This document shows positions 1 to 32,076 of a stretch of DNA of 32,076 nt, piece after piece. The stretch comes from Candidatus Thorarchaeota archaeon. GTDB lineage: Archaea; Asgardarchaeota; Thorarchaeia; Thorarchaeales; Thorarchaeaceae. The stretch lies in assembly GCA_016840825.1 (NCBI GenBank), contig JAEORN010000207.1:1-32076 (forward strand). Reading direction: 5' to 3'. The notes beneath the pieces were generated by a model. That model searched no databases, was not told the DNA's origin, and saw nothing but the letters and a program-made list of their open reading frames with translations. A program made the translations under genes and the position numbers. Positions within the stretch are counted from its first letter, which is position 1. Each line of letters opens with the position of its first letter.

Positions 1-339
1 ATCGCATCATTATCATTCAATGGGATTTTTATCGTAGGTCAAAACCTTACAGAGTCGAATGATATCCGGTGGCTGTTTCCAGAGATAGGACCCGCAGTGA
101 TACAGGACTCAAATTTAGGGCGTGCACCTTCAATTGAGTCACCTTTTGGCATCATTGGGGATCTTCCAGGACTGTATCCAATCTATGATGGTAATCCCTT
201 GCAATATGTAAGCGCTATTGAACCACATCAGTTTCCGAATACTGAAATCGTTATACTCGCGGTCATGTTCAGTATCATTCCATTCTCAATTGTTGTGATA
301 TTAGGTAGGCGATCTTATGGGGCTTCAAAAACACAGTAA
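1..339 (+). CDS. C-terminal part of a membrane-anchored extracellular protein (5' end outside window)
   Basis: The reading frame is open from base 1 to a TAA at 337-339, so this is the 3' end of a gene that begins upstream. The visible 112 residues are a polar, Pro/Gly/Asn-rich stretch followed by one hydrophobic segment (EIVILAVMFSIIPFSIVVIL) and a short basic tail (GRRSYGASKTQ). That is the layout of an extracellular domain held by a C-terminal membrane anchor. I recognise no family. The end overlaps the ABC permease start at 317 by 23 bases, so the two are probably translated from one message, and this protein may be the extracytoplasmic partner of the transporter. The ATG at 97 is an internal methionine, not a convincing start. 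Confidence 0.6.
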   Translation: MASLSFNGIFIVGQNLTESNDIRWLFPEIGPAVIQDSNLGRAPSIESPFGIIGDLPGLYPIYDGNPLQYVSAIEPHQFPNTEIVILAVMFSIIPFSIVVILGRRSYGASKTQ

Positions 340-1531
340 TCTTGCGAGCTATGCGCTAGGAAATGTTCTCAAATATCGGGCTAGAAGTGTAGCAATTATC
401 ACAGCGCTTGTCATCACCACATCATTACTATGTTCAGCGGAGTTCATCAGAGAAGGAGTAGTAATGGACCTTACCACATCAGTGGATGAAGGCCCTGATA
501 TTATCGTACAAAAACTCGTAAGTGGGAGACAAACTTTACTTCCCATTCAGTGGAAGGAAAACGTATCATCAATTGTAGGAGTAAGTCTGGTGACCTCAAG
601 AGTATGGGGGTACACAGATATTGGCAGTGGGACTCTCCTAACAATAATGGGGATAAACGCGACAGAGTATGGATCAGTTGTAGGAGCAACTGGAACTGAT
701 GTTGTTGGGAACGGGAGATTTCTTGAGAACGAAGATACTCGTAAGATTGTGGTTGGACAAGGGATAGTTGACATCATGGCGGTTTCAGCTGCAAGGATCA
801 CCATTGATGTTGGAAGTCTTATATCATTGATTTCTTACAATGGCAGTCTCATCGAATTTGAAGTCATAGGGATTTTCGCTAGTGAGTCAAAAATCTACAG
901 CTATGACATGATACTCACAGATCAAAAGAGTGCACGAGATCTTCTTGGATTGGATAACGAATCTTGCACTGACCTTGCTGTATGGATAACTCCCGGATCA
1001 AATGTGAATGATGTAGCTTTCAGGCTTGACACTGCCATATCCGAGGCCAGAATTCTTACGAACACAGGAATAAAGGATGAGCTACTCAAAACCTACGGAG
1101 GAAGAGCTGGTATAATTGCTCTACTATGGGCAGTATTGCTATTGACAAGTGTGATGCTAGCTTTTACAGTATCTAGTGCTGGTTCAGATGAAGCAAGAAG
1201 AGAAGTAGGTCTTCTCAAAGCATTAGGATTTGATACGGTAGATGTACTAGAGATAAGACTGTTCGAGAGTCTTACACTTGGCATTCTTAGTGCGAGCTTT
1301 GGGATATCCGTTGCAATTGTATTCGACTACACTCTAGGAGCTCCAATCCTATCGGGATATCTTCTCGGATGGAGCTTGCTTCTCATGAATTGGGAAATCC
1401 CTCTGGCAATCTCCGGTCCTGTTCTTTTCATAGTATATGTCGTTGCCATCGTACCAATATTAGTTGCATCCGTAATTCCAGCGTGGAAGAATGCTATCAC
1501 CGAGCCGGAAGTGGTGCTGAGGGGGATTTGA
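317..1531 (+). CDS. FtsX/MacB-type ABC transporter permease
   Basis: The 404-residue protein has the MacB/LolC/FtsX architecture. There is an N-terminal membrane helix (about residues 23-40), a large extracytoplasmic domain (about 45-260), then three membrane helices (about 262-285, 318-340 and 362-390). The motif between the second and third helices, DEARREVGLLKALGF, is the typical FtsX coupling segment that contacts the ATPase. Such permeases usually work as mechanotransmitters or extract lipids or lipoproteins from the outer leaflet rather than moving a solute through a channel. The ATPase gene follows after one base, so the pair forms one transporter. The substrate cannot be read from the sequence. 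The ATG at 317 lies inside the upstream gene, which fits translational coupling. Confidence 0.88.
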   Translation: MGLQKHSNLASYALGNVLKYRARSVAIITALVITTSLLCSAEFIREGVVMDLTTSVDEGPDIIVQKLVSGRQTLLPIQWKENVSSIVGVSLVTSRVWGYTDIGSGTLLTIMGINATEYGSVVGATGTDVVGNGRFLENEDTRKIVVGQGIVDIMAVSAARITIDVGSLISLISYNGSLIEFEVIGIFASESKIYSYDMILTDQKSARDLLGLDNESCTDLAVWITPGSNVNDVAFRLDTAISEARILTNTGIKDELLKTYGGRAGIIALLWAVLLLTSVMLAFTVSSAGSDEARREVGLLKALGFDTVDVLEIRLFESLTLGILSASFGISVAIVFDYTLGAPILSGYLLGWSLLLMNWEIPLAISGPVLFIVYVVAIVPILVASVIPAWKNAITEPEVVLRGI

Positions 1532-1532
1532 A

Positions 1533-2213
1533 ATGTCTGCAATCATCCGTACACAGAGCATTTCAAAAGAGTATCAAGGGAAGGGAGGACAGAAAGTTGA
1601 TGCTCTGATTGAGGTCACTATAAAAATTGAAGAACAAAAAGTGACTGCAATTGGGGGTATTAGTGGATCTGGGAAATCGACCTTACTTAGTATTATTGGA
1701 CTGCTAACAAAGCCGAGTGGAGGTCAGGTGTATATCGAAAATCAAGAGGTTTCTCTCTTCTCAGAAGTCTACAGAACCAAGATTCGTAGGGAAAAAATTG
1801 GTTTTATCTTCCAAGCACATTATCTCATCCCCCACATGACTGCAATCGATAATGTTGCATTGCCAATGGTATGTACAGATATGAATCGTCAGGATGCAGA
1901 GGAAAAGGCCATAACTCTATTGAGAGAATTGAATATGGAGCATAGATTGGATTTTCGTGTTGCTGAGCTAAGTGGTGGAGAACAACAGAGAGTCAGTATC
2001 GCACGGTCTCTCATCAACAATCCAAAACTCTTGATTGCCGATGAACCTAGTAGCTCCATGGATGATCAATTGACAGAAGATTTGCTTACAATCCTGCGAA
2101 ATATGACCAAAAAAGAAAGCTTGACAGTTGTAGTGGCTTCTCATGATAAACGTGTACTGGAGTGGGCAGACAATGTCTATATTTTGAAAAACGGCCGAAT
2201 TGCTGATGAATAG
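1533..2213 (+). CDS. ABC transporter ATPase, LolD/MacB type
   Basis: This 226-residue nucleotide-binding subunit is complete. Walker A GISGSGKST is at residues 42-50, the Q-loop glutamine is Q94 (FIFQ), the signature LSGGEQQR is at 146-153, Walker B LLIADE is at 166-171 and the switch histidine is H204 (ASHD). Length and motif spacing match the LolD/MacB subfamily, which pairs with FtsX-like permeases such as the one ending two bases upstream. The ATG at 1533 follows a G-rich run (GAGGGGG, 1520-1526) that can serve as ribosome-binding site. The D-loop region reads SSSMD rather than the common SGNLD, a mild variation. It should power the upstream permease. Confidence 0.93.
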   Translation: MSAIIRTQSISKEYQGKGGQKVDALIEVTIKIEEQKVTAIGGISGSGKSTLLSIIGLLTKPSGGQVYIENQEVSLFSEVYRTKIRREKIGFIFQAHYLIPHMTAIDNVALPMVCTDMNRQDAEEKAITLLRELNMEHRLDFRVAELSGGEQQRVSIARSLINNPKLLIADEPSSSMDDQLTEDLLTILRNMTKKESLTVVVASHDKRVLEWADNVYILKNGRIADE

Positions 2214-2284
2214 CATTGCTTCAATAGTAAATACAATACCTATCGATGTAAGCGTATATTTCACTCAAAGATGGAGAGATAGAT

Positions 2285-3751
2285 TTGAAGAGAATCGGAC
2301 TGTTCGTATCGATAGTAGTTGCGATGCTACTTGTATCAAACGTGACTATTCAGTGCTATGAGATGACCAGTATAGAAAAGGGTGTAACGTATGCACTCTC
2401 TCAAGAAACGGAAAACGATGTCGTTGAGTTCTCTGAGAATCTCCTCCTATCTACAAGGGATACGCCCTACGCCCACCATGTGGAACCAACAATTGCAATA
2501 TCAGATAATGGCACACTCTTTGCTGGCTGGAAAAATGCAGAAACTCACGATGGTGGGGGAGCTCGAGTGAGTATTGTGAAATCCGTGGATGGAGGTACTA
2601 CATGGACAGACCCGTACAATATGGATTTCTTTGGTGAAGAAACCACAAGACAGTCCGACCCGTGGCTTGTTTGGTATGATGATACATTATACTATGCTTA
2701 TTTGGAGTATTCTCTTACAAATCCTGATTTTACACAAATGTCAGTAGCAAGGATGGAAAACTACGGTGGTTCTTGGATTCCAGTAAAAGCATCTTACAAT
2801 GATTATTTTGCAGATAAGGAAACAATGACTATTGCTGAGGATGGAACAATCTATCTTGTATATGATGATGCAGATACCTCAAGCGCTGAAGGTAATGTGA
2901 CCATTCGAGTTACACGATCAACGAATGGTGGTTTGACATTCGAGGAAGTTGGAGTAATTGGATGGCCGGATCCGGGTCATTTAGGTCCTTACGTCACACT
3001 CAATGATCAAGGGCATTTGTTCGTTGCATGGACCTGGGTTGATGAATCATACACGGGAAATTTGTACATTGCAAAGAGCACTGATATGGGAGAAACATTT
3101 GATACCCCGAGGTTGATTAATCTTGATGGTAACTTTTCCAGATTTACTAGTGTAAATGGTAGACCTGCAAAGGCAACGCTTCCTGTCATCAGATTTGACC
3201 AAGAAGGTAGATTGATTCTGCTGTGGGCAGATACATTTGACGAAACTGCTCACTCATTCGATATCTACATGAGAGTTTCTCTTGATGAAGGCGAAACATG
3301 GTCTCCGAGATATCAAGTAAATCCAGATGTGATTGGAGATCAGTGGCAACCTGATATGGATATCGACTCTGTGGGACGCATTCATATCGTATATTACGAC
3401 GAATCCTTTGAGGAATATAGACCATATTATCTCACTGCATCGTTTTCCGATGATCTAGATACCTCTCCTGAATTTAGCGATCCGGTGTCTATAGCCAATG
3501 TGTCAACATCTAGTTATTTCACACGACCGGGAGATTATTTCACCATCAGACTCGATCAGGCGGATAGACCTCACATAGTATGGAGTGACGGCAGAAACGA
3601 TGAGATGGATATCTACTATTCTCATGGATTATTTGCTTCGGACATCCAGCCAATAGATAACACGAACGATATTCTGCTAATAATTATCGTGTCTGTCACC
3701 ATTGTCGTAATTGTTGCAGTTGTGATTGTTCTTGTGAAAAGACGAACCTAG
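2285..3751 (+). CDS. Secreted, membrane-anchored beta-propeller with Asp-boxes (sialidase/BNR-like fold)
   Basis: The 488-residue protein starts with TTG at 2285, preceded by GGAG (2273-2276). It has an N-terminal signal peptide (about residues 4-24), a large outer domain, and a C-terminal membrane helix (about 465-485) ending in KRRT, so it should stand on the cell surface. Four Asp-box motifs (S-x-D/N-x-G-x-T-W/F) are visible at about residues 100-107, 212-219, 265-272 and 332-339. They are the hallmark of BNR/sialidase-type propellers. Asp-boxes are structural, and I see no clear arginine triad of a true sialidase, so enzymatic activity is uncertain; binding or scaffolding is equally possible. 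It follows the ABC genes after 71 bases and may belong to the same unit. Its stop shares the palindrome CTAG with the convergent gene. Confidence 0.8.
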   Translation: MKRIGLFVSIVVAMLLVSNVTIQCYEMTSIEKGVTYALSQETENDVVEFSENLLLSTRDTPYAHHVEPTIAISDNGTLFAGWKNAETHDGGGARVSIVKSVDGGTTWTDPYNMDFFGEETTRQSDPWLVWYDDTLYYAYLEYSLTNPDFTQMSVARMENYGGSWIPVKASYNDYFADKETMTIAEDGTIYLVYDDADTSSAEGNVTIRVTRSTNGGLTFEEVGVIGWPDPGHLGPYVTLNDQGHLFVAWTWVDESYTGNLYIAKSTDMGETFDTPRLINLDGNFSRFTSVNGRPAKATLPVIRFDQEGRLILLWADTFDETAHSFDIYMRVSLDEGETWSPRYQVNPDVIGDQWQPDMDIDSVGRIHIVYYDESFEEYRPYYLTASFSDDLDTSPEFSDPVSIANVSTSSYFTRPGDYFTIRLDQADRPHIVWSDGRNDEMDIYYSHGLFASDIQPIDNTNDILLIIIVSVTIVVIVAVVIVLVKRRT

Positions 3752-4728
3752 ATAGCAATGAGAATATGAGACATAAGGCTTACCATACTGAAAAGCAAAG
3801 CTACTGAAGATATCTTCCGTAGAAGTAGTATAATGTTCGCTATACTACCATCATTCATCTCTTTTCTACGCCATGAAATCTCCAGCAGCATCCTCCAGCA
3901 AGCACTAGCTACTCCAAGCCAAAATAAACCTGCGAAGAATGCTGTGTCAGGAATTTCTTGAAATAGACAATATGGGCAGTGATGGTCAGGTAACCCTAGA
4001 GCCAGAGGTGCCAGGGTATCATGTAGTGTTACGAAGTACAAGAAGGAAGAAACCATTGCAAGACCCAGAGTCAGATAAGGGATAGAATGATGGTTCTCTT
4101 CAATCCATTGGATTGTAGCAAGAGTCAAGACAACAATAACCGTGAGTATGAGTATTAGGATTCCAAAATTTGGTCCAAGAACAGCAGAGGGTGAGAATGG
4201 AGGATTCACATCATAGATGCTTGAGCAGCAAGGAGCGTAGATGGGCTGAATGGTAGCTGTTAGAAGCACATCAACAGCAGAATCGACGATCAATAGTGGC
4301 AATAACAGAAGCAGGAAGGCCATAGTGATTAATCGTAAGAATGGAAGGGATGGTTCACGACGATTTGACAGTTCGAACAATAACCATGCTCCATAGACAA
4401 TAGGGAGTATGATCTTAATGATTAGACTGATGCTGGAATAAGGTTCACCGACATTTACTACGCCATACGCACACATAGCTCCAGGACAATAGGGAACCAT
4501 TGATTGAAGCATCCAGAAATAGATTGGTATGATCAGCAATCGAGCTATAAGCACTACAGTCCCAATCATTCCTAACAAGTAGTATCTCTGCTCAACACTC
4601 ACACCTGTGGGACCTTCTTCATCATAAATATCTATAATTTGTGATGAAATGAATCCACCATACAGAGCTAGTGCGATTGATAAGATTCCTATCACAAGAA
4701 CGACTACAGTAGCGACAGTGATTATCAA
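3748..4728 (-). CDS. Polytopic membrane protein with paired-cysteine motifs, unknown function
   Basis: This is a 326-residue protein with about eight hydrophobic helices and no family I can name. The cysteines are its striking feature. YCPGAMC (C81, C86) lies just after a membrane segment, a CC pair (C167, C168) sits in a loop, and HHCPYC (H249, H250, C251, C254) sits in another loop. CxxC and C-x4-C pairs near membrane edges suggest metal or haem binding, or thiol redox chemistry on one membrane face; this is inference. The start is TTG at 4728, with GGTG seven bases upstream on the minus strand. The gene converges on the propeller gene and overlaps it by four bases. It lies apart from any obvious operon. 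Confidence 0.7.
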   Translation of the reverse strand: MIITVATVVVLVIGILSIALALYGGFISSQIIDIYDEEGPTGVSVEQRYYLLGMIGTVVLIARLLIIPIYFWMLQSMVPYCPGAMCAYGVVNVGEPYSSISLIIKIILPIVYGAWLLFELSNRREPSLPFLRLITMAFLLLLLPLLIVDSAVDVLLTATIQPIYAPCCSSIYDVNPPFSPSAVLGPNFGILILILTVIVVLTLATIQWIEENHHSIPYLTLGLAMVSSFLYFVTLHDTLAPLALGLPDHHCPYCLFQEIPDTAFFAGLFWLGVASACWRMLLEISWRRKEMNDGSIANIILLLRKISSVALLFSMVSLMSHILIAI

Positions 4729-4835
4729 AGCTTAACACCAGCCAAGAATGGACAGCCAAAACATCACTAAAGCTTTCCGTCAAAAAGAAATCCCTTATCT
4801 GAATCAAAAGATATGAGAAATAGGAGAAAATCACA

Positions 4836-5879
4836 TTGTCAGAGAAGGTGTTTGATTTACTAAGAGAACTCACTGCAATACCAGGACCAGTTGGAAGAGA
4901 AGAAATGGTACAAGAATTTGTCAGAGAGCATCTAAAGGAATATTGTAATGAGATATCACAAGATAAGATTGGAAACCTGGTAGCGACTTTAGAAGGATCA
5001 AGCAAGCATTTTGCAGTTGTAGCACACGCAGATGAGGTAGGATTCTTTGTGAGTAATATTGATGACAATGGTTTTCTGAAGGCAAAATGGAGCACACAGG
5101 GATACATGCCTGATCTTCGATTACTCCCAGGACAATGGGTACTTCTCATGACTGATACAGGCCTCATTCCAGGGTGCTTCTGTGTACAAACAGCACATAT
5201 TGCCGGTCCAAAGAAGAAAAAGATGATTCCAACCTGGGATGAAGTTTTCATTGACATAGGTCTTCAATCTGCGACCGAAGTAGAGGAGATGGGTATACAT
5301 ATTGGCACACCCGTAGTATATGCAGCACCTCTTGAGAAAGTTGGAAATCATCTAATGGGTAAAGCCTTTGATGATAGAATAGGGCTCACAGTGATGATTG
5401 CACTCGCTGAAAGACTTTCAAAAACTCCCAAAGAAACCAGACCAACAGTTACCTTTGTTTCCACGGTCATGGAAGAGATTGGCGCTAGAGGAGTAGAGTC
5501 TGTTGCCAGAAATATCAATGTGGAAAGTGTCTTAGTTCTTGAAGTAGGACTAGCGGATGATTATCCTGGAACACATGGAGAAGCATCTGTGAGTCTAGGT
5601 GATGGTCCAGTTATTGTAGTAAAGGACAGTCAGTTAGTCTATTCACATAAAATCAACCAAAAAATCATTGAAATTGCAGAAAAGAGAGATATTCCTATTC
5701 AACGTGCGGTCTATCATAATTACGCGACTGATGGATACCGAATTGCCGCACAAGGTCAACCTGTTTCAACAATAGGAATACCATGCCGCTATACTCATAG
5801 CAGCTTTGAATGTATAGACCCATCAGATGTTGAAAGGGCCATTGAACTAGTATTTCATTTCTTGATTGAGCAGAGATAG
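4836..5879 (+). CDS. M42-family aminopeptidase (TET/glutamyl aminopeptidase-like)
   Basis: The 347-residue protein has the full M42 layout for a di-metal aminopeptidase of the kind that forms tetrahedral cytosolic particles and trims short peptides. Metal and catalytic positions are visible: H64 in AHADEVG, D179 in GKAFDDRIG, the catalytic/ligand pair E213-E214 in VMEEIGARG, and H321 in CRYTHSSFE. The position usually filled by Asp in the DVT motif is E236 (LEVGLADDYPG). Glutamate can still bind metal, but the change is worth noting. The start is TTG at 4836, preceded by AGGAG (4822-4826) at good spacing. The gene stands alone between a divergent membrane protein and a convergent NfeD-like gene. 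Confidence 0.9.
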   Translation: MSEKVFDLLRELTAIPGPVGREEMVQEFVREHLKEYCNEISQDKIGNLVATLEGSSKHFAVVAHADEVGFFVSNIDDNGFLKAKWSTQGYMPDLRLLPGQWVLLMTDTGLIPGCFCVQTAHIAGPKKKKMIPTWDEVFIDIGLQSATEVEEMGIHIGTPVVYAAPLEKVGNHLMGKAFDDRIGLTVMIALAERLSKTPKETRPTVTFVSTVMEEIGARGVESVARNINVESVLVLEVGLADDYPGTHGEASVSLGDGPVIVVKDSQLVYSHKINQKIIEIAEKRDIPIQRAVYHNYATDGYRIAAQGQPVSTIGIPCRYTHSSFECIDPSDVERAIELVFHFLIEQR

Positions 5880-5882
5880 ATA

Positions 5883-6263
5883 CTATTCCTCACGTGTGAC
5901 TCTTACTCGCATGCTATCACGTGCAATAATTCGAACCTTGGTACCAGGTTCAATCTCACCAACATCACAACGAGCATCCCATATTTCTTGACCAACTTTC
6001 ACTTTTCCACCCTGTGGAGTGATAGTTGCCTTAACGGTTCCACTAATACCTTCAAGATCATAGTAGGCATATGAAGTATCTAGAAGCTGAGGATAGACCA
6101 GCCAGTACTTTATTGCGACAAAAATCGCTGAACCAATTACACCAACTATTATGCTAAGCAGGAAATATTCAGGTAGGAAGTAGAAAACGAAGAATATTGC
6201 TAGTGGAACGAGTACTAGCTCATCAACAGTAATTGCGATAAATTTGATCTTTGGTGAAACCAT
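5883..6263 (-). CDS. Short NfeD-like membrane protein
   Basis: This is a 126-residue protein with two membrane helices (about residues 14-30 and 35-55) and a C-terminal OB-fold-like domain (about 68-126). The domain contains LEGISGTVKATITPQGGKV and, further on, EPGTKVRIIARD, which is the typical NfeD C-terminal pattern. Short NfeD proteins lack the serine-protease half. In other archaea and bacteria they are usually partners of stomatin-like (SPFH) proteins or NfeD proteases in membrane quality control, but no stomatin gene is adjacent here. Start ATG at 6263, with GAGG about nine bases upstream on the minus strand. It converges on the M42 gene with a three-base gap. Confidence 0.82.
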   Translation of the reverse strand: MVSPKIKFIAITVDELVLVPLAIFFVFYFLPEYFLLSIIVGVIGSAIFVAIKYWLVYPQLLDTSYAYYDLEGISGTVKATITPQGGKVKVGQEIWDARCDVGEIEPGTKVRIIARDSMRVRVTREE

Positions 6264-6366
6264 CTAATATAACCTCAATTTTACTCTGTGACTATTATCA
6301 TTTGAAGGAAAAAAAGGTTTGTCACAAGTGCCATGAACTTGTCCCAACCAGACCCTTAATAGGAGA

Positions 6367-7554
6367 ATGAGTTACGCAAAATCTTGGGAGCCGAAAGTGA
6401 GAACTGAAATCATTCAAACAATGGCAGGAGCAGCAATCCTTTCGGCAGTCACGTATATCCCAATCCTTGCTAAAGATCACCTTGGTGCTGACGATCTCTA
6501 TATCGCAATCATGGTATCCGCGTATGCGACAGCATCATTCTTTTCAAGCTACATATTCGGTCGAGCTGGAGATATCTATGGCAGACGCATCATTCTTAGA
6601 TTAGGTATATTTCTCTCTACTGTAAGCTTTGGATTACTCATTATATCTAATACTCTGGAAATTTTGTTTATCGTTAGAGTGTTGAATGGATTCGCAATCG
6701 GCATCTATCCAGGTGCCCTGGCAGCGTATGCATATGAGTCCAAGATGAAGATGGGAAGATTCGCGTCCTTTGGTGCACTTGGCTGGGGTGTTGGTACAGT
6801 GATAGCGGGTTATGCTGCAGGGTTCAACATCTACTATGCATTCTTGATGTCCACTTTGTTCTTTCTTTTTGCATTCTCAAGTGCATTCACACTACCAAAG
6901 ATCCAAGTAAATCCAATCAAAGTACCTCTATTTCCGGTTGAAACGTTCAAGAAGAACTACCCTGTATATCTAGCAGTATTTATCAGGCATAGCAGCGCGT
7001 TTGCAGTATGGACTTATTGGCCTCTCATCCTCCAGAATCTTGGGGGCGATCTTGTCGCTATTGGACTCATTCAGGCAACGAATTCACTCGCCCAAGTAGT
7101 ATTCATGCTTGCGATTACAGATAGATTCGAATACACCAAACTCTTTGCTACGGGACTTATTGCCTCTTCAGCAACTTTCGTATGGATCGGCGTAGCACAA
7201 ACGATATGGGAGATATTTCCTGCTCAAATCCTGCTTGGTTTCTCATGGGCATGTTTGTATGTAGGTGCTCTCAAGTATGTCACTGAAAGGAATGCAGAAC
7301 GGGCAACGGCATCAGGTTTACTACAATCTATGCTTTCTATTTCCGGTGTGATAGGACCTATTTATGCAGCAGTTCTATTCACCATAGGTGGCGATTACTA
7401 CACAATCATCTTCTTTGCAGCAATTATGGCAATAGTTTCCTTCGTGATCTTCTACTTCAGCAATAGGAGTCTTGAGTTTCACCTGGAAGAAGGTAGGCCT
7501 AGTATTGAAGTTATAGTTGAAAGAGATTCTACGGTTGCCAATGACTGTACATAG
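6367..7554 (+). CDS. MFS permease
   Basis: The 395-residue protein has about twelve hydrophobic helices and the MFS motif A variant FGRAGDIYGRRIILRLG at about residues 64-80, between helices 2 and 3. A long central loop divides the two six-helix halves. The substrate is not evident; the pattern is that of a drug/metabolite exporter-type or general MFS carrier. Start choice is uncertain. ATG 6367 has AGGAG only one base upstream, too close for a standard site. GTG at 6397 has GGGAG six bases upstream and would remove ten residues ahead of the first helix. No partner gene is adjacent on the same strand. Confidence 0.88.
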   Translation: MSYAKSWEPKVRTEIIQTMAGAAILSAVTYIPILAKDHLGADDLYIAIMVSAYATASFFSSYIFGRAGDIYGRRIILRLGIFLSTVSFGLLIISNTLEILFIVRVLNGFAIGIYPGALAAYAYESKMKMGRFASFGALGWGVGTVIAGYAAGFNIYYAFLMSTLFFLFAFSSAFTLPKIQVNPIKVPLFPVETFKKNYPVYLAVFIRHSSAFAVWTYWPLILQNLGGDLVAIGLIQATNSLAQVVFMLAITDRFEYTKLFATGLIASSATFVWIGVAQTIWEIFPAQILLGFSWACLYVGALKYVTERNAERATASGLLQSMLSISGVIGPIYAAVLFTIGGDYYTIIFFAAIMAIVSFVIFYFSNRSLEFHLEEGRPSIEVIVERDSTVANDCT

Positions 7555-7714
7555 ATGTGAATTTAATCTCCAGTAATCTCTGATAATAAAGAATTATGAA
7601 GGTTTATTCTGACTCATACGGTATTATGATTTGTCTAAACGTAAGCAAAAGACCTATGAGCCATTTTTACTTCATGCCTTAAACCTGAATTTATCAAAAT
7701 GCACAATGATAATC

Positions 7715-7840
7715 ATGTCAACAGAAACAGATGATCAAGAGGTCCCCCACTTCCATCCATACTGTGATGATACTGGAGAGTCGCTACTCCATCTCCTGGT
7801 ACGATTAGAGATCGTTGCAGATGAATCCGAAGTAGATTGA
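7715..7840 (+). CDS. Possible 41-residue acidic protein
   Basis: A short ORF starts at ATG 7715 and ends at 7840. It is acidic, with a His/Cys-containing stretch (VPHFHPYCDD) and an amphipathic C-terminal half (SLLHLLVRLEIVADES). The frame stays open upstream to a TTG at 7631, but that start has no ribosome-binding site, and the extra residues are basic and read like non-coding sequence. The ATG also lacks a clear Shine-Dalgarno, so expression would need a leaderless transcript; the TATA-like stretch CTTAAAC about 35 bases upstream is weak support. The ORF lies in a 331-base gap between two MFS genes and is followed by a hairpin. I do not recognise it. Confidence 0.35.
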   Translation: MSTETDDQEVPHFHPYCDDTGESLLHLLVRLEIVADESEVD

Positions 7841-7855
7841 CAGAAAATAAAGAAT

Positions 7856-7874
7856 GAGGGGGCTAAAGCCCCTC
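7856..7874 (-). terminator. Hairpin terminator for the SLC45-like gene
   Basis: GAGGGGGCTAAAGCCCCTC forms a GC-rich hairpin (stem GGGGC/GCCCC with loop TAAA). Read on the minus strand it lies 12 bases after the stop of the gene ending at 7886 and is followed by the T-rich run ATTCTTTATTTTC. On the plus strand it follows the possible short ORF but has no T-tract, so minus-strand use is more likely. Confidence 0.6.
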
Positions 7875-7885
7875 AAATAGGAAGA

Positions 7886-9232
7886 TTATCCTGCATGTTC
7901 AGAGGTGAGTTCGTCCCCAACCTCACCGGTCTTCACTGAAAGCATGAATATGAAGGCTATTACCAAAAAGACAATCGAAAGCGGGAATAGGAGTGAAAGC
8001 GATGTGAAATCAAAGATGATTCCGCTAATCAATGGACCAAATATCGCTGCACTCATGCTGAAGAGATAGTAGAGTCCTGTGCCAGCTCCAATCCTTGCTT
8101 TACCAAGCTGCTCCCAGACCATCACGATAGAGTTAACGTTTACCATCGCCCACCCAAGACCAGCTATGACTAGGATGATCATCATGATGTAGTAGTCTGT
8201 CGTGAGAATCAACAATAGGATTCCGAAGATCATGATGATTAAACCTCCAAGAATCGTTCTCTTGCGTCCCAACTTACCTGCGAGTAATCCGCCAGGTATG
8301 GCGAATAACACAAACGACAATGCAAATGCAGTAAGCTGGAAGGAAGCATCAGCAGTAGCAAATCCCAGAACCTCATTGCCATACTTGGTATACCAAGTTT
8401 CCATGGCATTCCATCCGAAGAACCAGAACAGAATAGCAACGAGTAATGCGATTGCAGATTTATCTTTACCAAAGGATACTTGCTTTATTGCCTCAGAGAT
8501 GCCAACTTCCTTTGGCTTGCTGGAATCAACAGGAGGTACTTCAGGTTCCTTAACTATCACGAATAGGATGATTGTTGCTATAACCATGATTATACCCGTT
8601 GTTAGAAACGTTAGAATAGGACCAACTCTCGAAGGGGTCGTTGCGAATAGAGCTGCAAGCCCAGGATCCTCAATCTTGTAGATCTGAGATGCAATCGCAA
8701 AAGCATAGATAGCGCCAACACCACCCATCAAATTGATGACTCCATTAGCCTTGCTACGATGCTCCGAGGATACCACATCAGGCATCAGAGCCACAACAGG
8801 AGCTCTGTAATATGCCATTGCTACATTGAATATCGTGATGAATAGGAACATCAACCAGAAACTAAAAGCGGCCCATCCAAGTGCAATCAACGCAAAGAAT
8901 ACAGCTGCAGTTGGTGTACCTATTAGGATGTAGGGCATTCTTCTACCCAATCTTGATCTTTCACGATCGGACCTTGCTCCAATATATGGCTGCAAGAAAA
9001 GCGCGAACACGTTATCAAGTACCATGATTGCGCCAATGATTGTGTTCTGGAAGTCGCCTTGGATAAATGTTGGCAGGAAATCAGCAGGCAGATAGCTATT
9101 GTATACACTCCAGCTGACTCCTGTTGTAAAGAATCCAAGTCCTATGACAAAGACATACAGCCATCGCATTGGCTCAGGCATGCTCTTAGTCACAGTACCT
9201 CCGGAAGCAGGAGTTGAATCTTCATTTGACAT
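7886..9232 (-). CDS. MFS transporter of the SLC45/GPH sugar-cation symporter type
   Basis: The 448-residue protein has about twelve membrane helices. Two features recall the SLC45/GPH (sucrose/maltose-proton symporter-like) branch of MFS: the charged loop GARSDRERSRLGRRMPYI at about residues 85-102, and, after the fourth helix, APVVALMPDVV followed by RSKANGVINLMGG. Members import di- or oligosaccharides with protons or sodium, but the substrate here is not proven. A hydrophilic tail precedes helix 1 and an acidic tail ends the protein. Start ATG 9232 is preceded on the minus strand by a purine-rich run with GGAG about 12 bases away. The gene is monocistronic, with a hairpin terminator just after its stop. 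Confidence 0.85.
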   Translation of the reverse strand: MSNEDSTPASGGTVTKSMPEPMRWLYVFVIGLGFFTTGVSWSVYNSYLPADFLPTFIQGDFQNTIIGAIMVLDNVFALFLQPYIGARSDRERSRLGRRMPYILIGTPTAAVFFALIALGWAAFSFWLMFLFITIFNVAMAYYRAPVVALMPDVVSSEHRSKANGVINLMGGVGAIYAFAIASQIYKIEDPGLAALFATTPSRVGPILTFLTTGIIMVIATIILFVIVKEPEVPPVDSSKPKEVGISEAIKQVSFGKDKSAIALLVAILFWFFGWNAMETWYTKYGNEVLGFATADASFQLTAFALSFVLFAIPGGLLAGKLGRKRTILGGLIIMIFGILLLILTTDYYIMMIILVIAGLGWAMVNVNSIVMVWEQLGKARIGAGTGLYYLFSMSAAIFGPLISGIIFDFTSLSLLFPLSIVFLVIAFIFMLSVKTGEVGDELTSEHAG

Positions 9233-9365
9233 TTCTCTCTCTCGCTCCTAGAATTAAGCGTCAGACTTACTGTCTAATACAGCACCGGTATAATAGCATG
9301 TCGAGTGCTAGATGACAGGTCTTACATTGAAGTGTAGAATGATATACATGTGATTCATAGGTTAG

Positions 9366-10220
9366 ATGAAGGGTATAATCATGCATGTGCGATTGATGAA
9401 AGATGAGGATATCGAGTTTGCCTTGAGTCTCACCGCATCAGAAGGGTGGACAGATATTCATAGCGACTTTCAATTGCTCGTATCATACCGGCCACACGCT
9501 GCGTTCATAGGAACAGAGGAGGGAGAACGCATTGGCATGATAAGCGCTGTTTCCTATGGAAGCATTGGTTTCATTGGAAGTCTCATCGTCATGAATGCGT
9601 ATAGGAACAAGGGGATCGGCTCATCGCTCATGAGATATGCTATCGGTTACCTTGAAAGTATCGGCGTAGAAACGATGCTGCTTGATGCAGTCCCAGACGC
9701 GGTACCAATCTATGAAAGGCTGGGATTTCAGAAATGCTGCAAATCATTACGCTTGAGCGGAGTTCCGAGTGATGTAGACTCTTTAGGCATAAGAAGGATG
9801 ACAAAAGGGGATCTCAACGGGGTCTTCAATTTAGATGGCAAAGCGTTTGGGGGAGATCGTTCCCATTTTCTGAATAAGCGATATCTAGAGTTCCCGGGTC
9901 TTGCTTTTGTGATTGACAACACAAAAGGGCCAAAGGGATTCATTATGGCAAGCGATAGGAAGGATACCGTGCGGATTGCACCTTGGATAGTCAATAACCA
10001 TGACAAGCACGCAGGGGATCTTATCAAAGCAGTAGCACAAGCAAGGATAAAACAATCAATATCCATTGGTCTTTTAGAAACCAATCACGCTGCTCTTGAA
10101 ATTCTAGAAGATTTGGGTTTTCAAGAGAAGTTCTTCTCCATTCGTATGGCTAGAAGTGATCAGGGGATACCCTCTTTCTCGAACGTGATGTATTCGATTG
10201 GTTCTCCGGCTAAAGGATGA
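9366..10220 (+). CDS. Double GNAT-domain N-acetyltransferase
   Basis: The 284-residue protein holds two GNAT-like halves. The first (about residues 6-130) has a clear acetyl-CoA site, RNKGIG at 80-85, followed by helix SSLMRYAIGYLES and the C-terminal motif PIYERLGFQKC. The second (about 143-270) begins IRRMTKGDL, ends ALEILEDLGFQEKFFSIRM, and lacks a clear R/Q-x-x-G-x-G/A loop, so it is probably non-catalytic and shapes the acceptor site. This resembles the YitH-type two-domain acetyltransferases. The acceptor is unknown. Start: ATG 9366 gives the listed length. ATG 9381 (MHVRLMKDED) is better aligned with the GNAT start and has GAAGGG about seven bases upstream, so the true start may be 9381. 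Confidence 0.85.
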   Translation: MKGIIMHVRLMKDEDIEFALSLTASEGWTDIHSDFQLLVSYRPHAAFIGTEEGERIGMISAVSYGSIGFIGSLIVMNAYRNKGIGSSLMRYAIGYLESIGVETMLLDAVPDAVPIYERLGFQKCCKSLRLSGVPSDVDSLGIRRMTKGDLNGVFNLDGKAFGGDRSHFLNKRYLEFPGLAFVIDNTKGPKGFIMASDRKDTVRIAPWIVNNHDKHAGDLIKAVAQARIKQSISIGLLETNHAALEILEDLGFQEKFFSIRMARSDQGIPSFSNVMYSIGSPAKG

Positions 10221-10264
10221 GCATACCCACTTGATTCACATCTACTCCATCCTCTACCGGGGTA

Positions 10265-11416
10265 TCATCTTCGCTTAAGTCGCGATATATCTGGATAGTT
10301 GAGTCTTGCGATTCTCTCAGCGATTAGAGGTGCAAGAACAAGAAGCGCAAACGAGAAGGCCCCCAGGACTACCATGTCGATGAGCAGCGTAGAATAGATT
10401 CCATCAACAAACATAGTGATGAGAGATCGATATGCATTTGAAAATGGGAAGTAGGAGTCGACTATCCCAAAACCCAGACCTGCGAGCAAAAGAGGCGCCA
10501 TGCCACCACCCAAAATCCAATAGAAAAGGGATGAGAGAGCAGCAAGTGGTACAACATATACAGAGTTCCTTGCAAATGCACCTAACATAAGTCCAACACC
10601 TGATGATATGATTGCCAATGGAATTGCTACCAATAGATATACACCAATGTTCCCATTTGGCCATACTCCAAATCCTAGCAGACCAAGGATCATCAGTATT
10701 GGAGGTGTAATGAATCCAATACTAGCTCCTGCAAGCATCTTTCCTGCATTGATGGCAATGGTAGATTGATTCGCCATCTCAATCTCTTCGAACGTTTCGT
10801 TCTCAAATTCTTGAGTCATCATAGATCCGGTAGCGAACATCGCACCGAACATGACTGCATAAATAGACATGGTCCATGCCATATAACCAAGACGTGGAAA
10901 TGTGAACGGACGAAGGAGCTCATAGTCAAAATCAACCAAGGAATCGTCATTCAGATAAGTCTGATAGAATATGTCGATCTTTCTGATAACTGGCATTCGG
11001 AGATTCTTCGTCATATCTTCATGGACATTATTTACCCAAATCTTGATACTTGTCGTTTGATTTGCAGCTAATGCTTCTTCGAATCCCTCAGGGATGATGA
11101 TAACCAGCATAATCGCACCTGTTTCAAAGAGGGAGTATGCAGTATCATTATCCATCTCAATCAATACAAGACTTGGAGGGATTTCATCATGCTCTCCTAG
11201 GACATCGATAAGCCCATTGGTATAGTACCCTGGCTCTGTTTCCAAGACCACTAGTCCTGCCTCGACACCCTGTGAATAGACACCCCCCATCAAAAGTACG
11301 AATCCGGACCAGAAGAGAAGAGGAGAGAGAACGACGAGTCCAATCTTGGATTTGTTCCTTCTAAGGATTCTGAATTCCTTTTGCATGGTTGATAGTAAAA
11401 CTCGAATCTGATCCAT
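10265..11416 (-). CDS. ABC-2 type permease, second subunit of exporter
   Basis: This 383-residue permease has one N-terminal membrane helix (about 25-47), a large extracytoplasmic domain (about 48-175) and five or six C-terminal helices (about 178-370). That is the ABC-2 layout of NatB/DrrB/YhgE-like exporters. Its start ATG overlaps the stop of the first permease as TAATG (11414-11418), a typical translational coupling. With the sister permease and ATPase upstream it makes a complete heterodimeric exporter. The two permeases share the same plan (for example the membrane-proximal EFENETFEE here and EFENKAIDD in the sister) and come from an old duplication. The substrate is unknown. Confidence 0.88.
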   Translation of the reverse strand: MDQIRVLLSTMQKEFRILRRNKSKIGLVVLSPLLFWSGFVLLMGGVYSQGVEAGLVVLETEPGYYTNGLIDVLGEHDEIPPSLVLIEMDNDTAYSLFETGAIMLVIIIPEGFEEALAANQTTSIKIWVNNVHEDMTKNLRMPVIRKIDIFYQTYLNDDSLVDFDYELLRPFTFPRLGYMAWTMSIYAVMFGAMFATGSMMTQEFENETFEEIEMANQSTIAINAGKMLAGASIGFITPPILMILGLLGFGVWPNGNIGVYLLVAIPLAIISSGVGLMLGAFARNSVYVVPLAALSSLFYWILGGGMAPLLLAGLGFGIVDSYFPFSNAYRSLITMFVDGIYSTLLIDMVVLGAFSFALLVLAPLIAERIARLNYPDISRLKRR

Positions 11417-12546
11417 TAGGTTTCAACCTCCTTCTTGGTTGCTAGAACAACTGCAAGTGTGAAAACAAGCCAAACAACACAAAGTGCAAGAGAGCTGGAT
11501 AGCAATCCCAGTGTCGTATCATAATAGAAAGCTCTAGTCCAGAGGATGATCACATGAGTTATGGGTATCAATAGGGCAACGACTCTGAATTGGATTGGCA
11601 TCAATGATACTGGTGCCATCCCGCCTCCTGCGAGGAAACCTATGATGGTTAGAATGACAGATACCAGCAGAGCCTTTTCCCTCTCCTTTGTGAGTATGCC
11701 TATGAGCTCTCCAAGAGGAGTCAGTGCTATTGCTGTGAGTAGAACAATCCCGAGTAGAATAAACGGATTCCCAGAAGGAGCTATATTCAAGATGATAGAA
11801 ACAATGGGGAAAGTAAGAAGCAAGACCAAAAGGGATCTCGGGATGGCTGACAATGTATGCCCCAAGATAAGTATGAACCTTGAGATAGGTGAGTTCAGCG
11901 TATCATCTATTGCTTTATTCTCAAACTCTGTTGCAGTGTTCATCCCTTGTCCCGCAAGAGTACAGGTAATCAAAGAGAGGATGATTGCGGCAGCACCAGC
12001 ATACTCAGTGTTCCCTGGAGTCATTGGTAGAGAATGATATTCCTCAATGGCTATGGAAGCCTCGCTCTGATTGAATTCTGGAGCGAATGCACCCTGATTA
12101 TAAAGCAGAACGGCTGCTTCGATTCGATGTACATAATTCTTCACGATGTCATCATTGATGTTGTTCACATGCATGACTATCTGAGAGTCCTGCCCGCTTG
12201 AGATATTCGCCCCAAATCCAGAGGGTATGATTATGTAGGCAATCAAATCACCAGAAAGATACAGATTTTCAGCCTCTGACAGGTCATATCGTGTTATTGA
12301 GAACCATGTATGATTGGTTGTAGATTTCATGCTCTCTATAATCTGTGCCATTTCTTCACCTTGAGGAGTATCATCTTGAATCACTAAGCCGCATGAGAAA
12401 GCTTCTCCTCCTCCGAAGGATGACCATAGGATGACATAGACACTCAGAAGAACAAAGGGCACGATGATTGAAGGAGCAAGGAAGCGAGGGTCCCTTCTAG
12501 CAAGCCGCAGGTCTTTCCTGATGACAGCAAGTAATTGACGCATCAC
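11416..12546 (-). CDS. ABC-2 type permease, first subunit of exporter
   Basis: This 376-residue permease has the same architecture as its downstream neighbour: one N-terminal helix (about 25-45), an outer domain (about 46-185) and five or six C-terminal helices. After the first helix pair of the core, the motif NTATEFENKAIDDTLNSP marks the intracellular coupling loop to the ATPase. Start codons GTG 12546 and ATG 12543 are adjacent in frame; ATG is a reasonable choice. The ATPase stop lies one base upstream of the GTG, so the genes are translated as a unit. It probably forms a heterodimer with the second permease and exports an unknown compound. Confidence 0.88.
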   Translation of the reverse strand: MMRQLLAVIRKDLRLARRDPRFLAPSIIVPFVLLSVYVILWSSFGGGEAFSCGLVIQDDTPQGEEMAQIIESMKSTTNHTWFSITRYDLSEAENLYLSGDLIAYIIIPSGFGANISSGQDSQIVMHVNNINDDIVKNYVHRIEAAVLLYNQGAFAPEFNQSEASIAIEEYHSLPMTPGNTEYAGAAAIILSLITCTLAGQGMNTATEFENKAIDDTLNSPISRFILILGHTLSAIPRSLLVLLLTFPIVSIILNIAPSGNPFILLGIVLLTAIALTPLGELIGILTKEREKALLVSVILTIIGFLAGGGMAPVSLMPIQFRVVALLIPITHVIILWTRAFYYDTTLGLLSSSLALCVVWLVFTLAVVLATKKEVET

Positions 12547-12547
12547 G

Positions 12548-13507
12548 TTAATCCCTCAGCTTTGATCCAGTTATCGTTAGAAAGACATCACCGAGTGATG
12601 GAGCCCGCATTGAAGCTTGTTTCACAAGTATCCCATGGTCTGATAGGGTCCGTATTACCATTGGAAGGTCCTTGTAGCCTTCCTCACTCCAGATTCGTGC
12701 CATGCGGGGCATCGCAATCCCGTCTTCAGACAATCGGTCAACCTTTAGCCCGATCTGCTCACTAATCCAATCCGCACCCTGTTCCACTGTAAGTCCTTCT
12801 AGTTCGAGTTCAATGATGTAGTTACCCACGTGTGCCTGCTTGAGACTCTTTGGGGATCCCTGTGCAACGAGCTTACCTTGGTCAATCACGACTAACCAAT
12901 CAGCTATCTCATCAGCTTCGTCCATGTAGTTCGTACAGAATAGCACCGTCTTTCCTTGTTTCTTTAGGCTCTTCACCTGTTTCCATATCAATGCTCTACT
13001 TTGAACATCGACACCCAAACTCATCTCATCCAAAATCAGCAGTTCAGAATCATGGAGTAGAGCTCGTACAAGAGCCAGCCTACGTTTCATTCCGCCTGAA
13101 TAGGTTCTAACAAGGTCATCCTTTCGTGCTGTTAGTCCAGCAAGCTCAAGCATCTCAGCTATTCGACCATCACGTTCGTCCTTTGGAACTCCATAGATAT
13201 CGGCGTGATACTCGAGAGTTTCTTGAGCAGTAAGATCACGATAGAGTGCAGTTTCTTGAGGCATTACGCCAATGAGACGACGAACTGCTGCGAGGTTCTC
13301 AGACACCTCGAAGTCAGCTACGCGTACACTACCAGCAGTTGGCTTGAGGGTCCCAGTAATCATCTTCACACAGGTAGATTTTCCTGCACCATTCGGGCCT
13401 AGCAGACCAACGATTGTCCCTTTTTCAACTGAGAAAGAGAGGTCATCAAGTGCTTTGATATCTTTCGAATAGATATGGCTTAGATGTTCAATCTCAATCA
13501 ACAACAT
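12548..13507 (-). CDS. ABC-2 exporter ATPase (NatA/DrrA-like) with altered switch region
   Basis: This is an ATPase of about 319 residues. Numbering below counts the in-frame TTG one codon upstream (13510) as residue 1. Walker A GPNGAGKST is at 38-46, Q-loop Q85, signature YSGGMKRR at 137-144 and Walker B LLILDE at 157-162. Two positions are odd. The usual DEPT reads DEMS, and the switch-loop histidine of THYMDEAD is replaced by Asn (TNYMDEAD, residue 194). Loss of this His often slows hydrolysis, so the exporter may be slow or rely on a compensating residue; that is inference. After about residue 215 a C-terminal regulatory domain follows, as in DrrA. It is first in the operon and divergent from a TrmB-like regulator. 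Confidence 0.9.
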   Translation of the reverse strand: MLLIEIEHLSHIYSKDIKALDDLSFSVEKGTIVGLLGPNGAGKSTCVKMITGTLKPTAGSVRVADFEVSENLAAVRRLIGVMPQETALYRDLTAQETLEYHADIYGVPKDERDGRIAEMLELAGLTARKDDLVRTYSGGMKRRLALVRALLHDSELLILDEMSLGVDVQSRALIWKQVKSLKKQGKTVLFCTNYMDEADEIADWLVVIDQGKLVAQGSPKSLKQAHVGNYIIELELEGLTVEQGADWISEQIGLKVDRLSEDGIAMPRMARIWSEEGYKDLPMVIRTLSDHGILVKQASMRAPSLGDVFLTITGSKLRD

Positions 13508-13525
13508 CAACTCATACGATACTTG

Positions 13526-13649
13526 GATTCATAGAATATAGGACTGATGTCACGCAGGGAGTAACACCAGATTTTCAGGACACACAACGAGAGAAACTCT
13601 CAGTTCTCGTATTCGCATAGTAGACGATTTACATGAATCGTGTTACTCC
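13526..13649. promoter_or_regulatory. Divergent promoter region with mirrored repeats (probable regulator sites)
   Basis: The 195-base gap between the exporter ATPase and the TrmB-like gene contains matched inverted elements. GGAGTAACAC (13558-13567) is the exact reverse complement of GTGTTACTCC (13640-13649), and GATTCAT (13526-13532) of ATGAATC (13633-13639). Between them lies a further small palindrome, GAGAG-AAA-CTCTC (13589-13601), nested near ACGAGA...TCTCGT (13587-13592 and 13605-13610). The symmetry over both promoters suggests operator sites for the adjacent regulator; this is inference. Confidence 0.45.
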
Positions 13650-13705
13650 TAGAGTGACAACTAATTGATATGTGATTGTGTGTAGTAATAGTGGAGTTGC
13701 ATGTG

Positions 13706-14545
13706 ATGTCAGATTCCATAATTGACGATTTGATACGACTCGGTCTTACTCTCAACGAGGCCCGTGCATACAAGACATTAGTGCAACTTGGCAACTCAAC
13801 GGCACGAGAGATTGCTGAAGCATCAGGGATTCCAAGAAGTAAGGTCTATGAAACTGTCAATCTACTTGAAAAGCGAGGTATCATCCAAAGAGTCATTGGT
13901 AGAGAACCTGCTACATTCAAGGCATTGTCACCTCAGACAACCATCCAATTTCTTAGAAAGAAGATGGAAGCATCAAGTGAAGCAGCCTTAGCAGCGCTTG
14001 AAACGCTTGCGAATGAAAGAGAGTCTGTTGAAGAGGAGTTTGTATGGACAACACAGGGAGATGAACAAATCAATCTCGGAATCATGTCTGCCTTGGAAGG
14101 CGCAAAGAAAACCATATTCATAGCAACGAGAATTCCAAGTCTCTTGAGTCCACTTCGTTCTTCATTCTCAAGTGCAAAGGCAAAGGGTGTCAAGATAGAG
14201 CTTCACACAACTAAGTCATTGATGGAAATCTTCGAGCCGTTCAGACACTACATGGAGATTCATAGTGCTATTCCAAGTTCAGAGGTTCTTGTTGAGAATC
14301 TCAAACAGGTGCTTCAGGAGATCGATCTTCAGTCAATAGGTTGGGATCCAGATGCCATGTCCATTATGATGATTGATGGAATTGAAAGCATTGCTATATT
14401 CAGACCGACAACAGAGCATCAGAAACCATGGGCATTGCATATCCGAAATCCGCTTATCGTAACCATTCAGTGGCAGGTCATCAAGACAGCCCTTTATACC
14501 ATTGAAGGACTTATTCAGAATGTTCTAGGAAATGTATCAACATAG
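13706..14545 (+). CDS. TrmB-family transcriptional regulator
   Basis: The N-terminal winged helix (about residues 3-70 from the chosen start) reads as a TrmB HTH: LGLTLNEARAYKTLVQLG, then AREIAEASGIPRSKVYETV and LEKRGIIQ. The C-terminal part (about 115-270) resembles the TrmB effector domain, with a phospholipase-D-like strand-helix pattern. TrmB proteins bind sugars or other small molecules and repress or activate transport genes. The frame opens at 13676, but ATG 13706 is the better start: GGAG (13693-13696) stands at proper distance and the HTH begins right after. It is divergent from the ABC-2 operon and probably controls it and itself. Confidence 0.85.
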   Translation: MSDSIIDDLIRLGLTLNEARAYKTLVQLGNSTAREIAEASGIPRSKVYETVNLLEKRGIIQRVIGREPATFKALSPQTTIQFLRKKMEASSEAALAALETLANERESVEEEFVWTTQGDEQINLGIMSALEGAKKTIFIATRIPSLLSPLRSSFSSAKAKGVKIELHTTKSLMEIFEPFRHYMEIHSAIPSSEVLVENLKQVLQEIDLQSIGWDPDAMSIMMIDGIESIAIFRPTTEHQKPWALHIRNPLIVTIQWQVIKTALYTIEGLIQNVLGNVST

Positions 14546-14560
14546 GATATGTTATCCTAT
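14542..14560. repeat. Perfect palindrome overlapping the TrmB-like stop codon
   Basis: ATAGGATATGTTATCCTAT has two 8-base arms and a three-base spacer. Its first arm contains the TAG stop of the regulator. It could be an operator for the methyltransferase gene that starts about 50 bases downstream, or an RNA hairpin at the end of the regulator mRNA. There is no T-tract, so an ordinary terminator is less likely. Confidence 0.5.
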
Positions 14561-14600
14561 AGGTGCTGCGATTATTTGATAAATGAATGATGTCTAAAAG

Positions 14601-15422
14601 ATGCGACTTACAATGGAGATTCCACACCTTAACTTCCTACGATGCCCAAAATGCAGAAAGGCTCTTCGTATTACTGAGATATCCGAACAGAACGAAGGTA
14701 TTGATCAAGGGTCGCTAACCTGTGAAAAAGGACATCAATGGCCAATCAAAGATGGAATTCCTTCACTTCTCTTCCCAGAATTGACAGAAGAAGATCAGAA
14801 GTGGATTTCAGATTACGATCAAATGGCAGAGGGGTATGATGAAGCAGTCAAGCAATACAACGAGTGGCTTGGCGTTGATGTGCTGAAAGAAAGACAAGGA
14901 ATAACCCAATTTATTCCAATTGAAGGCCCATCCAAGATTATTGACGTCAGTATAGGCACCGCAGCTAATTTTGAAGCTCTGGAAGATGCATACAAAGGGA
15001 AGATGGGAAGATTCAATCTTCATGGTCTAGATGTTTCATGGGGTATGCTTCGTGTTGCTCAGAGAAAGGCAAAGAACCTAGGACTGACGATTAATCTTGT
15101 GCATGGTAGCGTAATCAACATCCCCTATGCTGACAATACATTCGACATTGTGTTGCATTCTGGTGGAATCAATACATTCTCAGATATATCTGGCTCATTA
15201 GAAGAGATGCTTAGGATTGTAAGGAAAGATGGCTTTGTCATTGTTATCGATGAAGGACTGTCACCCAAACTACGAGAAACAGAGAAAGGAAAAGATATCA
15301 TCAAGGCAAACACTCTTTTCGCATCCAGACCACCCATAGAGTATCTTCCCGAGAGGGCTAAGGATGTAGAAGTGTCATATGTGATGAACGAAACGTTCTA
15401 TCAAATAGTATTCAGAAAATGA
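14601..15422 (+). CDS. SAM-dependent methyltransferase with Trm112-like N-terminal zinc-ribbon
   Basis: The 273-residue protein starts with a short zinc-binding-like segment: C15-x2-C18, then C41 and H45 (CEKGH), followed by WPIKDGIPSLL, the pattern seen in Trm112p-like N-termini of methyltransferases. A class I methyltransferase domain follows. Motif I is IDVSIGTAANF, motif II LHGLDVSWGMLRVAQ, and the post-motif region reads IPYADNTFDIVLHSGG. The loop DVSIGTAAN departs from the usual DxGxGxG but keeps the acidic start and glycine. The substrate cannot be named. ATG 14601 and ATG 14613 are both possible starts; neither has a Shine-Dalgarno. A TATA-like TATTTGATAAA (14573-14583) suggests a leaderless transcript. 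Confidence 0.85.
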   Translation: MRLTMEIPHLNFLRCPKCRKALRITEISEQNEGIDQGSLTCEKGHQWPIKDGIPSLLFPELTEEDQKWISDYDQMAEGYDEAVKQYNEWLGVDVLKERQGITQFIPIEGPSKIIDVSIGTAANFEALEDAYKGKMGRFNLHGLDVSWGMLRVAQRKAKNLGLTINLVHGSVINIPYADNTFDIVLHSGGINTFSDISGSLEEMLRIVRKDGFVIVIDEGLSPKLRETEKGKDIIKANTLFASRPPIEYLPERAKDVEVSYVMNETFYQIVFRK

Positions 15423-15461
15423 GAAAGTGGCATTCCAAGTATTTTGTGTCAAAAAGAGAGA

Positions 15462-15480
15462 GAGGCGACTAAGTCGCCTC
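15462..15480 (-). terminator. Hairpin terminator of the short-ORF operon
   Basis: GAGGCGACTAAGTCGCCTC forms an eight-base stem with a three-base loop. On the minus strand it is followed by CTCTCTCTTTTTG, a T-rich run, so it should end transcripts coming from the right. The hairpin includes the last three codons and the stop of the 39-codon ORF, so coding and terminator sequence are fused. Confidence 0.7.
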
Positions 15481-15588
15481 AAGTGCTAGAACGTCTTTGA
15501 TTGTTATCTCGCGACGTCTTACCCTATCCAGGACAAAACTAGTCCTGTATCGGTCATCCTGATGTGAAAGTCTTGGTTCACGAGCCAT
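15469..15588 (-). CDS. Short ORF C, 39-residue basic protein (last of three)
   Basis: ATG at 15588 to TAG at 15469-15471 encodes 39 residues, beginning MAREPRLSHQDDRYRTSFVL and ending ITIKDVLALEAT, rich in Arg and Asp and without membrane character. GGTGAT lies four bases before the ATG and overlaps the TGA stop of ORF B, so its translation should be coupled to B. It is not visibly related to ORFs A and B. The stop lies inside the terminator hairpin. No family is recognised. Evidence for being real: a strong ribosome-binding site, tight packing in a line of three ORFs, and a terminator exactly at its end. Confidence 0.6.
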   Translation of the reverse strand: MAREPRLSHQDDRYRTSFVLDRVRRREITIKDVLALEAT

Positions 15589-15593
15589 TACTA

Positions 15594-15683
15594 TCACCGA
15601 TTGTAAAGATATGAGAAGCTAATAGCCTGTGTTGAGATCTCTTTCTTGGGGGACTTGATCTTCTGTGTCTTTGCTAGAGCCAT
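15594..15683 (-). CDS. Short ORF B, 29-residue protein related to ORF A
   Basis: ATG at 15683 to TGA at 15594-15596 encodes 29 residues. It begins MALAKTQKIKSPKKE and ends ISTQAISFSYLYNR. AGGAGGT, the best Shine-Dalgarno in the region, stands nine bases upstream and overlaps the stop codon of ORF A. The C-terminal half matches ORF A position by position (I/L-S-T-x-A-I-x-F-x-Y-x-Y-x-R), and both start MAL with a lysine-rich middle, so A and B are paralogues. The basic middle plus aromatic end could bind nucleic acid or a protein partner; this is inference. Confidence 0.6.
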   Translation of the reverse strand: MALAKTQKIKSPKKEISTQAISFSYLYNR

Positions 15684-15689
15684 AACATC

Positions 15690-15797
15690 TTACCTCCTGT
15701 AGGTATATGCGAATCGGATAGCTTCAGTCGACAGTGACTGAGCAATCTTCTTGTTCTTCGTTTCAGATTGGATTCGGGAGTTGCTTTCTAACGCCAT
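15690..15797 (-). CDS. Short ORF A, 35-residue protein (first of three)
   Basis: ATG at 15797 to TAA at 15690-15692 encodes 35 residues. It begins MALESNSRIQSETKNKK and ends SLSTEAIRFAYTYRR. GGTGA lies seven bases upstream of the ATG. The end (LSTEAIRFAYTYRR) aligns with the end of ORF B. Its last two Arg codons and stop (AGG AGG TAA) form the ribosome-binding site of ORF B, so the two genes are packed with no waste. The leader of about 40 bases carries a palindrome that may be an operator. It is first in a likely three-gene message reading away from the HTH gene at 15990. Function unknown. Confidence 0.6.
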   Translation of the reverse strand: MALESNSRIQSETKNKKIAQSLSTEAIRFAYTYRR

Positions 15798-15814
15798 TGT
15801 CTGTTCACCGTTTT

Positions 15815-15880
15815 GGTTTGTTAATCAAACCATTCGACATCTAATGGTACACACCATTTGCATATAAAGGTTTGCAAACC
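15815..15880 (-). promoter_or_regulatory. Short-ORF operon promoter with palindromic operators
   Basis: On the minus strand a TATA box (CTTTATATG, plus-strand 15861-15869) is followed about 25 bases later by the likely transcript start near 15838. Three palindromes sit around it. GGTTTGCAAACC (15869-15880) lies just upstream of TATA, overlapping the BRE position. AATGGTACACACCATT (15843-15858) lies between TATA and the start. GGTTTGTTAATCAAACC (15815-15831) lies in the leader. A protein bound at these places would block TBP/TFB or RNA polymerase. A further ACCATT (15829-15834) extends the second pattern. Confidence 0.6.
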
Positions 15881-15931
15881 AAACTATGTTGAAAATTACA
15901 TTCGCGTAGTAAACGGTTCATCTAACAAAAC

Positions 15932-15986
15932 TTTAATATACCATCCAATTTAGATAGTATGTGGAATTAAAACACTAAATGGTGAT
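15932..15986 (+). promoter_or_regulatory. Promoter and ribosome-binding site of the HTH gene
   Basis: TTTAATATA (15932-15940) is a good archaeal TATA box. About 25 bases later transcription would begin near 15963. GGTGAT (15981-15986) is a Shine-Dalgarno three bases before the ATG at 15990. The same GGTGA form is used by short ORFs A and C, the DUF4129 gene and the larger profilin-like gene. Confidence 0.6.
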
Positions 15987-15989
15987 AGA

Positions 15990-16724
15990 ATGGACGATGA
16001 CATCACAGATGCGTTGGAAGGCATTGAACTCACACCAGAAGCGAAGAAGCCCGTTCCTGATGTTGAATTCGTAGGTGACGAGGAACGCGCAAGGGAACTT
16101 GATGATGCAGTTAGATTAGCTATCCTTCAGGTCCTTAGAAAGGGAATACCTGATACGAAGACTACCAAAACAAAGGATTCTGAAACAGGGGACACAATAA
16201 TTCGTCAGAGAGAGGTAAATCGTACTGCTCTCTCTGTTGTAGAAATCGTGAAACAATCAGAAGAAATTGACTATATTGAGAATGTGACCAAGAATCAAGT
16301 CTATCACCACCTCCCAAAGCTTATTGAAGCGGGCTATGTAATCAAATTGGGCACCGTGACCACAGGAAAGAGAACCACTGACTATTATAGACGAACAGCA
16401 GGTGGTTTTGTACTTGCGACAAGCGTATTGAGCTCAGCAGACGAAAAGATGCTACGGAAAAAGAGCCAGAAAGTAATGGAAAAGCTATTCCAACACTTCA
16501 AGTTGGAAATGACTGATGATGAGAAGAAGAAATTCGAAGACCTTAGATTCGAGGCTCTTAAAATCGAGATTGCCGCTAGGAAGGAGGTAGTCAAGATGAT
16601 TCGGAGCGACGTCGCAGACAAGGACGTCCTAGATCTATATGAGTTCCTCATGCAGATGTATGCTCTTGGGAATGAAGAGTATATTGAGATTCACAGAAAA
16701 GTCAGAGACCTCCTATTCAAATGA
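15990..16724 (+). CDS. Winged-HTH (ArsR/PadR-like) regulator with long C-terminal helical region
   Basis: The 244-residue protein has an acidic N-terminus (about 1-40), a winged-helix domain (about 35-145) and a helical C-terminal half. In the HTH, DDAVRLAILQVL forms the first helix, VTKNQVYHHLPKLIEAGYVIKL is the recognition-helix region, and TGKRTTDYYRRTAGGFVL is the wing. The HTH carries a long insertion (about residues 52-80, rich in Thr/Lys/Asp) between its first helices. The C-terminal part (about 148-244) is highly charged and probably coiled-coil, suited to dimerisation. It is an ArsR/PadR-like DNA binder of unknown effector. It is divergent from the short-ORF operon and therefore the first candidate to bind the palindromes there. 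Confidence 0.75.
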   Translation: MDDDITDALEGIELTPEAKKPVPDVEFVGDEERARELDDAVRLAILQVLRKGIPDTKTTKTKDSETGDTIIRQREVNRTALSVVEIVKQSEEIDYIENVTKNQVYHHLPKLIEAGYVIKLGTVTTGKRTTDYYRRTAGGFVLATSVLSSADEKMLRKKSQKVMEKLFQHFKLEMTDDEKKKFEDLRFEALKIEIAARKEVVKMIRSDVADKDVLDLYEFLMQMYALGNEEYIEIHRKVRDLLFK

Positions 16725-16789
16725 CACTGGACAAGTAACTGACTCCAATAACAGATTCTACATTCATATCTGATTTAGATGGTCAAGAC

Positions 16790-17023
16790 CTAGACTGCAG
16801 CTATATTCGTTTGAGTGTCGCCCACTCCCGGAATTGACTTGATTTTATCTACAACAAATACACTGAGTTCCTCATTGCTTCCGAATTCGGCTTTCAGAAT
16901 GATATCAAATGCCCCAAAGATTAGATGAGCTTCGCTAACCTCATCAAGTGCTCGAATTTGATTCAGAATCTCCCGTTGAGCTGCCATCTCGACAGTTAGT
17001 AGAATAAATGCTGTGACTGTCAA
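16790..17023 (-). CDS. Stand-alone Lrp/AsnC effector (RAM) domain protein
   Basis: The 77-residue protein is a single RAM/AsnC ligand-binding domain without an HTH. It starts TVTAFILLTVE, continues ILNQIRALDEVSEAHLIFGAFDIILKAEF and ends IKSIPGVGDTQTNIAAV, the standard beta-alpha-beta-beta-alpha-beta pattern with the GxxDi loop. Such proteins bind amino acids or similar small molecules and form oligomers. Some modulate full-length Lrp regulators. The start is TTG at 17023, with AGGAG and GAGG at suitable distance on the minus strand. No full-length Lrp gene lies in the window. Confidence 0.85.
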   Translation of the reverse strand: MTVTAFILLTVEMAAQREILNQIRALDEVSEAHLIFGAFDIILKAEFGSNEELSVFVVDKIKSIPGVGDTQTNIAAV

Positions 17024-17148
17024 TTGTAAATTCCTCTCCTATGAGACCTGAAACAATGACACTCTTATTCTTTACGCGTGAAGAAAAAAACGGAAGCTCA
17101 AATTCATTCATAGAAAAGTTAGAATCTTATGAAAACGAACGTAATGAA

Positions 17149-17508
17149 CTATCGAATCCTTGCTGCCGCGTATTTCAAATCAATTATTGCTAGTTCAGGA
17201 ATGGAATCTTGTGTTGCCCACGCTACAAGCCAAGAGTTGCTCCTTGTGCGAGCCATCAAAATGTGTCCTTTTTCTTCAGAGGAGGATGCGATAAGGGCAT
17301 CTTCAGTTTTTTCAATGATCTTGTACGAAATCTTTGCTATTACAACTTCCCTTTTGGTTTTTGTAATGGACTCCACAAGATCATTCACATCTTTGACGAG
17401 ATTCCAATTATCAGTCTGCCATATGATTTGTCCATCGTCCATTACGGCAAAAGCCTGAATTTTATTGTTATGCATATAGAGATGAGTCCACACATCAGAA
17501 AGTGACAA
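17149..17508 (-). CDS. Profilin-like protein, paralogue 2
   Basis: The 119-residue protein aligns along its whole length with the upstream neighbour (17577-17957). Shared landmarks are QAF-x-V near residue 18, the pair IWQTDNW versus LWQSNNW, and WLVAWA versus WVVAWA near the end, then a C-terminal helix. The predicted order (helix, two strands, helix, several strands, helix) fits profilin, and also the roadblock/LC7 fold, which is similar. In this copy the profilin-like KY-x-x-x-R stretch is less conserved (SYKIIEK). Start TTG 17508 has AGGAG nine bases upstream. Profilins bind actin and regulate its polymerisation; no actin gene is in the window. Roadblock is the main alternative. Confidence 0.5.
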   Translation of the reverse strand: MSLSDVWTHLYMHNNKIQAFAVMDDGQIIWQTDNWNLVKDVNDLVESITKTKREVVIAKISYKIIEKTEDALIASSSEEKGHILMARTRSNSWLVAWATQDSIPELAIIDLKYAAARIR

Positions 17509-17547
17509 GTTTGATCGCTCCTTACGCCAGATATCAAATCAAAGTTT

Positions 17548-17566
17548 AGGGGGATATTTTCCCCCT
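17548..17566 (-). terminator. Hairpin between the two profilin-like genes
   Basis: AGGGGGATATTTTCCCCCT forms a six- to seven-base GC-rich stem just after the stop of paralogue 1 and is followed on the minus strand by AAACTTTGATTTG. It could end or reduce transcription between the two genes, letting paralogue 1 be made at a higher level. Paralogue 2 has its own ribosome-binding site. Confidence 0.5.
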
Positions 17567-17576
17567 GATGATAGAA

Positions 17577-17957
17577 TTAGATTCTCCCCTTAAGGGACTT
17601 TGCAGCACGATCGACATCAACATAGACACCGTCAGGTGCGGCATCGGGGGATGCCCATGCGACAACCCACTTGTCATTCTCAATCTTAGCAAGGATTAGG
17701 ATACCATTACCTTGAATACTTCGAGCAACAAGACTTTCTGGACTTGTACGCATCGTACTGTATTTCACTTGGTTCTGAGTGACACTAGCAGCCCTAGTGT
17801 TGACAGCTGCAACTAGGCCTCTTGCATCAGCTTCTAGACTCCAATTATTACTTTGCCAAAGGACAGAGCCATCACCTTTTATGACACCAAAGGCTTGGAC
17901 CATCTGACCAGACGAATTGTAAGCTTGTGTATAAGCATCCATGACAGGATCGGACAT
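17577..17957 (-). CDS. Profilin-like protein, paralogue 1
   Basis: This 126-residue protein reads as profilin-like. There is an N-terminal helix (DPVMDAYTQAYNS), a strand pair with the turn DGSVLWQSNNW (compare the profilin turn DGSVWAQS), a helix (LEADARGLVAAVNTRA), then VKYSTMR, a region resembling the KY-x-x-x-R strand, GNGILILAKI and WVVAWAS, and a C-terminal helix (VDRAAKSLKG). Asgard archaea are known to encode profilins that act on actin. I compare from memory, without a search, and a roadblock/LC7 protein has a similar fold, so the call is provisional. Start ATG 17957 has GGTGA six bases upstream. The promoter region to the right contains a GGTTTG-N5-CAAAC palindrome. Confidence 0.58.
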   Translation of the reverse strand: MSDPVMDAYTQAYNSSGQMVQAFGVIKGDGSVLWQSNNWSLEADARGLVAAVNTRAASVTQNQVKYSTMRTSPESLVARSIQGNGILILAKIENDKWVVAWASPDAAPDGVYVDVDRAAKSLKGRI

Positions 17958-17968
17958 TATTCTTCACC

Positions 17969-17988
17969 CCGTGTAATTTTTCACACGG
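17969..17988. repeat. Small inverted repeat in the leader of profilin-like paralogue 1
   Basis: CCGTGT and ACACGG (17969-17974 and 17983-17988) are separated by a T-rich loop. The element lies just upstream of the ribosome-binding site of the gene starting at 17957, so it would be in its mRNA leader on the minus strand. It may be a regulatory hairpin or an operator; the stem is short. Confidence 0.35.
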
Positions 17989-18048
17989 TTTCTACTCCTT
18001 AGGCCACAAGAAGGCCATAAAAAAGAATCTTTGATGAAACACCTTTAA

Positions 18049-18064
18049 GGTTTGGTACCCAAAC
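18049..18064. promoter_or_regulatory. GGTTTG-N5-CAAAC palindrome between profilin-like and DUF167 genes
   Basis: GGTTTGGTACCCAAAC repeats the arms and spacing of the site at 15815-15831 (GGTTTGTTAATCAAACC). It lies ten bases before the DUF167 start codon and about 90 bases upstream of the profilin-like gene on the other strand. An A/T-rich box (ATAAAAAAG, 18018-18026) nearby could serve as TATA in either direction. It is a candidate operator for the same regulator that acts at the short-ORF operon. Confidence 0.5.
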
Positions 18065-18073
18065 AAACTGAGT

Positions 18074-18382
18074 ATGGATGAACAGCTAATCTGGGAAAAC
18101 GAAAAAGGGACTTTTATTGTAATTATTGTGCGTCCAAACTCGAAAGAGAAGGGGCTTGTACACGATATCTCAGAACATGAAATAGTTCTGAATCTTATTG
18201 GTCCTGCAAGAGAAGGTAGAGCAAATACTGAGCTTATCAAACGACTCTCTAAAGCCCTGAATATATCATCATCAGATATTATGATTGTTGCAGGACATAA
18301 AATCAGGAAAAAGACCTTGTTGTTACAGAAGGTCACTGCAGAGGAAGTGATTTCGCACCTGCAAAAATTGCACAATGGCTAA
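18074..18382 (+). CDS. DUF167 (YggU-like) family protein
   Basis: The 102-residue protein matches the DUF167/YggU family over its full length. It has IIVRPNSKEKG near the start, then LNLIGPAREGRANTELIKRL in the middle and MIVAGHKIRKKTLLL near the end, the typical order P-x-S, PA-x-x-G-x-AN and V-x-G-x-x-x-R-x-K. The family is widespread, small and of unclear biochemical role. ATG 18074 is followed by a second in-frame-looking ATG that is out of frame; no Shine-Dalgarno is clear, so the transcript may be leaderless or nearly so. It is divergent from the profilin-like pair and shares their promoter region. Confidence 0.88.
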   Translation: MDEQLIWENEKGTFIVIIVRPNSKEKGLVHDISEHEIVLNLIGPAREGRANTELIKRLSKALNISSSDIMIVAGHKIRKKTLLLQKVTAEEVISHLQKLHNG

Positions 18383-18396
18383 ATAGCGGGTAGTTC

Positions 18397-18449
18397 TCTC
18401 AGAATGAACTCCTCTACAACACTCCGACCAAAGTTGTTTGATTCTGAGA
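18397..18449 (+). repeat. Nested inverted repeats in the leader of the OPT gene
   Basis: TCTCAGAAT (18397-18405) pairs with ATTCTGAGA (18441-18449), and inside them ACAAC (18416-18420) pairs with GTTGT (18433-18437). Together they can fold into a long, interrupted hairpin ending about 12 bases before the ribosome-binding site of the transporter gene. It may be a terminator/attenuator or a leader control element; no known riboswitch class is recognised. Confidence 0.4.
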
Positions 18450-18471
18450 ATACAATCCGCAGGTGCTAAGA

Positions 18472-20970
18472 ATGGATAGGTATGATGCCACTAGACTATT
18501 GATGGTCGTCATCTTCACCACAGGCCTTCTTATAACACTCTTGGGCATTTCGGAAGTAGGAGTAGACTTTGGCAACCTTGGTGCCTTCGTTATAGAAGGC
18601 ATTCTTCTCGCGGGTTCAGTTTCTCGGATGACCTTGAACAAAAAAGAGCTAGCCATTTTCATTGTTGTGATTGCTAGCTATATAGGAATCTCATTGATCC
18701 TCGATGTTTTCTCATTCTATGTGACCATGGCATCACTGGGATTAGCATTCTTCGTCGTATTGAGTGGAGAGCTAACTGAACCCTTTCTCTCAAAACCACT
18801 GAAGTCAAAGATAAGCTCAACTCGATTGTTCTTAGTTGGTATCTTTTCTGCAGGATGCTTCTATGCAGTATTCGCAGTGGGTTTGGAGGGGTGGAATTAT
18901 GGAGTTATAACGGCCATAATTGTGGAATTCATTCTTCTGCTGGGATCAATTACTCGAGGTGCTCTTGATAAGAAAGGCTTAGGTTTATTCTCAGTAGCAA
19001 TTCTCGCTTATCTACTGATTTCGTTTTGGTTAGGATCATTTTCTGAAGTTGTTATAATGGCAGCAGCAGGTATGGCAATATATGCAGGATTGATGAGCGA
19101 GCCAAAATTCCCTCTTACGAAGAGAGCGATAGGGACTGGGATTCTAGTCGGAATTGTAATGACATTTCTTGGAATCTATCTTGCTCTCAAGCTCGGTATT
19201 GTATATTTTATTGGAGCAGAGCTACTAGGATTTTTGTTACTCAGTTTGAATGGACAATATACTCCACAAGAGAATGCTATCTCAGTTTCAATCGCAAATA
19301 CATCATCGATGGTTTCCGTTGGTGTACTGATAACATTTCCAGCGATTGCAATCTTTGGACCATCTCAAATGCCTTGGCTTGATGTTTCCTCAATAATCAC
19401 GTTCCAATTCATTGCTTTTGTAACAGGACTCAGTGCGATCTTTGGTCTAGTACTGCTCTTGCCGTTTCGTAAGAGCTTCGAAAATGATCCTTGGCCTCAA
19501 GTAAGACCTCAAGCTGAAACGATCAATTCCCTAGGAGCGGACTCTGAATCGAAGAAGACCGTGTTAAAGGGTTTAGCTGTTTCATCTGCATATGTAGGAG
19601 GAATGAAGATAATTGAAACAGTTAATGAAGGACTAGATTTGTCTTCAGTACCTCATGCTTTTACACCTCTAGTTCCAGATTGGATTGGTATTACGAACTC
19701 ACCTCTGATGGGTGCTATTGGGTTTTTTGTTGGATGGAAACGGGTACTGACCATGGTTGTGGGTAGTATAGTATCAATTACGTTCTGGATAGTATTAGAG
19801 GGGGCACTCCCGATGGAGTATGCAGACCATCTAACTCGACCAGAGATTCTGTACCTAGCAATTGGTATTTTTATTACAGTCATAGCGGGAGATGTCTTCT
19901 CGGGGAAAGATAAGAAACAACATGAAGCAGATTCTGTCCAAGAAGGGCATATGGACGAAGAAGGATTTGATTCTCAGCTAGAATCTCCCAAATTTCTTAG
20001 GGTAAAGGAAGAGATTTTCTCTCTAGAAGTGATTAAGGAAGAGATACGTTTCATGGTAAGAAATCCAAGGCAATACATGATTGAGAAGCGTGGACAAGTA
20101 CCGATCTGGGTTGCAGGATTTTCTATGCTACTATTCGTAATAATTGGGACTCTTATATTCTGCATCATTCATCCATTCGCAGGAATAGATATACCAATTC
20201 CCCTGTTTATCCTTGGATCACCAATAGCAGTGCTCTCAGCATATTTCACAGCGAGATCCATTAGTGAAACTGGGATGCTAGCAGGGTATATCTCAGATAT
20301 GATCTCTATCCCAGCCATTCTCTTTTTCCGAATTAGTTTCGCTGCGATAACTACATTCATGGCTATGTTAGGAGCTTTGCAGGATGCAGCTATAGCAATG
20401 CTTGTACATCTAAAACTTGGCAAGTTAACTGGCGTACGTGGAAGAGATATCGTGAAAGGAGTGTTTGTAGGCGCTCTCCTTGGCACATTTGTTGGCTCTT
20501 TGATAACTTACATGCTATACGAAACATATGGATTTGGAGGGACTGAGTTTCCAGCACCCGCAGCTCAGCTTTTTGGATTTCTGGTTGTAAGCCTAACAGG
20601 ACTAAGTAACTTCCAATTACCGGGATTGAGTACATTCCCTGATGTACATCCGCTCTTATCATTCAGCTATTTGTTGATTTTCGGAGTTATCGGCTTTCTT
20701 GTAGGAAGAGAGTTGAGTAAGAGAAACCTTAGTCCTATCAGTCTTGCAGTTGGAATCCTAGTACCACCAGCAACAACAGTGGCAATGCTGTTTGGGGGTT
20801 TCCTAGATTATAGATTGCAGAAGGAGGGTCTTGAACAAGGTGTATCAGATCCTACCGAAACTCCAAGATATAGAAGATGGATTAAAGTACTCAGTGGGAT
20901 AATTGCTGGGGAAGCTATTGTAACGGTTATCTGGGTTCTATACAATGCATTTCATCTATTCATGAGCTGA
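18472..20970 (+). CDS. OPT-family transporter with duplicated N-terminal membrane module
   Basis: The 832-residue polytopic protein contains an OPT (oligopeptide/siderophore transporter) core from about residue 218. It has the first-helix pattern RAIGTGILVGIV, then TPQENAISVSIANTSSMVSVG, then PWPQVRPQAE, and, in the last third, FPAPAAQLFG, all at the places expected for OPT. Residues 8-104 and 118-214 are two copies of a three-helix module (compare ILLAGSVSRMTLNKKEL with ILLLGSITRGALDKKGL, 110 residues apart) that precede the core and are not part of a normal OPT. A hydrophilic loop lies at about 484-550. Start: ATG 18472, preceded by AGGTG (18461-18465). OPT proteins import peptides or metal chelates; the substrate is unknown. 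Confidence 0.82.
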   Translation: MDRYDATRLLMVVIFTTGLLITLLGISEVGVDFGNLGAFVIEGILLAGSVSRMTLNKKELAIFIVVIASYIGISLILDVFSFYVTMASLGLAFFVVLSGELTEPFLSKPLKSKISSTRLFLVGIFSAGCFYAVFAVGLEGWNYGVITAIIVEFILLLGSITRGALDKKGLGLFSVAILAYLLISFWLGSFSEVVIMAAAGMAIYAGLMSEPKFPLTKRAIGTGILVGIVMTFLGIYLALKLGIVYFIGAELLGFLLLSLNGQYTPQENAISVSIANTSSMVSVGVLITFPAIAIFGPSQMPWLDVSSIITFQFIAFVTGLSAIFGLVLLLPFRKSFENDPWPQVRPQAETINSLGADSESKKTVLKGLAVSSAYVGGMKIIETVNEGLDLSSVPHAFTPLVPDWIGITNSPLMGAIGFFVGWKRVLTMVVGSIVSITFWIVLEGALPMEYADHLTRPEILYLAIGIFITVIAGDVFSGKDKKQHEADSVQEGHMDEEGFDSQLESPKFLRVKEEIFSLEVIKEEIRFMVRNPRQYMIEKRGQVPIWVAGFSMLLFVIIGTLIFCIIHPFAGIDIPIPLFILGSPIAVLSAYFTARSISETGMLAGYISDMISIPAILFFRISFAAITTFMAMLGALQDAAIAMLVHLKLGKLTGVRGRDIVKGVFVGALLGTFVGSLITYMLYETYGFGGTEFPAPAAQLFGFLVVSLTGLSNFQLPGLSTFPDVHPLLSFSYLLIFGVIGFLVGRELSKRNLSPISLAVGILVPPATTVAMLFGGFLDYRLQKEGLEQGVSDPTETPRYRRWIKVLSGIIAGEAIVTVIWVLYNAFHLFMS

Positions 20971-21934
20971 TATTATTATCAACATATTCTGCTAGACGTT
21001 GAAGGAATTTCGGAAATTCGTTTTTGCTTAAAGTAGCTCCAGCTGCCGCAGGATGCCCACCTCCATGAGCGTCTGAGAGTTCAGGCAGGATGAAATTCAA
21101 AGCCTTATTCAAGTCAATCTTTGGCCCTCTGCGTCTAATGCTCATATCAACTTCATCTTCTGATGTCTTGGCACTAATACCGATATTCGAGTCGGTGAGA
21201 TATGCAGCGAATTTAGCTGATTTTCCTCTATAGCCGCTAATTGGCATATCAAGAACATAACCCACACGTCCTAGCTTCCTAGCATTATCCTGTATATAAC
21301 GAAAGACCTCTCTCTCTACACGAGTTGCCTTGATTGCAAGAGATACTATGTTGTTCATTGCACTAGGTTCGATACCCAATGTTAGTTCATGAACCAAATC
21401 CATCGACTCTCTTTGATAGTCAATCTCCTGTAATGCTTGAACGAGAAGCCCGGCTTCTAAATAGAGTGTTCGTTTATCATAGTTCTCAAACTGGAGCTGA
21501 GCGAAAGAGGTGTGGTCGCAGTAGTCCCCTATAGCACCATAAAGGGCTAATCTAAGACCATGTTCTGGCAAAGCATCGCTAAACCTGCGATACATGAGCT
21601 CAGCTGCGGACGGTCCGACCTCATGAAATAATTCTACTCGTTTTAGAAGCTTCCCACTTTGCTTTCTAGTCATTGGATGATGATCAATCCAATAGATCTC
21701 TGTACTCTCGGGGAATCTGTCTATTGCTCGGATAATATGATCAAATCGTGTATCGTTAATCGCGATATCGCTGATGCATACCACATCTGGTCGATCCTTC
21801 GCAATTCGGTAAAGGTCTGAGTGAATCTGAGACGGACGAGAGAAATAAAATGTTGAGCCAGGAAACTTCAAGAGACCTATTGCCCCAGAAGTGATTCCAT
21901 CCACATCGCCATGGGATAACACAACCGAATTCAC
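20960..21934 (-). CDS. DHH-family phosphoesterase (RecJ/NrnA-like)
   Basis: This 324-residue protein has all DHH/DHHA1 motifs. D10-x-D12 lies in SHGDVDG, D56 in SDIAIND, D84-H85-H86 in WIDHHP and D137 in AIGDYCDH; the C-terminal DHHA1 motif HGGGHPAAAGA is at about residues 290-300. These place metal ions for phosphodiester cleavage. Relatives act as archaeal RecJ-like exonucleases, nanoRNases or cyclic-dinucleotide phosphodiesterases; length and simple two-domain layout fit the NrnA-like group, but the substrate is not decided. Start GTG 21934 lies 16 bases after the upstream membrane-protein gene, so it is probably the last gene of the MoxR/DUF58 cluster. Its 3' end overlaps the convergent OPT gene by 11 bases. 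Confidence 0.88.
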   Translation of the reverse strand: MNSVVLSHGDVDGITSGAIGLLKFPGSTFYFSRPSQIHSDLYRIAKDRPDVVCISDIAINDTRFDHIIRAIDRFPESTEIYWIDHHPMTRKQSGKLLKRVELFHEVGPSAAELMYRRFSDALPEHGLRLALYGAIGDYCDHTSFAQLQFENYDKRTLYLEAGLLVQALQEIDYQRESMDLVHELTLGIEPSAMNNIVSLAIKATRVEREVFRYIQDNARKLGRVGYVLDMPISGYRGKSAKFAAYLTDSNIGISAKTSEDEVDMSIRRRGPKIDLNKALNFILPELSDAHGGGHPAAAGATLSKNEFPKFLQRLAEYVDNNISS

Positions 21935-21950
21935 TGTATATTGCCCCTAA

Positions 21951-23360
21951 CTATGACTTGTATGTGTCTTCAAGAGCCTTGTCCCACTCATCTCCGGATT
22001 CAGGCATGTCCTTCCTTTTTCTTCGTGCTCTTTCACGTTCTTTCCTTGCCTTCTTTGCAGCCTCTCGTTTCTTTTTCAACTCTGCCTTTCTAACTTTCTC
22101 GGCTTCCTTCTCTTCTTTTGTCATCTTTGGCTTTGCTTCTATTTCTCGTACAGTAAGCCATCCTATGATCATGGCAACTAGTACGAACAGAAGAAGGATA
22201 GGTAATAGGAACAGGATAACAAGTTCAGGCTGCTGTAGTTCAACGCTATTCTCTACACCTGGGGGAAGGTTGAAGATCGTAGTGAATATTAATGGATTCA
22301 AAAACAGGAAAGCAACTGTTATTACTCCTGCAAATCGAAGGATAGAACCAGTTATTGTTGATGATATAATATAGGACGACGAAGGTGCTGCAGCTTTTGC
22401 CGTCAATTGATTTCGTGCATCAGGATCTGATGTAAGTAGTTCATCAACAAAGATTTGAAGACGTCGTACATCTGCGATGGCATCTAAACTTTCAACAACT
22501 TCACTCTCTCCAAACACTCTTCTTTCAATAGCTTCTCTTAAGAAAGAGAATGCTGTTGCTCCGGAGGATCTACTCATTGCAGTTGTGCTAATCTTTTCCC
22601 CTCGCTCAATGGAATCCTTCTTCCTAGTGACTTGACGAAGAGCTAGAAGCTGTTTCTTCAAAGTATCCTCCCTTTCCTCTACGGGCTTTCCAACTGAATG
22701 ACTGTAAATCATCTGATAGCTGATTTCTAGGTAAGCAAATGCTACGAGAGCAATTACTTGAGCGTTGTCAGCGATATATGCAAAGAAATCTGGAGGTATA
22801 GTTCCCCCATCAAACTCAGGAATTGGAATAACAGGGAGATGCGGAAATACAGCAGCTCGAACTGCTGCTATGATTAGCACTGCTTGAATAGAGATGAAAG
22901 CTCCACCTACGAACTTGTGATCAAAACGGAATAGAGATTGCAGGAAGAAAACGACTCCAAGAGCAGCAGCTAGGAAGAAAAGGAAGTTAAAGCTGTACTC
23001 GGTGAGAATAACCCATATTCCTTCAAGATTTGTTGTAACAGAGCTGAAGATATCTTCAATTGAGGTGAATGGTCCAGATACTCCGTATGGTTGCATATAC
23101 CACATTCGTAATAGCTGCGTATTGTACAATCCAACTAACGCTTCATTAAGAGCGAATCCAGTGAATGGTGCAACTAGTCCTGCAATTACCATTGAACCTA
23201 CGAAGAATAGAATCAAAGAGATTAATCGAAAGACTGTAACAACGAATACATAGGGAGCATTCCAATTCCAGTACCCCTCAAGAGCCCAATATACAGACCA
23301 ACACATCCCGATGAATGTGATAATGGAAAGGACTTGCAAAACAACTGTGACTGGTTTCAA
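21951..23360 (-). CDS. Multi-pass membrane protein with charged C-terminal tail, MoxR/DUF58 cluster
   Basis: The 469-residue protein begins with about six membrane helices in the first 225 residues. A cytoplasmic, mostly helical region (about 226-330) follows, then two more membrane helices (about 338-360 and 380-402) and a highly charged Lys/Arg/Glu tail (about 405-455) ending in an acidic stretch. No family is recognised. The start overlaps the DUF58 stop by four bases (ATGA type), so the proteins are translated together and probably act together. The charged tail may bind nucleic acid, ribosomes or partner proteins; that is inference. It could be the membrane platform on which MoxR and DUF58 act. 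Confidence 0.75.
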   Translation of the reverse strand: MKPVTVVLQVLSIITFIGMCWSVYWALEGYWNWNAPYVFVVTVFRLISLILFFVGSMVIAGLVAPFTGFALNEALVGLYNTQLLRMWYMQPYGVSGPFTSIEDIFSSVTTNLEGIWVILTEYSFNFLFFLAAALGVVFFLQSLFRFDHKFVGGAFISIQAVLIIAAVRAAVFPHLPVIPIPEFDGGTIPPDFFAYIADNAQVIALVAFAYLEISYQMIYSHSVGKPVEEREDTLKKQLLALRQVTRKKDSIERGEKISTTAMSRSSGATAFSFLREAIERRVFGESEVVESLDAIADVRRLQIFVDELLTSDPDARNQLTAKAAAPSSSYIISSTITGSILRFAGVITVAFLFLNPLIFTTIFNLPPGVENSVELQQPELVILFLLPILLLFVLVAMIIGWLTVREIEAKPKMTKEEKEAEKVRKAELKKKREAAKKARKERERARRKRKDMPESGDEWDKALEDTYKS

Positions 23361-24679
23361 AACATCGCCACTCCTTTTTGCTTTGCTTCCTCATATTGAC
23401 GTATGATTGCGGGCAAGAAATCTTCTGGACCGACATTCACTACTGTTATACCGAATCTTGCTAGAGCTCTTGTAATCTTCTGTCTTCGCTCCCAAAGCTC
23501 CTCAGAAACTGCCTCAGATAGGACTCTTTCTACAGGACCCAGCTGTCCGACAGGTGCTTCGAACCAAGGCCCAAAGGGACTAATGATGGTAGCAATATGT
23601 CCATTTGCAACAACTGTTTTCATAGCATTCAACAATGGAGCTGGGGATTCCTCTAAATCAGTAAGCCATATGATGTATGTTCGTTTCTTCGTCTGTTGCA
23701 CAACATAGGAAATGGCATTTTCATAATCACTCCAACCCTTAGGTTCTGCCATTGCTAGTGCTTCTAATACATTGTACATATGATTCGGACGTGTTGAGGG
23801 TGGAACAAAAGAATGTACAACATCACTAAAAACACAGGTTCCAACAAGATCCTTTCTTTCTAGACCCATATGAGTTAGGAGAACAGCGGCACGAATTGCA
23901 TACTCGAGCTTCGTGTTTTCTGGATAACCATTACCCATTGACCCACTTGTATCGATCATACACATTACTTGGATATTCTTCTCCATCTCGAATTGCTTTA
24001 CGACTATATCACCACGTTTTGCACTAGTCTTCCAGTCAATTGTACGGAAAGAGTCGCCTGGCTGATATTCTCGAAAGCCTGCAAAGTCTGTACCCATACC
24101 AACGACTTTTGTCCTATGTGCTCCAAACATGTGTCCTAGTTGTCGCTGCTTTCCGAGAGCCTCAAGTCTTCGAACATCTTTCCATGTTGGGTAGACAAGA
24201 ACCTCTGTCTGTTCCTTCAATACTCTCTTGTAGTAATGCAGACCCAGTCTATCTCGCATGATGACTTCTGTTGGACCAAGATAATATCGCCCTCGCATTC
24301 GTACCTGTAGAATATAGGAGAATGTGATACTACCTCCAGGTTGAATTCGCGATGCAATAAAGTTGGCACCAATTGCTAGAATCCATAATTCAGGATATTG
24401 GTCATGAACTTCAATGAAGTCAAAATGCCGCTTTGAGGTGTTCTTTATGGTTACTTTTACTCGTAGAAAATCTCCAGAGAAGACCTTTACCTTGTCAATC
24501 TGGCGATCCACTTCTATCCCAGAGAGATTAGCTGTCATAGCGAAGAGAGGAAGTGTCACTACTAGTCCAATGATTAGGTAAACCCCAAGTAATGTGAAAT
24601 AAAAATTAACGAATGAAAAACCACTCGTTAGTAGTAGGACTCCTGCAAACACGACTACGAATCCTCTCTGGGTAAGCAT
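23357..24679 (-). CDS. DUF58 protein with vWA-like domain
   Basis: The 440-residue protein has two N-terminal membrane helices (about 7-50), a beta-rich region (about 55-165), and the DUF58 signature with YQPGDSFRTIDWKTSAKRG at about residues 205-223. A vWA fold follows with a MIDAS motif DTSGS (243-247). DUF58 proteins are regularly encoded beside MoxR AAA+ ATPases and are thought to be their client or adaptor in chaperone-like metal-dependent assembly at the membrane. It lies 23 bases after the MoxR gene, with GGGAG before ATG 24679. The arrangement is the classical MoxR-DUF58 pair. Confidence 0.92.
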   Translation of the reverse strand: MLTQRGFVVVFAGVLLLTSGFSFVNFYFTLLGVYLIIGLVVTLPLFAMTANLSGIEVDRQIDKVKVFSGDFLRVKVTIKNTSKRHFDFIEVHDQYPELWILAIGANFIASRIQPGGSITFSYILQVRMRGRYYLGPTEVIMRDRLGLHYYKRVLKEQTEVLVYPTWKDVRRLEALGKQRQLGHMFGAHRTKVVGMGTDFAGFREYQPGDSFRTIDWKTSAKRGDIVVKQFEMEKNIQVMCMIDTSGSMGNGYPENTKLEYAIRAAVLLTHMGLERKDLVGTCVFSDVVHSFVPPSTRPNHMYNVLEALAMAEPKGWSDYENAISYVVQQTKKRTYIIWLTDLEESPAPLLNAMKTVVANGHIATIISPFGPWFEAPVGQLGPVERVLSEAVSEELWERRQKITRALARFGITVVNVGPEDFLPAIIRQYEEAKQKGVAMF

Positions 24680-24702
24680 GGTATTAAGACTCCCTTTCGT
24701 TT

Positions 24703-25689
24703 TTACCGCGGACAGTCAACTTCGCCGAGAATCTTAGTTGTGACACGTTCAACAGTCAGACCTTCTAGCTCTGCTTCAGGTTTGAGAACGAGTCTATGAT
24801 TCAACGTCTGAATTGCTAATCTTCGAACATCCTCTGGAACAACATAGTCCCTACCATGCATTGCTGCTCGAGTCTTTGATGCATTCATCAGGACTAATGA
24901 TGCTCTTGGAGAACCACCCAATAGGATCTGTGGGTCGTTTCGAGTTTTGACTATAATGTCACGGATGTAGTTGATAATATCCTCATCAATAAAGACAGTC
25001 TTGCAAGTTTCTTGCATTCGAGTCATTGTGCCAGGATCAGCAAGTATTCGCAAATCTGATGCTTCACCAATATGCTTTCGTCGAATGACCTCAGCTTCTT
25101 CAGATCCAGTTGGATAATCGAGTATCAGTCTGAACATGAATCGGTCAAGCTGAGCTTCTGGTAAGGGATAGGTTCCTTCCTGCTCAACAGGATTCTGTGT
25201 CGCTATGATAAGAAAGGGTTTTGGTAATGCCCTTGTGATTCCTTCTGTTGATACTTGCCGCTCCTCCATTACTTCGAGCAATGCACTTTGTGATTTGGGA
25301 GGACATCTATTGATTTCATCAGCTAATACCAAATTAGAAAACACAGGACCCTTTCTGAACCAGAATTCTCCAGTTTTCTGATTGAACACATTACTACCAA
25401 GCAGATCAGCAGGTAGCGTATCAACAGTAAGTTGGATTCGCTTGAACCCACATCCTAGGATTGAGGCGAAGGTACGAGCCATATATGTCTTGGCAAGTCC
25501 CGGAACGCCTTCAAGGACCACATGACCATTTGAAAGAAACGCGATTAACGTATCACGCATAATATCGATTTTCCCGACAATTATGCGCCCGCACTCACGT
25601 AGTATTTCCGATGTGAGGTCATGAACCTCCGATATGGTCATAGGTGGACCCAAGCTTTCTGCATTGGTTTCTGTAGCATCGATTGTCAT
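24703..25689 (-). CDS. MoxR-family AAA+ ATPase
   Basis: The 328-residue ATPase shows Walker A GVPGLAKT (61-68), Walker B VLADE (121-125), and the MoxR motif ATQNPVEQEGTYPLPEAQLDRF, with the sensor and arginine-finger region after it. The C-terminal lid (about 255-328) contains SPRASLVLM, typical for MoxR. MoxR ATPases act as chaperones that remodel or insert cofactors into vWA-containing or membrane partner complexes. Here the DUF58 gene directly follows, giving the expected partner. GAGGTGG precedes ATG 25689 by about eleven bases on the minus strand. Confidence 0.95.
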   Translation of the reverse strand: MTIDATETNAESLGPPMTISEVHDLTSEILRECGRIIVGKIDIMRDTLIAFLSNGHVVLEGVPGLAKTYMARTFASILGCGFKRIQLTVDTLPADLLGSNVFNQKTGEFWFRKGPVFSNLVLADEINRCPPKSQSALLEVMEERQVSTEGITRALPKPFLIIATQNPVEQEGTYPLPEAQLDRFMFRLILDYPTGSEEAEVIRRKHIGEASDLRILADPGTMTRMQETCKTVFIDEDIINYIRDIIVKTRNDPQILLGGSPRASLVLMNASKTRAAMHGRDYVVPEDVRRLAIQTLNHRLVLKPEAELEGLTVERVTTKILGEVDCPR

Positions 25690-25707
25690 TTCTTTTGTTC
25701 CACCTCA

Positions 25708-27096
25708 TTATGTTTCTACTAGTTTATCTTGGATATTCTTCATCCAAAAGAAGAGCTTCATCATTTCGCTCTCTCGAATCTTCATATTAGGCTTCGAAGA
25801 TATTTCTTCGATACGTTGAATCGTCTTGTAAAAATCAGCCTCTCTTATTGACGGATCTTTGTATCTAATCAAATCCCAGACTTTTTGAGACTTATAGTCG
25901 GACCACTGGTACTTCTTCCTTAATCCTCGCCGAAGCTTTCTGTATATCATTTTGACGACGCGAGCATAGTTGCCTTCTGTTCTGTAGTAAGTCATGCGCT
26001 CGCTGAAGTAAGTCTGTCCTCGACGCATGAAAACCTCTGATACGCTTTTAACCTCAGGTTTCTTCATATCGGGGAGATATTTCTTGATACCAACAGCGGT
26101 CATCAGAGGATAGATAGGTGCCAAGAAGATGTTAGTGCTAGCCCAAAGCATTCTTGACATGTATCCGCCAAAGAAGAACTCTGCACTGACAATTGGTGTT
26201 GCTAGAAGCTGCTCGCAGAAGATAATAGGAATATCCGGATTCCCGCGAGTTGCCCAATTTATCAAATTCTCAGCAAATCTGCGATTCCCAGCGAACTCAT
26301 TTATCATCTCGTTTATGAAAATACTAGGATCTGATATTGCAATCATTCGACCTGCGAGTGGAATGCCATAGCTACTATCTAGTATGCCCATAACAGGAAG
26401 TCTTCCTGCATATTCCCCTTCTTCCGGATTAGGAGTGGGATTCGTGTCATTGATGTTGTGCTCACTCCATGCCCTTTCTGTGGTCCATGCAATGCCAGTT
26501 GCTCCTAGAATGCATGTCGGAGTTATTGCTGATGCGTTATTCAGCGTTATTGATGTTACTCCATTGAATAGAGGATGTGGTGCGAAATCTCTAATTACAG
26601 GCAATCGAGGACTTTCATAATAGGAGTCAAGATCCATCACAATTCCTTTTGTGAATGAGAGGAATCCATCAACATACTGCAGATAGGGTGAGCCTGAAGC
26701 CAATAATCCTAATAGATAGTCATTGAGCCAGACAAAAGAGCTATTGGCTGTTCCAAAATCATCCGCAAGTATCACACTTCCACCTGCGTCCAAAAACTGT
26801 AGCAATGTCAGGGTAGCATCAATCGAGAAATCTCGAACCGGCCCAAGTATAACAAGCGTGGCATTTCCACCATATCTACTGATAACACTCATAGAAGACT
26901 GAATGCTCATCGCTTGGTAGCCATTCTGCTCAATCATAATGCGAAATTCGCTGCATCCATTCCAGTTCGTATTATAGATGGAGAAATCATATTGGTACTG
27001 TTGGTTGATATTGGCTGCAGTTGTCACGCCTAGATATCCGATTGGTATCCAAGCTAAGACAAAGAGCGTGATTTGCAGAGCTTCTTTCCAACCCAT
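25708..27096 (-). CDS. DUF4350-like membrane protein
   Basis: The 462-residue protein has an N-terminal membrane helix (about 7-27), an outer domain resembling DUF4350 (about 40-310), a second helix region (about 322-345) and a basic cytoplasmic tail (about 350-462). The outer domain contains EFRIMIEQNGYQAMSIQSS, LVILGP and FLDAGGSVILADDFG, a Rossmann-like arrangement seen in DUF4350 and glutamine-amidotransferase-like relatives, and it ends FAENLINWATRG. DUF4350 genes commonly sit in MoxR/DUF58/DUF4129 clusters. It lies 18 bases upstream of MoxR and has GGGTGG before ATG 27096. The molecular role is unknown. Confidence 0.82.
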   Translation of the reverse strand: MGWKEALQITLFVLAWIPIGYLGVTTAANINQQYQYDFSIYNTNWNGCSEFRIMIEQNGYQAMSIQSSMSVISRYGGNATLVILGPVRDFSIDATLTLLQFLDAGGSVILADDFGTANSSFVWLNDYLLGLLASGSPYLQYVDGFLSFTKGIVMDLDSYYESPRLPVIRDFAPHPLFNGVTSITLNNASAITPTCILGATGIAWTTERAWSEHNINDTNPTPNPEEGEYAGRLPVMGILDSSYGIPLAGRMIAISDPSIFINEMINEFAGNRRFAENLINWATRGNPDIPIIFCEQLLATPIVSAEFFFGGYMSRMLWASTNIFLAPIYPLMTAVGIKKYLPDMKKPEVKSVSEVFMRRGQTYFSERMTYYRTEGNYARVVKMIYRKLRRGLRKKYQWSDYKSQKVWDLIRYKDPSIREADFYKTIQRIEEISSKPNMKIRESEMMKLFFWMKNIQDKLVET

Positions 27097-27127
27097 TATG
27101 ATATTCCACCCTAACTCCTTAGTTATA

Positions 27128-27583
27128 CTATTTCTCTTTGACGAGTGTGGCTCCTTCTATTCTTGGATATATGTCGGTGAAGACTTTGATAGCTTGCTCA
27201 TATCTATCACGAGATATCTCATGACTGGAGAATCTAGCTTCTTCATACGATTGCACGAATCCTTCTACAGACTCGGAATCGAGAGGAATGATCTTCAACA
27301 CTCGCTCTATATATTCACGAGCAGTTTCAGAAGACATTCGCTCAGAGCCAATCTTCATACCACACATCTGTTCGAAAGTACGATAGGCAAGAGTGATTGC
27401 CGCTTCGAACTTGCCTGCATCAGCAAGTTTCTTGATGTTCCTTAATTTGCCAGGGATATCTACTGATGTGACAGTGCGAGTTGTACTACGAAACATACCT
27501 TTCACATAGTAAAGATACATGAGTACGACAATCACTGCTCCGGTAAGTGCAACCGCTGGCATTACTATCTCGACTAATTGCAT
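27128..27583 (-). CDS. DUF4129-like protein with single membrane helix
   Basis: The protein of about 151 residues has one N-terminal membrane helix (about 6-30) and a cytoplasmic helical domain resembling DUF4129. That domain contains AITLAYRTFEQMC, SSETAREYIERVL and EGFVQSYEEARFSSHEI, then DRYEQAIKVF. The DUF4129 domain is often the C-terminal piece of larger transglutaminase-like proteins; here it is alone. GTG 27592 and ATG 27583 are in-frame starts. ATG is preferred because AGGTGAT lies four bases upstream, overlapping the stop of the giant gene. That stop/RBS overlap makes coupled translation likely. Confidence 0.82.
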   Translation of the reverse strand: MQLVEIVMPAVALTGAVIVVLMYLYYVKGMFRSTTRTVTSVDIPGKLRNIKKLADAGKFEAAITLAYRTFEQMCGMKIGSERMSSETAREYIERVLKIIPLDSESVEGFVQSYEEARFSSHEISRDRYEQAIKVFTDIYPRIEGATLVKEK

Positions 27584-27588
27584 TTCGA

Positions 27589-30500
27589 TCACCTGACTAA
27601 AGTATCATAAATTTCTGAAGCTCTGCTTCGAAATCTAAATCCAAAGAGACCAGAACTTCCCCGATTATATCGATATCTTGCTACCAATATCATGGCAATA
27701 ACTGCCTCTATTACAATAGCTACAGCCCATGTAATTAACAAAGCTGTATCTAAACCCGGTGGGCCTCCAAGAGTTATTTCAAAATTATATCTACCCGTGA
27801 TATCTTCAGCTGGCATAGCAAAGAGGACTTCAAAGAAGTAACTTCCAGTTGAAGTGAATTGAAATGTTAGTGTATAGGAGAACATTCCTGATTCATCTGT
27901 GGTCAAAATAGCAGCTGGACCAATCACAGGATTGATTGTGGAGTTCAAGTATATCTCAACTTCTGCATTCGCAATGGGATTTCCTTCATCATCTACTAAT
28001 TGTCCTGTAAGACGAACCTGAGTATTCACGACAGCATAGGGAGGACCAAAGGATCGAAACACTGCATCATCGACAACATGAATCGATTCGTCCGATTCAC
28101 CAGTCGTGCCTTCAATATACTGAGAGCCATCCCATACGATAATGGCTACGAAATAACCAGAGCCACCTGTCCATGAAGGACTTAGAGTCACTTCGTGGAT
28201 GTTTTGACCGCTGACGATGATATCGAGATCGGTAACATACGTATCATTCAGATATAGTGACACGGAATCTCCAACTGGAGTGATGCCATCATAATCAACC
28301 ACACCGAAGCTAATTACAAATGAAGCACCAGGCATGATAAATGATAGATCCTCAAAAGCAACAGAAGCAGTCGAAATGATATGAATGTCCACCAGCCAAT
28401 ACGCAGGAGAACTACTTACATCATAATTATCTGAACTAATACTCACAGTGAAGTTATGGGGGCCATATGGAATAGCATCCCTAATTAGAAAATTGATAGA
28501 GAATTCCCCATTAGTATCAGTGACTGCATACGCACCAGTTGGATTGCCATCTCGCAGAACTTGAAGCGGTACATTGGCATCTGCGCCTCCGCCGTTCGTT
28601 ACCGTTCCTGAGATTACTAGAGTGTCACCTCTGAGAATTACAGTCACTGTCTGAGTGTCAAGAGCAATAGATATACTATCACGGATTTCCAAACTAGTAT
28701 CAGTAGTCTGAGCTTCTTCATATGCTTCAGAAGGCCTATCAAATTGAATGTAATAGATGATATCAAGAACAGATTCATCCCATGGAAGCTGATAGGAATA
28801 TGAGAAGGCTCCAGCAACATCATCAATAATAGTGATTGTAGTAAGGACTGATCCGTCCCAAATGATAGAAACATCATGACCAACCATGGGAGTTCCATTA
28901 CCAAACGTCAAAGTACCTGAGAAATCAATGGTATCCCCGAGATATATCACTCCTGATATGCTTCCACTGCCCGTGAGAGTAACAGGAATCTGCTCGACAT
29001 TAACGGTATCAGAAGTGCCACTGTATGCAATTATTGGAGTCCCAGAGGAACAGTCAACAAGAATAGTCGTAAGTCCAATCTCAGCTGTGTCACTTACTCT
29101 ATACCATAGCTCAAAGAATCCACTACCATCCGTGATTCGAACTGCGATTTGCGATGGTGTGGGCGATGAGGGACTTTGCCAGTATATTGTGACTAATGCT
29201 CCAGAATATACACTGCCGTTATCCAAATCCAATGTGCCGGAGATGTATAGCAATTCGCTCCTGTAAACAGGGTCTGGGGTCACTGAGAATGTCCAGATTA
29301 TATTCACCGCATCTACATTCACAGACAGAGCAAGTATTGTTGTGTAATTAGCAATCCAATTGACAGATGATACAAATCTTGCAGTAATAGCATGGATGCC
29401 TGTAGTTGTGTCTTCAGGAATAGTCCAATAACCTGTGAAAGAGCCATCTGATGCGGTTATTGCAGTATCTACTACTTGCCCATCAACCAAGATCTCAATT
29501 TGTACTGACCCGTATGGAACATCAGGTATAGGGTCGTCGTAGTACAGGAATCCAGTGATCGTTACAGTTTCTAGAAGCTTATAGTCAGTAATTCCGCCCG
29601 TAGAGAGGGAGTTGATTAGTGTTGACCATCTCATTAGATCAAGATAAACATGATTCGAAACGGTGTACTCTATAAGAAATATTGCACCACCTGCCACTGC
29701 ATAGATATCATTCCCTGTTAGGATTGTATAATCATCCATGCTTGAGAAAGTGAATTCGATGTATCCGGAAGAATTGGTCTGATCTGTGCCTAATACAAAC
29801 GGTGAATCAACACCATTATCCCACCAAACGGTCACTGTTTCACTTACTAGTGGAGTTGAATTATGCGTGAAATAAACCTGTACTAGTACCAAAATCGTTC
29901 CATTAAGGTAGACAGGGTTAGGTGCTACTGTCAGGTCAATTGTTAGAGCATATCTTGTGGCATCAACTTGTACCGTATTAGAAGTCGCGTTATCCCACAG
30001 AGGCACTGTAGTGGAAAATGTAGCCCAGATATCTAATGTTCCTTCATCTGTCGTTGTTAGACTATATGTATACTCGTAATGACCAGTGCTATTTGTAAAA
30101 ACAGTCCACGATGATGTGCCATAGGCATTGGTCATGTAGATTCTTATCTGCTGACTGCCTAATGGAGTCGAATTATGAGTATACGTCAATTGGCCCCAGA
30201 TGTAAATTGCTTCATCTAGGAAGTATGATGTGCTATTTGTTGCAGCGGTAAGTGTCATAGAATATAGAATCAGATTGACAGTATGTGTAATTGAGGTGGC
30301 GTTATCCCATAATGGATCCATGCTATTGAATTGGGCCCACACGTAAATTGCTCCCAGAGTGTCGGCTAGTGAGCAATTGTACTGGAACATAAAACCGCCA
30401 GTGGAGTTGGTAATCTTCGAAAGCGAGCGTAGAGTACCATTCTCATATTGATAGTGCACCCAAATAGTAGCTCCTGCGACAGGATTTCCAGTTCTATCGA

Positions 30501-32076
30501 GGGTCAATATCCCGTCAAAGATGAAGGATTCATCAAGATGGACAGGGTTAGGCGATACATTTGTTGACAAAGTAAGTTGAAACAACTGAAGAGTCAAAGA
30601 AGGTGATAATAATGCATTGGAGCTGCTATATGATGGGTCTATGGAGGTATGACTTACTGTAACGGTTACCGTCCCCTCAGAATCTTTGGAAAGGGAGCAG
30701 TTGTAATAGAAGTTGTACCATCCTGTGGAATTTGTGATAACTTGGAAATTATAAACAGTACCGTTATTCCATGCAATGTTTACAGTCATACCAGTCAAGG
30801 CAGAGCCATTCTCGTGCTCAAGATACCCATAGATGTACACCGTTTCATTAAGGTGAATAACTGAGGAATTAGAGTTTACAGAGATATATGAATCGTAATT
30901 TCTCACGGTAATCGGAAGGTGAGCTGATTCGTTACTGTATAGCTGGGGAGTAGTTGTCGAGTAATTCGCCCAGAGTGTGATACCCTGTAGAGGATGGGTG
31001 ATAGGCACAGTATAGTTGAATGTATAGATACCAGTGCCAATATTTGTAAGTGCATTACCTATATTGAAAATTGAGCCGTTATCCCACCATAGGTCTACCT
31101 GTACGCCACCAAGCAGACCAGGTATCTCTGGAAGATATACAAAACCTTGGATATCAAGCTCTTCGCCAACGACCACTGAACTTTGAATAGTTTCGATGTA
31201 AACAATCACATCATACCTCTTTACAACGATATCCATCGTCGATGAAACAGATGATTGATAGATAGGTTCCAAAGAATTGAACTCTACCCAGTAGGTGCCC
31301 AAACCTTCAGAATAAGCGGGGATTTGATAGGTGAATTCGTACGAGCCATCAAGAAGTGTAGTATTGGAACCAAGATACTGAACAGTGCCATTATTCCAGT
31401 CCCAATAGAGATCCACGGTTCTCCCATCAAGAGGCGTTCCATCTGCTGACACAGTAAGAGTCCCAAATATAGTGATGCTATCAAAGATATAAAGCACTTC
31501 AGGATCCTTGGGCGTTGAGTCTATAGTCAGAGTAGTTGTTCCACTTTCCACGGTTATTGTGATCGGTATGCTTGTGTTGCCATTGAGAAGAGCTAAACTT
31601 GATGTGAAATTGACTTGAGCAGGATAATCCCCAGATGTTTGAGAGATGGGAATAACATAATCATAGCTGAAACCTCCAGACCCATTAGTTACAGTTGTGT
31701 CAACAACTGAGCCATCAAATAATATTCCAACTGTTTCACTAGGCATAATTGTGCCATTAAGAAGGAATATGTATCCATCGTATGTTATCGTTCCACCACC
31801 ATACGATGTTGTCGGATTTACTGAGAGAGAGAATCCTACAACTGCACTAAGCGTAACAGTCGAATCAAGAGAACTTCCAGGAAGAACCACTGGGATGCCT
31901 GTGATAGGATCGTATGCTCCAGCATAATACGCGGTAACATTGTGCTGCCCAGCTTTCATACGGACCAAGTCTGTAGGATTGAGAAAGATGTTGAGTTCAT
32001 AATAGCCATTCGCTCCAATAGTTGCATTACCGTACCAAACATCATCCCAAAGAATCCACATCTGATCGTTACCAAG
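27589..32076 (-). CDS. Giant Ig-repeat surface protein (5' end outside window)
   Basis: The reading frame is open from the window edge at 32076 to TGA at 27589-27591, giving at least 1495 residues with the N-terminus missing. It is built of about thirteen tandem Ig-like (beta-sandwich) modules of roughly 90-115 residues. Each has the pattern V-Y/H-L-x-E/D-x-I/V-x-I-x-G-x-L near the start and T-N-S-T/S-G-x-Y/F-x-F-x-Y at the middle, as in invasin- or carboxypeptidase-regulatory-like repeats. Many N-x-S/T sites suit glycosylation. One membrane helix (about 45 residues from the end) and a basic tail anchor it. It should extend from the cell surface as a stalk or adhesin and heads the MoxR/DUF58 cluster. 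Confidence 0.88.
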   Translation of the reverse strand, partial: LGNDQMWILWDDVWYGNATIGANGYYELNIFLNPTDLVRMKAGQHNVTAYYAGAYDPITGIPVVLPGSSLDSTVTLSAVVGFSLSVNPTTSYGGGTITYDGYIFLLNGTIMPSETVGILFDGSVVDTTVTNGSGGFSYDYVIPISQTSGDYPAQVNFTSSLALLNGNTSIPITITVESGTTTLTIDSTPKDPEVLYIFDSITIFGTLTVSADGTPLDGRTVDLYWDWNNGTVQYLGSNTTLLDGSYEFTYQIPAYSEGLGTYWVEFNSLEPIYQSSVSSTMDIVVKRYDVIVYIETIQSSVVVGEELDIQGFVYLPEIPGLLGGVQVDLWWDNGSIFNIGNALTNIGTGIYTFNYTVPITHPLQGITLWANYSTTTPQLYSNESAHLPITVRNYDSYISVNSNSSVIHLNETVYIYGYLEHENGSALTGMTVNIAWNNGTVYNFQVITNSTGWYNFYYNCSLSKDSEGTVTVTVSHTSIDPSYSSSNALLSPSLTLQLFQLTLSTNVSPNPVHLDESFIFDGILTLDRTGNPVAGATIWVHYQYENGTLRSLSKITNSTGGFMFQYNCSLADTLGAIYVWAQFNSMDPLWDNATSITHTVNLILYSMTLTAATNSTSYFLDEAIYIWGQLTYTHNSTPLGSQQIRIYMTNAYGTSSWTVFTNSTGHYEYTYSLTTTDEGTLDIWATFSTTVPLWDNATSNTVQVDATRYALTIDLTVAPNPVYLNGTILVLVQVYFTHNSTPLVSETVTVWWDNGVDSPFVLGTDQTNSSGYIEFTFSSMDDYTILTGNDIYAVAGGAIFLIEYTVSNHVYLDLMRWSTLINSLSTGGITDYKLLETVTITGFLYYDDPIPDVPYGSVQIEILVDGQVVDTAITASDGSFTGYWTIPEDTTTGIHAITARFVSSVNWIANYTTILALSVNVDAVNIIWTFSVTPDPVYRSELLYISGTLDLDNGSVYSGALVTIYWQSPSSPTPSQIAVRITDGSGFFELWYRVSDTAEIGLTTILVDCSSGTPIIAYSGTSDTVNVEQIPVTLTGSGSISGVIYLGDTIDFSGTLTFGNGTPMVGHDVSIIWDGSVLTTITIIDDVAGAFSYSYQLPWDESVLDIIYYIQFDRPSEAYEEAQTTDTSLEIRDSISIALDTQTVTVILRGDTLVISGTVTNGGGADANVPLQVLRDGNPTGAYAVTDTNGEFSINFLIRDAIPYGPHNFTVSISSDNYDVSSSPAYWLVDIHIISTASVAFEDLSFIMPGASFVISFGVVDYDGITPVGDSVSLYLNDTYVTDLDIIVSGQNIHEVTLSPSWTGGSGYFVAIIVWDGSQYIEGTTGESDESIHVVDDAVFRSFGPPYAVVNTQVRLTGQLVDDEGNPIANAEVEIYLNSTINPVIGPAAILTTDESGMFSYTLTFQFTSTGSYFFEVLFAMPAEDITGRYNFEITLGGPPGLDTALLITWAVAIVIEAVIAMILVARYRYNRGSSGLFGFRFRSRASEIYDTLVR

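Follow-up and report, generated by a model that had tools for sequence, protein, structure and literature searches.

Three very short genes, A, B and C, in the 32,076-nucleotide stretch of archaeal DNA analysed here (the window) are best read, with a probability of roughly 0.55, as a micro-operon of trans-acting small effectors, which is released by a neighbouring winged-HTH regulator and is special to one archaeal class, presumably the Thorarchaeia of the Asgard archaea. From comparison among relatives, coding and coupling of the three genes are well supported and regulation of the module less so, while their products would probably function as trans-acting effectors linked to transport or stress. 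Genes of 26-40 codons easily escape annotation, and a multi-copy Asgard family with signals of selection and coupling, with operators and with concerted evolution is amenable to testing.

The genes occupy a gap of 567 bases (15423-15989), flanked by a methyltransferase gene (plus strand) with a weakly Trm112-like N-terminal part and, on the other side, by the divergent winged-HTH regulator gene (15990..16724, plus strand, 244 aa). All three are read from the minus strand. A (15690..15797) would encode a basic small protein of 35 aa and B (15594..15683) one of 29 aa, likewise basic and a paralogue of A, while C (15469..15588) comprises 39 aa from its ATG, or possibly 42 aa from an alternative GTG start at 15597, and carries a conserved VLxLEAT ending. 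The candidate Shine-Dalgarno sequences, all on the minus strand, are GGTGA for A (15805..15809), AGGAGGT for B, located within the last codons of A (AGG AGG T; 15692..15698), and GGTGAT for C, located at the end of B (15593..15598). Upstream of A lies a TATA-like element (CTTTATATG, 15861..15869, minus strand), and the C stop codon is embedded in a terminator-like hairpin (GAGGCGAC-TTA-GTCGCCTC, 15462..15480, minus strand), which is followed by a T-run at 15451-15455. The initial annotation, made from the window alone, had described a gap of about 570 bases with minus-strand ORFs of 35, 29 and 39 codons, a Shine-Dalgarno sequence for each, gene ends meeting the next ribosome-binding site, an upstream TATA box and a terminal hairpin with T-run, all of which are present in the sequence. 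Its core claim, that of a conserved operon of short, easily missed proteins with paralogous A and B, also passed the sequence tests described below.

Relatives of the window were found via the HTH protein, whose relative in the PDB is PH1932 (1uly, 2cwe; E 3.8e-9) and whose homologues, where the source is named, stem mostly from Candidatus Thorarchaeota (120 of the 307 listed). A search of genome contigs with the single HTH sequence gave no match, and an alignment of 35 HTH proteins gave 43 HTH loci, 39 of them from Candidatus Thorarchaeota. In 33 of these 43 loci, the minus strand of the 1000 nt upstream of the HTH gene contains matches to the A, B or C profiles; three loci (L026, L037, L039) have less than 250 bases upstream, which gives 33 of 40 testable loci, and one with a single, weakly alike ORF (L042) was left out of the 33. 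The profile search found no A, B or C match upstream of the HTH gene in L002, L027, L038, L040, L041 and L043, among which L038 and L041 are extra HTH copies within the genome of L009, and L040 shares a genome with L002. In the aligned HTH-adjacent rows, A is 35 aa long in 30 of 32, B measures 26-32 aa in 28 rows and C 36-39 aa in 26 rows. Kept gene order and a kept A/B ending had been proposed as a check, and the relatives do retain the genes, their order and the ending.

Selection at the protein level points in the same direction. Comparison of synonymous with non-synonymous change, likewise proposed earlier, revealed an enrichment of synonymous substitutions, with pN/pS values next to HTH genes and in dispersed copies, respectively, of 0.40 and 0.42 for A, 0.42 and 0.30 for B, and 0.56 and 0.46 for C, all calculated from pairs of 70-98.5% identity only and with shared ancestry uncorrected; "dispersed" here denotes all loci numbered above L043 and includes a few HTH-adjacent copies, such as that of genome G198. 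The two other forward frames gave 0.78-1.53, as against 0.30-0.56 in the real frame; one reverse frame is also low (0.32-0.59), which is expected because the wobble positions coincide, and the remaining two range from 0.71 to 1.88. The 13 codons at the end of A and of B are under the tightest constraint (0.18-0.29), and the last 13 codons of C (0.43-0.47) are not its most constrained part. In a single profile-profile comparison, A and B are related with an hhalign probability of 98.4% (E 5.5e-15), and comparisons of C with A and with B indicated no relation. On the strength of these comparisons we regard A and B as shown to be paralogous and protein-coding, and C as coding for a different protein.

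Both A and B measure about 26-37 aa and combine a variable N-terminal part with a conserved C-terminal segment, for which the protein motif proper reads ST-x-A-I/L-x-Y-A-Y-x-Y, and both are basic (median pI 10.2 and 10.4) and hydrophilic (median GRAVY -0.69 and -0.77). The C family, of about 33-40 aa, is usually acidic (median pI 4.7), and the basic C of the window (pI 9.9) is among 6 of 26 C rows with a pI of at least 7. AlphaFold2 models A as one long helix (pLDDT 80, pTM 0.33) and C with low confidence (pLDDT 65), so that neither an informative fold nor a partner is indicated by the models. Family searches returned little: in Pfam, no match up to E 1 for the A, B and C of the window and one chance match (E 0.053) for the C rows; in NCBIfam, one match each for the A rows (E 0.094) and the C rows (E 0.086) and none for the B rows; in PHROGs, no match up to 0.1 for the rows of all three. 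Among PDB sequences, A had no match up to E 10, B a best match at E 0.1, to part of ribosomal protein L7a, and C a best match at E 0.66. A protein-database search detected nothing like A and, for C, only the window's own protein, a negative of little weight given that the method requires three 5-residue words in common; a literature search by title and abstract start, with subscription papers mostly outside its coverage, found no such operon. None of the families in the libraries searched corresponds to A, B or C.

The arrangement of the genes on the messenger suggests that they are translated together. All 103 A genes with a listed cistron behind them have the core of a Shine-Dalgarno sequence within their four final codons, the last of which is AGG in 98 and AGA in 5, and the core is present at the B end in 65 of 69 such B genes; the core is also frequent in genes with no listed cistron behind, at 19 of 23 for A and 34 of 62 for B, an MFS gene following some of these genes, and these counts stand without a chance expectation. 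Since the Shine-Dalgarno sequence of the next gene lies in the last codons of A and B, translation of successive genes is probably coupled, and for the same reason the final R or RR of the A/B ending represents, at least in part, a ribosome-binding site. In the two-gene class in which B comes last, B ends in varied residues. The earlier claim that A and B share the ending S-T-x-A-I-x-F-x-Y-x-Y-x-R beyond chance thus holds as regards paralogy, and its final R is largely given over to the Shine-Dalgarno sequence. Identical duplicates were removed from the Shine-Dalgarno and hairpin counts as well as from the MFS-neighbour and operator-class counts below.

All of 72 C stop codons examined lie inside a predicted hairpin below -8 kcal/mol, and the conserved C ending overlaps the terminator stem. 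A structured RNA of which the ORFs are a by-product would account for this conserved, overlapped hairpin, but it is hardly credible given that purifying selection is specific to frame, that RNAalifold output contains no long-range consensus helix joining the ends of the A-B-C unit, and that an Rfam search gave no match up to E 1. Moreover, the centre of the terminator stem has shifted in the window and in L001, the locus closest to it, and VLxLEAT is nevertheless retained, which argues that the ending of C is a protein signal as well.

A further feature of RNA folding was seen in a two-gene class, A''-B, with a TGTAATA-type palindrome (L126, L135, L141, L142, L144, L146, L147, L158, L161 and L178). 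The region of the A'' start codon can pair there with bases immediately downstream of the B stop, at 9-13 of 14 positions in the best placement (a figure with no shuffled control behind it), with changes of a compensatory type such as AUGGCU/AGCCAU and AUGACU/AGUCAU; the best placement lies elsewhere in L161, and L178 pairs least. The A''-B mRNA may accordingly close on itself.

The genes found downstream bear on the question of whether A and B act in cis or in trans. As cis-acting leader peptides, A and B would be nascent-chain sensors controlling whichever cistron comes last, an MFS transporter gene or else C together with its terminator, in that ribosomes which slow down or stall on the conserved ending would mask or expose the Shine-Dalgarno sequence of the following gene. 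This fits the position of the conserved segment at a constant distance to the stop, behind a variable N-terminal part, the lengths of 26-40 aa, which would fill the exit tunnel, and the next Shine-Dalgarno sequence within the last codons. Leader peptides of the ErmCL/TnaC type are short, conserved near the C-terminus and encoded upstream of resistance or transport genes; A and B resemble them in shortness, in C-terminal conservation and, in some loci, in preceding transport genes, whereas here the majority of C-ending copies lack an adjacent gene in the same direction.

In line with a cis-acting role, a co-directional MFS gene is found at most 600 nt downstream in 18 of 40 units that lack C as against 0 of 43 with C, and also in 3 of 23 single-gene clusters and 5 of 34 HTH-adjacent units (window included), with an upstream MFS gene in 1 of 106 other units; MFS genes were assigned by likeness to seven Pfam-confirmed proteins, themselves taken from downstream genes, which favours downstream detection. 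In several loci the MFS start follows the B stop by only about 5 nt, and among 11 loci of the A''-B class that were viewed, 5 have a same-strand ORF that begins about 105-134 nt behind B. On the other hand, among 67 C-ending units at loci above L043 with enough downstream sequence, the first ORF downstream is convergent in 52 and co-directional in 13, with neither kind within 500 nt in the other 2, counting as neighbour any uncurated ORF of 150 aa or more, and the convergent ORF ends at most 60 nt away in 28 of the 67. Most of these units are therefore left with no obvious output gene, which suggests that the units are self-contained and that their products function as proteins, and on this ground a general role in attenuating the following gene was set aside. 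The frame-specific selection at the amino-acid level fits a trans-acting protein too, and we judge the leader-peptide explanation, overall, to be unlikely, albeit deserving of real weight.

The same transporters raise the possibility of exported peptides, pheromones or antimicrobials, that leave the cell through the MFS protein, with immunity conferred by either C or that transporter and the HTH protein as sensor. Small ORFs beside an HTH gene, conserved C-termini, the cationic character of A and B and the MFS_3 "secretion effector" type of the transporters in some operons would agree with this. Leaderless multi-peptide bacteriocins such as aureocin A70 consist of tandem short cationic paralogues encoded in one operon. 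A and B share this arrangement but differ from the aureocin A70 type in being hydrophilic and conserved class-wide; conservation instead of diversification, the hydrophilicity and the fact that most copies have no adjoining MFS gene make export quite improbable. Separately, at L092, L044, L123, L088 and L097 an MFS gene lies 236-463 nt behind the HTH-adjacent cassette and resembles, by eye, the gene at 7886-9232 of the window, about 6 kb away there.

Regulation of the module was approached via the promoters. In the window, an operator-like palindrome (GGTTTGCAAACC, 15869..15880) abuts the TATA-like element and a second one (GGTTTGTTAATCAAACC, 15815..15831) lies between the TATA-like element and A; allowing up to 1 mismatch, the window holds three matches to the palindrome as against a mean of 0.10 expected, the third being elsewhere, at 18049. 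Sites of the GGTTTG-N5-CAAACC type occur in 29 of 30 HTH-adjacent cassette promoters (0.2 expected by shuffling), L006 being the lone exception, and a second operator type, AGTCACA-N3-TGTGACT-N7-GTGACC, in none of these 30. The latter is present in 72 of 80 other promoters (0.0 expected), 84-87 nt before A, in a count from which units lacking an ATG 29-38 codons from the end of A or having less than 85 nt upstream were dropped; L187 alone among the 80 has a GGTTTG-type site, and L063, L072, L091, L101, L169, L181 and L196 have different upstream sequences, some with another palindrome. Genome-wide, the second pattern was found in 44 of 50 genomes, namely in 44 of 46 within the class and 0 of 4 outside, at 213 sites as against 15 for a reversed-pattern control, the 213 including some palindromes counted in both readings and the 15 being totalled by eye. 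The GGTTTG-type pattern is rare and exceeds its control by little, with 17 sites in 12 of 22 genomes versus 7 reversed-pattern matches, which weighs against the reading as HTH-released effectors.

A variant of the operator-like site (GGTTCATCTAACAAA, alike at 8 of 10 positions), together with a TATA-like element (ACTTTAATA; 15915..15938, plus strand), also precedes the HTH gene itself. Such variants near the HTH start occur in 17 of 41 HTH promoters, the window included, versus 2.5 expected, which suggests autoregulation of the HTH gene at some loci, the window among them, and not at all of them. The proposal of the initial annotation that the peptides are ligands of the HTH protein fared less well: what speaks for it is adjacency and this operator-like site at some HTH promoters. 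A likeness by eye between the ending of A (TTDYYRR) and the HTH wing (TTDAIGYAYVYRR) was also considered, and profile comparison gave it no support.

Operators of these types are found before other genes as well. The AGTCAC type, with mismatches, precedes a bactofilin-like gene (by Pfam in L233, and alike by eye in L234 and L236-L242) and a membrane-protein gene in L230 and L235, the latter having no Pfam match. A small conserved ORF with the pattern KPCLTxENRSIxVQSFGAxCY lies upstream of MFS genes in L186/L256, L172, L189, L191 and L244, and in L186/L256 it stands directly behind a perfect GGTTTG-type operator.

Within the phylum, the B profile matches 47 of 227 genomes at E values of at most 0.1. 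The class itself, with 47 genomes, accounts for 45 of these (G004 and G189 lack a match), and the 180 genomes outside it account for 2, both weak matches (G018, E 0.055; G162, E 0.044). The A profile matches 42 of the 47 genomes of the class at E 0.001. A genome has up to 11 B-profile matches, a number which overstates copy number because A matches the profile of B too. Loci were fetched via HTH, B or A profile matches, some of them overlapping, and those from the B matches, listed to about E 1.5e-4, were picked by hand (20 + 77 stretches, two of the 77 being repeats). The resulting 199 loci and the window contain 198 match clusters, of which 104 have A, B and C in order, overlapping loci being counted twice and identical duplicates kept.

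Some dispersed copies are nearly identical, with sharp ends running from operator to terminator: five in G198, alike at 88-98% over 404-418 bp, and four in G007, alike at 88-98% over 398-411 bp. These dispersed copies, their sharp ends in two genomes and the location of several copies at contig ends could be taken to indicate a mobile element of about 400 bp, extending from palindrome to hairpin, with three passenger ORFs. However, the flanks of 4 of the 5 dispersed copies in G198 match those of a copy in G007, on both sides for three copies and on one side for L107/L111; the remaining one, L106, had no counterpart among the five G007 loci fetched. Identity from operator to C end is 89.0-98.2% within a genome, and counterparts at matching sites (82.0-85.6%) are no closer than other cross-genome pairs (81.0-85.1%). 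Furthermore, the tree of the G198 and G007 copies groups them by genome with 100/100 support, and scans of viral contigs detected neither the exact operator nor a confirmed relative of A, so that phage origin was discarded along with, for the most part, recent jumping of near-identical copies. A mobile element is thus very improbable, and fixed sites with copies that cluster by genome speak for gene conversion rather than recent jumping. By these alignments and this tree, the copies in the two genomes are shown to undergo what we interpret as concerted evolution. The HTH-adjacent copies of G198 and G007 (L103 and L113) gave no match to the other copies at the same comparison settings.

In the reading as HTH-released effectors, the divergent HTH protein would repress A-B-C as well as its own gene and, upon a signal, release both, whereupon A and B would work in trans as small effectors. 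Within a response to stress or an efflux response, their C-terminal segment might dock on a common partner, for which a transporter, the ribosome and RNA are candidates, and several regulators would each possess their own copy of one effector module. A role in transport or stress is the best guess because of the MFS link and because of two precedents. The leader peptide peTrpL of Sinorhizobium meliloti is reported to act in trans on multidrug efflux gene regulation (PMC7298713). Like A, B and C it is a very small protein, and it is tied to efflux gene regulation; it is, however, bacterial and derives from a transcription attenuator, whereas the module described here is archaeal, self-contained and multi-copy, with two paralogues and a third gene. 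The archaeal small protein sP36 of Methanosarcina mazei is reported to bind and control a membrane transporter (PMC10714827); it has 61 aa and a known partner, in contrast to the 29-39 aa of A, B and C and their purely genomic link to a transporter.

A broader version of the effector reading, which we put at somewhat short of even odds, would make A and B part of a common effector module: coupled basic paralogues of about 30 aa, with at least two and probably four operator classes, served by several one-component regulators, subject to gene conversion in some genomes and with C swapped for an MFS gene in some operons. If A and B are indeed shared effectors of several regulators, they would constitute a new regulatory layer in archaeal relatives of eukaryotes, and if they are leader peptides, they would exemplify tandem nascent-chain control in archaea; the operators offer direct handles for testing either reading.

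Elsewhere in the window, on the minus strand, two further small proteins are encoded in tandem at 17149-17508 and 17577-17957. The former has no Pfam match, and the latter bears a weak likeness to profilin, with a match to the Pfam Profilin model (E 2.9e-4) that falls short of the curated cut-off.
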